From positions 1 to 60,778 of the forward strand of contig VEXF01000007.1 in assembly GCA_009391275.1 (NCBI GenBank): 60,778 nt of DNA, given 5' to 3'. Each line of letters starts with the position of its first letter. Positions within the stretch are counted from its first letter, which is position 1. A program made the position numbers and the translations under genes. Below the pieces are notes generated by a model. The model made no database searches and had not been told where the DNA came from. It saw nothing but the letters and a program-made list of their open reading frames with translations. This DNA comes from SAR202 cluster bacterium AD-804-J14_MRT_500m (lineage in GTDB: Bacteria; Chloroflexota; Dehalococcoidia; UBA3495; GCA-2712585). Below, one piece after another: positions 1 through 60,778 of this stretch.

Positions 1-440
1 GGAAAGCATTCCAGGAGCTCCAAGAACTTGGGTGGGTAGATGGACCTCAACCCAAATTCGTGTCAGTCCAGGCCGAGGGTTGTCAACCATTGGTAACTGC
101 CTTCACTGCGGGTAAAGAACAGGCAGCACCTTACCCTAAGGCCAGCACCGTTGCTCACGGGTTACGTGTCCCAGCCGTATTCGCAGATTACATAGTCTTA
201 AAAATTCTCCGTGAAACAGGCGGCACCACTCTGGCGGTTACTGATCAAGATATGATAAACGCTATGAAAGAGATCGGGGCTGCCGAGGGTGTAATGGCCT
301 GCCCTGAAGGTGCTGCAACATTGGTCGGACTCAAGAAGCTTCTAGATCGAAATTTTTTGTCCGGAGATGAAAAAGTAGTGTTAATGAACACTGGATCCGG
401 TTATAAATATTTGGATCTTCTGAAATCACAGGACCACTGA
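1..440 (+). CDS. thrC: Threonine synthase, C-terminal part (5' end outside window)
   Basis: The reading frame is open from the window edge (first full codon at base 3) to a TGA at 438-440, so only about 145 C-terminal residues are visible. They match the end of PLP fold-type II threonine synthases: the stretch VSVQAEGCQPLV, then GLRVPAVFADY, the CPEGAATL segment that follows the active-site domain, and the terminal NTGSGYKY that normally closes the phosphate-binding end of the fold. The enzyme converts O-phosphohomoserine to threonine in the cytoplasm. The PLP lysine lies upstream, outside the window. A second, more divergent threonine synthase-like gene is at 23855. ispH follows 79 bp downstream on the same strand. 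Confidence 0.88.
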   Translation, partial: KAFQELQELGWVDGPQPKFVSVQAEGCQPLVTAFTAGKEQAAPYPKASTVAHGLRVPAVFADYIVLKILRETGGTTLAVTDQDMINAMKEIGAAEGVMACPEGAATLVGLKKLLDRNFLSGDEKVVLMNTGSGYKYLDLLKSQDH

Positions 441-519
441 AATCTTATTTGCCGAATTCATTGTAGGAATGCTACGATCAAATTGATTTGATATTTTTGC
501 GCGGGAGATCGCGAAACCT

Positions 520-1425
520 ATGGAAGTAGTCCTTAGTTCACCTAGAGGGTTCTGCGCTGGTGTGGTCCGAGCCATAGATGTAGTCGAATTGTGCTTGGAA
601 AAATTCGGCAAGCCTATCTATGTAAAACGCCAGATTGTGCATAATCCCTACGTGGTTGCCGCGCTAGAGCGAAAGGGAGCCAGAACCGTTGAGGATGTTT
701 CTGGAATACCTTCGGGTTCGACAGTAGTGTTTTCCGCCCACGGATCCCCACCGGAGGATTTTGAAAACGCATCAAAACGCAATCTTCGGGTAATAGACGC
801 TACATGTCCGTTAGTCACACGCGTGCATAACGAAGCAGCCCGATACTACCGTGAAGGCCGAAAAATAATATTAGTTGGGCACAGAGGTCACGCAGAAGTT
901 CGAGGGACCATGGGTCAAGCTCCAATGACGCTTATGGATGACAGAGAAGATAGCGAAGTTGACCAGTGGAGTAAAGAAACCGAAATTGCAGTTCTTACCC
1001 AAACTACCCTTTCAGTTGATGATACTGCACGGGCGGTCGACAGAATAAAGCACGTCTACCCAGATGCCATTATTCGTAATGACGTCTGTTACGCTACCAC
1101 AAATCGACAAGATGCTGTCAAAAAATTGACCGACCAAGTTGATCTTGTATTAGTAATTGGGGCAGATAACAGTTCTAACTGCAACCAACTTCGGGAAGTC
1201 GCTGAAAGTAAAGGTATTCCTGCCTATCTAATCAACAGCGCAGCAGAATTAAAGGACAGTTGGATAATAGGGATAACTAAAGTTGGGATAACCTCCGGCG
1301 CGTCCACACCAGAAGTTTTAGTAGACGAGGTAATAACGAGATTAAGACCCGACAAAGTATCGACGCTTAAAGGAATTAACGAAGACGTAACTTTTGTCCT
1401 CCCGAAGGGGATGCGCGAACTCTAG
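520..1425 (+). CDS. ispH: 4-hydroxy-3-methylbut-2-enyl diphosphate reductase
   Basis: This is the last enzyme of the MEP isoprenoid pathway, reducing HMBPP to IPP and DMAPP with a [4Fe-4S] cluster. The 301-residue length is normal. All three cluster cysteines are present: C12 in the N-terminal SPRGFCAG, C96 in DATCPLV and C190 in NDVCYATTN. The substrate-binding histidines (VHNPYV, SAHGSPP, GHRGHAEV), the TQTTLS loop and the C-terminal GITSGASTP motif are also intact. The ATG at 520 places C12 at the usual distance from the N-terminus. Its presence shows that the organism makes isoprenoids by the MEP route. Confidence 0.96.
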   Translation: MEVVLSSPRGFCAGVVRAIDVVELCLEKFGKPIYVKRQIVHNPYVVAALERKGARTVEDVSGIPSGSTVVFSAHGSPPEDFENASKRNLRVIDATCPLVTRVHNEAARYYREGRKIILVGHRGHAEVRGTMGQAPMTLMDDREDSEVDQWSKETEIAVLTQTTLSVDDTARAVDRIKHVYPDAIIRNDVCYATTNRQDAVKKLTDQVDLVLVIGADNSSNCNQLREVAESKGIPAYLINSAAELKDSWIIGITKVGITSGASTPEVLVDEVITRLRPDKVSTLKGINEDVTFVLPKGMREL

Positions 1426-1516
1426 CATACGATCCCATATAGGAAACTTCTCAACCCACTCACTCCGATCGATGACGTCGATGCCTAGGAGTAATACCAA
1501 TCTATGGAGCAATTCC

Positions 1517-1942
1517 ATGACAACTATACCCGAGATACACGATAAATACCTTAACCTAGACAAAACGCTAGAAATTAAGAGCGAACAGACTATTGACGCC
1601 GGATGTCTGCTTTCATTCGAATACGAGTACCCAGAACAACCATCTGACGTCAGAATAGACACAGACGAATTTACAGCTTTATGCCCTTGGACTGGACTTC
1701 CCGATCTAGGAACCCTAATTATAACTTACACGCCGTCTGACCAGCTCATTGAATTAAAGTCTCTCAAGTTTTATCTGCTTTCGTTCAGGGATGTCGGGAT
1801 CGTCCAAGAGCATGCGGCAAACCGCATCCTGCGTGACTTGGTTGACCTGATACACCCTCGAAAAATGCATATCTGCTTAGACTATAAGATTAGGGGTGGG
1901 CTCCACACGACGGTAACAATCGATTTTCCTTGTTCTGACTAG
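1517..1942 (+). CDS. queF: NADPH-dependent 7-cyano-7-deazaguanine reductase (QueF, short form)
   Basis: This protein probably reduces preQ0 to preQ1 in queuosine biosynthesis. I chose the ATG at 1517 (141 residues) because GGAG sits 8 bases upstream; longer versions would run into the end of ispH. The size fits the unimodular type I enzyme. The catalytic cysteine and aspartate are in ALCPWTGLPD, and the QueF signature appears as ELKSLKFYLLSFRD followed by an RGGL near the C-terminus. One difference stands out: the usual FHE after SFR reads VQE here, so the conserved glutamate remains but the histidine is glutamine. Confidence 0.88.
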   Translation: MTTIPEIHDKYLNLDKTLEIKSEQTIDAGCLLSFEYEYPEQPSDVRIDTDEFTALCPWTGLPDLGTLIITYTPSDQLIELKSLKFYLLSFRDVGIVQEHAANRILRDLVDLIHPRKMHICLDYKIRGGLHTTVTIDFPCSD

Positions 1943-1967
1943 GCCTGTATATCCAAACTAAATTAAC

Positions 1968-2282
1968 TTATTTATTGGATACAAAGATGTCGCTGCCATC
2001 TACCTTGACTCTATAGCATGGTAGCGCTTCATCTGCAGGTGGAGTTACTGCCTCGCCCGTTTTAACATTGAACATCGCACCATGAATTGGGCATTCAACC
2101 TGGTCGCCATCAAGATCCCCATCTGAAAGATTCCCAGCGGCGTGGGTGCACTCGTCTCCTACGGCAAAATAAGAGCCATCTACATTTACAAGGAGGACTC
2201 TTTCCGCACCTACATTAACTGCTTTCATGCTCCCGGGGGGCAGATCCTGGGTTTCTGCAACTTTGGTAAACTCTTCAGCCAT
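1968..2282 (-). CDS. Rieske-type [2Fe-2S] ferredoxin
   Basis: This is a 104-residue single-domain Rieske protein with no oxygenase or membrane segment. The cluster ligands are visible as C-T-H in DECTHAAG and C-x2-H in CPIHGAMF, separated by 17 residues. It resembles the small ferredoxin components of non-heme oxygenases and the NirD/BphF type. I took the ATG at 2282 as start because a GAGGTGAG ribosome site precedes it by about 5 bases; a GTG three codons upstream would overlap that site. It is transcribed alone and convergent with queF. Its partner enzyme is not in the window, so its electron acceptor is unknown. Confidence 0.87.
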   Translation of the reverse strand: MAEEFTKVAETQDLPPGSMKAVNVGAERVLLVNVDGSYFAVGDECTHAAGNLSDGDLDGDQVECPIHGAMFNVKTGEAVTPPADEALPCYRVKVDGSDIFVSNK

Positions 2283-2693
2283 TTGACTCACCTCGTATAT
2301 GGGATATTTAAGTTTTAGTTATACCGAGACAATAAATTCTATGTTATTTCATCTCTTGATATGATTATAAAGCTAACGACAATTCGGTGGAAGACCCATG
2401 ACTCAAGACTGATCCTAAAAGACATAATCCTTGACATAATTATCAGAATTTGGCTAAAATTGGTGGAATATTCCCAACAACTTAGCCCACTTTCACGCTA
2501 CTCACTAGGAGTCTAATTGAGCTGATAGTAGTGCTAACCGAAGGGTAGAGCAGTGCCATCGACGCAGGAAAACGACACTATAGGGATCCAGATAATTAGA
2601 CAGGGCGCGAGCTCGGTCATTAATCGTACGCATTAACAAGGGAGAGGGCACTAGAGGTGTCTTCTTTTTCAATTGGGTAAACGGAGAGTCACA
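2283..2693. other. Divergent intergenic region with long untranslated leader for the dehydrogenase operon
   Basis: These 411 bp separate the Rieske gene from the E1 alpha gene. They hold a good promoter-like pair (2431-2460) and then about 230 bp before the E1 alpha start. I see no recognisable riboswitch core (no TPP, SAM or glycine motif) and no coding frame in this leader. Confidence 0.45.
2431..2460 (+). promoter_or_regulatory. Candidate housekeeping promoter for the 2-oxoacid dehydrogenase operon
   Basis: A perfect TTGACA at 2431-2436 is followed after 18 bases by TAAAAT at 2455-2460. It reads toward the E1 alpha gene and would give a leader of about 225 bases. No other equally good pair is seen in this gap. 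Confidence 0.5.
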
Positions 2694-3728
2694 ATGGCGT
2701 CTATTGGTGAGAGGTCATCAACGGACCTTCGGCCTTCATTTCGACACCACAGATTGGGTATCACTGACAATGAGATCCAAGAATTCCACGAGAAAATGGT
2801 CCTTGCTCGCACTTTAGACGAGAGATTGTGGGCCTTAAACCGCCAGGGGCTGGTCCCAATTGTTGCATCGTGTCAAGGAGCAGAAGCCGCACAAATGGCT
2901 ATAGCTTGGGCAGGTGTAAAAGATGGAAACTGCTTCTTTTTTACTTATTATCGAGATATGGCATTAAAATTAATGGCCGGTGTAAGCTCATTACAGATAA
3001 TGATCAGCCACTTGGGGAAAAGCACCGATATTTTCAGCGGAGGACGCCAGTTTTTTCTTCAAGGTGCATCGTTGGATCACCGCATTATCCAAACGTCAAA
3101 CGTCGTTGGGTCTAACCTAACACAGGCTGTAGGCCATGGCCTTGGATCCAAACTGTTAGGTGACAAAATGGTAACGTTGGTGATGTTTGGAGATGGTGCT
3201 TCAAGCGAGGGTGAATGGCACGAGGCAATGAATTTTGCAAGCATTCACAACGTTCCAGTTGTTTTCCTTTGCTATAACAATGGATTGGCCATATCCGTCC
3301 CATTACGAAAACAGATGGGAGTACCAGATCTCGCTGTAAGGGCTGCGTCTTATAATATGCCAGGCGTAGTGGTCGACGGAACAGATCCCCTTGAAGTTTA
3401 CCGTGAACTTACAGAGGCCATCAGCCGAGCACGGCACCCTAAAGGAGGGCCTACTCTTATCGAGTTAAAAGTCGAACGGATTAAACCGCACACATCTGAC
3501 GACGACCATACTCGATACAGGTCTCCCGAAGAAATTTCCACGATGATACAAAGAGATCCACTGCCCAAGTTGCACAATTACTTAATCAATTGCGGTCTAT
3601 TAACTCAGAGCAAAGCCGAGCAGATAGAAAGACAATCTATAGATGAAGTAGACAGGATTACAGAAGAAGCACAGTTAGAACCTTGGCCTGACGCTAATGA
3701 ACTAGGTGATCGTCTTTATGCTCCATAA
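2694..3728 (+). CDS. 2-oxoacid dehydrogenase E1 alpha subunit (branched-chain/pyruvate type)
   Basis: This is the thiamine-diphosphate-dependent decarboxylase alpha chain of a 2-oxoacid dehydrogenase complex. The ThDP/Mg motif runs from GDG at residues 166-168 to NN at 195-196. The phosphorylation-loop-like segment PHTSDDDHTRYRSPEE resembles branched-chain (BCKDH) and Gram-positive Pdh E1 alpha chains more than homodimeric AceE. The start is the ATG at 2694 with GGAGAG just upstream; a TTG at 2673 is less likely. It forms a tight operon with E1 beta (11-bp gap), E2 and lipB. Substrate choice between pyruvate and branched-chain oxoacids cannot be settled from sequence. No E3 gene is nearby. 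Confidence 0.92.
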   Translation: MASIGERSSTDLRPSFRHHRLGITDNEIQEFHEKMVLARTLDERLWALNRQGLVPIVASCQGAEAAQMAIAWAGVKDGNCFFFTYYRDMALKLMAGVSSLQIMISHLGKSTDIFSGGRQFFLQGASLDHRIIQTSNVVGSNLTQAVGHGLGSKLLGDKMVTLVMFGDGASSEGEWHEAMNFASIHNVPVVFLCYNNGLAISVPLRKQMGVPDLAVRAASYNMPGVVVDGTDPLEVYRELTEAISRARHPKGGPTLIELKVERIKPHTSDDDHTRYRSPEEISTMIQRDPLPKLHNYLINCGLLTQSKAEQIERQSIDEVDRITEEAQLEPWPDANELGDRLYAP

Positions 3729-3739
3729 ATTGGATATCC

Positions 3740-4723
3740 ATGGCGGTTAAATCTGTTATAGAATCAATCCGCGATACCATATCGGAAGAAATGGTATTGG
3801 ACTCCCGAATAATTCTGCTTGGCGAAGATGTGGGAGCCCGTGGAGGCGTGTTTCTTGCCACCCAAGGTTTCGAGGAGCAGTTTGGAGATGACCGGATTAT
3901 TGACACTCCCCTAGCAGAAGAATCTATAGCTGGGATTGGAGTAGGATTAGCTTTCAAGGGACTGCGTCCAATCATAGAGATCCAATTTTCAGATTTCTGG
4001 TGGTACGCCTGTAACCAAATCGTCGGAGAAGCATCAAGAGTTTTTTACGGAAGCAACGGAAAACTCCCTGTACCCATGGTAGTCAGAATTCCGTATGGTG
4101 GAGGGATCCGAGGGGGATTGTTCCATTCACAAAGTATTGAAGGATATCTATTCAATACACCTGGGTTAAAGGTAGTGGCACCATCCAATCCATACGATGC
4201 CAAAGGGTTGTTGAAATCCGCTATCAGAGATAACAACCCAGTTATTTTCCTAGAACACAAGCGAACTTACAGAGCGGTTCGAGGAGAAGTCCCAGATAAT
4301 GATTATCTGATCCCTATAGGGACGGCAGATGTGAAACGTCCGGGGTCAGACATCACAATTATAAGTTATGGTCTTGTCTTGCACTATGCATTGGAAGCAG
4401 CGACGATTCTAGAAAACGAAGGTATAAGCGTTGAAGTTGTGGACCTTAGGAGCCTCTTGCCACTGGACCATCAAACGATCATTAACTCGGCAAAAAAGAC
4501 AGGCAAAGTATTAATAGTCCACGAAGACAACGTAACCGGGGGTGTAGGGTCAGAAATTTCCGCTATCATTTCTGAAAATGCGTTTGAATTCTTAGATGCT
4601 CCCATTAGACGATTAGGGGGCCCAGACATACCCGCAGTCCCGTTTGCACCAACGCTTGAAAACGCCTATATGCTAAACCCTGATAAAATCGCCGTCGCGC
4701 TGCGCGAATTAGGCGCGTACTAG
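3740..4723 (+). CDS. 2-oxoacid dehydrogenase E1 beta subunit
   Basis: This is the beta chain of the alpha2beta2 E1 decarboxylase. The 327-residue length is typical. Family motifs run in order: GEDVGARGGVF, DTPLAEESIAGIG, IEIQFSDFWW in the pyrimidine-binding domain, then the C-terminal transketolase domain with VVDLRSLLPLD and VLIVHEDNVTGGVGSEI. The short FxYGSxGKLPVPMVVRIPYGGG region is of the branched-chain/acetoin type. It starts 11 bp after the alpha gene and ends 10 bp before E2, so translation is likely coupled. Confidence 0.94.
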   Translation: MAVKSVIESIRDTISEEMVLDSRIILLGEDVGARGGVFLATQGFEEQFGDDRIIDTPLAEESIAGIGVGLAFKGLRPIIEIQFSDFWWYACNQIVGEASRVFYGSNGKLPVPMVVRIPYGGGIRGGLFHSQSIEGYLFNTPGLKVVAPSNPYDAKGLLKSAIRDNNPVIFLEHKRTYRAVRGEVPDNDYLIPIGTADVKRPGSDITIISYGLVLHYALEAATILENEGISVEVVDLRSLLPLDHQTIINSAKKTGKVLIVHEDNVTGGVGSEISAIISENAFEFLDAPIRRLGGPDIPAVPFAPTLENAYMLNPDKIAVALRELGAY

Positions 4724-4733
4724 GAAGACGTCA

Positions 4734-6047
4734 ATGCCGATTGTTCCCATAGAATTGCCACACGTTGGAGAGACCGTAGTAGAAGGCATAATAGACAAAT
4801 GGTTAAGGCGAGAAGGAGATCGGGTCAAAAAGTACGAGCCATTGGTAGAAGTAATCACTGACAAAGTTAATATGGAGGTACCTTCACCATTTTCTGGAGT
4901 TCTTACTAAAATCCTGGCCCAAGAAGGCAACACGGTTGCTATGGGATCAATCATTGCAGAAATGAACACCGAAGAAGCCGTCCAGGGGTCTGTGCTAATT
5001 CAAGAATCATCTCAAGATGGAATCCTTACAGGTACCGCTGGAATCTTAATCGAGAGTAGTGCTCCTGTGGGTCCAACAGGTGCCGGCGATCCTGAGTTAT
5101 ATGACGACTCACCGGCCAGTCGTAGTTTGAAAGACCCTGCTACCACAACCCCAAATAGATATTACTCTCCAGTGGTAACGCGAATTGCCGGCGATCTGGG
5201 AGTAAACCTAGAACAGGTCACTGGATCCGGCGCGAATGGACGCGTTACAAAGCAGGATGTTGTTACATACGCTAGGGACAACCCCACCACAAACATTGGC
5301 CAATCAACCATAGCTCCCCATAATACCAATTTGCCGACAAGCGCAATCGAACAGATCGAAGTGGTTAATGTCACCCCGGTAAGGAGACTAATAGCTCATC
5401 GCATGGCCCGAAGCTCGTCCGAGATACCCCATGCCTGGGCCATGGTAGAGGTCGATGTCACGGGTCTGGTAGAACTTAGATCTAAACTCAAAGAAGGGAC
5501 GAAAGAGCACGTATATTCAGAACTGACGCTGCTTCCATTTGTGATAGCTGCCGTCGCTCAGATGCTAAAACTGCACCCAAACCTTAATGCCTCTTGGCAG
5601 GATGACAAACTATTTTTAAAGCGATGTGTAAACGTAGGTATTGCTGTCAGTTCTAAAGACGGACTGGTTGTTCCAGTCATTCGCAATGCGGATTCGCTTC
5701 AGATATTGGAGATTAGCCAAAGAGTGAGGGCATTAGCCAAACGTGGAAGAGAAGGTACGTTGACGTTAGATGATGTTCAAGGTGGGACTTTTACAGTTAA
5801 CAACACGGGGGCATTGGGAACAATATTATCAGGACCGATTATAAACTACCCGCAAGCTGGCATTTTGACCACAGAGTTAGTCCAAAAGCGCCCCATAGTA
5901 ATCGCCAATGAAATCGTCATACGGTCCATGATGAACATATGCCTATCGTTCGATCACCGAATTCTGGACGGACTGGAGGCAGCTCTATTTCTTCGGGCTG
6001 TACAGGCAGAGCTCCAAGCTTTTCATACCGACACACTGATCAATTAA
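4734..6047 (+). CDS. Dihydrolipoyl acyltransferase (E2) with one lipoyl domain
   Basis: This is the E2 core of the complex, 437 residues. The order is a lipoyl domain (1-80, lipoyl lysine K44 in ITDKVNMEVPSP), a linker, a peripheral subunit-binding domain (about 143-182, SPVVTRIAGDLGVNLEQV then GRVTKQDV), a second linker, and the catalytic domain (about 212-432). The catalytic H408-x3-D412-G413 motif is intact. A single lipoyl domain is usual for Gram-positive-like and BCKDH E2 proteins. AGGAAG precedes the ATG. lipB follows 8 bp after its stop, which fits a need to lipoylate K44. Confidence 0.95.
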   Translation: MPIVPIELPHVGETVVEGIIDKWLRREGDRVKKYEPLVEVITDKVNMEVPSPFSGVLTKILAQEGNTVAMGSIIAEMNTEEAVQGSVLIQESSQDGILTGTAGILIESSAPVGPTGAGDPELYDDSPASRSLKDPATTTPNRYYSPVVTRIAGDLGVNLEQVTGSGANGRVTKQDVVTYARDNPTTNIGQSTIAPHNTNLPTSAIEQIEVVNVTPVRRLIAHRMARSSSEIPHAWAMVEVDVTGLVELRSKLKEGTKEHVYSELTLLPFVIAAVAQMLKLHPNLNASWQDDKLFLKRCVNVGIAVSSKDGLVVPVIRNADSLQILEISQRVRALAKRGREGTLTLDDVQGGTFTVNNTGALGTILSGPIINYPQAGILTTELVQKRPIVIANEIVIRSMMNICLSFDHRILDGLEAALFLRAVQAELQAFHTDTLIN

Positions 6048-6054
6048 TTTATAT

Positions 6055-6726
6055 ATGACCATCTGTCACGTAACCAATTTAGGAACTATTGACTACCCAA
6101 CTGGCTATTTATTACAACAAGATTTAGTAAACCAAATCTCCAATGGACAGCGGACATCTGCCCTTTTACTATTAGAACACCCCCATGTATATACCATTGG
6201 ACGCCTTGGTAATCGAAATCAAGTGCGGTTGGGGTCGGTGCGACTCAAACAGATGGGTATCACGCTTTACAACACTAACCGCGGCGGCCAAGTCACATAT
6301 CATGGACCGGGTCAATTAGTGGTATATCCTATCGTTGATTTAAGAACCTGGGGCGGCCCATTAAAATATGTTCGCGGTTTGGAACAAGTGATTATCCAAA
6401 CTTTAGCTGATTATGGGATTAACGGAGAAATTAAAGATGGTCTCACAGGCGTCTGGATAAACGATTGCAAAATTGCTGCGATTGGCGTAAAAATCACTAA
6501 TGGTGTAGCTCACCATGGCTTCTCGTTAAACGTGGCACCACATTTGGAATATTACCAGCACATTATTTCTTGTGGTATAGAGAACTGTGCAAGCACATCG
6601 GTGGCAATGTTGCTGCGTTGTAGCCCTGATATTGAAACTGTTGCGTATACACTGCAGTACCATTTCGGCAAACTGATGGGATACGAAATGATCGAAGTGC
6701 CCATTGAAGACTTGACCAAGTCTTAA
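6055..6726 (+). CDS. lipB: Octanoyl-[acyl-carrier-protein]:protein N-octanoyltransferase
   Basis: This enzyme transfers octanoate from ACP to lipoyl domains, the first step of endogenous lipoate synthesis. The protein has 223 residues. Landmarks are RGGQVTYHGPGQ (77-87), the catalytic lysine K146 in AAIGVKI, and the thioester cysteine C173 in ISCGIE. The ATG has no clear ribosome site and lies 8 bp after E2, suggesting translational coupling. Its place at the end of the dehydrogenase operon implies that the E2 protein just upstream is a target. lipA is not in the window. Confidence 0.95.
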   Translation: MTICHVTNLGTIDYPTGYLLQQDLVNQISNGQRTSALLLLEHPHVYTIGRLGNRNQVRLGSVRLKQMGITLYNTNRGGQVTYHGPGQLVVYPIVDLRTWGGPLKYVRGLEQVIIQTLADYGINGEIKDGLTGVWINDCKIAAIGVKITNGVAHHGFSLNVAPHLEYYQHIISCGIENCASTSVAMLLRCSPDIETVAYTLQYHFGKLMGYEMIEVPIEDLTKS

Positions 6727-6791
6727 CCTTATTTCCCTTCATTACAAGGATAGTAGTTATATTAGCGATCTATCAGATTAAATGAACGCGG

Positions 6792-7235
6792 TTACTCCTC
6801 CCGAATCGTTGTTTGTATAGTAGTATCTTTAGTCGCCACGGCGACAGAACCATAGAGCGGTCAACGACGTTTATAAATCCCTACTAACCTGTCGGCCTCA
6901 CTATGATTTACACCAGTAAGATCGAAATACATTCGAATACGATCAAATACCGTGTAAATTTCAGCCGTCGATTCTAGGTTCCGGGTACCATCTAAAGATA
7001 CTTCTACTCGAGTCAATGATATCCCTTGTTCTCGGGAAATTCGTTCCAACATAAGGGAGGCACACGAAGTTAAACCTGAGAAAAATACTTCGGCAGCGGT
7101 AACAGCTTCGCTCGGCCCTCCGACGTAGTCTGGATCGTCTATAAGAAAATGGTTGGACCGGACGCTTGTAATGCAGCGCCCAGTTACACCTGAGCTTAAT
7201 GATCGTACCGAAGTAGTATGAAATCTATCAGGCAT
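6792..7235 (-). CDS. OsmC-family peroxide-protection protein with predicted selenocysteine (UGA at 6861-6863)
   Basis: Conventional reading stops at a TGA (6861-6863) after 124 residues, just after YKRR. Past it, the same frame continues for 22 codons (PLYGSVAVATKD and onward) to a TAA at 6792-6794, restoring the normal OsmC/Ohr C-terminus of about 147 residues. The UGA is exactly where the family has its second redox cysteine (xxYKRRCPLYGT in relatives); the first cysteine, C58 in LTSCASLM, is present. Twenty bases after the UGA an RNA hairpin begins its loop (see 6832-6845), as required of a bacterial SECIS. I infer Sec at residue 125. A nonsense mutation is the alternative, but the preserved downstream frame argues against it. 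The start has GGAAGG 5 bases upstream. It lies 17 bp after the ferritin/VIT gene, in the same operon. Confidence 0.8.
6832..6845 (-). promoter_or_regulatory. Candidate bacterial SECIS hairpin of the OsmC-family gene
   Basis: On the mRNA strand, GUCGC (6845-6841) pairs perfectly with GCGAC (6836-6832) around a CGUG loop (6840-6837). The loop begins 20 bases after the UGA and has G as its second base. Both match the general bacterial SECIS rules: a loop about 16-37 bases past the UGA with a G in the first two loop positions. Confidence 0.65.
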
Positions 7236-7252
7236 TGAGACCTTCCTTATGT

Positions 7253-8500
7253 TCAGTTAAAAATTTTCGAGATCACTTCTCCAAGCACCCATCCTATCCC
7301 CGCTGCCCCCGCACCAATAGCTAGAATTTCAAGACCCTGCAAAATTGGTGCCCGTTTTACTAGCCGTCCTTTCGCTGTGCCCAAAATGAACAATGCTATT
7401 AACGCCCCAGCGATCGATGAAATAGTCCCAATTCCACCCCCAACAAAAAAGTAGGGGATTATAGGTATAACTGCTGCTATGATATAAGTCACCCCCATCG
7501 TCACGGCATCTTTCAACGGGTTAGATGCCAAGTCGGGGTCTATACCAAGTTCCTTTTCTACCAACGTGCGCAACCACAACTCTCTGTCAGAAGCAATATG
7601 CTCTGACATCTCACGTGCCTCCTGATAGCTCATACCTTGCTGGTGATATAGAAAGACCAGTTCTGCCATCTCTTCAGCGGGGTTTTCTTCCAGTTCTTTC
7701 GCCTCTTTTTCAATTTCTGACTGAAAGATTTCTTTCTCTGCTTTCGCACCAAGGAAAGTTCCCGTGGTCATGGATATGGTACCGGCTAGAGCTCCCGCTA
7801 GCCCGGCAATCACGATAGTTGTCGTATCAGGAACAGCTGCGGATATAGCGGTTACCAAAGCAACAGTGCTCATCAGTCCGTCCTGCGCACCAAATACAAC
7901 TTCCCTAATTCGGCCGAATGAAGCTACCCGCCACCGTTCACGCTCAACTTCCATCACCGCCTGCGGGAAATCAGACTCGACTTGTGTTATTTCAGTTTGT
8001 CCCAGTTGATCCTTCGTAGTGCCCAAGCCGTCATCAGGGATATCAATAACTACACGGGGAGCCAAGATTGGTGGTTCTATAATTTCTCGTCTGCCAAGTT
8101 TTTCGTTGAGATCATCCGTGGCCTTCATAAATGCTTCCAAATGGTGTCGTTCCCTATCCATTGCTACAGTGAACGCTCTGGCAGCGTCCCTTCGACCCTC
8201 ATCTAGGGCGTCTCGGATCATTCGAGGATATCGGCTTGAAATTTCAGCGGCTTCTCCTTGTGTAACAGCCTTTAAGTTTTCTAAAGTAGATTTGACTGCA
8301 CTAGCAGTCCTAAGATGATTAATGCCGTGAATACTCTCAGCACCGGCCGTTTCTTGGAAGATTTGTGCGATTTCTGGGTGCCCTTCTTCCATAGCTTTAG
8401 CTGCATATGCATTGTATTTTAAGAGAGACATAGCTTCACTGATAATCGCATTCCATAAATTACGTTCCGTTTTAGTCAGGTTGATTTCACCTTTTCTCAT
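7253..8500 (-). CDS. Ferritin-like/VIT1 fusion membrane protein (MbfA-type iron/manganese transporter)
   Basis: The protein has 415 residues from the ATG at 8500, chosen because GGAGA lies 9 bases upstream. The N-terminal third is a rubrerythrin-like helical domain with diiron ligands visible as E22, E55-x2-H58 and E117-x2-H120. The C-terminal half (about 205-415) is a CCC1/VIT1 domain with AQDGLMSTVALV, a glycine-rich AGLAGALAGTISMTTG segment and hydrophobic segments to the end. This architecture is that of MbfA, an inner-membrane iron exporter in alphaproteobacteria (established for that family). Metal specificity here is inferred. It is co-transcribed with the OsmC-family gene, which joins iron handling to peroxide defence. 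Confidence 0.88.
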   Translation of the reverse strand: MRKGEINLTKTERNLWNAIISEAMSLLKYNAYAAKAMEEGHPEIAQIFQETAGAESIHGINHLRTASAVKSTLENLKAVTQGEAAEISSRYPRMIRDALDEGRRDAARAFTVAMDRERHHLEAFMKATDDLNEKLGRREIIEPPILAPRVVIDIPDDGLGTTKDQLGQTEITQVESDFPQAVMEVERERWRVASFGRIREVVFGAQDGLMSTVALVTAISAAVPDTTTIVIAGLAGALAGTISMTTGTFLGAKAEKEIFQSEIEKEAKELEENPAEEMAELVFLYHQQGMSYQEAREMSEHIASDRELWLRTLVEKELGIDPDLASNPLKDAVTMGVTYIIAAVIPIIPYFFVGGGIGTISSIAGALIALFILGTAKGRLVKRAPILQGLEILAIGAGAAGIGWVLGEVISKIFN

Positions 8501-8558
8501 TACACCATCTCCAAATTTATGCAAACTACCACCATATCGCAGCATACTTTAGCACAGG

Positions 8559-8585
8559 GATAAGAGCCTTGGGGCTCAACTTATC
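8559..8585. repeat. Imperfect palindrome between divergent ferritin/VIT and aldo/keto reductase genes
   Basis: GATAAG (8559-8564) pairs with CTTATC (8580-8585), with an inner AGCC/GGCT stem and a TTGG loop. It lies between the divergent start sites and could be an operator or a hairpin. A TATAAT at 8596-8601 points toward the reductase gene, without a convincing -35 box. Confidence 0.3.
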
Positions 8586-8709
8586 ACTGATCATGTATAA
8601 TAGAAGGAGGTATAGACATCTATTCGGCACGCAATTTGCCCACCCAAACTCTTAGTCACGACGGATTGGAAGATTAGGAAATGAGGTCGTTTCTGTTACG
8701 GGATAAATC

Positions 8710-9522
8710 ATGAAAGTACGTAGGCTTGGTAAATTAGAAGTTGGTGCGGTAGGAATGGGGAGTGCGCAAACATTCGACGTGGTTGATGATGCCTGCATGA
8801 TCGTGCGTAAAAAGATAATGGATCAATGTGTCATCGAAGGGGTTACATTCATCGATACTTCGCCCATGTACGGCCGGGCCGAATGGGTCCTAGGGAATGT
8901 AATGAGCGGGATTCGAAAGAACTTTCAAATTGCCACTAAGGTTTGGTGCTCAGGCGCTGATACAGCCCGTAGACAAATTGCAAGATCTTTCGAATTATTG
9001 AAAACTGACCATATAGAATTGATACAGATCCATAATTTGGTTGACTGGAGAACCCACCTGCCATATCTGGAAAACTTAAAATCTGAAGGAAAAATCGACC
9101 TTATAGGGGCCACATACGGGTACCCTGACAAATTAGCAGAACTTATTGAACTAATGAACACTGGGCGTCTCGACACAATCCAAATTTCATACAACGTCAA
9201 GGATAGGGCAGTTGAAACAAAAGTTTTGCCTCTTGCCGAAGAACGTAACATTGGTGTGATTGTTATGCGTCCGACAGGTAAAGGTGGCCTAGTAAACGAA
9301 TTGACACGCAAACCTGAGATAGGGCCACTTAGTGAGTTCGGGATAGATACGTGGGGCCAAGCTCTCTTAGCATGGCTAATATCTGACTCTAGAATAGGGG
9401 TCCCGATACCCGCCACTACAAAGCAGGAACGGATTACTGAAAATGCCGTTCCGGGAAACCTAGAACCCCTTCCAAAAGAGCTTCGCCGTTATATCGAAGA
9501 AGAAACAGATAGGTGCATCTGA
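8710..9522 (+). CDS. Aldo/keto reductase family protein (copy 1)
   Basis: This is a 270-residue TIM-barrel NAD(P)H oxidoreductase of the aldo/keto reductase superfamily. The catalytic tetrad is visible: D49 and Y54 in IDTSPMYG, K77 in ATKVW and H108 in IQIHN. The C-terminal cofactor region IPIPATTKQERITENA matches the family's phosphate-binding loop. The substrate is unknown. It is the first of two tandem paralogues: the motif region, VDWRTHLPYLENL and GKIDLIG are nearly identical in the next gene. The two lie 96 bp apart on the same strand. Confidence 0.9.
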   Translation: MKVRRLGKLEVGAVGMGSAQTFDVVDDACMIVRKKIMDQCVIEGVTFIDTSPMYGRAEWVLGNVMSGIRKNFQIATKVWCSGADTARRQIARSFELLKTDHIELIQIHNLVDWRTHLPYLENLKSEGKIDLIGATYGYPDKLAELIELMNTGRLDTIQISYNVKDRAVETKVLPLAEERNIGVIVMRPTGKGGLVNELTRKPEIGPLSEFGIDTWGQALLAWLISDSRIGVPIPATTKQERITENAVPGNLEPLPKELRRYIEEETDRCI

Positions 9523-9618
9523 ATCCCAATAGAATACTTCGAGCACCGTCTATTGCTGTTATGCACCTTAATCTAGGCACGACATCACTGGCGAAACAGA
9601 TGATAGGAGATCTGCTAC

Positions 9619-10434
9619 ATGGAGACCCGAACACTAGTGAATCTGGATGTACCAGTCATAGGCATGGGTAGCGCTACAACATTCAACGTTGAAGAGGAAT
9701 CTGATCTTTCGATACGCAGACAAATAATTGATAATTGCATCGCATCTGGATCTACATTCATAGACACATCACCAATGTATGGTAGGGCCGAACAGGCATT
9801 AGGGATCACTATGGAAGGCCGAGTCAATGAATTACAATTAGCCACAAAAGTATGGGCTGTGGGGAAAGAGTCTGGAAGGCGTCAGATTGCCAGATCGTTT
9901 GAACTGTTAGGAGCGAATCATATCCATTTATTCCAGGTACATAATATGGTGGACTGGCGGACCCATCTGCCATATCTAGAGAACTTAAAAGAAGAGGGGA
10001 AGATTGATTTAATAGGTATCACATACACGTTCCCCAACGGCTTACCAGAAATGGCGGAAATCATGAAAACCCGGAGGGTAGACACCATCCAAGTGTCCTA
10101 CAATGTGCTTGAACGAGAGGTGGAAGAAGAAATTCTTCCCCTGGCAGATGAACTAGATATGGGCGTCCTTATCATGCGACCGTTAGGTTCTGGAAGCCTC
10201 GCAAAAGGGCTACAAAGAGAGCCAGACTTATCCCCGTTGAAAGAATTCGGCATCACGAAATGGCCCCAGGCGTTATTAGCATGGTGCCTTGGAGATCCGA
10301 GAATTGACATGCTTATCCCAGCCACCACCCGTCCGAATCGGGTTTTCGACAACGCCGCGGCCGGCTCCTTTACGATATTACCACAAGAATACAGGGATCA
10401 CATCGTTTCCGAAGCAAAACGGTGTTTGAAATGA
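9619..10434 (+). CDS. Aldo/keto reductase family protein (copy 2)
   Basis: This is a 271-residue paralogue of the preceding gene with the same tetrad positions (D49, Y54, K77, H108 in FQVHN) and the same VDWRTHLPYLENL block. The cofactor loop reads IPATTRPNRVFDNAA. The ATG at 9619 has AGGAG about 9 bases upstream. The copies have diverged in the N-terminus and in the substrate-side loops, so they may act on different carbonyls. The head-to-tail arrangement suggests an older duplication. The substrate is unknown. Confidence 0.9.
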   Translation: METRTLVNLDVPVIGMGSATTFNVEEESDLSIRRQIIDNCIASGSTFIDTSPMYGRAEQALGITMEGRVNELQLATKVWAVGKESGRRQIARSFELLGANHIHLFQVHNMVDWRTHLPYLENLKEEGKIDLIGITYTFPNGLPEMAEIMKTRRVDTIQVSYNVLEREVEEEILPLADELDMGVLIMRPLGSGSLAKGLQREPDLSPLKEFGITKWPQALLAWCLGDPRIDMLIPATTRPNRVFDNAAAGSFTILPQEYRDHIVSEAKRCLK

Positions 10435-10492
10435 CTAATACGGGGATTTTTTAAGATCGGACCTAATCAAACTGATTGAGAACCAGCTATGT

Positions 10493-10813
10493 TTAGCTCT
10501 CCTGAGGGGCAAAGTCGGGTGCTAACATTATCTGATCTCTCATTTTCACTATAAGAGGCTGCACTCTAGGAACATATTCCCCAAACCAGCGTGGATCTGC
10601 TTCTACTTCAGCTTTTGCTTTTTCCATATGTGCCAGGCTCTTATAAGCCCAAACATGGATTACCTGGTTCAATTCACCGATAGCCGTGTGAAACCAAGCT
10701 GCAAGCTCGACACCATGATCTTTTCTGATAGGCAGGGCTAATTCCCTTACAGCTTTCATATATTCCGGGACTTTCCCGGGTTTGAAATCATATATTCGGA
10801 CATCGTAGACCAT
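10493..10813 (-). CDS. NIPSNAP family protein
   Basis: This is a 106-residue dimeric alpha/beta-barrel (ferredoxin-like) protein of the NIPSNAP family. Family marks are the opening VYDVRIYDFKPGKVPEYM, the central HTAIGELNQVIHVWAYKSL and the trailing DPRWFGEYVP, followed by a hydrophobic strand. The biochemical role of bacterial NIPSNAP proteins is poorly known; many are encoded near oxidoreductases, as here. It faces the aldo/keto reductase pair across a 58-bp convergent gap. Confidence 0.85.
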   Translation of the reverse strand: MVYDVRIYDFKPGKVPEYMKAVRELALPIRKDHGVELAAWFHTAIGELNQVIHVWAYKSLAHMEKAKAEVEADPRWFGEYVPRVQPLIVKMRDQIMLAPDFAPQES

Positions 10814-10929
10814 TTTAATCCACCTGACTTTATCGTGATGTTCTAAAACAATACGGGCAGGACGAAGCTATCAGCCCGTAGGCATGGTGTCAAGGCATGC
10901 TTAGAACTAGGTAATACATAGCACAATAT

Positions 10930-11724
10930 TCAACACTTTTGTTGTACTAATTCAGACAATCTATCCGTTACTACGGCATCCAACCCTATGGAACTGAGAA
11001 AAGTCAGATCTTTCCCAGAATCCAGATCCCAGGCTAAAACAGGTTTCCCTTGATTGTGGAAATGGGTTAGCATCTTTGGAGTGAACGTCTCAAGATCAGG
11101 GTTCATCCAGTGCGGCTGAGCCATTGGACTAAGCCATCTATCGCTGATAGGAAACGGATGCTTCGCACACCAGATGTATCCTCGTTTTAACCTAGGCTCC
11201 ATGAGCCTAAGAGCAAACAGAGATACCGGGTTGAAACTTGATATCAGAGTTGATTCCCAACGATCATAATCGTGGACGGTTTCAATCACCGCAGCCACAA
11301 GAGGTCTAATACCCCACCCACGAACCTTAAGTTCTACTACTATCAAAAAGTCTTTAGGAACAGTATCAAATACGTCGGCCAAGGTAGGTATTTTCACATG
11401 TTCGCATTCAGGCCGATACCAAGATCCAGCATTTAGTGTTTTTAATTGTTCTAGTGTGAAAGAACCGACAGGTCCTCTCCCATTCGTCGTCCTATCTACT
11501 ACTCGATCATGCAGTACAACAGCGATTCCATCTTTTGACAATCTAACGTCTAATTCTATCCCGTCTGCCTTTTTCTCATAAGCAATAGAGAAAGCATCAA
11601 GCGAGTTCTCCGGTGCATATTCCACTGCCCCTCGATGGGCAATAATTAGCGGAGTTTTTAAAGAGCCCGGCATCAAGTCCCATGAAGTTCGTGTCATATA
11701 TGTTTCTGTTTTCCAAGAAGTCAT
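10930..11724 (-). CDS. Glycerophosphodiester phosphodiesterase family protein
   Basis: This is a 264-residue GDPD-fold TIM-barrel hydrolase. Metal and catalytic residues are seen in order: the HR pair of IIAHRGAVEYAPENS, the E and D of GIELDVRLSKDG, and the catalytic H of VLHDRVVDRTTNG. VVELK provides the later acidic ligand. No signal peptide is evident, so action is probably cytoplasmic on glycerophosphodiesters. The chosen ATG at 11724 overlaps the stop of the PAP2 gene as ATGA, giving coupled translation; an ATG at 11697 is possible. The pairing with a membrane PAP2 phosphatase suggests phospholipid turnover. Confidence 0.88.
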   Translation of the reverse strand: MTSWKTETYMTRTSWDLMPGSLKTPLIIAHRGAVEYAPENSLDAFSIAYEKKADGIELDVRLSKDGIAVVLHDRVVDRTTNGRGPVGSFTLEQLKTLNAGSWYRPECEHVKIPTLADVFDTVPKDFLIVVELKVRGWGIRPLVAAVIETVHDYDRWESTLISSFNPVSLFALRLMEPRLKRGYIWCAKHPFPISDRWLSPMAQPHWMNPDLETFTPKMLTHFHNQGKPVLAWDLDSGKDLTFLSSIGLDAVVTDRLSELVQQKC

Positions 11725-12503
11725 TCCGCGTTGCCACCTGAAATCAGGTGCCAAATTTTCATAGGGATTTTGTAGTGCACTAGCTTTTCGTAAAGAGCGT
11801 AGGCAACCAACATCACAACCGCGCCTACTATCGCATCAGAAATATAATGGTTGGCTGTGATTGTGATCGCTAGTAATGTTAAAGAAGGATAGAGCACGCC
11901 GATACACTTGAATACTAGGGATCCGTGCTTAAAAAATAGAACGCCGAATATCATCGTCCAGGCAAAATGCAAGCTCGGCATGGCCGCAAACGCATTATAG
12001 TAACCCACCATATCTTCTCCCGCGTACCAACTTGGCCCATAAATAACGAAAGTGTTAACAAAATTATATTCCCCCATCATTCGTGGCGGTGTTAACGGAA
12101 ATAGACAGAAAATAATCAAAGAGATCCCGAAACTTAGGAGAATAATGCTTCGATAATAAAAATACCGTTCCCTATCGAACAAGTAGTACACCAAGGCGGT
12201 TATCAAAACGATTGGGAAAAACGTTACTATGTAGATCCAGTTGAATGCGATAATGATCCATTCTGAAGTTTGGACTGCCCATTGATGCCAAAAAGGTTCC
12301 CAGAAGAATCCTAGTTTTTTTTCAAGATTGATTATCCATTCAGCGTTTGCCCAAGCAGAATCTTCCGCGTTTGATCCGACAGTTCTCCGCAGGAACAAAT
12401 ATACAAAATATGTTCCTACGATCAGAACACTTTCCCGAATATGGGCAACAACCCCACCGCGCTGTATTAATTTTGAAAAAACTCTATTCATATCAAACGT
12501 CAT
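11721..12503 (-). CDS. PAP2-superfamily integral membrane phosphatase/phosphotransferase
   Basis: This is a membrane protein of about 260 residues with six or so hydrophobic segments. It has the PAP2 signatures in the form typical of the Aur1/Ipt1-like branch: AMPSLHFAWT in place of PSGH, and NHYISDAIVG carrying the catalytic His and Asp. The family removes or transfers phosphate on lipids at the membrane. The start is uncertain between the ATGs at 12503 and 12491, neither with a strong ribosome site. The stop overlaps the GDPD start by 4 bases. Confidence 0.85.
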   Translation of the reverse strand: MTFDMNRVFSKLIQRGGVVAHIRESVLIVGTYFVYLFLRRTVGSNAEDSAWANAEWIINLEKKLGFFWEPFWHQWAVQTSEWIIIAFNWIYIVTFFPIVLITALVYYLFDRERYFYYRSIILLSFGISLIIFCLFPLTPPRMMGEYNFVNTFVIYGPSWYAGEDMVGYYNAFAAMPSLHFAWTMIFGVLFFKHGSLVFKCIGVLYPSLTLLAITITANHYISDAIVGAVVMLVAYALYEKLVHYKIPMKIWHLISGGNAE

Positions 12504-12759
12504 ATGCAATCATGGTTAGAAATATGGAAAACTCCGTTTTCAATAATAAATTATCTGGTAGCATGCAATTAGACAAATTTAATATCTACAGGATTCCTCA
12601 CAATCAGTATTACAGTTTTCCCACCAAATTAGACAAAGATTTGTTTTCGTCAATTGACAACTTCACCGAACACCATTAAATAACATCTAGAATCATCTTG
12701 ACGTCCGTATAGAGCGTGTGCTAAAAGTCGTATTTACACTAGGATAGAGGCGTTTGAAC

Positions 12760-13095
12760 ATGCCCTTGATAGAATACGGATGCTATGACTGCGAAAAAGT
12801 TTCGGAATCGTTGATACGAGACAGAAACGCTGTGCCAGGTTCAATTAAGTGCGAACATTGTAATAGTGAAGACACGGTCCGTCTAGTTTCTCGTGTGAAC
12901 TACAAGATGCATAAGAAGGCCAAATACGATGATGAGTTTTTAGGTAAAGCAATGCCGGGAATGATGAAAAAAAAGGAAACCGCTCATAAGTTTTCCGAAG
13001 GACGCGGATCAGATGAGTCTAAAATGTTTGAGATGAGTGAGGGGATTGGCACACAAATTGACCAGATGATCCATCGTAGTTTGCCCAAACGATAA
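12760..13095 (+). CDS. FmdB-type zinc ribbon protein
   Basis: This is a 111-residue protein with an N-terminal FmdB/CxxC zinc ribbon: the pairs CYDC and CEHC lie about 27 residues apart. The rest is basic and low in complexity (KKAKYDDEF, MMKKKET). The family opens with MPLIEYGC or similar, which supports the ATG at 12760; GAGG lies about 9 bases upstream. The role of this family is regulatory or unknown. It is the only plus-strand gene between two minus-strand groups. Confidence 0.83.
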   Translation: MPLIEYGCYDCEKVSESLIRDRNAVPGSIKCEHCNSEDTVRLVSRVNYKMHKKAKYDDEFLGKAMPGMMKKKETAHKFSEGRGSDESKMFEMSEGIGTQIDQMIHRSLPKR

Positions 13096-13113
13096 CAAGA
13101 TATTTCTTATCGT
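13089..13113. terminator. Candidate bidirectional hairpin between convergent FmdB and ABC permease genes
   Basis: ACGATAA (13089-13095, including the FmdB stop) is the exact inverse of TTATCGT (13107-13113), with an 11-base loop. It lies between convergent genes. No poly-T tract follows, so its terminator function is weakly supported. Confidence 0.3.
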
Positions 13114-13154
13114 CCCAGCGACAATACGGCTCAATTAATTATAATCTCAATGAT

Positions 13155-16100
13155 TTATTCATACCTTAAAGCCTCCGCTGGCAAGATGTTTGACGCTTGT
13201 CTTGCCGGTAGGAAAGTCGTCAACAAAGAAAAGAAATATGCTATACCTACGATGATAAAGATCTGAGTCCAGGGAACCGAGAATTTTATTCCATCAAGTT
13301 CATTTCCAATTTCATTAACAACGTTATAAGAGATCACCGTACCGAGGGCAATGCCTATGGCTATGCCTAAAAGGGCTACAAAAGAAGATTCTATTAGAAA
13401 ACTAAGCTGAACCATCCTTCGTCTATAGCCGATTGCACGAAGGACACCGATCTGTTGGCGACGTTCAACCACGGCGCGCATGCTCACTACACCTAGAGCG
13501 GCAATACCAACTACAAGACCAAGACCCATATAACCAGTTATGAGATTATAAAAAGAGGTTATAAAAGAAACGGTATTAGCTAGATCTTCCTCTAACACCG
13601 TGGATTCCATGCCGTTTTGTACAAAAGTTGATTCAAGACCCTTCGAAATCTTTGCTACATCGGAGTTTTCGTCTGTCCGAAAACGATAGGTCGTAAGCGG
13701 GATTGGGAAAGGTAACGCCTCATCTATACTAGATTTGGATGCTACTATGCCGTTCAGATCTGCTGCAGAATCCAACACTCCTATAATTTTATATTGAAAT
13801 TGACGTCCGCTCCTTGGTTCCTCTACCTCAATAAAGAATGGAGTCATCTGTTCATCATCTAATTTCACACCTTCTATTTTAAGGGACCCGGCAGGCCCTC
13901 TAAATCCGCCATCATCGCCAGAAATTGCGCTAACATCTATCACTGCCAACTCCGGGTTAGCCGCCAAAGCAGTCCAGATTTGATCATTAGTCGAGTATCC
14001 TGCACTAAAAATCTTGAAGTTGTATCTTGAGTTAGTTAGAAAATCATCATCTCCGGCTACAACCTTATATGACTCCCATATCTTGCTACCTATCCCTGCT
14101 TGACGAACTTTAACAGCGCCTTCCACATATCCACCAATGGCTTCAAAATCAGAAAGTGAGATCGCCGGGGATGTCTCTATACCGAAAAAAACATCATCTA
14201 TCGGACTATTAGGCGAAACAGTCGCGCTTATATCCCATTGACCAGTGATTCGGTCAGTATCACTGAAAACATTCTTAAATGCATTATTAACAAGAGACAT
14301 TACCATTAAGGTAAATATGACTAATGAGAACATCGCCAATGTCAAACCAGTGCGAAATTTTGCATTCATTGGATACGCCACTGCAGTTACCAAGACAGGA
14401 CGCATCTTACCTAATCTAGATGTAACACTGACCAGTGCTTTCAGCATAAGATCAGCGTTATACATCACCGTCCATACAGCTGCCGCGACCATTGCGATAC
14501 CCGATACAAAAAACATCTCGGCATTATCTTTTAGATCCCCAGTTATCGGATCTATAGTATCGGTAGGCAAAACCCAAAAAGAGAGCATGATAATACCGAT
14601 AAAAGTAGAAGTTAACCTCCCAACCAAACTAGCACCTTCATGGAGTCCTCTAGACCGAATCAGGGCCATCATAAAAAAGCCGACACCAATGTCTCCAATC
14701 CCTGTCAATATTGGCACCAAGTTTTGTCTGGATAAACCATGCAGTAATAGGAATACGCCCGCGGTAACTGTCAAGAGTCCAAAAGCCCAGACTGATCCCG
14801 GTCGCCGTGTTACGATCAAACGAAGAAGCAAACCCGTACCGATTATCAGAAGTGAAATTCCTAGGGCAAATGGACCCGTCTGCTTAAAAACAACCGCACC
14901 AACATAAACCAGTAAAATTCCGACAAGACATGTCAACCACCCGCGCCGAAAATAAGGCCAAGAAAATCGACCCACCGACAGACATAACGCTCCCCACCAT
15001 AATGGCGAGACCGGCATCCATAACAACATCCCAGCAAATCCATTTAAGAAACCAAAAAGGTTTAGCTGCGGAACCATCGTAATAGCATGAAAGCCAAGGC
15101 TAATGGGCTTAACAAAGACACCTATAATGTCCATAAGCCTACGTTGAATAGGATCTTCTTTCTTAACAATTAGTATTTCGGGCAAACCCCTGACAGCCTC
15201 TGCGATGTTCATACGACTCACCCTGTAGGCCGATACAGAAGCCGTGATGAAAACAATGATCATTCCTGAGCAAAAAGCTATGACAACACTTCTCAGTTCG
15301 ACGTGGTAGGTGAAAGGGAAACTTGAAACTATGCTAGATAACATGTAATTGAAAGCTGCTACAAGAAACAGACTAACTAACAATCCTAAGACAGTACCTA
15401 CAGCAGATGCCACCAGGTTATATGCAATCCCCTCAAACACGAACATTTGAACCAGATGCCGCCGTTTCCCACCAATTGCCCGAATCATTCCCATTTCTGT
15501 GCGTCTCGCCGCTGCCAGCATGACAAAAATAAGAAAAATTAACAGCATACCTACCATGACTGAAAATAGACCGATGATTATGAAAAACGTAGTTGCTCCG
15601 CTTGCAGCAACAGTTGCTATGTCTAACATAAATTTCTTAATTTCAAAGACACGGATCTCTGCCAGCTCGTTCACAAGCAAGTCGTCAACTTCAGCCTCAA
15701 CATCTGCTAAACCAGCTTGCTTCAGGCTGAAAATTATTTCACGTCCCACTTCTTCGTCGGATAACGCAGCAATCAACCCATGCGCATTTCCTGGGTTATG
15801 GAGTCCGTTCAATATGTATTCAAGATCTGTCGCGGTTTTCCCGGATAGATTTGTCACATGTTCTCGTAAAATCAGGGTAATATTTTCTTGGGACAATATG
15901 ACAAGTAAATCTCGCACCGCCTGAGGATCTGCCAGCTGGGTTCGTAATTCCTTGGTAACAATTTCGCTTAGTTCTGCCCCTTGGCGAGCATCACCTAGAT
16001 TAGACACCGCAATAAAATTAATCTCATTTGGCCGTCCTAGGATATTCTGAGCCCGTGACAACGGCATGATGACAGTAGACTCTATTCCGGAAAGGCCGCC

Positions 16101-16778
16101 GGCTAACACTACCGCCTCTACTCGATAGTCCAATTCTCGCTGTCCTAAAAACAAACGCACAGAGTCGCCTGGCTCAGCATCTAGTTCTTGTGCGGTCACG
16201 GAATTTATAAACAAAGACTTATCCGGTAACTCTCCAATTGAAACTTTATCCCCGTTCACCGAAATAAAATCTCCAAATCCATCAAGGTAATTTTCATCGA
16301 TCCCCGTCAGACGAGTATTACCATCGCTCAACGACGTCCTTGGGTTGAAAATCGCCACGGTCTCCCCGATATATGGAACCAGGCCATCTATCTCTCTGAA
16401 TTCTGACAACGTGTGTTTTAGTTTTTCAAACCTAGAACTAGGCATATAGGCCGGTGTATCTACACCGAAGCTATCTGATTCATCAGTTGAAGTAAGCACT
16501 TCATCAATATTACCGAGAAATTTTATTCCCTCGGATTTTATGGAGAAATCCAGAGTATCCCCTACAGTGAACGCGGAAGCTATTAGCATGGCACTCAACA
16601 TTGACCCAATTATGATTAAGACTGTTTGAGAGCGTCGTCGGGGTATATTCCGGAGACCTAAGCGGACCATGACTCGGTTTTTGATAGCGAAGAATCCTAC
16701 CACTAGCATGATGGCAAGAAATATTAAGAACGTCGACACCATGAGATGGTCCATTGATAGACCAAAAAGATAATCCAT
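13155..16778 (-). CDS. ABC transporter permease with two FtsX domains and an extra central membrane block
   Basis: This is a very long (1207-residue) permease of the MacB/LolE/FtsX type. An N-terminal hydrophobic pair (about 12-70) is followed by a large extracytoplasmic MacB-like domain. The first FtsX domain (about 385-530) carries RTEMGMIRAIGG. A central stretch (about 552-770) holds many hydrophobic segments. A second extracytoplasmic domain and a final FtsX domain (about 1080-1205, with RRQQIGVLRAIG) close the protein. The duplicated FtsX blocks suggest one chain acts as both permease halves. It follows the ATPase gene by 16 bp. Exported substrate unknown, perhaps lipoprotein, lipid or peptide. 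Confidence 0.88.
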   Translation of the reverse strand: MDYLFGLSMDHLMVSTFLIFLAIMLVVGFFAIKNRVMVRLGLRNIPRRRSQTVLIIIGSMLSAMLIASAFTVGDTLDFSIKSEGIKFLGNIDEVLTSTDESDSFGVDTPAYMPSSRFEKLKHTLSEFREIDGLVPYIGETVAIFNPRTSLSDGNTRLTGIDENYLDGFGDFISVNGDKVSIGELPDKSLFINSVTAQELDAEPGDSVRLFLGQRELDYRVEAVVLAGGLSGIESTVIMPLSRAQNILGRPNEINFIAVSNLGDARQGAELSEIVTKELRTQLADPQAVRDLLVILSQENITLILREHVTNLSGKTATDLEYILNGLHNPGNAHGLIAALSDEEVGREIIFSLKQAGLADVEAEVDDLLVNELAEIRVFEIKKFMLDIATVAASGATTFFIIIGLFSVMVGMLLIFLIFVMLAAARRTEMGMIRAIGGKRRHLVQMFVFEGIAYNLVASAVGTVLGLLVSLFLVAAFNYMLSSIVSSFPFTYHVELRSVVIAFCSGMIIVFITASVSAYRVSRMNIAEAVRGLPEILIVKKEDPIQRRLMDIIGVFVKPISLGFHAITMVPQLNLFGFLNGFAGMLLWMPVSPLWWGALCLSVGRFSWPYFRRGWLTCLVGILLVYVGAVVFKQTGPFALGISLLIIGTGLLLRLIVTRRPGSVWAFGLLTVTAGVFLLLHGLSRQNLVPILTGIGDIGVGFFMMALIRSRGLHEGASLVGRLTSTFIGIIMLSFWVLPTDTIDPITGDLKDNAEMFFVSGIAMVAAAVWTVMYNADLMLKALVSVTSRLGKMRPVLVTAVAYPMNAKFRTGLTLAMFSLVIFTLMVMSLVNNAFKNVFSDTDRITGQWDISATVSPNSPIDDVFFGIETSPAISLSDFEAIGGYVEGAVKVRQAGIGSKIWESYKVVAGDDDFLTNSRYNFKIFSAGYSTNDQIWTALAANPELAVIDVSAISGDDGGFRGPAGSLKIEGVKLDDEQMTPFFIEVEEPRSGRQFQYKIIGVLDSAADLNGIVASKSSIDEALPFPIPLTTYRFRTDENSDVAKISKGLESTFVQNGMESTVLEEDLANTVSFITSFYNLITGYMGLGLVVGIAALGVVSMRAVVERRQQIGVLRAIGYRRRMVQLSFLIESSFVALLGIAIGIALGTVISYNVVNEIGNELDGIKFSVPWTQIFIIVGIAYFFSLLTTFLPARQASNILPAEALRYE

Positions 16779-16794
16779 TAGCGAGTGATCATTT

Positions 16795-17535
16795 CTAAGA
16801 GATCAGTGGCGGTGGGATTCTAACCGAGGAGTTTCTAATATCTGTGACCTGATCAACTATGTTGCCATCACGCATCCGTATAATACGGTGAGCCCTCCCA
16901 CCAACATCATCGGAGTGGGTAACCATAACAAAAGTCTGACCATTCGCCGTATTGAGGCTGGTCAACAGCTCCATGATTTCGTCGGACGTTTCGCTGTCCA
17001 AATCGCCAGTGGGTTCGTCTGCCCAAACAATTGCGGGGTCATTTATAAGGGCCCGAGCTATGGTCACTCGTTGGCGTTGACCACCTGAAAGTTCACCTGG
17101 TAGATGCGTCGACCTCTCTGACAATCCAACTCTGTTTAACATTTCTAGTGAGCGTTTTCTCGCCGGTCCAGACCGGACACCCGATAGCAGCAATGGCATC
17201 TCAACATTTTCAACCGCGGTTAGAACTGGGAGTAAGTTATAAAGCTGAAAAACAAATCCCATCCTTTGTGCGCGATAATCACTTCTCTCATCATCAGGGA
17301 GTTTTTGTAGCTCCATATTTTCAATCCAAATTTCCCCGAGATCTATTGAGTCCAATCCAGAAAGGCAATTCAATAACGTTGTTTTACCGCAGCCACTAGG
17401 TCCCATTATAGCTACCATCTCACCTTTTTTTACGGTTAGATCTATACCCCGTAACGCTTCAACCTTAACCTTCCCAGTATCATAAGTTTTATGTAAATTG
17501 GTTGCATGAACTGCTATATCGTTACCAGTCAACAA
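16795..17535 (-). CDS. ABC transporter ATP-binding protein (LolD/MacB type)
   Basis: This 246-residue nucleotide-binding subunit is the partner of the FtsX permease. It has Walker [10 protein letters not shown], the Q-loop [13 protein letters not shown], signature LSGGQRQR, Walker [17 protein letters not shown] and the switch histidine in VTHSD. The EPTGDLD form is typical of LolD/MacB/FtsE. I chose the TTG at 17535 because AGGA lies 6-7 bases upstream and the conserved region begins soon after; an upstream TTG at 17595 would add 20 atypical residues. Confidence 0.9.
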
Positions 17536-17702
17536 CGTGAATCCTTGATAGATAGATTTGTGGATACGATTTGTGTATCCCGTCAGAAAACACAACGACG
17601 ATCAGATTATTGAACCGTCTTTTAAGCCCGACTGAAAATACCAGAATATCAAGATATACTCAAGCTGTTTTTGCGCTTAGATGATTAAGTAGGGGTGACA
17701 CG

Positions 17703-19181
17703 ATGCACAGTCCAAATAGTATTGATTATGACGTCATAGTTATCGGTGGAGGTAACGCCGGTTTGTGTGCTGCTCTATCTGCCTCCAAGGCCGGATCCAA
17801 GGTATTACTAATAGAAAAAGCTCCGATAGGATTTCGCGGCGGAAATTGCCCGTACACAGGGGGTGGTTTCAGATTTGTCCACAATGGTAAACCTGATTTA
17901 GAGCCGTTGCTGGCTGATTCCTCTTCAATTCGACACGTCGATACTATCGACCATTACACTGACGATCAATATCGCCGGGACATGTTGGAACGGACAGGGC
18001 ATATGACAAATCCTGACCTCTTAGATCAACTTATCTCTCAGTCTTACCCTACCGTTCAATGGATGACAAGTTTAGGAGTATCTTTCGAATTATCCGGGGG
18101 TTCTAACACAGGAGCACAGGTTAGGCCTGATCCACGAGTGGGCGTTCGAGCCTTAGGGTCCGGGATTGGCTTGTTAAACATGTTATATAAAGCAGCTGAA
18201 CAATCAGGCGTAGTCATCGTTTATGAAACCAAGATGGTATCACTACTAGAAAATCCTTTAGGCGGAATCAACGGTGTGATCTGCAAAGATAAAGATGGAA
18301 TTCATAGACTTGAATGTTACTCTGTAGTTCTCGCGTGTGGAGGGTTCGAAGCGAATCAAGAAATGCGACTGAAATACCTAGGGCCAGCATGGGAATTGGC
18401 CAAAGTCAGGGGGTCCATGTTCAATACTGGTGATGGTCACAGGGCTGCTTTGAGCATTGGTGCCAAACCTGTTGGACAGTGGAGCGGATGCCACGGTACA
18501 CCTATAGATTTAGATGCTCCTAACACCGGATCTCCAGCGTCAGTTGATCGGCTGCCACGACGATCCTACACATACGGAATCATGTTAAATCTACGCGGGG
18601 AAAGATTTGTCGACGAAGGAAAAGATTTCGCTCTTAGTAATTTCATAGAAATGGGATCCATGATTCTAAGCCAGCCCATGGGCATAGCAATCCAGTTATT
18701 CGATAATAAAACAAGTGGATTACTGGAGGAACGTTATGGTAGTTCAGAAGTGATTTGTGCTCAAACGATCCAGGAAATGGCTGAGAAACTTGGGCTTGAT
18801 GCCAGAATAGTTGAGGCTACCATTTCCAACTACAACAACTCGGTGCAAAATGGTATATTCGACCCTGAACGTCTCGATGGGAAATGCACCGTTGGCATAT
18901 ATCCTCCAAAAAGCAATTGGGCTACACGCTTAGACACGCCTCCATACCGCGCTTATAAAGTCACAGGTGGAATTGCGTATACATTTGGAGGAATTAATAT
19001 AGACATTAAAAGCCGTGTACAAGACACGGAAGATACAATCATCCCCGGTTTATACGCAGCAGGGGAGATAGTTGGAGGGTTTTTTTACTACGATAGCCTC
19101 CGCGCATCGGGTTTAATGCATGGAGCAGTGTTCGGTCGTATGGCTGGATTAGAAGCGGCAAACAGGGCCATGGAGAGATGA
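17703..19181 (+). CDS. FAD-dependent oxidoreductase, tricarballylate dehydrogenase-like (TcuA/fumarate reductase flavoprotein fold)
   Basis: This 492-residue flavoprotein begins with a Rossmann FAD motif (DYDVIVIGGGNAGLCAAL) and EKAP for ribose contact. Segments GGNCPYTGGGFRF, GDGHRAALSIGAKP and GQWSGCHG resemble FAD-dependent tricarballylate dehydrogenase more than succinate dehydrogenase. The C-terminal FAD cap (PGLYAAGEIVGG, SGLMHGAVFGRMAG) is intact. No heme or FeS partner gene is adjacent; two MFS carriers are convergent downstream. It may oxidise a polycarboxylate, but the exact substrate is inferred. Confidence 0.85.
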   Translation: MHSPNSIDYDVIVIGGGNAGLCAALSASKAGSKVLLIEKAPIGFRGGNCPYTGGGFRFVHNGKPDLEPLLADSSSIRHVDTIDHYTDDQYRRDMLERTGHMTNPDLLDQLISQSYPTVQWMTSLGVSFELSGGSNTGAQVRPDPRVGVRALGSGIGLLNMLYKAAEQSGVVIVYETKMVSLLENPLGGINGVICKDKDGIHRLECYSVVLACGGFEANQEMRLKYLGPAWELAKVRGSMFNTGDGHRAALSIGAKPVGQWSGCHGTPIDLDAPNTGSPASVDRLPRRSYTYGIMLNLRGERFVDEGKDFALSNFIEMGSMILSQPMGIAIQLFDNKTSGLLEERYGSSEVICAQTIQEMAEKLGLDARIVEATISNYNNSVQNGIFDPERLDGKCTVGIYPPKSNWATRLDTPPYRAYKVTGGIAYTFGGINIDIKSRVQDTEDTIIPGLYAAGEIVGGFFYYDSLRASGLMHGAVFGRMAGLEAANRAMER

Positions 19182-19291
19182 AATCTGGTTCACAATATTA
19201 GTGACCGGCGTGCTTATATTGTTGCCTTCATATCGCTCTACTAGTCATTCCAACTATCACATAAACCTTGGTTTGAACTACCTAAGATAGC

Positions 19292-20755
19292 TCAATGCGA
19301 AGTCTCAGGTACGGATACGCCTTTGTAAAGCGACAGAACAGCGCCTATTATCTGCAGCCCAGCCATAGTTAAGAAGACAGTGCGAATAGCAGAAACGAAG
19401 GCGTTCGCTGCAGCAGGATCTGCTTCACCAGTTATATCTCCTAAATTCACATCTAATCCTGAATTAGTCATTATCAATGTCGTGATTAAAGTCGCTGTAG
19501 CAATACCGGTGACCATTGATGTATTGCGAAGTAACTGAATAAGAGCAGATATAATCCCGTAACTTGAACCAGGCACAACACTCAAAATCGCCGCACTACT
19601 AGGAGCTGAAAACATTCCATTCCCAATACTTGGAAGTAGGATTCCTATCACGATGATCGGGAGAGCGGTATCTTGACTCAACGCTGAAAGGATTAGCAGT
19701 CCCATGGCAGAGGCTAAGGAACCCCCAACCGTAAATATCCTCCACCCATATCGGTCAGAAAGACGCCCAGCAATCGGACCGGCCACCAATAGACCTATCG
19801 CGTTAGTCATTAGTATGATTCCGGCCTGACCTGGGGTATATCCAGCCACACTTTGTAGGTAAAAGGGGATCAAAAAGATTACAGGCCCCACGCAGAGAAA
19901 AATGATTATCCTCGAGATGACCGAGGAAGTAAAAAGCGGTTGAGCGAACAACCTCAAGTCTAACATCGGTGAGGAGTAGTTGGTTTCCCAGAGAACGAAC
20001 GCACCAGCTAGTACAGCTGATGTGAGCAGCAAGGCCAGTTGGTAGGCTAAGCTCCAATCAAACGGGTTCGATAAACCAATTAGAAAAACTATTAAAGTTG
20101 CTGCAGATATCACGGCCCCGATCCAATCGAACTGGATTATCTTATTTACGTCTTGTACAGACGATACACGCCTTTCGTCTAATACCAGAATGATTAATAG
20201 GAGACAGATAACACCCATAGGAAAATTGAAATAAAAAATTGCTCGCCAACCAAACCAACTGGTCAATAATCCACCGACAACAGGACCTACAATCAGGCCA
20301 ACCCCTACGAGAGTCATCTGGAATCCCAATATTTTCCCTCTCTCTTCAGATGGGAAAATAGCCATCAAGATAGCCATCTGGTTTCCTTGTATCATACCTA
20401 GAGCGATCCCTTGCACAACCCTTAGAAATATCAACGTGCCTAAATTGGGTGCAATGCCCGCCAACCCGGCACCTAGACTAAATATTAAGAATCCGACTAC
20501 CAGAATCTTTTTCCTGCCGACCTTATCCGCGAATCGGCTCATCGGAAGTAAAAACACGCTGATCGCTAAGAAATTTCCGATCGCTAACCATTGGACTACA
20601 GCAAGATCACTTTCAAAATGATCAGAAATACTAGGCATAGCTACCGAAACTTCGCCAAAGTCTGCGACGGTTACCAATAAACCCAAGAAAAGCACCGAAG
20701 CGACCCACCACTTGTAGTTAGTTCTAGAACCTAATTGATTAAAAAGCGATGCCAC
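19292..20755 (-). CDS. MFS transporter, DHA2/EmrB-QacA type (copy 1)
   Basis: This is a 487-residue membrane protein with about 14 hydrophobic segments, typical of drug:H+ antiporter family 2. Motif A appears as SRFADKVGRKKILVVG, motif B as RVVQGIALGMIQGNQ, and motif C as GPVVGGLLTSWFGWR. Short loops and the PAAANAF-type C-terminal loop are shared with the next gene, a clear paralogue (copy 2), 114 bp upstream on the same strand. The substrate is unknown and could be efflux of toxic compounds or uptake of organic acids. Confidence 0.9.
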   Translation of the reverse strand: MASLFNQLGSRTNYKWWVASVLFLGLLVTVADFGEVSVAMPSISDHFESDLAVVQWLAIGNFLAISVFLLPMSRFADKVGRKKILVVGFLIFSLGAGLAGIAPNLGTLIFLRVVQGIALGMIQGNQMAILMAIFPSEERGKILGFQMTLVGVGLIVGPVVGGLLTSWFGWRAIFYFNFPMGVICLLLIILVLDERRVSSVQDVNKIIQFDWIGAVISAATLIVFLIGLSNPFDWSLAYQLALLLTSAVLAGAFVLWETNYSSPMLDLRLFAQPLFTSSVISRIIIFLCVGPVIFLIPFYLQSVAGYTPGQAGIILMTNAIGLLVAGPIAGRLSDRYGWRIFTVGGSLASAMGLLILSALSQDTALPIIVIGILLPSIGNGMFSAPSSAAILSVVPGSSYGIISALIQLLRNTSMVTGIATATLITTLIMTNSGLDVNLGDITGEADPAAANAFVSAIRTVFLTMAGLQIIGAVLSLYKGVSVPETSH

Positions 20756-20869
20756 AGACCTCTACCCAATTTCTCAGATTACGCACATTGACGAAAGGCA
20801 GCATAATTGATTCCTCATTCATTTTTTAAATTTACCATGTACGACAGCCATCTCGGTTTAAACTAGTAT

Positions 20870-22330
20870 TCAATCTGTTGGATCCGTTTCTGTCCGACTC
20901 ACAAAAGATATCACCGCTCCGGTTACCTGTAGAACAGCTACTGAAAGAAACAATATTCGGAGACCAGCAACGAAGGCCTCAGCGGTGTTCACATCGACTC
21001 CCTCCGAAAAGCCTCTTAGATTGGCATGGAGCCCAGCTGCAGAAATAGCGCCTGCAACGACTAACGTACCGATTGCAATACCTGTCACAGTTGAGCCGTT
21101 TCTTAGAAGCTGTAAAAATCCAGCTGTAGCCCCATAGCTGCTGCGTGGGGCCGCTTTCAGAATAGAACTCGTGTTGGGAGCAGAAAATATACCCATACCC
21201 CAACTGGGCAGCATCACTCCAGCTAATAGAAACGGCAATGACGAATCTGTCGTGATATTTGAAAGAACAAACACACCTGAAGCGGCCACAAGACTACCTA
21301 CCACATTGAATGTTTTGGTTCCGAACCGATCGGATAGGCGTCCTGCTAGGGGGCCCGCTATAATCATGCCCAGAGCGTTGGTCATCATAATGACCCCAGT
21401 TGCACCAGGACTGTACCCGGCGACCCCCTGCAGGTAGAACGGCATAAAAAATATCACTGGTGCGTAGCTGATAAAAAGGATAACCCTTCCTGTAACATTG
21501 AAAGAAAACGAGGGTTTCTTAAAAAGAGCCACATCTAAAATCGGGTTAACACACACCCGTTCCCAAGCAACAAAGCCGAGCAGAAGCAAACCTGACAGAA
21601 CCAACAAGGAAATCCTTAACTGAGATTCTAGCCCAAGTGGATTGGTCATTCCGAATAGAAACAAAACTAAAGCTGCTGCAGAAAGAACAGTTCCAAGCAG
21701 ATCGAAACGCCCTTCCCCCACTCCTCCCAATGATTTACTGATTTTCCCTTCGTCTAAAACCAATAGGCAAGGAATCAGATATAGAACCGCCAAGGGAAGA
21801 TGTATATAGAAAATGGATCTCCACCCCAGAAGCTCTACTAATATGCCTCCCAAAGAAGGCCCAATTACAAGTCCAAGCCCCACACATGTTACATGCACGC
21901 CAATAGCAGTGCCCCGATTTTGAGGTGGGAAAACAGACGCCATTATGGCCATTTGGTTTCCCTGTGTCATAGCCATGCCTAAACCTTGGATAACTCTAAG
22001 ACCAATGAGAATGCTCAAAGTAGGAGCCATCGCTGCCAACCCGGCCCCAACTACAAACAAGGTTAATCCGGATATATATATTTTTTTTCTGCCAACGAGA
22101 TCAGATAGTCTCCCCATGGGCATCAGAAAGGCGCTTACTGCTACCATATTGCCTATAGCAATCCATTGGACTGAACTCAGATTGGCCCCAAAATTATCTG
22201 AAATAGTGGGCATGGCTACACTGACAGCTCCAAAATCCCCGACAGACACAATAGCTGCCATTCCTAGGACAAAGGCCGCCAACCAACGATAATGTCGGTA
22301 TTCTCTTATGTTATGGACGAAAGAAGCCAT
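20870..22330 (-). CDS. MFS transporter, DHA2/EmrB-QacA type (copy 2)
   Basis: This 486-residue paralogue of the adjacent transporter shares the AIVSVGDFGAVSVAMPTISDNF opening theme and motif A as GRLSDLVGRKKIYISG. It also has RVIQGLGMAMTQGNQMAIM and GPSLGGILVELLGWRS. Both copies keep an acidic residue in the first membrane helix (VGDFGAVS, VADFGEVS), a possible proton site. Tandem duplication with full-length copies suggests both are used. The SIS-domain gene lies 121 bp upstream on the same strand. Confidence 0.9.
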   Translation of the reverse strand: MASFVHNIREYRHYRWLAAFVLGMAAIVSVGDFGAVSVAMPTISDNFGANLSSVQWIAIGNMVAVSAFLMPMGRLSDLVGRKKIYISGLTLFVVGAGLAAMAPTLSILIGLRVIQGLGMAMTQGNQMAIMASVFPPQNRGTAIGVHVTCVGLGLVIGPSLGGILVELLGWRSIFYIHLPLAVLYLIPCLLVLDEGKISKSLGGVGEGRFDLLGTVLSAAALVLFLFGMTNPLGLESQLRISLLVLSGLLLLGFVAWERVCVNPILDVALFKKPSFSFNVTGRVILFISYAPVIFFMPFYLQGVAGYSPGATGVIMMTNALGMIIAGPLAGRLSDRFGTKTFNVVGSLVAASGVFVLSNITTDSSLPFLLAGVMLPSWGMGIFSAPNTSSILKAAPRSSYGATAGFLQLLRNGSTVTGIAIGTLVVAGAISAAGLHANLRGFSEGVDVNTAEAFVAGLRILFLSVAVLQVTGAVISFVSRTETDPTD

Positions 22331-22451
22331 GCAATAAAGTTAACCAGGATAGATGACGACAACTGAAATTGTCATTAACTAGGGCTTTTGTGTTCGGACT
22401 GTCTGATTTTGTTGACTTAACTGAACATTAGGTGCTGATGACATCGTCACA

Positions 22452-23552
22452 TCACAAGATATAATTTAGTTTGGCTGCACGATGATTAGAATCGTTTAAC
22501 CGGAACACATCCGGGTTACACTCTTGTTCTTGCGCGAGCCAATAGGTGAAAAGTTGAAGCGGGATCAAGTACGCCACAGGGCTTAATAAATCCGGACAAT
22601 CTGGCAAGATGATAGCACGGTCCAGTAAATCCCTTAACTCTTGATCTTCGTGAGAAATTAACCCAACGGTATAGCCGCCCACTGCTTTAACAGTTTGTAT
22701 GAGATCCTTCGTACGGTCGCGTCCGGGACCTGGTGGACAAATGAAAGTGACGGTAGTTCCGTTTTCCGTGGCTACAAAAGGACCGTGTAGATATTGTTCG
22801 ACCTGAAATCCTTCAGTAGTGACGTAGCTGGTTTCTTTTATTTTCAGTGCAGCTTCATAGGCAGTAGATTCATTGGATCCCCAGCCAGCGAAGTAATACC
22901 TAGTAGACCCTCTAACAGAACGAGCCCATTCAGCAGTTTGAGAGTCTAAATGCAACGCAGCTGTCACTAGCCGCGGAAGATCTTCAACTGTACCCACCAT
23001 CCGTCCAATATCGTCTTTAGTTTTACCATTAGCAACTCGCACTGATATCATCATAAGCACTGTCAGGGCTGCGGAGTGGCTAACCGTAAAGGCAGAAGAA
23101 ATTTCTTCAGGACATGTCCTGATCACTATATCAGCTAAATCTGTTCTGGCCTTAGAACCAATTCCGGTGACCAGAATCACCGAACAACCGTGTAGACGAG
23201 CTAATTTCAACGCCTCTATAGAATATGATTTGGTGCCTCTATGACTCAACACAATTACAACATCTGATGAGTCAAGAGGTGGTGGTGCAGTTACAAATTC
23301 AAAAGAATTCCACGCTCTGCTATTAATGGAGCACGATAAGGTCCTCAATATATGTTCGCCCACTAGAGCCGCGTGCCAAGACGTACCTATTCCTACGATA
23401 TGTATGTATCGGCCTTTGTCGATCAGGCTTGCCGCTTCGCCAACCGCTAGCTTCTCCTCAGAAATCACACGGGCTATCGCAACTGGCTGGCTCCAAATTG
23501 CTTCATACATATGATAAGGATGGGCAGAACGTTGGTGGGGAATAGTTGTCAT
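22452..23552 (-). CDS. Double SIS-domain sugar isomerase/deaminase-like protein
   Basis: This 366-residue protein has two SIS folds like the isomerase half of GlmS, AgaS or FrlB, without a glutaminase domain. SIS1 (about 35-170) has IVGIGTSWHAALVGEHIL and VIVLSHRGTKSYS; SIS2 (about 205-345) has YYFAGWGSNESTAYEAALKIKE, then EGFQVEQYLHGPF, the glutamate/histidine region that serves catalysis in GlmS. It probably acts on an amino-sugar or fructosamine phosphate, but the substrate is inferred. It lies between the MFS pair and a threonine synthase-like gene transcribed in the opposite direction. Confidence 0.82.
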   Translation of the reverse strand: MTTIPHQRSAHPYHMYEAIWSQPVAIARVISEEKLAVGEAASLIDKGRYIHIVGIGTSWHAALVGEHILRTLSCSINSRAWNSFEFVTAPPPLDSSDVVIVLSHRGTKSYSIEALKLARLHGCSVILVTGIGSKARTDLADIVIRTCPEEISSAFTVSHSAALTVLMMISVRVANGKTKDDIGRMVGTVEDLPRLVTAALHLDSQTAEWARSVRGSTRYYFAGWGSNESTAYEAALKIKETSYVTTEGFQVEQYLHGPFVATENGTTVTFICPPGPGRDRTKDLIQTVKAVGGYTVGLISHEDQELRDLLDRAIILPDCPDLLSPVAYLIPLQLFTYWLAQEQECNPDVFRLNDSNHRAAKLNYIL

Positions 23553-23854
23553 TTATAAGAATTACCTTGTATTTTGTGGGATTCTGAGGGATCCAGAGCT
23601 TGTGGCTGAACTATTTTGGGAAAGCCATAGTTTGGGAAAGCCATAGATGGAAGATACATCATTAAAAAACCTACCGGGAAGTGTCCCAACCTAGATTAAT
23701 CGGCCAATTAGAACTGAGGTCGGGATGACCTGCGTAAAGAATACTGTTTCCCAAGTTGTTACAGAATGAAGGACTCGTCGACACATCTTCAGTTTACCAA
23801 CCCGCTGAGTAAAAGTCTTTAGATTATGGATCCTATTGCCGAGGAGCTCCGCAA
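23553..23854. other. Divergent intergenic region with a 16-bp tandem repeat
   Basis: These 302 bp separate the divergent SIS and threonine synthase-like genes and should hold both promoters. The only structure I see is the tandem repeat at 23615-23646. No coding frame or riboswitch core is evident. Confidence 0.4.
23615..23646. repeat. Perfect tandem direct repeat, two units of 16 bp
   Basis: TTTGGGAAAGCCATAG occurs twice head to tail (23615-23630 and 23631-23646). It sits upstream of the SIS gene and could be a regulator-binding pair or replication slippage. Confidence 0.85.
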
Positions 23855-24949
23855 ATGATTATAGTGCTGAAGATGTTGCACCAATTTGTTTGCATAAGCT
23901 GCGGCCAAGCACACCCAGGCTCGCCGTTCCTATTAGCATGTAGGAAATGCGGCGGTGCTATGGATTTGGCACCCACCAGTGAATTGAACCCAATTGATCC
24001 GGACGTAACCATGGGTGAAGGAAACACTCCACTCATCGAATTATCGAAAACGGGCGTAGCAATTGGCTGCAGTTCTCTTTTTGCAAAATTGGAATTCTTA
24101 AATCCAACCGGCTCATTTAAAGACCGTGGCACTGCAACATTGATTAGTCAATTAAAGGCAATGAACATCACTAGGATCGCAGAAGACTCATCCGGTAACG
24201 CAGGGGCTTCAATCGCAGCTTATTCAGCTAGAGCTGGGATTCAAGCAACAATCTTTGCTCCGACTTCGGCTCCCGAAGCTAAGCTAGCACAGATAGCATT
24301 TTATGGGGCTGACATTCGGCGCATACCTGGCGGCCGGCAGGCATCTACAGAAGCTTGCCTTAAATTCTGCAATGAAAATGACGTTGTCTACGCCTCTCAT
24401 AATTTAAGCCCCTATTTCATAGAAGGAACTAAAGGGATGGCAACAGAAATCCTCAATGAGATGCCTTCGCCGAAACATATTCTTTTCCCTGTGGGGAATG
24501 GATCCCTGCTCATTGGATCCTCGAAAGCCTTGGACGACACGATTTTAAAAACTCCTGGGCAACCAAAACCCAGGTTGCATGCCGTTCAGTCTGAAGAATG
24601 CATGCCCCTCGTCTCTTTATACACAGGCAAAAATATGAGTCGTAAAACTCGAGAGCACAACGCGACAGTGGCTGGCGGAATCGCCGTGGAGGCTCCGCCG
24701 CGATTGTATCAATGTTTAGAAGTACTGAAGAAAAGTGATGGCACTGCCGTATCCGTAGAGGAAGCCCGCATAGTACATTGGCAACGTCGTGTAGCTGACG
24801 AAGATGGTGTCTTTATCGAACCAACCTCTGCGGCGGCTTTGGCTGGGTTAGAAAAATTATTAAATCAAGGTGTAATAAAACCAACAGATAACGTTCTGAT
24901 TCCGCTTACCGGGTTTGGGTTAAAAGACGCCATACCGACACAAATTTGA
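23855..24949 (+). CDS. Threonine synthase-like PLP enzyme with N-terminal zinc ribbon
   Basis: This 364-residue fold-type II PLP enzyme opens with a cysteine-pair ribbon (CISCG, then CRKCGG), as in one branch of threonine synthases. TPLIEL is followed by the PLP lysine in NPTGSFKDRGT, SSGNAGASIAAY, and a C-terminal phosphate loop PVGNGSLL. GAGGAG lies about 9 bases before the ATG. It could be a second threonine synthase or a related lyase or deaminase; the true pathway copy may be the partial gene at the window start. Neighbours (SIS isomerase, Ldh2, SDR) suggest an accessory rather than core role. Confidence 0.82.
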   Translation: MIIVLKMLHQFVCISCGQAHPGSPFLLACRKCGGAMDLAPTSELNPIDPDVTMGEGNTPLIELSKTGVAIGCSSLFAKLEFLNPTGSFKDRGTATLISQLKAMNITRIAEDSSGNAGASIAAYSARAGIQATIFAPTSAPEAKLAQIAFYGADIRRIPGGRQASTEACLKFCNENDVVYASHNLSPYFIEGTKGMATEILNEMPSPKHILFPVGNGSLLIGSSKALDDTILKTPGQPKPRLHAVQSEECMPLVSLYTGKNMSRKTREHNATVAGGIAVEAPPRLYQCLEVLKKSDGTAVSVEEARIVHWQRRVADEDGVFIEPTSAAALAGLEKLLNQGVIKPTDNVLIPLTGFGLKDAIPTQI

Positions 24950-25004
24950 TTAGACCTATTCATCCTGCAAATAAGGCAACATCGATTCTCCAGGCCACCC
25001 AAGA

Positions 25005-26081
25005 TTACAAGCTAAAAGGAATACTCAATTCAGCGCAAACATCTTGAACCCATTGTATGACTTCTTTATGAAGCGGTATCCCATGCTCGCGCCGGTCAAG
25101 TTCTGCTTCCCATTCCAGCTGACCTGCCACTAGAACTCGTTCATGCCCAGGGGCAGGCGGTGTAGCTTTCAGAGATCTCAAGAAGTCATCCATCATTTCT
25201 TTGAATTCCAGAGTGTCAGTAAAGGCCTCGATGCTATACGCAGCAACATAATGGGCAAAAGTTCCGCGCGGTCTGATGGCTCCAAAACCATCTCCCGATA
25301 GAACTGAACACAAAATCTCTACGACGCACCCTAAACTGTAGCCTTTATGTGATCCCATTTCTCTTGTGCTTCCTAGTGGCACTAACCGATGAGGATCTGG
25401 TGCAGGAATGGACTCCATGACAGGCGCTCCTTGATCATCAGCGAGCCACCCTGGCAGTAAGTCAATACCTAGCCTCCTGGCGATTAAGACCTTGTTATCT
25501 GGTATCACACTCGTGGCGGCATCAAATACAAAGGGTGGCTCATTTTTTGCTGGAGCCGCTAGAGCGATCGGGTTTGTGCCGAGCCTAGTTTCGGCAGCAA
25601 ACGTTGGGATGACTGTCGGAGGACAGCTTGTCATACAAACGCCAATCATATCGTGCTTTAGTGCCCGCATAGCATGATAAGAAGCCATTCCCAAATGACG
25701 GGCATTATTAATTGTCACCATACCAATACCGGTATCTTTGGCTTTTGAAATAGCGATGTCCATGGCTTTTGGTGTGACTATAATTCCATGGCCAGCGTCA
25801 GCATCTATCGTTGCCGTAGCGGGAGTCTCACGTATAATTCGCCATTCTGGCCTTGGATTGATCATACCGGTCTGGAATCTGGAAACATAGTTCCTCAATA
25901 GATTGGAAACGCCGTGGGTATCCACAGCCCTTAGATCTGCACTTACCAAAACGTCGCTTGCCAGTATCGCGTCGTCCTCTGGCACTCCCATTTTCTCGAA
26001 CACCGCAGAAACTATATTTCTCAAAGATGCCTCATCAACCCTAACAAGATCATTTTCTTGAATCTTAAATTGTTCTAACAT
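25005..26081 (-). CDS. Malate/L-lactate dehydrogenase (Ldh2/MdhG) family oxidoreductase
   Basis: This 358-residue NAD(P)-dependent dehydrogenase belongs to the Ldh2 family, which has a fold unrelated to Rossmann dehydrogenases. Marks include the substrate segment DLRAVDTHGVSNLLRNY, TIDADAGHGIIVTPKAM, NNARHLGMASYHAMRAL, RLGTNPIALAAPA and GSHKGYSLGCVVEILCSVLSG. Family members reduce 2-oxoacids (malate, ureidoglycolate, sulfolactate, 2,3-diketogulonate), so the substrate is open. It lies convergent to the threonine synthase-like gene and 111 bp downstream of an SDR gene on the same strand, possibly co-transcribed. Confidence 0.9.
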   Translation of the reverse strand: MLEQFKIQENDLVRVDEASLRNIVSAVFEKMGVPEDDAILASDVLVSADLRAVDTHGVSNLLRNYVSRFQTGMINPRPEWRIIRETPATATIDADAGHGIIVTPKAMDIAISKAKDTGIGMVTINNARHLGMASYHAMRALKHDMIGVCMTSCPPTVIPTFAAETRLGTNPIALAAPAKNEPPFVFDAATSVIPDNKVLIARRLGIDLLPGWLADDQGAPVMESIPAPDPHRLVPLGSTREMGSHKGYSLGCVVEILCSVLSGDGFGAIRPRGTFAHYVAAYSIEAFTDTLEFKEMMDDFLRSLKATPPAPGHERVLVAGQLEWEAELDRREHGIPLHKEVIQWVQDVCAELSIPFSL

Positions 26082-26192
26082 TAATCCTCCCAGAGTTGCC
26101 TGACAGCCTAGACGACATGTGATTGTCGTAGATATTGGTCAATAGTGGGTACGACATGGTTTGGTGTCAAGTCCAACTTCTCCTACTGAATA

Positions 26193-26978
26193 CTATCCAC
26201 GGGGACTCTGCAAAGAAATGCCTCCATCCACCACCAGTTCAGCCCCTGTTACCCATCTGGCCTCTTCACTTGCAAGATACACAGCTGCCCATGCGATATC
26301 CCATGAATTCCCCTCTAAGTTTAGAGGGGAAGCTTCTCGACGTACGGCTCGTTGTGAATCGGACATACCTGTTGCGACCATGGATGTATATGCTGGACCC
26401 GGTAGAATGCAATTAACCCTGATCAGGTCTTTTCCATGGTCCACGGCCATAGCTCGGGTCAAGCCCACAACAGCAGCTTTAGAGACCGCATACGGCGTTC
26501 TCCCTTTGGGCCTGATAGCGGAAATGGATGCGATGTTTATTATGCACCCGCCGCCGGATTCTATCATCTTGGGAATAGCAGCCTTGGAGGTCAACATCAT
26601 GCTAGTCACATTTATTTGCATCAAGTGGCGCCATTCTTCTTCGCCTACCTCCAAGATTGATCCTGGTCCACTTATCCCAACGTTATTATGCAAAATATCA
26701 AGTTTTCCGAAAATAGAGTCGGCTTTTTCAACCAGCCCAACACAGTCTTTTGAACTCGAAACGTCTCCTACGTAATACTCGGCGTCGAATCCCTCAGTTC
26801 TGATTGCCTCTACAGTCTCAGATACCCGTTCTTCATTGATGTCCACTGCTAGCACTTTGGCGCCTTCTCTGGCAAACATCGTAGCCGCCGCTCTTCCATT
26901 CCCCATTACTGACCCACTTGAACCTGCACCAGTAACAATCGCAACTTTATTTTTTAAACGGTATCTCTCGTTGGGCAT
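26193..26978 (-). CDS. Short-chain dehydrogenase/reductase (copy 1)
   Basis: This is a 261-residue classical-type SDR. The glycine-rich NAD(P) loop is an extended variant, TGAGSSGSVMGNGRAAA, with extra residues before the last glycines. NNVG, the catalytic serine in IASIS, the YAVSK tyrosine/lysine, and a C-terminal TGAELVVDGG all fit the family. It shares the loop variant and the WDIAWAAVYLASEEARWVTG region with the SDR at 38726, so they are paralogues. The substrate is unknown. A GAACTT/AAGTTC inverted repeat sits just upstream. Confidence 0.9.
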   Translation of the reverse strand: MPNERYRLKNKVAIVTGAGSSGSVMGNGRAAATMFAREGAKVLAVDINEERVSETVEAIRTEGFDAEYYVGDVSSSKDCVGLVEKADSIFGKLDILHNNVGISGPGSILEVGEEEWRHLMQINVTSMMLTSKAAIPKMIESGGGCIINIASISAIRPKGRTPYAVSKAAVVGLTRAMAVDHGKDLIRVNCILPGPAYTSMVATGMSDSQRAVRREASPLNLEGNSWDIAWAAVYLASEEARWVTGAELVVDGGISLQSPRG

Positions 26979-26998
26979 GCAACCTCCTATTTGGGCTC

Positions 26999-27016
26999 GA
27001 ACTTTAAAATAAGTTC
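26999..27016. promoter_or_regulatory. Inverted repeat upstream of SDR gene, possible operator
   Basis: GAACTT (26999-27004) and AAGTTC (27011-27016) flank an AT-only spacer 20 bp upstream of the SDR start. The symmetry and place suit an operator, but no regulator gene is nearby. Confidence 0.3.
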
Positions 27017-27277
27017 AAATAGCTGGGAGTGTCCAGGTCGCCACACACAGTCGTCATTACGTGTTGTGATAATTTTGTAAGTCGGTACAGTATTAGTTGT
27101 TTTTCCCCTTAAAAGGCCATAAATATCTTTTTATTTTATTAACAAAGCCTTTATTGTCCTCAATACGATGCAACCGCTGTTCGTTACACCGGGCACAAGT
27201 ACATGCCGGTGGATGATCATAGTACCAATTCGGTCTGCCTGATGACATAATTTCCAGCTAATACCCTAGAGTTAAAA

Positions 27278-27352
27278 TGGTCGGGGCGGTGAGGTTTGAA
27301 CTCACGGCCTCTTGGTCCCAAACCAAGCGCGCTACCGCTGCGCTACGCCCCG
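27278..27352 (-). tRNA. tRNA-Pro (anticodon TGG)
   Basis: Acceptor arms CGGGGCG/CGCCCCG pair fully. The anticodon stem CTTGG/CCAAG encloses TTTGGGA, giving anticodon TGG. The T arm GTGAG-TTCAAAC-CTCAC is normal, and CCA is encoded. It lies 28 bp from tRNA-Arg on the same strand. Confidence 0.95.
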
Positions 27353-27380
27353 GCAATGAAGAAAGGCTAGGATTTTCGAA

Positions 27381-27455
27381 TGGCGCCCCTGGGGCGACTC
27401 GAACGCCCGCACCTGGCTTCGGAGGCCAGCGCTCTATCCTCTGAGCTACAGGGGC
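27381..27455 (-). tRNA. tRNA-Arg (anticodon CCG)
   Basis: Acceptor arms GCCCCTG/CAGGGGC pair fully. The anticodon stem CTGGC/GCCAG encloses CTCCGAA, giving anticodon CCG. The T arm GGGCG-TTCGAGT-CGCCC is normal, and CCA is encoded. It is upstream of tRNA-Pro and probably co-transcribed with it. Confidence 0.95.
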
Positions 27456-27608
27456 CCCGGACAAGAATATCACGAGGATACCCCGTCCACAATAAACCTG
27501 AACTAACCGGACTTTGAAGTATGGACTGAAACTCGGCTCGCCTGATACAATCAGAACGACTCGAAAAACACGTCTATTTCGACATGGAGAACTTCTAGCA
27601 GTACGATT

Positions 27609-28775
27609 TTGGATGCAAGTGGCTTAGTATCCGGCCCGATATTTGCTGCCTCATTGTTGGTTCTGACTTACCTCAATCTGGCAGATCACTCAACTCGTAA
27701 CCGCTCCGATCGTCCGGACCCTAGAATTCTGCTTGGCCTTCTCCGCTCCACCATCACCATAACAACTGTCACAGCTGGTGTGGCCCTACTGATCGCTGTC
27801 TCTTGGGCATCATGGACGTTATTATTAATATTCGGACTCGTTCTTGTCGTAATTCTTGCTTTTATCCGGGAATTTACGAGATGGTTAGTTAGGCGCAACA
27901 AAGCCGTGATCCGCAAGTTTGTCTCTCCATTAGCCTTAGCCATGAAGCTTGAATCTACTCTAATGAACGGGCACAAACTTAATGGTTCGCACAGTTTCAC
28001 CGCGGATTCTAAAACAGGCGAAACAGTCCAAGCTGTCATCACAGAAGAAGCACAAGCTACTCTAGATGAGCGCGAGCAATCGATGATCCATTCTATATTG
28101 AAATTGGATCAATTCAACGCTCGAGACATCATGATTCCGAGAGGAGATATCACGGCTATAGAACGGTCTAATGGATTCTCTGATGTAGCTCAGCTAATGC
28201 TCGAATCCGGTCATAGTCGTCTTCCTGTATACCAAGAAACCATGGATAGGGTAGTCGGCATCGTACATTCTAGGGACTTGCTTTCGCTGTTAAATTCCCA
28301 TGAACCGAGACCCCCCTTAGATCAAATTATGCGCAAACCTTTCTTTGTTCCGGAAACAAAGCGCCTTGACGAAATGCTAACCGAGTTCCAACGGACAAGA
28401 ATGCACATGGCGCTAGTTGTCGACGAGCACGGCGGTATTGAAGGATTAGTAACACTTGAAGACCTTTTAGAAGAGATCGTGGGTGAAATAGAGGATGAAT
28501 TCTCTACCATGCCGGATTCCCATATAATCCGTACGGAAGACGGAAGTCTGTTAGTGGATGCCAGGGTTTCTCTTAACGATCTGGGTGAACACATAACGCT
28601 GCGACTATCTGAGGCCGAGGTGGATACGGTAGGTGGATTAGTCTACTCTGAGTTAGGGAAAATGCCTCATACTGGCGACGAAGTTGAATATGGCGGGCTC
28701 ACAATAAAGGTGTTATCCACGATAGGTCGAAGGCTGGGCCATCTCAAAATCACACAAAACACTGGCTCAACCTAA
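27609..28775 (+). CDS. CBS-pair/CorC_HlyC membrane protein (hemolysin-like family)
   Basis: This 388-residue protein has two or three N-terminal hydrophobic segments (about 10-85), shorter than the usual four-helix DUF21/CNNM block. A CBS pair follows (about 160-285; RDIMIPRGDITAIE, GHSRLPVY, ALVVDEHGGIEGLVTLEDLLEEIVGEI), then a C-terminal CorC_HlyC domain (about 300-380). Relatives are linked to divalent cation efflux; 'hemolysin' is a historical name. The start is a TTG with no clear ribosome site, so the N-terminus is uncertain. It precedes tRNA-Ser(CGA) by 82 bp. Confidence 0.83.
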   Translation: MDASGLVSGPIFAASLLVLTYLNLADHSTRNRSDRPDPRILLGLLRSTITITTVTAGVALLIAVSWASWTLLLIFGLVLVVILAFIREFTRWLVRRNKAVIRKFVSPLALAMKLESTLMNGHKLNGSHSFTADSKTGETVQAVITEEAQATLDEREQSMIHSILKLDQFNARDIMIPRGDITAIERSNGFSDVAQLMLESGHSRLPVYQETMDRVVGIVHSRDLLSLLNSHEPRPPLDQIMRKPFFVPETKRLDEMLTEFQRTRMHMALVVDEHGGIEGLVTLEDLLEEIVGEIEDEFSTMPDSHIIRTEDGSLLVDARVSLNDLGEHITLRLSEAEVDTVGGLVYSELGKMPHTGDEVEYGGLTIKVLSTIGRRLGHLKITQNTGST

Positions 28776-28857
28776 CCGGCAATAGTTTGGATCTCTAGCT
28801 GGACAGCCCCATCTGACCCCTGTGAAAATGCTTGCAGACATATGAAATCTCCATCCA

Positions 28858-28947
28858 GGAGAGGTGGCCGAGTGGTTGAAGGCGCCGCTCTCGAAAAGCG
28901 GTATGCGGGTGACCGTATCGCGGGTTCGAATCCCGCCCTCTCCGCCA
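28858..28947 (+). tRNA. tRNA-Ser (anticodon CGA)
   Basis: This is a type II tRNA with a long variable arm. Acceptor arms GGAGAGG/CCTCTCC pair fully. The stem CCGCT/AGCGG encloses CTCGAAA, giving anticodon CGA, and CCA is encoded. Its last 30 bases are identical to those of the tRNA-Ser at 40844. Confidence 0.95.
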
Positions 28948-29417
28948 ACAACCTTATGTAAAGGTATCGCATATCTTGGTGCTTAAGACCAGTGGCGATT
29001 CATATACCCAAATACTATAATGCCAACTCCACGTACCTCTTCTGATTCCTACGTCTTGATCCATTCATCCGCCTAGTTCATAGGTAGGCTTGGAGGGTGT
29101 GTGATGATCTGTTTAGATGACCTTTTGTACGTAGATGATGACCCAGTTGGGCGCACTACTGCGTTTCTCTCGGAACGTATCTAGGTAGCTTACCAGATCA
29201 CGCTTCGAACGCGGTACTAGGTTTATCCGTGCCTATTCCGCTCATTTTGCAGTTCTTTGGTGACGACTGGGGCTATCACGAGCATCTCCCAAGCTCCTAG
29301 ACAGAGGGTCGCTGATCGGCTCGCTGCAATCTAGCGACAGCGGATTGTTCACCATGTCCAGAACATGAAAGAGATTATCCTCCTAATAGCTAGGCCCTAT
29401 TAGCCTACAATCCGTCG
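28948..29417. other. 470-bp region without a recognisable gene
   Basis: All six frames are broken by stops and I recognise no family. One short frame after a GGAGGG site (ATG at 29104, about 27 codons) is the best coding hint. The region lies immediately 3' of tRNA-Ser(CGA), a common place for integration scars, but no integrase remnant could be identified. Confidence 0.4.
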
Positions 29418-30563
29418 TCATCCGAGAAGTGATGCAATCCGTGTACCCACTATCTCATCTTCGCCCGATGCAAGTCCAAAGCCATGAATGATCATAAAGT
29501 CCTCGCCATCTCGAACTCTGGTCCATATGGGAGGATCGCCGTTTTTCAGATTATCGACTAGTTCATGGATTGTAATACCAGTGACCGCAGAATCTACTTC
29601 AAGTTGTACCCCAAAAGGTTGGTGACCAATAATGTTATCGAGCAGAGTACATGTTACTCCGGGGATTTCTTGAATATGGGACATTATTTTCTGTGACTGT
29701 TGCTCCGTATATGCCAACCGTTCTTCATGATTCATAGTGAACCACCTGCGTACCGCTACTACTACACCAACCATTTCTTGACGGTCTACCTTGTGTGGTC
29801 TCCCAACTCCCCTTATTCTCCTGCTCTCGTAGCCAACAAAAGACTGATATGAAATCCGCCTTATCATTTCTTCGGTTCCGAGCGCCAAACCAGTGGATTG
29901 TGTAGCTCCGATATATTTTGTTGCTATGCACTGAAAATCGGCTCCCATTCGCACGTATTTACCGAAGTTTTCCAAGGGATAGATTTGCCCAGCGGCATCA
30001 ACAGTAACCGGAATACCCTTATCGTGAGCGATTTCGATGGTATCTTCTAGGGACAGAGCATCATCGTCTGGATTTTGCTCAACCGCATAATAATGAACAG
30101 CCGCGGTATTCGGTCCGATGGCTCTCTTCAGGTCTTCGCGCGAAGTAGATGAATCCGATCCAAATTCCACCAACCTAGCACCAGCAAGTTGAAGACATCG
30201 ATCGTACCAATACCTCTGGCGGCGCTGTATCAAGATTTCGTTTTTGATTCCGGTGGTATCCGGAAGTTGCTGTATTTTTTCGTCATCGTCGCCGGCCATT
30301 ATTGCTGCTGTAGCCAAAGTCAACGCTGAACCGGCCCCAGACGTGACATAGGCAGCCGGCACATTAACCATAGTAGCAATGGCTCGACCAGCTTTCTCCT
30401 CAAGTTCAACCAGCGGGATATAAGCCGCATCTGCCCGGTCCATTGCCTGTTTCACCTCAGGCGCAGGCAGCGAACCCCCTAACATCGTCACACTTCCGAT
30501 AGCGTTAATGATCGGTTGAGCCCCGATTTCTTTGTATATGTCACCCCAATTAAGATCTGCCAT
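29418..30563 (-). CDS. SelA-like PLP-dependent lyase/aminotransferase
   Basis: This 381-residue fold-type I PLP enzyme belongs to the SelA/DgaE superfamily. The opening GAQPIINAIGSVTMLGG, AYVTSGAGSALTLATAA, VDAAGQIYP and the PLP lysine region ATKYIGATQSTGLALG are all seen. It lacks the N-terminal extension of selenocysteine synthase and is shorter than true SelA, so I take it as a DgaE/YhfS-type lyase acting on an amino acid or amino-sugar acid. It heads the accessory block transcribed toward tRNA-Ser(CGA). The deacetylase-fold gene lies 25 bp upstream. Confidence 0.82.
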   Translation of the reverse strand: MADLNWGDIYKEIGAQPIINAIGSVTMLGGSLPAPEVKQAMDRADAAYIPLVELEEKAGRAIATMVNVPAAYVTSGAGSALTLATAAIMAGDDDEKIQQLPDTTGIKNEILIQRRQRYWYDRCLQLAGARLVEFGSDSSTSREDLKRAIGPNTAAVHYYAVEQNPDDDALSLEDTIEIAHDKGIPVTVDAAGQIYPLENFGKYVRMGADFQCIATKYIGATQSTGLALGTEEMIRRISYQSFVGYESRRIRGVGRPHKVDRQEMVGVVVAVRRWFTMNHEERLAYTEQQSQKIMSHIQEIPGVTCTLLDNIIGHQPFGVQLEVDSAVTGITIHELVDNLKNGDPPIWTRVRDGEDFMIIHGFGLASGEDEIVGTRIASLLG

Positions 30564-30588
30564 GTCACCCTCACTTGTCGGTTTTTAC

Positions 30589-31506
30589 CTATGCACCCTG
30601 TTGATGATCCCGATACCAATCTATGATGTCTGACCCGGAAGCCGCCCAAACTCCCTGCTTAGCGGTAATATAAGACAACGCCCGGTCAAGGTATGAAATC
30701 CGATAAGGTTGTCCGACAACCCACGGATGCAGATTAAAGGCCATAAGCCGGCCAGTTGTAGCGCCATCGTGATACAAACAATCGAAACCTTCTTTAAGCA
30801 TTGTTTCATATTGCCAGGGAGAAAGACGTGAATCCCACATTGCCTTGATATCGTCCAATTCATAAAGCAACGGTAGGGCGAATAAATCACCCTGTGCTGT
30901 AGTCATAGGAAATGGTTGTTCGTCATTGACCCAGTCACAAGCGTAACTCAAACCAGCTTGTGCAAGAAGCTGAGGCGTGTCAGCAGACTCTCCATACTCT
31001 GGCCCAAACCATCCTTTCGGTCGAATCCCAGTGGCAGATGTGACAGCTTCGATCGAGCTTTCAATATAATGTTTTTCTTCTTCAACAGACATTCGACTGT
31101 TAATCATCCTGCTAACAGAAACTCCATGACCAATGAACTCACACCCTTGTTCACGACAGTATCGGACAAGATAGGGGTAGTGTTCTGCAGTAAGAGCATC
31201 TAAGGCAATAGTAGGTCTGACACCATATTTCTTCAAGACATCTAACACGCGATAGATTCCCACCCTGTGCCCATAATCTCTGTGGGAATATTTGGCAAAA
31301 TCGGGGCGAGGTCTTGGGGAAACACCTCCCGCAATGGAGCTAGATTCGAATGCGCCCTCGGGTATCTCCCATTCCAAATGTTCTAATGTAACTACGACAC
31401 ACAACGCAACGCGTGCGTTGTTTGGCCACTCAAGTACATTGCGTTTTATCAATGGAGACCAGTTGTGATGAGGATGGTCCATTCCAAATTTTCTTTCAGC
31501 CGGCAT
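30589..31506 (-). CDS. Polysaccharide deacetylase-fold protein, PuuE-like (copy 1)
   Basis: This 305-residue NodB-fold metalloenzyme is of the PuuE/allantoinase-like branch. YSHRDYGHRVGIYRVLDVLKKYG is the family's N-terminal mark; FIGHGVSVSR and the FNLHPWVVGQPYRISYLDRAL tail are also typical. No signal peptide is present, so it is cytoplasmic and unlikely to act on polysaccharide. It could hydrolyse a cyclic amide or ureide (inference). The start is set by AGGAGG 8 bases upstream. The paralogous next gene ends 12 bp before this one starts. Confidence 0.87.
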   Translation of the reverse strand: MPAERKFGMDHPHHNWSPLIKRNVLEWPNNARVALCVVVTLEHLEWEIPEGAFESSSIAGGVSPRPRPDFAKYSHRDYGHRVGIYRVLDVLKKYGVRPTIALDALTAEHYPYLVRYCREQGCEFIGHGVSVSRMINSRMSVEEEKHYIESSIEAVTSATGIRPKGWFGPEYGESADTPQLLAQAGLSYACDWVNDEQPFPMTTAQGDLFALPLLYELDDIKAMWDSRLSPWQYETMLKEGFDCLYHDGATTGRLMAFNLHPWVVGQPYRISYLDRALSYITAKQGVWAASGSDIIDWYRDHQQGA

Positions 31507-31518
31507 AATCTTATCCTC

Positions 31519-32424
31519 CTATTTGCTAGTCTTCATGGCATGAACTACCGCTTGATCGTAATAATTAGCAATGTAGTATTCTGCAATCTCGTCAGCGGTT
31601 GTCTGCCAGACTCCAGCGTGGGACATAATGTAATCAAGGATTTGATCCAAGTACTTGGATTTATGAGGTTGACCAGTTAAAAAAGGATGTAATGCGATGC
31701 ACATTACGCGACCACTTTCTGCTCCCTCTTCATATAGCGTGTCAAACTGGTCTTTACAAATTTGGCTGAAATATGCACCATCATAATCTTTAAACACAGG
31801 CACATCATTCAGTTCGATCGAGTACGGAACCGAAACCAACTTGCCTGATTTCACTTTTATTGGAACCGGTTGGTCATCATGCATCCAGTCTGTATGGTAG
31901 ATAAGACCAGCTTCCGCCATCAAGTCAGGAGTTCGATCAGACCCAGAAATCGCCGGACCTAACATACCTTTGAGTTGTTTGCCGCTATGTTTTTTTAGCG
32001 TTTCTATATTGTCTTTATAGAACTCCCGTTCTTCGCTTTCAGATAGAGTAGTCAGATAACGGGTGTTATATATCCCGTGACTCATGAAGTCCCAATTACG
32101 TTCGATCATAGCATTCCCAACTTCTGGAAAATGTTCAAACACTGCCAAATTCAACGATACGGTGCATCGAATGTTGTATCGATCAAGCACTTCTAACATC
32201 CTCCAAAAGCCGATTCGATTCCCGTAATCCCGGTAGGAATATTGCTGAACATCCGGATAAGGAGTACGCGGCCAAGGGTCTCTGCTTCCATCAAACTCCG
32301 GCTCGAATTCGTAATGTTCCACATTTGGAGCGATCCAAAGTGCCACCCTTGCTCCGTTGGGCCACTTTATTTGCGGTCTGTCTATGATCGGGCTGTAGTC
32401 AACTCGATTTGGTGGTAATGACAT
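31519..32424 (-). CDS. Polysaccharide deacetylase-fold protein, PuuE-like (copy 2)
   Basis: This 301-residue paralogue of the next gene in the operon has YSYRDYGNRIGFWRMLEVLDRYN, MSHGIYNTRYL and IALHPFLTGQPHKSKYLDQIL. The ATG at 32424 is chosen because AAGGAAGG lies 7 bases upstream; an ATG at 32430 would be too close to that site. It is cytoplasmic by lack of a signal sequence. The pair probably work on related ring-opening or deacylation reactions. The LLM oxidoreductase gene precedes it by 45 bp. Confidence 0.87.
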   Translation of the reverse strand: MSLPPNRVDYSPIIDRPQIKWPNGARVALWIAPNVEHYEFEPEFDGSRDPWPRTPYPDVQQYSYRDYGNRIGFWRMLEVLDRYNIRCTVSLNLAVFEHFPEVGNAMIERNWDFMSHGIYNTRYLTTLSESEEREFYKDNIETLKKHSGKQLKGMLGPAISGSDRTPDLMAEAGLIYHTDWMHDDQPVPIKVKSGKLVSVPYSIELNDVPVFKDYDGAYFSQICKDQFDTLYEEGAESGRVMCIALHPFLTGQPHKSKYLDQILDYIMSHAGVWQTTADEIAEYYIANYYDQAVVHAMKTSK

Positions 32425-32469
32425 CTGCATACCTTCCTTTTTCAACACAATTGGATGAATCTCTAATGT

Positions 32470-33330
32470 CTATCTTGGGTTAAGAAAATCAGAAAGCCTA
32501 TCTGCGATTTTAGCTAATTCTCCTAGGATTTCCGGGCCAGACGGTGGTTTTAGGCGGAGAATCACTCTTTCTGCACCTGCATCCTTAAGTTCTTGTATTG
32601 CTTCTGGACATTGAGGTGGGTCGTAAGCTGTGATAACAATTTCTTTCGGATTTCTCCCATTTGCAATCGCCAATTCATTTAAGATTCCACGTCCGTTGGC
32701 AATTTGCTCTGGGGTAGGGCGGATAGGCATCCAACCGTCTCCCAGGGCAACAATACGTTTAAAAACATACCGGGCTGAACCCCCTAGAACAATCGGTGGA
32801 TGTGGCTGCTGAACCGGGTGGACAAACGAGTAAATAGGCGAGAATCTGTAGTAATCCCCGTCGAAATGGGTTTGGTTTTGGGTCCACAGCATTTTCATAA
32901 TCTCAAGCGCTTCTCGTGTTTGAGTCCATCTGCGAGGAAAATCTACTTTAAATAGATCACCTTCTTCTGGCAGCCATCCGGTACCTACACCGAAAATGAA
33001 CCGACCTTTCGAAATTAAATCCAGCGACGCTATTCTTTTGGCTAAAACCAGAGGGTTATGCTCTGGAACCAAAGAAACACACGTTCCCAACAGAACACGA
33101 TTCGTCACCGCAGCAGCCATGGACAACCCTACGAACGGCTCGACCATATAAGCCATGAATTCAGGGATTCCACCTTGATCAGAACCAGGATATGCGGTCT
33201 TGGCGTTAACAGGGACAACAGTATGTTCAGGCAACCAGAAGGATTCAAATCCAAGGTCTTCAACAAATTTAGCTAAATCAGCCACGTTCAGTGACCCGGC
33301 AAAATTCACAGGTACAACGCCCAATTTCAT
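32470..33330 (-). CDS. LLM-class flavin/F420-dependent oxidoreductase
   Basis: This is a 286-residue luciferase-like TIM-barrel protein. The opening MKLGVVPVNFAG, ESFWLPEHTVVP, LLGTCVSLVPEHNPLVLAK, FIFGVGTGWLPEEGDLF and PHPPIVLGGSA are signatures of the F420-dependent TIGR03619-like group. Members oxidise or reduce using F420, or act as FMN monooxygenases; which applies here cannot be read from sequence. It is the first gene of a minus-strand operon running LLM, PuuE2, PuuE1, SelA-like, and is divergent from the reductive-dehalogenase-like gene. Confidence 0.88.
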   Translation of the reverse strand: MKLGVVPVNFAGSLNVADLAKFVEDLGFESFWLPEHTVVPVNAKTAYPGSDQGGIPEFMAYMVEPFVGLSMAAAVTNRVLLGTCVSLVPEHNPLVLAKRIASLDLISKGRFIFGVGTGWLPEEGDLFKVDFPRRWTQTREALEIMKMLWTQNQTHFDGDYYRFSPIYSFVHPVQQPHPPIVLGGSARYVFKRIVALGDGWMPIRPTPEQIANGRGILNELAIANGRNPKEIVITAYDPPQCPEAIQELKDAGAERVILRLKPPSGPEILGELAKIADRLSDFLNPR

Positions 33331-33522
33331 ACAATGCCCACTGTCTCAGGGTATCCGTCCAAGATCATCCGTATGTTAGCAATAAAGGAAATACAACACC
33401 ATAGGCACAGGTTGTAGAATAATGGCGCCAAAAAGTATTAATCCGGGACCCGGGTTATTGACCCTGAAACATGGTAGTGCTAGGCTGCAATTGTTCCTAT
33501 TATCAGGCTTAGGAGGCATTAG

Positions 33523-34815
33523 ATGGTTGCGAAACAAGTAGATCACATCGTTAAAAGACCTGGCCGCTTGCATGGAGATCCAGACGTATCCATCCCAGTT
33601 TCAGACGACTTAGTGACCAAGCCCGGGATTCCAGCCAACGAGCCTGACGTAGATTTCTATTCCCGAAAATATCCTATCGAAGACATGTCTCAGACTTTGA
33701 CAGCAGATGCCGAATGGTCTTTTTTAGAGGGATCCCAAGAAGACCAAGAAGCGTTTAGAAGAACCTATCGTTTACTCTCACCGATAGTTAAAGCAGGACA
33801 TGAATCGGGAGATATTGAGCCAAACAATCATCCCGCGGATGGCCTAGATGTAACGCAGCTAATTATCGACATGGCTAAAGAGTTGGGTTTCTGCGAAGTG
33901 GGGTTCACCCGATATGATCGTCGATATACCTACAAGGACAAGAAGCGTTGGGTTAAATATGAGCACGCAATTTGTCTTGCCTTAGAACAAGATTACGAAC
34001 GAACCCAAACAATTCCTTCCGCGTACGCCGAAGACGCGGCCCTATATGCTTACGGCACCATGAGCCAGCTAGGGTTGATTTTGGCCGATTACATACGGAG
34101 TCTCGGTTATCATGCGCAGGTTCACGGACCGATGGACACGGTAGAGGTAATAATTCCCATGTTCGTCGCAGCAGGATTGGGACAACTTGGTGCGAATGGT
34201 CAGTTGTTGTCGCCTCACTTCGGCTCACGGGCGCGTTTAATGACTCTGACTACAGATGCACTAGTCACGTATACTCAGCCAGTGGATTACGGCATACATC
34301 AGTTTTGTCAAGTTTGCCAAGTATGTGTGAACAGATGCCCAGGTCGGGCGCTGCAACGCGATAAAGTGTGGTGGCGGGGGGTAGAAAAAAATAAATTAGT
34401 ATATGAACGATGTCGCCCGGTCATGGCGCGCTTTTCATCTTGTGGGGTTTGCATGAAGGTGTGCCCTATACAAAAATACGGGATGGTCTCAGTAATGGAA
34501 CACTACGTCCAAACCGGCGACGTATTAGGTAAAGGCACTGATGAACTAGAAGGTTATGAACTAGAAGGGAAAGGCTATTTCGGCCCTGGCGAACTCCCCC
34601 ATTTTGATCGTGGCTTTTTCGATCTACCTCACGGGAAGTCTGAGGATGTTCTTTTTGAAGAATTCAAAAAAAAGCTAATTTCCCGAAAAATCCCAGACGG
34701 TGCCGTGGGTGACTCTGAACTCAGACTGTTCCGTGATAAAGTCGAGAAAGCTGTGTTGAAAAACGATGGGTCAGCTAGCCCTATGGCAATGGTTCTTCCG
34801 GACGAAGAAAATTAG
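33523..34815 (+). CDS. Reductive-dehalogenase-like [4Fe-4S]/corrinoid protein without Tat signal
   Basis: This 430-residue protein matches the C-terminal half of RdhA and related QueG-like enzymes. ADYIRSLGYHAQVHG and IPMFVAAGLGQLGANGQLLSP are the RdhA-type nucleotide-loop region. They are followed by two cluster motifs, C262-x2-C265-x2-C268-x3-C272 and C297-x9-C307-x2-C310-x3-C314. There is no twin-arginine signal and no RdhB anchor gene, so it should be soluble and cytoplasmic, unlike respiratory RdhA. It also lacks the C-terminal reductase of NpRdhA. Cobalamin binding is inferred from family. A strong AGGAGG precedes the ATG. Confidence 0.82.
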   Translation: MVAKQVDHIVKRPGRLHGDPDVSIPVSDDLVTKPGIPANEPDVDFYSRKYPIEDMSQTLTADAEWSFLEGSQEDQEAFRRTYRLLSPIVKAGHESGDIEPNNHPADGLDVTQLIIDMAKELGFCEVGFTRYDRRYTYKDKKRWVKYEHAICLALEQDYERTQTIPSAYAEDAALYAYGTMSQLGLILADYIRSLGYHAQVHGPMDTVEVIIPMFVAAGLGQLGANGQLLSPHFGSRARLMTLTTDALVTYTQPVDYGIHQFCQVCQVCVNRCPGRALQRDKVWWRGVEKNKLVYERCRPVMARFSSCGVCMKVCPIQKYGMVSVMEHYVQTGDVLGKGTDELEGYELEGKGYFGPGELPHFDRGFFDLPHGKSEDVLFEEFKKKLISRKIPDGAVGDSELRLFRDKVEKAVLKNDGSASPMAMVLPDEEN

Positions 34816-34840
34816 GACATGTTAGGTTTCAAAAACCGCG

Positions 34841-34875
34841 GTAAACGACCCTGGCCTAATTCCAGGGTCGTTTAC
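34841..34875 (+). terminator. Perfect 14-bp hairpin downstream of the reductive-dehalogenase-like gene
   Basis: GTAAACGACCCTGG (34841-34854) and its exact inverse CCAGGGTCGTTTAC (34862-34875) enclose a 7-base loop, 25 bp after the stop. The stem is strong; only a short GTTTACG follows rather than poly-T. Termination is the simplest role. Confidence 0.6.
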
Positions 34876-34974
34876 GTTTACGATAATCATCGGGTTACTG
34901 ACGCCAATTTAGAGAATCCTAACCGGGTACATCATCAACGATTTCTCTATTCGAGTTAATAGGAGAATTACCTC

Positions 34975-37305
34975 ATGTCAAATTACGAATCTAATCAAAT
35001 TCTTGCGACCAAAGATTATCAGGTCATAGGCAAACGCCCGATTCGCCCCGATGGGTTCGACAAAGTCACAGGTCGGGCTAGGTTTAGTGCAGATATACAA
35101 ATGCCTGGTTTGTGTTTCGGAAAGATTTTAAGGAGCCCTCACGCGCATGCAAAGATTCTATCAATAGATCTCAGTAAAGCCGAAGCGCTACCGGGTGTCG
35201 TGGCGGTAGTGAGTTCACTTGACCTCCCCGAAGTATCAGCGAACATAACAGATCTAGAAGAAGGTGCCATAGTCAACTATGGTTTCTACAGTCGGAATGT
35301 TTTAGCACGAGAAAAAGCCTTATATGTCGGCCACGCAGTAGCAGCTGTAGCTGCCACTAGCCTGAGCATCGCACAAAAAGCCTTATCTCTTATTGATGTC
35401 ACCTATGAAGTGCTACCGCCGGTTCTCAACGCAGAACAAGCGATGAGGGAAAATGCGCCCGTATTACATGAACGGTTACTCACTATGGCTACCCCGTTGT
35501 TCAAAGTGGGTGGTTACGGAGATAAAAATAAAACCACAGGGACAAACATAGCCAATCACTTTGAATTCACTCTCGGCAATATCAACCAAGGGTTCGAGGA
35601 GGCAGACGTTGTCGTAGAACGTGAATTTCACACAGTGCCAGTGCATCAAGGATATATTGAGACTCACGCGGCTACAGCCCTGTGGGGACCAGATGACTAC
35701 CTCACAGTATGGTGCAGCAGTCAGGGACATTTTGCAGTCAGGGACCACACAGCGGCAATCTTGGGGATACCTGTGTCTCGATTGAAAGTAGTCCCTATGG
35801 AAATTGGCGGTGGTTTCGGGGGGAAAGGCCAAGGTGGTGTATACCTAGAGCCTGTCGTAGCAATTCTATCCAAAAAATCAGGTCACCCTGTGAAGATAAC
35901 CATGGATCGTGACGAGGTTTTCCTAGGAACCGGACCTACTTCGGGTACGCATATCAGAGTCAAAATGGGAGCTACTGCGAATGGAAAACTCACGGCAGCC
36001 GAAGCATCGCTATGCTATGAGGCGGGAGCTTTTCCTGGTTCGCCGGTTTCGACCGCCTGTCAGACAATATTCGGACCTTATGATATAGAACACGCTACGG
36101 TAGAAGGATACGACGTCGTTACTAATGTCCAAAAATCTTCAGCCTATCGGGCGCCTGGATCGCCTTCAGCAGCATTCGCTGCCGAACAGGTAGTTGACGA
36201 ACTCGCCGCTCGACTCCGAATAGATCCAGTGGACTTCAGACTGCAAAACGCATCCCGAAAGGGCACTAGGCAGGTGACGGGACCAATTTTCGGTCATATA
36301 GGTAACGTGCAAATGCTAGAAGCAGTCCGAAATCATGATCATTATTTATCCCCATTATCTGGTCCACACCGGGGAAGAGGTGTAGCCTCAGGATACTGGT
36401 TCAACGCTACCGGTCCGGCAAGTGCAGTGGCCAGTGTCAATCCTGACGGGACGGTAAGTCTGATAGAAGGTTCTCCGGATATCGGGGGCAGTCGAGCCTC
36501 AATGGCAATGCACATCGCAGAGGTTCTCAACCTAACCCCAGAACACATTAATCCTTCCGTAGTAGATACGGATTCAATAGGCTACAGCTCGGGCGCTGGT
36601 GGTAGTGGGGTCACATTCAAAATGGGACACGCATGTTATCAGGCAGCTCAGGACATCAGGCAACAGATGTGTGAACGGGCCGCGATTATATGGGCCGTAG
36701 ACCCAAGCGACATTGAATACGAAATGGCAGAACTGCGTCACAAAGAAGACCCAGAGTTAAAAATGAGTTTCACGGATCTTGCCAGTAGGTTAAACAGCAC
36801 AGGTGGACCTATAGTAGGACGGGCAACAGTTAATCCGGGAGGAGTCGGAAACTGCTTTGCATTTCATATCGTCGACGTAGAAGTAGATCCGGATACGGGG
36901 AAAGTAGACATCCTGAGGTATACAGCATTTCAGGATGTTGGAAAGGCCGTCCATCCCAGCTATGTAGAAGGTCAAATGCAAGGTGGTGCTGTCCAGGGTA
37001 TTGGCTGGGCTCTAAATGAAGAATATTTCATGGATCATGAAGGTAGAATGTTAAATCCAAATTTCCTTGACTACAGATTACCCACATCTCTAGACCTTCC
37101 AATGATAGATACAGTAGTAGTGGAAGTCGCTAACCCAGGACACCCTTTTGGAGTCCGGGGTGTGGGAGAAGCACCGATAATTCCACCTTTGGCGGCAATC
37201 GCTAATGCGATACAAAATGCGACCGGCATAAGGATGCCAAGCCTTCCGATCTCGCCATCAAAACTACTTAAAGAGCTTCTTTCTCAGAAAACCACAATGA
37301 GCTAA
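34975..37305 (+). CDS. Molybdenum hydroxylase large subunit (xanthine dehydrogenase/CoxL family), solitary
   Basis: This 776-residue molybdopterin-binding subunit has the N-terminal a/b hammerhead (IGKRPIRPDGFDKVTGRARFSADI), then GGGFGGKGQGGVYLEPVVA, AYRAPGSPSAAFAAEQ and the C-terminal GVRGVGEAPIIPP with the general-base E732. The CO-dehydrogenase-specific AYRCSF loop is absent, so it is not form I CoxL. No medium (FAD) or small (2Fe-2S) subunit is adjacent, which is odd because these enzymes are normally heterotrimers encoded together. It may borrow partners encoded elsewhere. AGGAG precedes the ATG. Confidence 0.9.
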   Translation: MSNYESNQILATKDYQVIGKRPIRPDGFDKVTGRARFSADIQMPGLCFGKILRSPHAHAKILSIDLSKAEALPGVVAVVSSLDLPEVSANITDLEEGAIVNYGFYSRNVLAREKALYVGHAVAAVAATSLSIAQKALSLIDVTYEVLPPVLNAEQAMRENAPVLHERLLTMATPLFKVGGYGDKNKTTGTNIANHFEFTLGNINQGFEEADVVVEREFHTVPVHQGYIETHAATALWGPDDYLTVWCSSQGHFAVRDHTAAILGIPVSRLKVVPMEIGGGFGGKGQGGVYLEPVVAILSKKSGHPVKITMDRDEVFLGTGPTSGTHIRVKMGATANGKLTAAEASLCYEAGAFPGSPVSTACQTIFGPYDIEHATVEGYDVVTNVQKSSAYRAPGSPSAAFAAEQVVDELAARLRIDPVDFRLQNASRKGTRQVTGPIFGHIGNVQMLEAVRNHDHYLSPLSGPHRGRGVASGYWFNATGPASAVASVNPDGTVSLIEGSPDIGGSRASMAMHIAEVLNLTPEHINPSVVDTDSIGYSSGAGGSGVTFKMGHACYQAAQDIRQQMCERAAIIWAVDPSDIEYEMAELRHKEDPELKMSFTDLASRLNSTGGPIVGRATVNPGGVGNCFAFHIVDVEVDPDTGKVDILRYTAFQDVGKAVHPSYVEGQMQGGAVQGIGWALNEEYFMDHEGRMLNPNFLDYRLPTSLDLPMIDTVVVEVANPGHPFGVRGVGEAPIIPPLAAIANAIQNATGIRMPSLPISPSKLLKELLSQKTTMS

Positions 37306-37383
37306 CATATGTAAATTTTGTTCATTGTCCTGCCCCGAACAATTTCTAATATGCATCGTCGTGTTAATAAGAAATAACTATGT

Positions 37384-38103
37384 CTAACCCTTTGAAAAAT
37401 GCTCTTGCATCCATTCCTGTTGCGTTGGAGTGTTGTGCGGGTCCTTTGGCCGTAGATCGTAATAGTAGGATGTCATAGGGCTATAGATGCTGTATACACG
37501 CCGCAATTCAGCGACCGGTTCTTCATGGGCGTCGACCCTAAGATCCATCCAAGGGTAAGACTCATCATGATAAACAATGAGTGCGGCGGATCTTTGACCT
37601 TCCGGCTGCCCACCCGCATCTCGACCAGCCTCCACAGAACTAAGGAGTCTATCTTCCAGGGCTAGGCCATTTGTCGATTCAAAGTTTTCAGCCATAGAAT
37701 CAACGACCTGAGACCCAGCCAGTACATTCCCCATAGCTACCCATCCATCTCCAGTTTTATGGCCCGCCCAAGAACGAGCCTTTGACCCGGTATGAACGGC
37801 CACATTTCCCCTGATATCAACGATCCCTATTTGTCTGAACTCAATATAAGAGTCTGCAGATTGCATAGCTTCCAATGCCTCTCCAGCTGATCCTCCAGCC
37901 TCCAATCGCTTCATCCCTATGGGCCGGAGACGAGGATCGGCAAATGCCTGACTAGAAAGCACACCTCCGGTAGAACTGATAGCAGGGCAGTAACCGCCTA
38001 CACCGAGTGAGTATGTTGCTATGCCAATCCCAATCGCACCTGTGCCTCGACATCGTGCCAATATCGTGAAAGTATGTCGCTCAACACCTAATCGCAATTC
38101 CAT
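37384..38103 (-). CDS. DUF1028 family protein (Ntn-hydrolase-like)
   Basis: This 239-residue member of DUF1028 has the opening HTFTILARCRGTGAIGIGIATYSLGVGG, then GGVLSSQAFADPRLRPIG, RQIGIVDIRGNVAVHTGSKARSWAGHKTGDGWVAMGN and a C-terminal LRVDAHEEPVAELRR. The family adopts an Ntn-hydrolase-like fold but its substrates are not well defined. The conserved threonine after HTF is two residues inside, and self-processing is not proven. It lies opposite and downstream of the molybdenum hydroxylase, within the accessory block. Confidence 0.87.
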   Translation of the reverse strand: MELRLGVERHTFTILARCRGTGAIGIGIATYSLGVGGYCPAISSTGGVLSSQAFADPRLRPIGMKRLEAGGSAGEALEAMQSADSYIEFRQIGIVDIRGNVAVHTGSKARSWAGHKTGDGWVAMGNVLAGSQVVDSMAENFESTNGLALEDRLLSSVEAGRDAGGQPEGQRSAALIVYHDESYPWMDLRVDAHEEPVAELRRVYSIYSPMTSYYYDLRPKDPHNTPTQQEWMQEHFSKG

Positions 38104-38510
38104 TTTGCCTCCGCATGATAACCATTACTAAATGAACGTATCAGTTTTGCCGTGTGGCCACTCATAAGATTATCACTATAACATTTCCATCTATAATCTT
38201 GTCCTTAAAGCCTTCCGCATTAGAAGCATGGACATCCAAATACTCTAACTCCCTTTACCACATCCAAACATTAAATGAACCAACACAAGTATAGTCATGC
38301 ATATAGACCATATCCCCAGAAACTTTCCAGTGGGCCTAGCGCAATAGATTCTCTCCATGAAGAGATCAGCGCTTTAGGAGCAAAAAGACAACGGCAATAT
38401 GTGTGCCATCCATACTCGCCAAATCCTTCGTCATGGCAAGAATTTATGAAGTGCTAAGAGATGTGTAGATAGAGACCTTTGATACAGTATCTCCACACTC
38501 TCCTATAGGT
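38104..38510. other. Intergenic region with a doubtful short ORF
   Basis: About 400 bp lie between the DUF1028 start and a small ORF at 38511. A 60-codon frame (38275-38457) has no ribosome site or recognisable match. No RNA gene or repeat is apparent. Confidence 0.35.
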
Positions 38511-38711
38511 ATGTTACGGTTAGATATGTTACGACAGGCTGCCAGATTAGTTCGCGAATATAAACCGGATGTATTGATTAACATACGGAGAGGTCGCACC
38601 CGCTATACTGCAAAGCGAATATCAAAGCTGCTCCGCAAAACTGGGGATATTACTGAATATGAAACGACATTTAATCCGCTAACAAGGAACTATCACCTAG
38701 CAATACCCTAA
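38511..38711 (+). CDS. Small hypothetical protein upstream of SDR
   Basis: This 66-codon frame starts with an ATG after a weak TATAGG and ends in a TAA; the ribosome site of the next gene follows immediately, so the two could be co-translated. The peptide is basic (KRISKLLRK, RRGRTRY) and I recognise no family. A second ATG at 38526 is possible. It could be a genuine small protein, the tail of a decayed gene, or chance. Confidence 0.35.
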   Translation: MLRLDMLRQAARLVREYKPDVLINIRRGRTRYTAKRISKLLRKTGDITEYETTFNPLTRNYHLAIP

Positions 38712-38725
38712 AGGTGGAGGTATAT

Positions 38726-39538
38726 ATGCTCGACAGGAACCAGAGACTGGCAGGGAAAACAGCAATAGTTACAGGAGCCGGTTCTAGCGGCCCCGGGGTA
38801 GGAACTGGTAAAGCTGCATCTATTTTATTCGCTAGAGCAGGAGCGAACGTAATACTCGCCGACCAAAGCGAGTCAGCCGCATTGCAAACCCTGTCTGCCA
38901 TCGAACTAGAAGGTGGAACAGCCAAAATTTTCCTAGGAGACGTAACTAACGCGCAAGATTGCTCTTCAATGGTTGAAACCGCCGTTCAGAATTACGGCGG
39001 ATTAGATATATTGTTTAACAACGTAGGCATCACTGGGCCAGGTTCTGTAGTAGATATATCAGAAGATGATTGGGATCGCGTGATGAGCGTAAATCTAAAA
39101 AGCATGATGCTTACCAGTAAATATGCAATACCTAGGATGATAGAGACCGGAGGAGGGTCAATAATCAATGTCTCATCCATAGTGGGATTAAGATCCGGAA
39201 GTTTTGGCGCTAGCGTGTCATATGCGGCATCTAAAGGCGGAGTGATTGCTCTTACAACATCCATGGCAGTGCATCATGGCAGACAGAATATTCGGGTGAA
39301 TTGTATTGCACCAGGGCATATATACACGCCTATGGTTGAAGCCCACATGGGTGAGGAAATGCGTGAGCTTCGTCGCAAGGCCGGTCCTCTAGGGACTGAA
39401 GGCACGGCGTGGGATGTAGCATGGGCGGCCTTATTCTTAGCGAGCGACGAGGCACGATGGATTTCCGGGGTTACGCTTCCCGTTGATGCTGCTCTCCTCG
39501 CTACTACTCCCTTAGCCGTGTTACCTAACTTGAAATAA
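38726..39538 (+). CDS. Short-chain dehydrogenase/reductase (copy 2)
   Basis: This 270-residue SDR begins at the ATG at 38726, which has AGGTGGAGG 5 bases upstream. Motifs are the extended nucleotide loop TGAGSSGPGVGTGKAAS, FNNVGITGPG, a serine in VSSIVG, YAASKGG and IRVNCIAPGHIYTPMV. The loop variant and the WDVAWAALFLASDEARWISG segment link it to the SDR at 26193. The C-terminal tail lacks the usual VDGG and ends in a short variable extension. The substrate is unknown. It faces the beta-hydroxyacid dehydrogenase gene. Confidence 0.9.
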   Translation: MLDRNQRLAGKTAIVTGAGSSGPGVGTGKAASILFARAGANVILADQSESAALQTLSAIELEGGTAKIFLGDVTNAQDCSSMVETAVQNYGGLDILFNNVGITGPGSVVDISEDDWDRVMSVNLKSMMLTSKYAIPRMIETGGGSIINVSSIVGLRSGSFGASVSYAASKGGVIALTTSMAVHHGRQNIRVNCIAPGHIYTPMVEAHMGEEMRELRRKAGPLGTEGTAWDVAWAALFLASDEARWISGVTLPVDAALLATTPLAVLPNLK

Positions 39539-39546
39539 ATATAACT

Positions 39547-40509
39547 CTATCCTAGATCATCTAGTTCCGGATGAGTTGTGATAAACTTTCCAGCCTTCTC
39601 AGGATCCACATCACGAGCGCGCACTTCCACGTCTGCCATCTCCTCTTGGAGTAAAAAAGTAATACTATTGTCGAGGCTTCCCCAACCTCGGTTTAGGCCC
39701 TGTATAGCAATTTGCTCCGCTAAGTTAGCCACGGCGAGCGGGACATTAAATTCTCGGCCCAACTCTGTAGCCAAACCGATATCTTTCCGCGCCAATTCCA
39801 ACGCGAAGCTTGGCGGATCAAATTTTCCTTTAAATACAGATCTGGCTAATCCTTCATGAAGACCATTCATCCGTCCGACAGAACCACGCCGCACACATTC
39901 CCACAGTTTTTCAGTTTCCACACCGGCTTTAACGCCTAAAGTCAGGCCTTCAGCGATAGCCTGACGAATTCCATGGCCTATCATGTTATGAACAAGTTTA
40001 CAAACACTTCCTGCACCTATATCGCCGGCATAAAAAACCTTATCACCGAACGAGTCTAGTATGGGCTTGACACGATCAAACACTTCTCGTTCCCCACCCA
40101 CCATCACAGCTAAATTACGTGACGTAGCTCCACTTTTACCACCACTTACTGGTGCATCAAGGACATGCGCCCCTTTCGCGCGGAATTGAGGTTCTATCTG
40201 TCGAATCAGGGTTGGTCGGCTAGTTGATAGTTCTATAAACACACTTCCCATTTTTATAGCCTCGAGAATCCCTTGAGGGCCTACAGAGACTTGCTCAACT
40301 TCATTAGGACCTGGTAGCGATGTCAATATAACGTCCGAGCGGCGCGCGACATCAGCAGGTGAATTAGCAAAGCCGGCACCTTTCTCCACAAATTGACGAG
40401 TAGCCTCTTCTTTAACGTCGTGAACTATCAACGGGTACCCAGCTTTCTGGATGTTGTTTGCCATACCAGCGCCCATGTTCCCAAGACCTATAAACCCTAT
40501 GGTTTCCAT
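39547..40509 (-). CDS. 3-hydroxyisobutyrate dehydrogenase-like beta-hydroxyacid dehydrogenase
   Basis: This 320-residue NAD(P)-dependent enzyme belongs to the HIBADH/tartronate semialdehyde reductase family. The order is a Rossmann motif TIGFIGLGNMGAGMA, a substrate loop DAPVSGGKSGA, and the catalytic lysine in GAGSVCKLVHNM, with the all-helical C-terminal domain ending in DPEKAGKF. The ATG at 40509 has AGGAG 7 bases upstream; an upstream ATG at 40533 does not. It is the last gene of the accessory block before tRNA-Ser(GGA). The substrate is inferred only to family level. Confidence 0.9.
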   Translation of the reverse strand: METIGFIGLGNMGAGMANNIQKAGYPLIVHDVKEEATRQFVEKGAGFANSPADVARRSDVILTSLPGPNEVEQVSVGPQGILEAIKMGSVFIELSTSRPTLIRQIEPQFRAKGAHVLDAPVSGGKSGATSRNLAVMVGGEREVFDRVKPILDSFGDKVFYAGDIGAGSVCKLVHNMIGHGIRQAIAEGLTLGVKAGVETEKLWECVRRGSVGRMNGLHEGLARSVFKGKFDPPSFALELARKDIGLATELGREFNVPLAVANLAEQIAIQGLNRGWGSLDNSITFLLQEEMADVEVRARDVDPEKAGKFITTHPELDDLG

Positions 40510-40843
40510 CGGTTTTCTCCTAAGATGTTTCATTTGAAGGATTGTAATATCTATCGGTATAAATCATTTTCACAACATGCGGGCACTAGACGGTTATGAT
40601 AAACGACCGTCAAATAGCCAACTTTTTAGTTAGACGGTTCATTATGCTTAGATCTTCTTCTTAGGAATATGCCTTTGAACATTGCATCTATATTGAACCA
40701 TTGGCTGCCTCCAATTCGTCACCTGGTTCACAAGCTGATTATAGCGCGTGCCAGATTAATACTCACTAAGCGTTGACACTCTTAAGAACTGGATAGGATA
40801 CTATCTTCCGATCTGGTAATTTCCCGGCTGGGTCGTTTTATAT
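40510..40843. other. Intergenic region before tRNA-Ser(GGA), with inverted and direct repeats
   Basis: This region contains GACGGT/ACCGTC arms (40589-40594 and 40606-40611), a further TAGACGGTT copy about 45 bases on, and a promoter-like pair before the tRNA (40773-40802). No coding frame is supported. The repeated TAGACGGTT could be a regulator site. Confidence 0.4.
40773..40802 (+). promoter_or_regulatory. Candidate promoter of tRNA-Ser(GGA)
   Basis: TTGACA (40773-40778), an 18-base spacer and GATACT (40797-40802) lie about 40 bases before the tRNA 5' end, the expected distance for a tRNA promoter. Confidence 0.5.
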
Positions 40844-40935
40844 GGAGAGGTGCTAGAGTGGACGAATAGGCGCGCCTGGAAAGCGCGTAGGTCGGGAGAC
40901 CGGCCTCGCGGGTTCGAATCCCGCCCTCTCCGCCA
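40844..40935 (+). tRNA. tRNA-Ser (anticodon GGA)
   Basis: This is a type II tRNA with acceptor arms GGAGAGG/CCTCTCC. The stem CGCGC/GCGCG encloses CTGGAAA, giving anticodon GGA. It has a long GC-rich variable arm, and CCA is encoded. It shares a 30-bp 3' end with the tRNA-Ser at 28858. Confidence 0.95.
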
Positions 40936-41301
40936 TAGATCGCGTGATCATCCAACATTCGGTTCATGATAGCGAATTGGTTATTAAATGACAGGAGCGC
41001 TGTTTATGTTCTGGACACAAAAGTTTATTCAGTTAAACATCAATCATTTGAGTTCCTCTGAAGCAGCATCTAAAGGCGTTGTGGCCCCAATTTGGCTGTG
41101 CTATCCTAATCCGCAAACCTGAGGACTGTGAAGCCCAATCCTAACCATCATGGTTCAACATTCACCCTGCATTGCGAAGACCCAGAACCGTCTCTGCAAG
41201 ACTTCCGCAAAAGCACCGTGATAAATACTATCAAATGATAGATCTGCTTGGGATCACTCGATCGTATTGTTATGTTAATGTGTGAAAGGTAGCACCTACA
41301 T
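40936..41301. other. Intergenic region between tRNA-Ser(GGA) and topA
   Basis: I see 366 bp without a supported gene or strong hairpin. The topA promoter is expected here, but no pair of boxes stands out. Confidence 0.4.
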
Positions 41302-43470
41302 ATGGCACCAAAAAAGAACAATCTAATAGCAACTAAGAATAAAGCTAAAAATCTGGTTGTTGTTGAATCACCCGCCAAAGCTAGAACCATCTCTAGGATT
41401 TTAGGGAGTGACTATACAATAGCCGCTTCAAAAGGACATGTACGGGACCTTCCTAAAGGCAAGCTTGGAATCGACGTTGATCAAGATTTTGCCCCATCTT
41501 ACTCCGTGATGCGCACTAAATCGTCTGTTGTTAAAGAACTAAAAGCTTTGGGCAAGAATGCTGACGCGATTTATCTTGCTACCGATCCAGACCGGGAAGG
41601 CGAAGCGATTTCCTGGCACCTAGTTAATGCGACTGGATGGGATAAAGAGGCGAAACAACTTAGGCGGGTAGTGTTTCATGAAATCACAGAACCAGCCATA
41701 AAAGAAGCATTTGAACATGCACGGGATCTAGACCAGGATCTCATAAACGCACAACAGGCAAGACGAATTCTCGACCGTCTAGTGGGATATCAACTGAGTC
41801 CGTTATTGTGGAAGAAAGTCCAACGAGGCTTATCAGCCGGAAGAGTTCAATCCGTAGCCCTCCGGCTAGTGGTAGAACGTGAGCGAGAGGTCGAGGCTTT
41901 TATCCCTCGCGAGCACTGGTCTATCGAGGCAACTCTTGCTAAAGAAGACTTAACCTTCCCATCTACTGTTCATTCAATCAAAGGCGAGAAAAAGAAACTC
42001 GAAATAATAGACGAAGGGCAAGCTAAAGAAGTAACCAGTCAACTTGAAGGTGCTTCCTACTCAGTCTCCAGAACCAACACATCAGAGAAACGCAGACGTC
42101 CGTATGCCCCATTCACCACCAGCACCTTACAGCAAGAATCGGGGCGGAAGCTGCGATTCTCTGCCAAAAGGACTATGGTTCTAGCTCAACAATTGTACGA
42201 AGGATTATCCGTTGGTGACGAAGGGCCTGTCGGCTTAATCACATATATGCGGACTGACTCAACTTCTCTAGCATCTTCCGCAGTCGCGGAAACACGCAAA
42301 TATATAACAACCCGTTTTGGGGAAGATTATCTCCCAAACAATCCCAGAATTTTTAAGACAAAAAGTAAAGGCGCTCAAGAAGCCCACGAATCGATAAGAC
42401 CGACTTCGATAAATCGAACTCCCGAATCTTTAAAGACGCATTTAAATAACGATCAAATGCGTCTTTACGATCTCATATGGAGCCGAATGCTGGCTTGCCA
42501 AATGGCCGATTACATATATGACGCAACAACTGTAGATATAGAAGCCTCAACTCCGGGTATCCAGCCCCAATATATTCTCCGCGCCACCGGGATACGCCCT
42601 AAATTCTTAGGTTTTACCGTTATCTATGATAATGCAGTCTATATGGAAGGCGCCGACTCCACCAGCGAAGAAGATTCTCCCTTGCCTAGCTTAGACAAAG
42701 GGGATGCCCTGCGATGTCTAGATCTGGTGCCAAAGCAACACTTTACTCAACCTCCCCCACGATACAGCGAGGCTGCTTTGGTCAAAGCTCTAGAAGAGAA
42801 TGGCATTGGAAGACCGAGCACCTATGCGCCAATTCTTTCAACGCTAGTGGACAGAAACTACGTGATCAAGGAGCGTAATCGGTTACAGCCTACTGTCTTA
42901 GGAATTACGGTCAGTGATCAACTCACCGAACATTTTCCTAATGTTATGGATATTGATTTCACGGCTAACATGGAGACTGAGTTGGATGACATAGCACGGG
43001 GTTCACGTCAATGGGTCCCTATGTTAGCAAGTTTTTATGGTCCTTTTAAGGAAACCTTGGACGCCGCCCAAGAAAACATGAAGCGGGTGAAAGTAGAAGA
43101 ACCTACGGATGAGATATGTGATGAGTGTTCCAATCCTATGGTAATTAAAACAGGACGATTCGGCAGGTTTATAGCGTGTTCTACATTCCCGGACTGCAGG
43201 AATACCAAGCCAATTGTTAAGCGAACGGGAGCCGAATGCCCCAATTGCTCTGGAGATATTGTTGAAAGAAAATCGAAATCCAAAGGACGAGTATTTTACG
43301 GTTGCAGTAATTACCCTACCTGCGATTTTTCGGTGGTTCGGAAACCGCTGCCTGAACCGTGCCCTGAGTGTGGGGGACTGATGGTGACTAGCCGCCAAGA
43401 AGCTCAATGTACCAAATGTGCTTGGCAAGGAGAACCCACAATGCCCGTGACAGCAAACAACGAACTCTGA
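41302..43470 (+). CDS. topA: DNA topoisomerase I
   Basis: This type IA topoisomerase relaxes negative supercoils. The 722-residue chain opens with the Toprim domain (NLVVVESPAKARTISRILG; acidic triad in DPDREGEAISWH). It carries the active-site tyrosine Y315 in LITYMRTDSTSL and ends with three zinc-ribbon modules (from about residue 600; CDEC, CPNC and CPEC pairs with their partners). It heads a long co-directional run of housekeeping genes; the recombinase gene starts 2 bp after its TGA. The TGA stop shows UGA is normally read as stop in this genome. Confidence 0.96.
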   Translation: MAPKKNNLIATKNKAKNLVVVESPAKARTISRILGSDYTIAASKGHVRDLPKGKLGIDVDQDFAPSYSVMRTKSSVVKELKALGKNADAIYLATDPDREGEAISWHLVNATGWDKEAKQLRRVVFHEITEPAIKEAFEHARDLDQDLINAQQARRILDRLVGYQLSPLLWKKVQRGLSAGRVQSVALRLVVEREREVEAFIPREHWSIEATLAKEDLTFPSTVHSIKGEKKKLEIIDEGQAKEVTSQLEGASYSVSRTNTSEKRRRPYAPFTTSTLQQESGRKLRFSAKRTMVLAQQLYEGLSVGDEGPVGLITYMRTDSTSLASSAVAETRKYITTRFGEDYLPNNPRIFKTKSKGAQEAHESIRPTSINRTPESLKTHLNNDQMRLYDLIWSRMLACQMADYIYDATTVDIEASTPGIQPQYILRATGIRPKFLGFTVIYDNAVYMEGADSTSEEDSPLPSLDKGDALRCLDLVPKQHFTQPPPRYSEAALVKALEENGIGRPSTYAPILSTLVDRNYVIKERNRLQPTVLGITVSDQLTEHFPNVMDIDFTANMETELDDIARGSRQWVPMLASFYGPFKETLDAAQENMKRVKVEEPTDEICDECSNPMVIKTGRFGRFIACSTFPDCRNTKPIVKRTGAECPNCSGDIVERKSKSKGRVFYGCSNYPTCDFSVVRKPLPEPCPECGGLMVTSRQEAQCTKCAWQGEPTMPVTANNEL

Positions 43471-43472
43471 CT

Positions 43473-44408
43473 ATGAACTGTGCAGACTCATTGATAGATA
43501 GGTTCAGTCGTTATCTATTGGGAGCTAAGGGACGTTCAGATAATACTGCACGCGTGTACACAGACGATATTAAGCCTTTCATTACATTCACCAAAAATGA
43601 AGGATTAAATATAATCGGTTTAGATCGGAATGCTATTAGACGTTACCTAGCATGGTTGGCCACTGCCGCTAGAGGTTCAGAGGGCGGTTATGCCAGAACA
43701 AGCGTGGCCAGGAAACTGGTAGTGCTTCGAGCATTTTATCGTTTCCTTGTTGAGGAACAACTAATCGACGACAACCCTGTCACAAAGGGCCAAACATTCC
43801 ATATGAAGTCCGAAAAACGACTTCCTGTTTTTTTGAATGAACACGAGACTGACCGCCTCTTGCGCATGCCCGATCCAGAATCGCACTATGGCCTAAGGGA
43901 TCGGGCAATCTTGGAGGTCCTATATTCTTCGGGTTTGCGGTTGTCCGAATTATCGTCACTTGACTTGAATGATGTGGATTTGACCAACAAAGAACTTAAG
44001 GTATGGGGCAAAGGAGCTAAGGAAAGAGTTGTATTGATAGGAAAACCCGCAGTAAACGCCCTACGAAGCTATCTGCATACTGCACGCCAGGAATTATTGA
44101 TAAAGCCTACGACAGCACTGTTCTTAAACAGGTATGGGCGTAGGCTCTCAAAGAGAAGTGTAGAAAAGATGGTTTCTCGCTGCGCGGCATTGGCAGCAGT
44201 ACGCCCAGGAGTTCACGCGCACACACTGCGACACACGTTCGCGACACACATGCTAGAGGGCGGTGCAGATTTGCGTATTGTTCAACACCTCCTAGGCCAT
44301 AGCAGCCCCGCTACAACTCAAATATATACACATGTCACTAACAACCAGGCTAGGACAATGTACTTAAAAAGCCATCCTCGTGCAAAAACCACGAGGGGAA
44401 CTCGATAG
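43473..44408 (+). CDS. Tyrosine recombinase XerC/XerD
   Basis: This 311-residue site-specific recombinase probably resolves chromosome dimers at dif. An N-terminal SAM-like core-binding domain (FSRYLLGAKGRSDNTARVY) precedes the catalytic domain with the R-K-H-R-H-Y set: R156 in SSGLRLSELSSL, the lysine of WGKGAKER, HTLRHTFATHML and LLGHSSPATTQIYTH. The topA and aroQ neighbours mark it as the chromosomal copy, not an island integrase. Whether it is XerC or XerD cannot be settled. The start directly follows the topA stop. Confidence 0.92.
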   Translation: MNCADSLIDRFSRYLLGAKGRSDNTARVYTDDIKPFITFTKNEGLNIIGLDRNAIRRYLAWLATAARGSEGGYARTSVARKLVVLRAFYRFLVEEQLIDDNPVTKGQTFHMKSEKRLPVFLNEHETDRLLRMPDPESHYGLRDRAILEVLYSSGLRLSELSSLDLNDVDLTNKELKVWGKGAKERVVLIGKPAVNALRSYLHTARQELLIKPTTALFLNRYGRRLSKRSVEKMVSRCAALAAVRPGVHAHTLRHTFATHMLEGGADLRIVQHLLGHSSPATTQIYTHVTNNQARTMYLKSHPRAKTTRGTR

Positions 44409-44409
44409 A

Positions 44410-44853
44410 ATGATTACGATCCTTGTAGTTAATGGCCCAAACCTAGACATGCTAGGAAAGCGCGATCCAAAGCATTACGGGACTACAACTTTGAAAGAGT
44501 TGGAGGCACGCCTGGTCGAACGATCGAATCGGTTGGATGTAAAGTTGGTGTTTTTTCAATCTAATTTCGAAGGGGAATTAGTAACGTTCATAAACCGATC
44601 TAGTTCCGACGCAAGTGGAATAATTATCAACCCGGCCGGACTCACTCGAGTCGGCTACTCTCTGTTAGATGCATGCATTGACTCTCAACTGCCTGTTGTA
44701 GAAGTACATTTAAGTAATGTCCAAAAGCGCGAAGCTTGGCGTGCTGATTCAATCTTCTCCAAAGTAACAGACGCTACCGTCGCAGGGATGCGTTGGATCG
44801 GTTACGTCGCAGCATTAGAATATTTGACGGCTCTTATAAAAAAGGAGATCTAA
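44410..44853 (+). CDS. aroQ: 3-dehydroquinate dehydratase, type II
   Basis: This 147-residue shikimate-pathway enzyme dehydrates 3-dehydroquinate. NGPNLDMLGKRDPKHYGTTTL carries the catalytic arginine and tyrosine; IINPAG has the conserved asparagine, and EVHLSNVQKREAWR gives the general-acid histidine and phosphate-side residues. In place of the usual T-H after NPxx there is T-R (GLTRVGYS), an unusual substitution at a substrate-contacting position. The ATG lies 1 bp after the recombinase stop, and the pepP/Q-like gene follows by 2 bp, so translation is coupled. Confidence 0.92.
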   Translation: MITILVVNGPNLDMLGKRDPKHYGTTTLKELEARLVERSNRLDVKLVFFQSNFEGELVTFINRSSSDASGIIINPAGLTRVGYSLLDACIDSQLPVVEVHLSNVQKREAWRADSIFSKVTDATVAGMRWIGYVAALEYLTALIKKEI

Positions 44854-44855
44854 CA

Positions 44856-45923
44856 TTGAACAAGAGAATCGAACGCCTTAGGACCAGAATGAAAGACAGA
44901 GACTTAGAAGCTTTCATAATCTCCACCCCAGAAAACCGCCGGTATCTCTCTGGTTTCACTGGGTCGGCTGGTTATTTATTGATTACTCAGTCCGAAGCCC
45001 TATTGGCTACAGATTTCCGATATACCGAACAAGCTGGAGGCCAATCACCGGATTATGAAATCATCAAGGTGGGCCGCAGCTGGGAATGGTTAGCTGAACA
45101 GCTGTCTGAGCATCGGATAAATAGAGCTGGATTTGAAAGTACTAACTTGACGGTATCGAGTTATCAACATATGACTGAGACTGTTAAGAAGATCAGTCCT
45201 AATGATCAGATTACACTTTTAGCAACAGCCGGTTTAGTAGAAGGATTGCGTTCTATCAAAGATGCCGACGAGCTCACCAAGTTGCAGATGGCAATAGATA
45301 TTTCCGACAAAGCGATCGAAACCGTTGGACCTAACATTCAACCCGGGGAGACCGAACGCGAAATAGCCTGGAGGCTCGAAAAGGTGATGCGAGAGTTTGG
45401 TGCGGATTCTCTTAGCTTTGATACCATAGTGGCAGCCGGGTCCAACGGCGCCATGCCACACCATAGGCCGACAGACCGACCGGTTCAACCCGGAGAACCA
45501 ATAGTCATCGACATGGGCGCCCAATTAGAAGGCTATTGTAGCGACATAACACGAACGGTATGTGTCGGGCAACCGGATGACAAATTTCAACAAGTCTATG
45601 ACATGGTTCTAACAGCGCAACTTACTGCTATTGAAACCCTCAAGCCCAATATGACCGGAGATCAAGGAGATGGACTAGCCCGAGCAGTGTTGCAAGAAGC
45701 CGGCTACGCTGAACAGTTTGGACATAGCCTAGGTCACGGGATAGGACTTGAAGTGCACGAATATCCCGGTGTAGGCCCAGGTTCTACCAACGTACTGGAA
45801 GAAGGAATGGTTTTCAGTGTAGAGCCAGGCATTTATATCACGGGATGGGGAGGCGTCCGTATTGAAGATTTGGTCGTGCTTCAATCAGACGGCGCAAAAC
45901 CATTAAGCAGAGCAAGGAAATAG
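44856..45923 (+). CDS. M24-family metallopeptidase (Xaa-Pro aminopeptidase/dipeptidase)
   Basis: This 355-residue creatinase-fold peptidase cleaves before or after proline. An N-terminal creatinase domain (about 1-125) precedes the M24 domain with dinuclear metal ligands: two aspartates in VIDMGAQLEGYCSDITR, a histidine in GHSLGHGIGLEVHE, and glutamates in FSVEPGIYI and VRIEDLVV. A TTG at 44856 is chosen as start because AGGAG lies 8 bases upstream; earlier starts would lie inside aroQ. Placement next to efp is common in bacteria. Confidence 0.92.
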   Translation: MNKRIERLRTRMKDRDLEAFIISTPENRRYLSGFTGSAGYLLITQSEALLATDFRYTEQAGGQSPDYEIIKVGRSWEWLAEQLSEHRINRAGFESTNLTVSSYQHMTETVKKISPNDQITLLATAGLVEGLRSIKDADELTKLQMAIDISDKAIETVGPNIQPGETEREIAWRLEKVMREFGADSLSFDTIVAAGSNGAMPHHRPTDRPVQPGEPIVIDMGAQLEGYCSDITRTVCVGQPDDKFQQVYDMVLTAQLTAIETLKPNMTGDQGDGLARAVLQEAGYAEQFGHSLGHGIGLEVHEYPGVGPGSTNVLEEGMVFSVEPGIYITGWGGVRIEDLVVLQSDGAKPLSRARK

Positions 45924-45942
45924 TTAATCGAAGGGATCGAAC

Positions 45943-46512
45943 ATGGCTAGCATTGGATTTAGTGACTTACACCGTGGTCTTACCATAGAAATCGATGGGC
46001 AGCCATATGAAGTTATAGAATATTCACGGCATAAAATGCAGCAACGAGCTCCTGTAACAAGAGTCAAAGTTAGAAATCTCCTAACCGGTAGTGTAACGGA
46101 GAAAACTTTCCAAGCCTATGAGACTTCTTTTACGACTGCAGACGTAGAGTCAAGAGAGTCCCAATATCTATATACGGATGGGGACTTCTATCACTTTATG
46201 GATTTGGAAACGTTCGATCAACATGAATTATCGAAAGCACAGATTGGAGAGAACTTAAATTATTTGAAAGAAGAAGGTGGCATGGCAATCACCTTCTATA
46301 ACGGCGGGATAATAGGTGTGAAACTTCCAACATTCGTAAACCTTAAAGTCACGATCAGCCCTCCCGGATTAAAAGGTGATACGGCTCAAGGAGGAACTAA
46401 ACCAGCCACGCTAGAAACTGGTCATTCTTTGAATGTCCCATTGTTCGTTACGGAAGGGGATACTATCAAGGTTGATACAAGGGACGGAAAATACGTAGAA
46501 CGAGTTAACTAA
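45943..46512 (+). CDS. efp: Elongation factor P
   Basis: This 189-residue factor relieves ribosome stalling at polyproline. The three-domain length and C-terminal PLFVTEGDTIKVDTRDGKY are typical. The domain I loop that normally reads PGKG (tip residue 34 lysine or arginine) is MQQR here, putting Q34 at the tip, so lysylation by EpmA or rhamnosylation by EarP is not possible at this position. Some lineages have non-modified tips. It starts 19 bp after the peptidase gene, and xseA begins right after its stop. Confidence 0.94.
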   Translation: MASIGFSDLHRGLTIEIDGQPYEVIEYSRHKMQQRAPVTRVKVRNLLTGSVTEKTFQAYETSFTTADVESRESQYLYTDGDFYHFMDLETFDQHELSKAQIGENLNYLKEEGGMAITFYNGGIIGVKLPTFVNLKVTISPPGLKGDTAQGGTKPATLETGHSLNVPLFVTEGDTIKVDTRDGKYVERVN

Positions 46513-47751
46513 ATGGTAGTCTTCACCGTAGGCCAGGTTGCCCAATATATCAAGCAGGTATTGTCGAAAGACGACATGCTCCAAGATTTATGGATATCAG
46601 GCGAAGTATCTAATACCAGAATTTCCCAGTCCGGTCACGCTTATTTCACTATCAAAGATGATACTAGCCAGTTGCGATGCATCATGTTTAGGAATGGTCT
46701 TGGAATGGACATGTTGACCGATGGTGCAGCAATTACAAGCCATGGCTATTTATCTTTTTACAATGCGCGTGGAAGCCTAGACCTAGTCACCGATGCCGTA
46801 GTAGCAGACGGCTTAGGCCCGCTATCACTTGAGTTCGAAAGACTAAAAGCGTCCCTAGAAAAAGAGGGGCTATTTGATAACTCTCGGAAGCGCGCACTGC
46901 CGCGGTTTCCTTCAACGATTGGTTTAGTAACTTCGCCACAAGGGGCTGTCTACCATGACATTTGTAACGTCTTAGCGAGACGCTATCCGCTTGCAGAGAT
47001 CATCTTGTGCCCGACCACAGTCCAAGGTAACGAAGCTGAAAATGGTATCCGCAGGGCGTTACAATTTTTGAATGACGACGGACGTTCGGACGTCATCATC
47101 TTAGCAAGAGGAGGCGGTTCACTAGAAGAACTCTGGCCATTCAACCTGGAATCCGTGGCAAGGGCAATTTATGCCAGTCGAATACCAGTAGTCAGTGCGA
47201 TAGGACACGAAACCGACTTTACCATTGCGGACCTCGTAGCAGACGTACGGGCAGCAACTCCTTCAGCCGCTGCAGAGCTTGTATCCCCAGACAAAACTAC
47301 GCTCCAAGAGTCGTTGAACCGTTTGTGCGAACGGCTGCGTTCAAAAACGAATGCACAATTAGCTGAACACAAATTAGAACTTGCTGAATTGGTATCCTGT
47401 CTAGACAGTGGTCTCCCAAACATGGACATGCAACGGCGCGAGATCGATGACGCCCTACACCAAATGACCGTATTATTCTCTAATAACGTTAATGCTAGAA
47501 TCGTCAATATTAAGACAACAGAGGCTCGCCTTGCCGTCCTAAACCCTGTATCGACGCTAAAAAGAGGATTTAGCGTAGTCGAAAAACTCGAAAAAGGAGA
47601 CCTGATCTACAGCCCTAGTCAAGTGAAAATAGGAGACGGCTTAAGAATAACTGCGACAGACGGTTCCTATACAGCGATCGTGGGAACAAGATCCAAGAAA
47701 ATCAAATCTCCATCGTCTAAAACTGTATCTGGAACCAGACTGTTTGATTAA
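46513..47751 (+). CDS. xseA: Exodeoxyribonuclease VII large subunit
   Basis: This 412-residue catalytic subunit degrades single-stranded DNA together with XseB. It has an N-terminal OB fold (about 1-100; LWISGEVSNTRISQSGHAYFTIKD), then the catalytic domain with GLVTSPQGAVYHDI, a nucleotide-like DVIILARGGGSLEELWPFN, VSAIGHETDFTIADLVAD and ATPSAAAELV, and a helical C-terminus. The ATG follows the efp stop with no gap. Confidence 0.95.
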   Translation: MVVFTVGQVAQYIKQVLSKDDMLQDLWISGEVSNTRISQSGHAYFTIKDDTSQLRCIMFRNGLGMDMLTDGAAITSHGYLSFYNARGSLDLVTDAVVADGLGPLSLEFERLKASLEKEGLFDNSRKRALPRFPSTIGLVTSPQGAVYHDICNVLARRYPLAEIILCPTTVQGNEAENGIRRALQFLNDDGRSDVIILARGGGSLEELWPFNLESVARAIYASRIPVVSAIGHETDFTIADLVADVRAATPSAAAELVSPDKTTLQESLNRLCERLRSKTNAQLAEHKLELAELVSCLDSGLPNMDMQRREIDDALHQMTVLFSNNVNARIVNIKTTEARLAVLNPVSTLKRGFSVVEKLEKGDLIYSPSQVKIGDGLRITATDGSYTAIVGTRSKKIKSPSSKTVSGTRLFD

Positions 47752-47938
47752 TCACCCTAGGATTATTCCTCTTGATTAGGCATAGTCAAATCGGGTTGTA
47801 GGTGAACTATTAAATACTAATATACGGTTTATGAAACAATAATCCTCCCATCTGAATAGCATTCAACCATCAATAAGTCCAAACATCGGTAATTCGCATA
47901 AATGAGATTCTTCATTTAACCACCATAGAGGGGACAAT

Positions 47939-48208
47939 ATGTCAGATAACCCAATCTCCAACCCATTAGAAGATATATCTACCTTATCATTCGAATCTGC
48001 ATTCTTACGTTTGGAACAAACAGCTCAAACACTAGAATTGGGTAATTTAACATTAGACGACGCGGCCCGCCTCTATGAGGAAGGCATGAAGCTTGCTCAT
48101 TACTGCAACAAATTAATATGTGAAACGCAACTCAAAATAGTTCAACTCAAAGATACATACGGTTCTGAAATATCTTCCAACTCAGGAGACGAAGAGCCAA
48201 TTGATTAG
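47939..48208 (+). CDS. xseB: Exodeoxyribonuclease VII small subunit
   Basis: This 89-residue helical subunit joins XseA. SFESAFLRLEQTAQTLELGNLTLDDAARLYEEGMKLA is the family core: an antiparallel helix pair with the LxLDDAxxLYEEG motif. It lies 187 bp after xseA; this unusually long gap within the run holds no gene that I can see. The stop overlaps the start of the PHP gene by 8 bases. Confidence 0.92.
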   Translation: MSDNPISNPLEDISTLSFESAFLRLEQTAQTLELGNLTLDDAARLYEEGMKLAHYCNKLICETQLKIVQLKDTYGSEISSNSGDEEPID

Positions 48209-48854
48209 AACAGATCTTCACCTACACACAAAGTATTCATCAGATTCAAACGCCTCCCTTGAATCTGTGATTAGCCGTTGTTTGAAAACCAAGCTGGACT
48301 GCGTGGCTGTTACCGACCATAACACCATTCAAGGTGCACTAGAAATTCAGAACATCGCACCGTTTAAAGTGATAATAGGTGAGGAAATTAAGAGCACTGA
48401 TGGAGATATCATAGGTTTATTTCTGACAAAGCTTGTGCCCCCTGGATTGACTTCTAAAGATACGATATCTGCGGTAAAAAAACAGGGCGGTTTAGTTATG
48501 TTACCGCACCCATTTGATAGGGTGCGACCATCAGCCATCGGGGAAAAGGTCTTTAAGGAAATCGCGGCAGACGCAGATATCATAGAAGTATATAACTCCC
48601 GCAATATATTCAAGACCGATGATCAAAAAGCGGCAGTTGCTGCTCATACTAATAATCTAATTCCCGGAGTTTCTAGTGACGCCCACACGGCAGGTGAATT
48701 GGGGAGAACTTACAATTTTATGCCCGTCTTTGATTTGAACCCCAAAGCTTTCCTACAAGCTTTATCACAAGCTACGCTAGTAACTCAACGGACTAAATTG
48801 GTCCATAGGTTCGCCCCTGCCTACGCCAAATTCACTCGAGTTTTCCACTTATGA
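48201..48854 (+). CDS. PHP-domain metal-dependent phosphoesterase
   Basis: This 217-residue PHP-fold protein has metal motifs in order: TDLHLHTKYSSDS, VAVTDHNTIQGA, LPHPFDR, and SSDAHTAGELG near the end. It resembles the TrpH/YciV group of 3',5'-nucleotide or RNase-AM-like phosphatases and PHP-associated hydrolases. The start is a TTG within the xseB stop region, with a purine-rich site in the xseB coding end. It overlaps the following formyltransferase gene by 4 bases (ATGA). Confidence 0.88.
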   Translation: MIRTDLHLHTKYSSDSNASLESVISRCLKTKLDCVAVTDHNTIQGALEIQNIAPFKVIIGEEIKSTDGDIIGLFLTKLVPPGLTSKDTISAVKKQGGLVMLPHPFDRVRPSAIGEKVFKEIAADADIIEVYNSRNIFKTDDQKAAVAAHTNNLIPGVSSDAHTAGELGRTYNFMPVFDLNPKAFLQALSQATLVTQRTKLVHRFAPAYAKFTRVFHL

Positions 48855-49651
48855 CTCTGACGTTAGGCTGGTTTTCAACCGGACGAGGACCAGGAAGCTT
48901 TAGACTTCTAAATTTCATTTTAGACGAGATACGACGCGAGGAGATCGACATCGACATAAAGTTCGTCTTTTCTAATAGGATTTCTGGCGAAGGAACCGGT
49001 AGCGACAGATTCCACGGACTTGTCAAAACCAACAACATCCCTTTAATAACATACTCATCGCGGCAATTCAGGGCAAGATTTGAAGGGAGCACGACAGAGC
49101 GGCGAATAGCTTACGATCGAAATGTGATGAGTTTAATTGACGAATACAACCCGGAAATCTGCATTTTGGCAGGGTATATGCTGATAGTAGGACCTGAAAT
49201 GTGTCGTCATTACACGATGCTCAATCTACACCCTGCTCTTCCTAATGGCCCAACAGGGACATGGACAGAAGTAATCTGGTCCCTGATTCAATCGTCCGCA
49301 TCTGAAACAGGGGCGATGGTCCATATCGCCGTTGAAATTCTTGATCGGGGCCCAGTTGTCTCCTATTTCACGATTCCAATACGTGGGCCAAGGTTCGACG
49401 AAGAATGGGACGAAACTAATGGGAAAACTATCACCGAGTTGCGAGCCAACCCTGGTGAAGAACTACCATTATTCAAACATATCCGGAATGAAGGTTATTT
49501 GAGAGAATCCCATCTCCTGGCTGCAACCCTAAAAGCTCTATCAACAGGGGATGTTGTGATCAAAACTGATCGGATATTCGATTCTACAGGAATTCCAATA
49601 CAAGGATTATCTTTATCGAGCGACATTGAAAACCGATTAAACCGATGCTGA
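48851..49651 (+). CDS. Formyltransferase-fold protein, PurN-like
   Basis: This 266-residue protein has the 10-formyltetrahydrofolate transferase fold. The catalytic asparagine and histidine are in MLNLHPALPNGPTG and the aspartate in MVHIAVEILDRGPVV. The N-terminus WFSTGRGPGSFRLLNFI is a variant of the PurN GxGSN loop. The C-terminal extension of some 60 residues beyond the core is longer than in standard PurN (about 200 residues), and no purine genes are nearby, so it may be a specialised relative rather than the purine enzyme. It overlaps the PHP gene by 4 bases. Confidence 0.82.
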   Translation: MTLTLGWFSTGRGPGSFRLLNFILDEIRREEIDIDIKFVFSNRISGEGTGSDRFHGLVKTNNIPLITYSSRQFRARFEGSTTERRIAYDRNVMSLIDEYNPEICILAGYMLIVGPEMCRHYTMLNLHPALPNGPTGTWTEVIWSLIQSSASETGAMVHIAVEILDRGPVVSYFTIPIRGPRFDEEWDETNGKTITELRANPGEELPLFKHIRNEGYLRESHLLAATLKALSTGDVVIKTDRIFDSTGIPIQGLSLSSDIENRLNRC

Positions 49652-49772
49652 TCGCTAGTCTAAGTTCATATTGTCCCAGCCAACCCCGGCATAGAACTCA
49701 ACCATAGGCTGAGATTCACTGATAGAGCGGATCACCCTGGCCAACCTATATTCGGTCAGACCTTTTGCTGGG

Positions 49773-50390
49773 TTATGAGGCACCGTTTTCTGACGGCGGC
49801 TTATCAAGAATCTCATCTACAATTCCGTATTCTAACGCCTGCGCCGGAGTTAAATAGTGGTCTCTATCTGTATCTCTGGCGATTTTATCGTAGTCCTGCC
49901 CTGTGTTTTGAGACAATATATTACGTATCACGTCCTGAACCCTCAGAATCTCTCGTGCTGCTATTTCGATGTCACTAGCTTGACCTTGAGCGCCACCTAT
50001 TGGCTGATGCATATGTATCGTCGAATTAGGAAGTGCATAGCGTTTACCCTTCGCACCCGAACTTAACAGAATAGTAGCCATACTCGCTGCCATCCCTACA
50101 CATATGGTAGAGACATCGCACCGCAAGAGTTTCATCGTGTCGTAAACCGCTAGACCTGCAGTTATCACCCCCCCAGGGCTATTGATATAAACATTTATAT
50201 CTTTATCAGGATCTTCGCGTTCTAAAAACAGAAGCTGCGCGATTATAAGGTTTGCTGTTTGATCGACAATTGGGGTGCCAAGAAATACTATTCGTTCCCG
50301 CAGCAGGAGTGAATATATATCAAAAGCCCGTTCACCTCTAGGACCAGTTTCTATAACCATCGGTATGATATTTTCAGGACTGCTCTGCAA
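49773..50390 (-). CDS. clpP: ATP-dependent Clp protease proteolytic subunit
   Basis: This 205-residue serine protease forms the ClpXP/ClpAP chamber. The triad is S103 in [10 protein letters not shown]128 in HMHQPIGG and D173 in [11 protein letters not shown] place the start at the TTG at 50390, which has AGGAGG 8 bases upstream inside the end of tig, giving a normal N-terminus ([20 protein letters not shown]). This makes the two genes overlap by 17 bases. An upstream ATG at 50432 would add residues that match no ClpP. Confidence 0.95.
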
Positions 50391-51744
50391 CTTTAGTTCC
50401 TCCTGCTTCCTCTTGTTGTTTATTTGGTTCATCGGACGCACTTGGCACATCACCTACCGCTTCGTTTTGAACAATGTCTCCAAGTCTCTCCAGGGTTTTA
50501 CGTGTACGAATCGATGATTCTACGGACGATCTTAAACTATCAGATAAATAAAATCGTTCAAGTTCTTCATTAGAATTATCTTGACCAGAAGCTGATCTCA
50601 TCTCTTGGATGCTCTCGTCAATTTCATCTGATTCAACCGTGATTTTTTCCTCATCAGACAATTGTCTTAAAACCAACATTCTGTCCAATCGCTGGACCGC
50701 GTCTGGTCTTAGTTCTTCCTTGATTACATCTTCATTCTTACCGATTTGTTGCAGATAGGTATCTACATCCATACGTCTCATCTGAAGAGTACGGACCTGA
50801 TCTTGCCACATATGATCAACTTCGCGGTCAATCATCATCTCAGGATATTCTATCGTAGAACTCTCGGTCAAAGGTTGCAGTGCACGCTCATAAAGATCAT
50901 TCAGGGCCTGTTGTTCCATAGCTCTAGTCAGGTCTTCTAACACAAAATCTTTTAACGCCTCTAGACTCTCATATCCCGGCCCAACGCCTTTAGCAAATTC
51001 GTCATCGAGTTCTGGAGAATGCTTTTCTTTTATGTCATGAATCGTTACCTGAAACCTGCAGTCCTGTCCCGCTATAGTTGCATCAGAATGATCTTCAGGA
51101 ACTTTTACCGTAAAGTTCAAATTGTCATCCTTTTTAGCACCTTCGACCCCAACGGAAAAGCCAGGCAGAGGAAGCTCATTCTCCATAGATGGAATATATT
51201 GTATTCCGTTATTGTTCAAGAATTGTTTGCCTTCTATTATCCCTTCGACGTCTATGTTAACTAAATCTCCAAACTGGACTGGACGTTCCACTGGTTCCCA
51301 AATAGCCTGTTCATCTCTTAGCCGTTCCAGAACTTGATCCAATTGATCTTCACCTACTGGGATCGTCTCAATCTCTAAATGTAGGTTTTGGTATTCACCT
51401 AACTCTACTTTTGGCTCTAGTGCTATAACTGCTTTTATAGAAACCGGATCTATTTCTGTTATATCCACGGCTGGAGAAAGATAGGGCTCAATCTGTTCGC
51501 TTTCTACCGCTTTGTCTACTGAATCATTTACCAAAGATTCTAGGGCTTCATGAAGCAGATGTTCTTTACCCAACATGCTCTCTACTATGGCACGTGGGGC
51601 CTTCCCTGGGCGAAATCCGGGAACTCGCACCTTGGTAACAACTCTTCGGTACGCTCTATCCAAGTACGGTTCTACGTCACTCGCATCTAGTTCTATATCA
51701 AGAACTACTTGTCTTGATTGTGTCTCACCGCGGGTGATTTTCAA
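50374..51744 (-). CDS. tig: Trigger factor (ribosome-associated chaperone)
   Basis: This 456-residue chaperone has an N-terminal ribosome-binding domain with [17 protein letters not shown] (the GFRxGxxP signature). The FKBP-type PPIase domain lies at about 160-240 ([32 protein letters not shown]), and a helical C-terminal arm follows. The last 40 residues are polar and rich in Q/E/S, and contain the ribosome site and start of clpP. Pairing of tig with clpP is common. aspS lies 110 bp upstream on the same strand. Confidence 0.95.
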
Positions 51745-51854
51745 ATATAAATTCCTTTCCTTTGAGACGCTAGATTATATCACAGCCTGGAAATTAGCAG
51801 TAAATTTTGATCAACATCCAAAAGCAACTAAATATCGGACCTAGAAACCTCGTG

Positions 51855-53666
51855 CTAGACATCTGCTAGCTTTAATCCAAGTTCTGTCAATTGTTCGCGA
51901 CTCACAAAATCAGGGGCACCAAAGAGAAGATCGGCACCGCTTTGTACTTTAGGAAAAGCTATAACATCTCTTATAGATGACGCTCCTGCCAAAATGGCTA
52001 CAAAGCGATCTATCCCTGGGGCAATACCTCCGTGTGGAGGAGCGCCAAATTCAAATGCTCTAAGCAAATGCCCAAACCTCTCTTCAATTTCTATCGAGCT
52101 ATATCCAAGGATTTCGAATATCTTCTCTTGAATCTTACTCTTGTGAATCCTGATACTACCGCTGGCAAGTTCATTGCCATTACACACCAAGTCATAAGCA
52201 TTTGACTTTATTTCTGCTAATCGGTCTTCCATTTCTAATAAATCGAGTTGTTCTTCTTTCGGCATTGTAAAAGGGTGGTGCGAAGAATCCCATTTTTTTT
52301 GCACTGAATCCCAATTAAACAAAGGGAAATTGACCACGAACGCAAACGCCAGCGCATTAGGATCGGCCATCTCAAGACGGTCGCCCATCAAGTTACGCAA
52401 CTGACCCAATGAATTGACAACATCTTGTTTTGGACCTGCAACAATTAGCAGCATATCTCCAGGAGATGCTGCCAAACGCGTTGCGATCGTTTTGATCTCA
52501 TCCAGAGTAAGAAACCTAGAAGCAGGTGACCTAATTTGATCCATCGTAAGGGAGTTAATATCTGGCGCCTGATCCGATATTGCGATTGTGATAAGGCCAG
52601 AAGCTCCGTTGGACTTAGCAAATTGGACCAGTTCATCTTGCTGTCGTCGAGAGTAGTTGGCGCATCTAGGCGACGAGAACCCTTTTATAATGCCCCCGGC
52701 CTCTACCGCTGATGTAAAGACTCTGAATTGGGTTGTTTTTCCTACATCTGAAATGTCACGTAATTCCAAGGCAAATCTAAGATCTGGTTTATCAGTACCG
52801 AACCGATCCATCGCCTCATCGTAGTCTAAACGGGGGAAAGGGGTTGTCATGACTTTGCCTGGTGCCACAGAGGTAACCATTTGAATATAAAGCTGTTCAA
52901 TTAATGAAAGAATTTCCTCTTGATCCACAAAACTCATCTCAAGATCTAACTGCGTGAATTCCGGTTGACGATCGGAGCGAGCATCCTCATCTCTGAAGCA
53001 TCGGGCGATTTGAAAATAACGTTCGAAGCCGGCGACCATGAGAAGTTGTTTCAACTGCTGCGGTGATTGGGGCAAAGCATAAAAAGCGCCAGGCTTCAAC
53101 CTACTTGGAACTAGGTAATCCCTTGCTCCTTCTGGTGTACTTTTTATCAGGATAGGTGTTTCTATCTCGATAAAGTTTTCTCTATCCAAGAAATCTCTGA
53201 TAAATTTTACGACCTTATGTCTTAGGACAATGTTATCTCGCATCTTTGATCTTCTTAAATCGAGATATCTATAGGTGAGGCGCAGACTCTCGTCTACTTC
53301 TTGTTCCTCATTTATATAAAATGGAGGCGTCTTAGAAGGATTTATTACCTTTAGTTTAGAGGCTATAACTTCTACTGTACCGGTCTTCATTTGAGAGTTT
53401 TCGGTGCCTTCCGGCCGCGCCTCTACGATTCCATCAATCTGTAAAACCCATTCAGGGCGCACGTCTTGAGCTATCTTGTGAATATCAGGCACAGTTTCAG
53501 GATTCACTACAATTTGAACCAGTCCCGAACCGTCCCGCAGGTCAATGAAAATAATCCCACCATGATCCCGACGGCGATGTACCCAACCAGCAAGATGAAC
53601 GCATGTCCCTATAGCCGAAATTTCTACGGTCCCACAACCAGTTCGGTCACGCACGGATCCCTCCAA
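51855..53666 (-). CDS. aspS: Aspartate-tRNA ligase, bacterial type
   Basis: This 603-residue class II aminoacyl-tRNA synthetase has an OB-fold anticodon domain (GWVHRRRDHGGIIFIDLRDGSGLVQIVV) and class II motif 2 (ARCFRDEDARSDRQPEFTQLDLEMSF). The bacterial GAD insertion domain lies at about 280-420, and motif 3 reads GGIAPGIDRFVAILAG. The length and insertion mark the bacterial enzyme. Whether it is discriminating or non-discriminating depends on whether gatCAB serves Asn-tRNA, which the window does not show. Confidence 0.96.
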   Translation of the reverse strand: MEGSVRDRTGCGTVEISAIGTCVHLAGWVHRRRDHGGIIFIDLRDGSGLVQIVVNPETVPDIHKIAQDVRPEWVLQIDGIVEARPEGTENSQMKTGTVEVIASKLKVINPSKTPPFYINEEQEVDESLRLTYRYLDLRRSKMRDNIVLRHKVVKFIRDFLDRENFIEIETPILIKSTPEGARDYLVPSRLKPGAFYALPQSPQQLKQLLMVAGFERYFQIARCFRDEDARSDRQPEFTQLDLEMSFVDQEEILSLIEQLYIQMVTSVAPGKVMTTPFPRLDYDEAMDRFGTDKPDLRFALELRDISDVGKTTQFRVFTSAVEAGGIIKGFSSPRCANYSRRQQDELVQFAKSNGASGLITIAISDQAPDINSLTMDQIRSPASRFLTLDEIKTIATRLAASPGDMLLIVAGPKQDVVNSLGQLRNLMGDRLEMADPNALAFAFVVNFPLFNWDSVQKKWDSSHHPFTMPKEEQLDLLEMEDRLAEIKSNAYDLVCNGNELASGSIRIHKSKIQEKIFEILGYSSIEIEERFGHLLRAFEFGAPPHGGIAPGIDRFVAILAGASSIRDVIAFPKVQSGADLLFGAPDFVSREQLTELGLKLADV

Positions 53667-53910
53667 ATAACTTTAATAAATATTTCAACAAAGTGCACCA
53701 CGTTAATTTCGATTTAAGCTCAACTTCCCAATAGATTATAAGAGAGGTTTATATGCCCTTCAACGGTATGCCGTGCTTTGTGTAAATCCAAACATGATTA
53801 TCCGTTGAGGAGTGCAGCGGTCGTAACAGTCACAATTAAACCAATTTAATGCGACGCACTAAACGACCTAGATTAAGCCGACTAGTTTGTCAGATGAAGA
53901 GGGTGGTATC

Positions 53911-53940
53911 TTGACACCACATTCATTGCCCCTGTGTATT
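53911..53940 (+). promoter_or_regulatory. Candidate promoter for the rhomboid gene pair
   Basis: TTGACA (53911-53916), an 18-base spacer and TGTATT (53935-53940) point toward the rhomboid genes. Confidence 0.35.
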
Positions 53941-53950
53941 GCTACAGGGG
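53929..53950. repeat. 7-bp stem hairpin upstream of rhomboid gene
   Basis: CCCCTGT (53929-53935) and ACAGGGG (53944-53950) form a stem with an 8-base loop, overlapping the candidate -10 box. AATTGCTCTTT follows; a regulatory or attenuator role is possible but unproven. Confidence 0.4.
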
Positions 53951-54002
53951 AATTGCTCTTTATCAATGCCGATAAACTTGGCAAAGAAGGATTTGATATT
54001 TT

Positions 54003-54716
54003 ATGCCAACCAATGGTTCTCCCTTCACAAACGCCACATATAAGAATCGTAAAACTATACCCTATGTTACATTCGGGCTCATCGCTATATGCTCATCGGT
54101 GTTCTTATATGAAATTTCGCTCGCTGGAATTGGGTTTTCCACAACACCACCGGACCTTATTAAATTCTTCTATCGTTGGGGCTTCATACCGAGTCATCTG
54201 AGCATAAATGTTTTTAGCGGGTATCAACCCTTGCAAAACCATGCGATTGTATCATCGACTTTCCCCCCAGCAGCTATAACAATGTTTTCATCCATGTTTG
54301 TTCACGCCGGATGGATGCATTTTTCAGGTAATATTTTGTTTCTGTGGGTCTTAGGCGATAACGTGGAAGATCGGCTTGGTCATCTGAAATTTTTAGCATT
54401 CTACCTCGTAACCGGCAGTGCAGGAACTCTATTGCATTCAATATTCGACCTAGAATCCGCGATTCCTTTAATAGGGGCGAGCGGCGCGATATATGGTATC
54501 GCAGGAGCGTACGTTGTCATGTTCACCAGAAATCTCGTACCGATTGTAATCTGGTTTATTTTTCCTAACATTCAAGGACTCGGATTCTCAGATTCTATCA
54601 ATGGGAATATCTCATATCTGGCCCATACTGGGGGGTTCGCTTTCGGAGTGGTAGCCACGATCTCATATCAGGTTGCAACCGGCGGTCATCTATTCTTTGG
54701 CCGGCCCAAGAATTAG
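54003..54716 (+). CDS. Rhomboid family intramembrane serine protease (copy 1)
   Basis: This 237-residue membrane protein has the rhomboid catalytic pair: S160 in LIGASGAIYG and H208 in YLAHTGGFAFG. HAGWMHFSGNILFLWVLGDNVED carries the conserved WMH and the asparagine used in the oxyanion region. Relative to copy 2 it lacks about 16 residues of the hydrophobic segment between the active serine and histidine (VMFTRNLVPIVIW), so one membrane helix may be shortened. The ATG is the first after an in-frame stop. It cleaves membrane proteins of unknown identity. Confidence 0.9.
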   Translation: MPTNGSPFTNATYKNRKTIPYVTFGLIAICSSVFLYEISLAGIGFSTTPPDLIKFFYRWGFIPSHLSINVFSGYQPLQNHAIVSSTFPPAAITMFSSMFVHAGWMHFSGNILFLWVLGDNVEDRLGHLKFLAFYLVTGSAGTLLHSIFDLESAIPLIGASGAIYGIAGAYVVMFTRNLVPIVIWFIFPNIQGLGFSDSINGNISYLAHTGGFAFGVVATISYQVATGGHLFFGRPKN

Positions 54717-54795
54717 GATCGTCCTCTCCTGAGATTCCTGCGAAATCGAATATACTTACCTAATTAGATATTAAAAGGCAGGACAGATACCAAAA

Positions 54796-55608
54796 TTGCT
54801 ACCTATAGGTGACGTAGATGTTCGAAGAAGCACCACACCGTACATTACGTATGTATTAATATGCGTAAATATTGTGGTGTTCCTGTACGAGTTGTCCATA
54901 GCTGGCTCACTCATCACCGACTCAATACTGGTTACCCAATTTTTTTATAAATGGGGAGCTATTCCAGTGGAATTAACACATGGTGACAATATAAAGTATC
55001 TGTCTTTTTTGGTAACGGATGGTAATACGGTAAAACGCGACATCATTGATATAAGTTCACCGATTCACGCTTGGCTTACGATTTTTTCGTCAATGTTCAT
55101 ACACGGGGGGTGGTTGCATATCTTGGGCAACATGCTGTTTTTATGGGTCTTCGGTGACAAAATAGAGGATAGGTTTGGACATATTAGATTCTCGGTGTTC
55201 TACATGGTTGCAGGCGTTGCCGCGGTTGGAGCGCAAGTCGCTTTAAACCCTGACTCACAAGTACCTATGATCGGTGCAAGCGGCGCGATTTCCGGGGTTA
55301 CTGGCGCATACTTAATATTGTTTCCGTTCAGCAAAATTCGGACATTGTTGATGTTTGGGTTAATTATGGTCGTACATTTACCAGCGATCTTAGTACTAGG
55401 CATTTGGTTTCTACTCCAAGCATTTCAGGGCGTAGGTTCTTTAGGAGAAATTGGCGGTGGTGTTGCATATTGGGCACATGTCGGTGGGTTCTTAATTGGA
55501 ATGGTATGCGGCATCGTTTATAGAATAATTCGCAACGAAGGATTATGGCCAGTCCAACGACGAAATCCCTGGGATAACTTCCCTCCAGGATACCTCAATT
55601 ACCGTTGA
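54796..55608 (+). CDS. Rhomboid family intramembrane serine protease (copy 2)
   Basis: This 270-residue paralogue starts at a TTG with a moderate ribosome site (GGCAGGACAG region). The catalytic residues are S162 in MIGASGAISG and H228 in YWAHVGGFLIG; HGGWLHILGNMLFLWVFGDKIEDRFGH matches copy 1 closely. The segment between them is full length, with SKIRTLLMFGLIM and LPAILVLGIWFLLQ. The two copies are 79 bp apart and likely co-transcribed. It may need its partner or act alone; substrates are unknown. Confidence 0.92.
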   Translation: MLPIGDVDVRRSTTPYITYVLICVNIVVFLYELSIAGSLITDSILVTQFFYKWGAIPVELTHGDNIKYLSFLVTDGNTVKRDIIDISSPIHAWLTIFSSMFIHGGWLHILGNMLFLWVFGDKIEDRFGHIRFSVFYMVAGVAAVGAQVALNPDSQVPMIGASGAISGVTGAYLILFPFSKIRTLLMFGLIMVVHLPAILVLGIWFLLQAFQGVGSLGEIGGGVAYWAHVGGFLIGMVCGIVYRIIRNEGLWPVQRRNPWDNFPPGYLNYR

Positions 55609-55770
55609 TTATTGTTTTCAATTTCTAATCTTCTGAACGATCGCCGTTAAAACGTGTATAACCCGATACTAAACTTCAATAAGTCATCGCTCTCTTGACA
55701 AGTAATGTGACGGTGGGCGGTTTCGTCATTCCGTACAACTTCTGGTGCCGTTTCAGTGAAAGTGTTTATC

Positions 55771-56104
55771 ATGGCTGGCAAAATATCACAAGCAAAATAT
55801 AATCAGGTCGCTGTCCCGGATGTGGTAGTCACACGACTGCCACAATATGCTAGCGTACTGCCCGCGATTTCACGATCCGGCCCGTTAATATAGTAAGTTC
55901 CCAACTGCTTTGCGATCACGTCTACTTAACTCCTGCGCAAATAAGGACAATCTTAGCAATCTGGGCAGATTCGGCAAACAAGAACGGGGATATAACGTGA
56001 AATATCTCATCAATAAATTAAAACAGATCTTAGGACTTGCCCAAAAATGGAATGCGTACATAACCGGACTTTTCATTACGGCCAACGATCTAGCATTTTA
56101 TTAA
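55771..56104 (+). pseudogene. rex: Decayed redox-sensing repressor gene (rex), frameshifted and truncated
   Basis: The ATG at 55771 opens a frame matching the Rex N-terminus (VPDVVVTRLPQYASVLPAIS; compare the family's P-x-x-V-x-R-L-P-x-Y) and hits a TAG at 55891. Shifting one base restores homology: RSRLLNSCANKDNLSNLGRF, then FGKQERGYNVKYLINKLKQI and LGLAQKWNAYITG correspond to Rex RKDLS-xFG-FGKQGxGYxVxxL-ILGL-W. It ends with a TAA at 56102-56104, where intact Rex would continue through its NADH-binding Rossmann domain; the GxGxxG motif is already lost. Only about 110 of some 210 residues remain, lying next to the ATP synthase genes. Confidence 0.75.
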
Positions 56105-56221
56105 CTTGGAGACCAATCAATTTAAGGGATTAGCGCACGAATATCATAGCTAAAGTAGTAGCTACGAATCAAAATAAGTAACATAGATGGCAACCACGAA
56201 CTCACAAATCACCCCGCCTTA

Positions 56222-56665
56222 CTACGGGTTATTTGAGGCAGTAGTCTGGGAACCCGCCTTAGGACGCCGTCTTCTAGACACCCCTAACCGGGTCTGCGCT
56301 CGACGTAGCTGAGTAAGGGCTCTCTGCAAGTCCCCGTCAGCGCCCCGGTTCGCGATTGCTTCTTGGGCTCTTGCGACTGCGGCTTTAGCCCGTTCTTCAT
56401 CTATTTCATCGCTACGCTCCGCAGCGTCTGCTAAAACTTGTACACGGTTTGCCATTACTTCTAAAAACCCGCCTGATATGGCAAGGTATGTCAAATCTCC
56501 ATTTTTGTTTATCGCCAGCTCTCCAGGTTGAATCATAGTCATAAGCGGAGCGTGATGCGGAAGTATGCCAAGTTCTCCGTTGATTCCTGGAACTTGGACA
56601 GAATCTACATCGTCTGAGAATATCACTCGCTCGGCAGTAATAATTTCGAGTCGCATGGTCGTCAT
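56222..56665 (-). CDS. atpC: F-type ATP synthase epsilon subunit
   Basis: This 147-residue subunit is the last gene of the ATP synthase operon. The beta-sandwich domain (MRLEIITAERVIFSDDVDSVQVPGINGELGILPHHAPLMT) is followed by the helical C-terminal domain (ERAKAAVARAQEAI) and a basic tail. The ATG at 56665 and a second ATG at 56656 are both possible starts. It follows atpD by 24 bp. The epsilon subunit couples rotation and inhibits hydrolysis. Confidence 0.95.
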   Translation of the reverse strand: MTTMRLEIITAERVIFSDDVDSVQVPGINGELGILPHHAPLMTMIQPGELAINKNGDLTYLAISGGFLEVMANRVQVLADAAERSDEIDEERAKAAVARAQEAIANRGADGDLQRALTQLRRAQTRLGVSRRRRPKAGSQTTASNNP

Positions 56666-56689
56666 AATTTGTTTTTTCTCTGCGGGTTT

Positions 56690-58138
<1,449 letters not shown>

Positions 58139-58153
58139 CTAGCTATAGCCTAA

Positions 58154-59017
58154 CTAGCCTTCTAGGGCTGCGGCGCCTCCAATAATATCTAACAATTCTG
58201 ATGTGATGTTATCCTGTCTGACCCTGTTTAGATCGAGAGTAAGGTCATCCACCATCTCATTGGCGCTATCGGTAGCATTTCGCATCGCTACCATTCTTGC
58301 TGATTGTTCAGAAGCATTTAACTCAAGCAAGGCATGAAATATCTGCATTTCGACAAACCTGGGCAATAAGCCGTCTAACACGGCCGATGCCGATGGCTCG
58401 TAAATATACCCTACCCTCGCATCTACAGGTATGTCCGCAGGTTCTACCGGGAGTAATCGCTTAATAGTGGGAACTTGCGAGACCGTGGACACAAATTGCG
58501 GGTATGCCAGATAAACTTCATCAATTTCAGCCCTTTTATAATCGTTGAGCACCATTTGAGATATAGGCAATATATCATCAACGCCAGGCCTGTCTGTTAT
58601 GTTTGTATAGACTGCCTTCACTTCCTGATTTGCACGGATCATGAAGTCTCGCCCTTTCCTCCCTACTGCAATTATACGAACAGGAGTGGGCCTCTGCCTT
58701 AAAATAAACTGTGCGAGAGCGCGATTCATGTTTCCATGAAGTCCGCCACACAATCCACGATCTGGTGTCATGTGAAGAACCCCAATGTTTTTTACCGTCC
58801 TGTGTGCTAACAGGGCGTTGGCGTCTTCTTCTTCTTCTGGTTGGGCTTCCAAGTTAGCCATCACTCGCTGGATCATCTCAGAATAGGCCCGCCCAGCCAT
58901 TACAGCGTTTTGCGCACGCCTCATCTTTGAGGCAGCAATCAACTCCATTGCATGTGTGACTTTCGCCGTATTCTCGACACTTCTGATACGGCGGCTAAGA
59001 AGCCTTAAACTAGGCAT
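58154..59017 (-). CDS. atpG: F-type ATP synthase gamma subunit
   Basis: This is the central-stalk subunit, 287 residues. An N-terminal helix LRLLSRRIRSVENTAKVTHAMELIAASKM and a C-terminal helix ARMVAMRNATDSANEMVDDLTLDLNRVRQDNIT form the coiled-coil shaft; the Rossmann-like middle has LCGGLHGNMNR. The order atpA-atpG-atpD is the usual one. It lies 35 bp after atpA. Confidence 0.96.
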   Translation of the reverse strand: MPSLRLLSRRIRSVENTAKVTHAMELIAASKMRRAQNAVMAGRAYSEMIQRVMANLEAQPEEEEDANALLAHRTVKNIGVLHMTPDRGLCGGLHGNMNRALAQFILRQRPTPVRIIAVGRKGRDFMIRANQEVKAVYTNITDRPGVDDILPISQMVLNDYKRAEIDEVYLAYPQFVSTVSQVPTIKRLLPVEPADIPVDARVGYIYEPSASAVLDGLLPRFVEMQIFHALLELNASEQSARMVAMRNATDSANEMVDDLTLDLNRVRQDNITSELLDIIGGAAALEG

Positions 59018-59052
59018 GCGAATCTTCCCTCAACAAAGTGAGCAAGTACCCC

Positions 59053-60570
59053 TTATTCTGATGCATCGAAAGTACTCTTAAAGTCTTGAATAGCCTGTTT
59101 CAATGCTCCTTCGACCTCTGTTGAAATCTCCCCAGAGGCGATTATTTCTTTTTCAATTTCTGAATGAGCGGTATCCAAATATCGGCCAATTTGCTCTTCG
59201 AACTCTCTGACCTTTGAAATCGGGATATCGTCCAAATAACCGTTGTTTAGTGCATAGAATATTGAAGCCTGTCGTCCAACCGATTGGGTCTGATATTGCG
59301 GTTGTTTAAGTAGCTCGGTGCTCCTTTGACCACGCTCTAATTGAGCTCGTGTCGCCTGATCTAAATCAGCGGTCCCGAATTGAGCAAACGATGCGAGTTC
59401 ACGATACTGCGCTAGGTCTAACCGCAATCTGCCAGCCACACGTCGGATGGCGCGAGTTTGCGCGGCACCTCCAACCCTAGATACTGAGAGACCTATGTTG
59501 ACGGCTGGCCGTATACCAGCATTAAATGCTTCTGGCTCAAGGTAGATTTGTCCGTCAGTGATCGATATAACATTGGTCGGTATATAAGCGGACACATCAC
59601 CCGCTTGTGTCTCAATCACTGGCAGTGCCGTGAGTGATCCCCCACCAAACTCTGGTGCTATCTTGGCAGCCCGTTCCAAAAGTCTGCTATGTAGATAGAA
59701 AACATCCCCCGGGTAGGCCTCTCGTCCAGCAGGTCGACGCAGAAGAAGCGACATCTGTCTATAAGCCCAAGCATGTTTTGTTAGATCGTCATATATTATA
59801 AGCGCTTCGCGCCCACTTTCCATCAATTCTTCGCCCATAGCACATCCCGCATAAGGAGCGATATATTGAAGTGGCGCTGGATCTGAGGCATTAGCTGCTA
59901 CGACAATTGTGTGCTCCATGGCCCCATATTCTTCTAAGACAGAGACCACTTGAGCAACTTTGCCCTGTTTTTGCCCTATTGCGACATATATGCAAAGAAG
60001 GTCTTTGCCTTTTTGGTTGATTATGGTATCCACCGCAATAGCTGATTTGCCAGTAGACCTATCCCCAATAATCAATTCCCTTTGGCCTCTGCCAATAGGT
60101 ATCATTGCATCAATCGCCTTGATACCCGTTTGAACTGGGGTATCTACAGATTGTCTCATAACAACATTGGGTGCTATTCGCTCTATTGGGCGAGTTCTGG
60201 TAGTTCCCACAGGACCTTTGCCATCTAATGGTCTTCCCAACGCGTCCACGACCCGTCCTATCATTTCTTCCCCAACAGGGACTTCAATGATTCTCCCTGT
60301 GGATTTGACGGTGTCACCTTCTTTTACCGCGTTAGGGTCTCCCATAACAGCAGCGCCTACGGTGTCTTCTTCTAAGTTAAGGGCAAGACCCAATATCCCT
60401 CCGGGGAACTCTAGTAATTCGCTATAACGAACACCTTGCAATCCTTGTACACGGGCTATCCCGTCACCCGTCTCTACAACGGTACCCACATCTACGATCT
60501 GGAGGTCACCCTCGAAACCTTCGATCTGCTGTCTGATGACAGAAACTATGTCTGAGCCTCGCGTTGTCAT
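59053..60570 (-). CDS. atpA: F-type ATP synthase alpha subunit
   Basis: This non-catalytic nucleotide-binding subunit has 505 residues. The P-loop is [11 protein letters not shown] (the usual GDRQTGKT with S for Q and S for T, still a valid Walker A). [28 protein letters not shown] and [17 protein letters not shown] follow, with the arginine finger in [14 protein letters not shown]. It starts 20 bp after atpH. Confidence 0.97.
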
Positions 60571-60590
60571 GTTCTAGCTTCCTCGTTTCT

Positions 60591-60778
60591 TTAGGACTGT
60601 GCTCGCCTCATTGAGGCAGCCTCCAGTTCGTTTTTCAAGCTTAACAGCTTGTTCTTCGTGCTACCATCCAAGAGCTTATCACCCACTCTGATGATCAGGC
60701 CTCCGAGGATAGAAGTGTCTACCACTGTTTCCAGCACAACTTCTTTATTAATCATCCTGCGCACGTATTCCATGATTC
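60591..60778 (-). CDS. atpH: F-type ATP synthase delta subunit, C-terminal part (5' end outside window)
   Basis: The frame is open to the window edge. About 60 C-terminal residues remain, with the OSCP/delta end motif TSILGGLIIRVGDKLLDGSTKNKL. It is the first visible gene of the operon; atpB, atpE and atpF are expected upstream. Confidence 0.88.
   Translation of the reverse strand, partial: IMEYVRRMINKEVVLETVVDTSILGGLIIRVGDKLLDGSTKNKLLSLKNELEAASMRRAQS

Follow-up and report, generated by a model that had tools for sequence, protein, structure and literature searches.

An OsmC-family gene from SAR202 DNA predicted to encode selenocysteine at the site of the second redox cysteine

A gene on the minus strand (7235 -> 6792) of the 60,778-nucleotide stretch of SAR202 cluster DNA analysed here, which we call the window, very probably codes for an OsmC/Ohr-fold selenoprotein, with selenocysteine (Sec) in place of the second, resolving cysteine; we put the probability of this reading at about 94%. 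If the internal UGA is read as a stop, the frame 7235->6861 runs for 124 residues from ATG to TGA, and if it is read as Sec the product has 147 residues, U125 being followed by 22 codons and a TAA. The first-pass annotation, made from the letters of the window, had placed this UGA at the second redox cysteine of an OsmC frame and held that the 22 in-frame codons restore a normal OsmC C-terminus. Alignment to solved Ohr/OsmC chains agrees with the placement, with residue 125 falling on the second Cys ('CP') and Cys58 on the first, and the C-terminus is likewise seen, the PF02566 score rising from 30.4 bits for the truncated protein to 40.4 bits for the full read-through (cut-off 27.5). The predicted structure model of the protein has the OsmC/Ohr fold. 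Comparative tests lend further support to the placing of Sec at the second redox cysteine of an OsmC-family protein. The gene adds a subfamily of OsmC selenoproteins that we did not come across in the catalogues we searched; within one order 56 of 250 genomes carry it, and its nearest database entries end at the UGA. Positions are collected in Table 1.

Table 1. The predicted selenoprotein gene, its parts and its neighbours, in window positions
Feature	Position	Strand	Basis or remark
Full predicted selenoprotein gene, 147 aa	6792..7235	minus	ATG 7235-7233, UGA (Sec125), TAA 6794-6792
Possible Shine-Dalgarno AAGGAAGG, 5 nt 5' of the ATG	7241..7248	minus	direct reading of the sequence
Codon of Cys58, first (peroxidatic) cysteine	7062..7064	minus	falls on the first Cys of Ohr/OsmC chains
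In-frame UGA, residue 125, resolving-cysteine column	6861..6863	minus	context UGAC
Predicted bSECIS hairpin GUCGC-CGUG-GCGAC, loop 6840-6837	6832..6845	minus	covariation; fits bSECIS rules
Read-through C-terminus, 22 codons (PLYGSVAVAT...) and TAA	6792..6860	minus	protein selection past the hairpin
Rubrerythrin + VIT1 fusion, upstream gene, 17 nt away	7253..8545	minus	PF02915 + PF01988
LipB (octanoyl transferase), convergent	6055..6726	plus	TIGR00214, 147 bits (cut-off 83.55)
Presumed pyruvate-dehydrogenase-type E1 alpha, E1 beta and E2 genes beside LipB	2673..6047	plus	ORFs

The first-pass annotation had also expected standard gene calling to truncate the gene and to miss its active site. The truncation is real: our protein search returned relatives of 124 residues (82, 72 and 60% identity), all of which stop at the position of the window's UGA, and the database entries P0002-P0005 are such truncated forms. 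The loss of the active site is overstated, since Cys58 is kept in the truncated product, so that gene calling loses the resolving residue and not the whole site. Because the stop codon is here almost certainly read as Sec, automatic gene calling drops half of the redox pair.

When the subfamily was followed into whole genomes, codon 125 was UGA in 82 and Cys in 4 of the 86 rows available as DNA (the strong matches and the window itself), with no other codon at the site and with the context UGAC in 82/82 of the UGA rows. Close relatives have either UGA or Cys here, as the selenoprotein reading anticipated. Two rows had been dropped as the same genes as others (L002 as L001, L003 as L135), and two loci of other OsmC subfamilies (L162, L163) stand outside the count of four Cys forms. 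One row with an incomplete N-terminus (L161) was excluded from the protein alignment and from the tree (FastTree, protein, midpoint-rooted), which therefore hold 81 of the 82 UGA rows and 85 rows in total; 34 of these 85 rows and the database protein P0006 make up the 35 of the structure alignment. In the 60% relative (L001), from the Chloroflexi MAG KW1-S21_197 (genome G001), codon 125 is UGA and the stretch from there on reads UPLYGSVAVAT, as in the window. In the class of G001, 61 of 393 genomes gave some match, only four of them below E 1e-30 (UGA in three, Cys in one); the order (250 genomes) gave 57 matches at E <= 1e-12, 56 of them with exactly one internal TGA, the 57th being a far weaker, different OsmC without the stop. 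A scan of 400 genomes of the phylum gave 33 matches, comprising 24 with UGA (including G001), 4 subfamily Cys forms and 5 with weaker OsmC only, the weaker OsmC matches of the class and phylum scans having been read in part. No relative came from the single-protein genome scan and none from the viral scan, and PADLOC returned no match. A lone UGA in a single record would usually raise the suspicion of a sequencing error or a pseudogene, for which we found no support; as 81 other genomes share this UGA and other records contain truncated calls, the likelihood that the window carries such a defect is negligible.

The database proteins point the same way. Among the relatives listed (the best 120 of 4784 profile-ranked matches and the relatives from the protein search), the 120 with a letter at the Sec site have Cys in 118, W in one and R in one. 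The entry with Trp (P0007), probably a gene call made under another genetic code, is the observation that would favour reassignment of UGA to Trp, or its reading by a near-cognate tRNA, in the organism of the window. We hold such decoding to be extremely improbable: the site is Cys in nearly all listed relatives, a hairpin is linked to the UGA, tRNA-Sec is found in relatives, and 16 of the 45 large ORFs chosen in the window end in TGA, in keeping with the earlier remark that UGA is a normal stop elsewhere in this DNA.

Selection on the read-through stretch was assessed in the codons past the hairpin, where pN/pS over 349 related pairs is 0.356 in frame. The other two frames give 1.31 and 1.45, from the 132 and 149 pairs that remained once pairs with stops were excluded. 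On this measure, protein selection acts on the read-through codons that follow the hairpin.

The hairpin itself, GUCGC-CGUG-GCGAC, begins its loop 20 nt past the UGA. The review PMC13188914 gives the rules for bSECIS elements as a loop of 3-9 nt, a stem of 4-16 bp, an MFE <= -7.5, G and then G/U at the first two loop positions and a loop lying 16-37 nt past the UGA; in its description of the pattern, a base pair flanks the G and the G or U that follows it in the small loop. The window's element, with its 4-nt loop CGUG, 5 bp, 20-nt distance and -9.6 kcal/mol (for a 43-nt stretch that includes a second small stem), conforms to these rules, confirming what the first-pass annotation had said of it. 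Across the 82 UGA rows the hairpin columns align gap-free. The third bases of the Val131 and Ala134 codons, both wobble positions, pair as C-G in 67 rows and as U-A in 15, with no mixed row; within the tetraloop, the third bases of Ala132 and Val133 are C-G in 59, G-C in 14, A-U in 8 and A-G in 1; and the third bases of codons 130 and 135, which form the outer pair, are G-C in 78 and A-U, U-A, C-G and U-U in 1 each, the U-U mismatch occurring only in the window's own row. The loop bases GU are present in 82/82 UGA rows, which is partly a protein constraint because GU also starts a Val codon.

We quantified this pattern after removal of identical rows. In the 69 non-identical UGA rows 99.6% of the cells pair, and 37 cells are double-changed compared with 7.5 in shuffles, none of 500 shuffles reaching 37; when the partner was shifted by 1 to 3 columns, two double-changed cells at most were seen. 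On the protein tree the three pairs require at least 6, 12 and 4 changes, so the pair changes are not a single inherited event. RNAalifold recovers the same stem, minus the pair within the tetraloop, and the synonymous difference over the ten hairpin codons (0.226) is about half of that upstream (0.443) or beyond (0.493). To judge from these substitutions, the hairpin is maintained in the 82 UGA rows by compensatory changes at synonymous positions. Folding energy was dropped as evidence in its own right, the z-scores being ordinary in the seven stretches folded: for the 43-nt stretch of the window z is -0.17, with 74 of 200 shuffles folding as well, and in two loci (L005 and L072) the minimum-energy fold differs from the hairpin. 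A scan of the window for UGA codons with an open frame and a bSECIS-like hairpin downstream returned two places, this gene and position 438. The latter was rejected as a second Sec site; it lies at the end of an edge-cut gene and its UGA is probably an ordinary stop, because a second UGA soon follows.

The truncated 124-residue database forms are what one would also see if the UGA at codon 125 were a true stop, with a shortened OsmC product and downstream similarity persisting as a relic. With UGA or Cys in 86/86 rows, purifying selection past the UGA (pN/pS 0.36), a hairpin that covaries and a C-terminus shared with the Cys relatives, we consider a true stop very improbable and retain the selenoprotein reading.

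The Cys forms of the subfamily serve as a control for the hairpin. They have the same site motif, as CPLY, CPLF or CPIY, with a Cys codon in place of the UGA (L135, L155, L158 and L160 as DNA, with TGC or TGT; P0006, P0008 and others), and the GU loop and the stem are absent from all four seen as DNA. These forms are nested among the Sec forms on the tree, so arranged that at least three switches are needed. Val at position 133 is found in 81/81 UGA rows and in 45 of the 118 Cys relatives among those listed, and 12 of the 118, known from protein only, still read CPLYGSVAVAT. Because the nested Cys forms lack the hairpin and V133 is fixed with UGA and variable with Cys, these data point to a constraint of the RNA element on the protein.

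Machinery for Sec insertion was looked for in relatives of the window's organism. The nearest genome examined, G001, has a tRNA-Sec (74.7 bits, anticodon TCA), SelA, SelB (split over two contig pieces) and SelD. SelB and SelA are above cut-off in 7/7 genomes tested, of which three carry the UGA gene (G001, G005, G120), one a Cys form and three other OsmC types, and ARAGORN finds tRNA-Sec in six of the seven, the best match in G028 being a tRNA-Ser. SelD is above cut-off in 30/30 genomes, 29 of them carriers, and UGA decoding is probably in use there because a TGA lies inside each passing SelD. Within the order, at the thresholds used, SelA is found in 54/56 UGA carriers and 147/194 non-carriers (Fisher 0.0002), and tRNA-Sec in 48/56 and 140/194 (Fisher 0.05); two of the 56 carriers (G565 and G575) have neither at these thresholds and do have SelD. 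We treat this co-occurrence as weak and not as proof, since the machinery is common across the order, non-carriers included, and the association adds little. A candidate SelA in the window itself (29418-30563) was rejected as DgaE-like, with 29.1 bits to SelA against a cut-off of 267.9; this SelA-superfamily protein of the DgaE type scores 186 bits to that type, below its cut-off of 385. From the covariation and the machinery in relatives, we infer that the UGA is decoded in the window's own organism, where SelB with Sec-tRNA would read it under the guidance of the hairpin.

The genes around the selenoprotein gene bear on how the protein might be recycled. LipB lies convergent to it, beside ORFs that we take, from their sequences, to be those of a pyruvate-dehydrogenase-type complex, and the gene order of these ORFs and LipB is kept in the two nearest relatives (L001 and L127); beyond these two it was not found among the loci compared. 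LipB also lies within the fetched flank of six OsmC genes outside the subfamily (L009, L017, L022, L024, L026, L027), which fits lipoyl-dependent recycling. The rubrerythrin-VIT1 gene upstream, which scores 20.7 bits to the model of the iron exporter MbfA (cut-off 450), has a counterpart in L127, and its C-terminal end can be seen by eye at the edge of L001. A general operon with this gene was rejected, the arrangement being confined to the window, L127 (of which L072 is the same place) and the edge of L001. Elsewhere in the window, a reductive-dehalogenase-like iron-sulfur protein at 33523-34815 scores 117.8 bits against a cut-off of 160.35.

The gene neighbourhood thus suggests lipoyl-dependent peroxide reduction. 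In the course that we favour, Cys58, perhaps aided by the invariant Arg20, would be oxidised by an organic hydroperoxide; Sec125 would then condense with the Cys58 sulfenate to give a selenenyl-sulfide, and a lipoylated protein, for example the neighbouring E2, would re-reduce it. We think this course fairly likely as a whole, with the order of the steps and the electron donor being its conjectural parts.

The two residues could also have exchanged roles within the selenoprotein reading, the selenolate of Sec125 attacking the peroxide and Cys58 resolving. Sec usually occupies the attacking position in selenoperoxidases, and this general habit speaks for an exchange, as do the first-site Sec of the published OsmC-like family (30/30 loci) and the retention of Sec125 in 82/86 of the subfamily's DNA rows. 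The surroundings of Cys58, which is itself Cys in 85/85 aligned rows, argue against it and suggest that a normal peroxidatic site is kept: R20 and F51 are each conserved in 85/85 rows and E49 in 80/85, where R20 and E49 may match the catalytic Arg and Glu of Ohr/OsmC proteins. PMC8945050 describes the catalytic Arg and Glu by the peroxidatic Cys as missing in YhfA. On balance we regard an exchange of roles as unlikely, and keep Cys58 as the attacking residue.

A wider proposal, which we offer tentatively and with considerable doubt, is that the gene belongs to a second, Chloroflexota-wide lineage of OsmC selenoproteins whose Sec, having shifted to what was once the resolving site, has become the residue that attacks the peroxide, so that mirror-image Sec-first and Sec-second selenoperoxidases would act side by side in single cells, for example those of G001 and G421.

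Among known systems, the closest to this gene are the OsmC-like selenoproteins of marine metagenomes, which the first-pass annotation had mentioned without a source. They do exist: the Sargasso Sea paper of 2005 gives three with the motif UXXT (PMC1088965), the GOS paper gives five, also UxxT (PMC2398784), and one such family appears in two reviews (PMC9312934, PMC13188914). These proteins (COG1765/PF02566) share with the window's gene the OsmC family and a UGA-encoded Sec; as represented by the NCBIfam model NF041052 (OsmC_like_Se; OsmC-related (seleno)protein), which from the shared motif we infer to be the published UxxT family, they form a different subfamily with Sec first. This model is above cut-off in 78 of 247 genomes of the order, and the 30 loci of it that were translated have the UGA at the first cysteine in 30/30 cases (ULLTQ or UEMTQ, that is UxxT) and, as judged by eye, a cysteine at the second site. 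Two matches to the model (G564:C42 and G436:C3) have two TGA codons inside. The window protein (P0001) was excluded from NF041052 because its score is low, 24.2 bits against a cut-off of 95, and because the arrangement is reversed, with Sec first in NF041052 (GFULLTQ, LFUEMTQ) and Cys first and Sec second (UPLY) in the window. In four other OsmC loci (L040, L013, L041, L042) the UGA likewise falls on the first cysteine (GTUTSMT, GSUTAIT, GULSVI, AAUTVGT). They score 42-56 bits, well below the NF041052 cut-off, and are possibly further OsmC selenoprotein subfamilies. In the literature searched, which covered few subscription papers and no bioRxiv preprints, we came across neither a description of an OsmC selenoprotein with Sec at the second site nor a paper that treats SAR202 together with a selenoprotein.

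By its sequences, then, the window family is a separate OsmC selenoprotein subfamily that has kept Cys at the first site and has Sec at the second. It also stands apart from the Ohr subfamily (TIGR03561), to which the window protein scores 17.5 bits against a cut-off of 88.85; the lipoyl-dependent Ohr/OsmC thiol peroxidases have a resolving Cys where this gene has Sec. Both types of OsmC selenoprotein are carried by G001 and by G421, and Sec at the resolving site, in genomes that also carry its mirror image, offers a natural test of the benefit that selenium brings to each step of a two-residue peroxidase.
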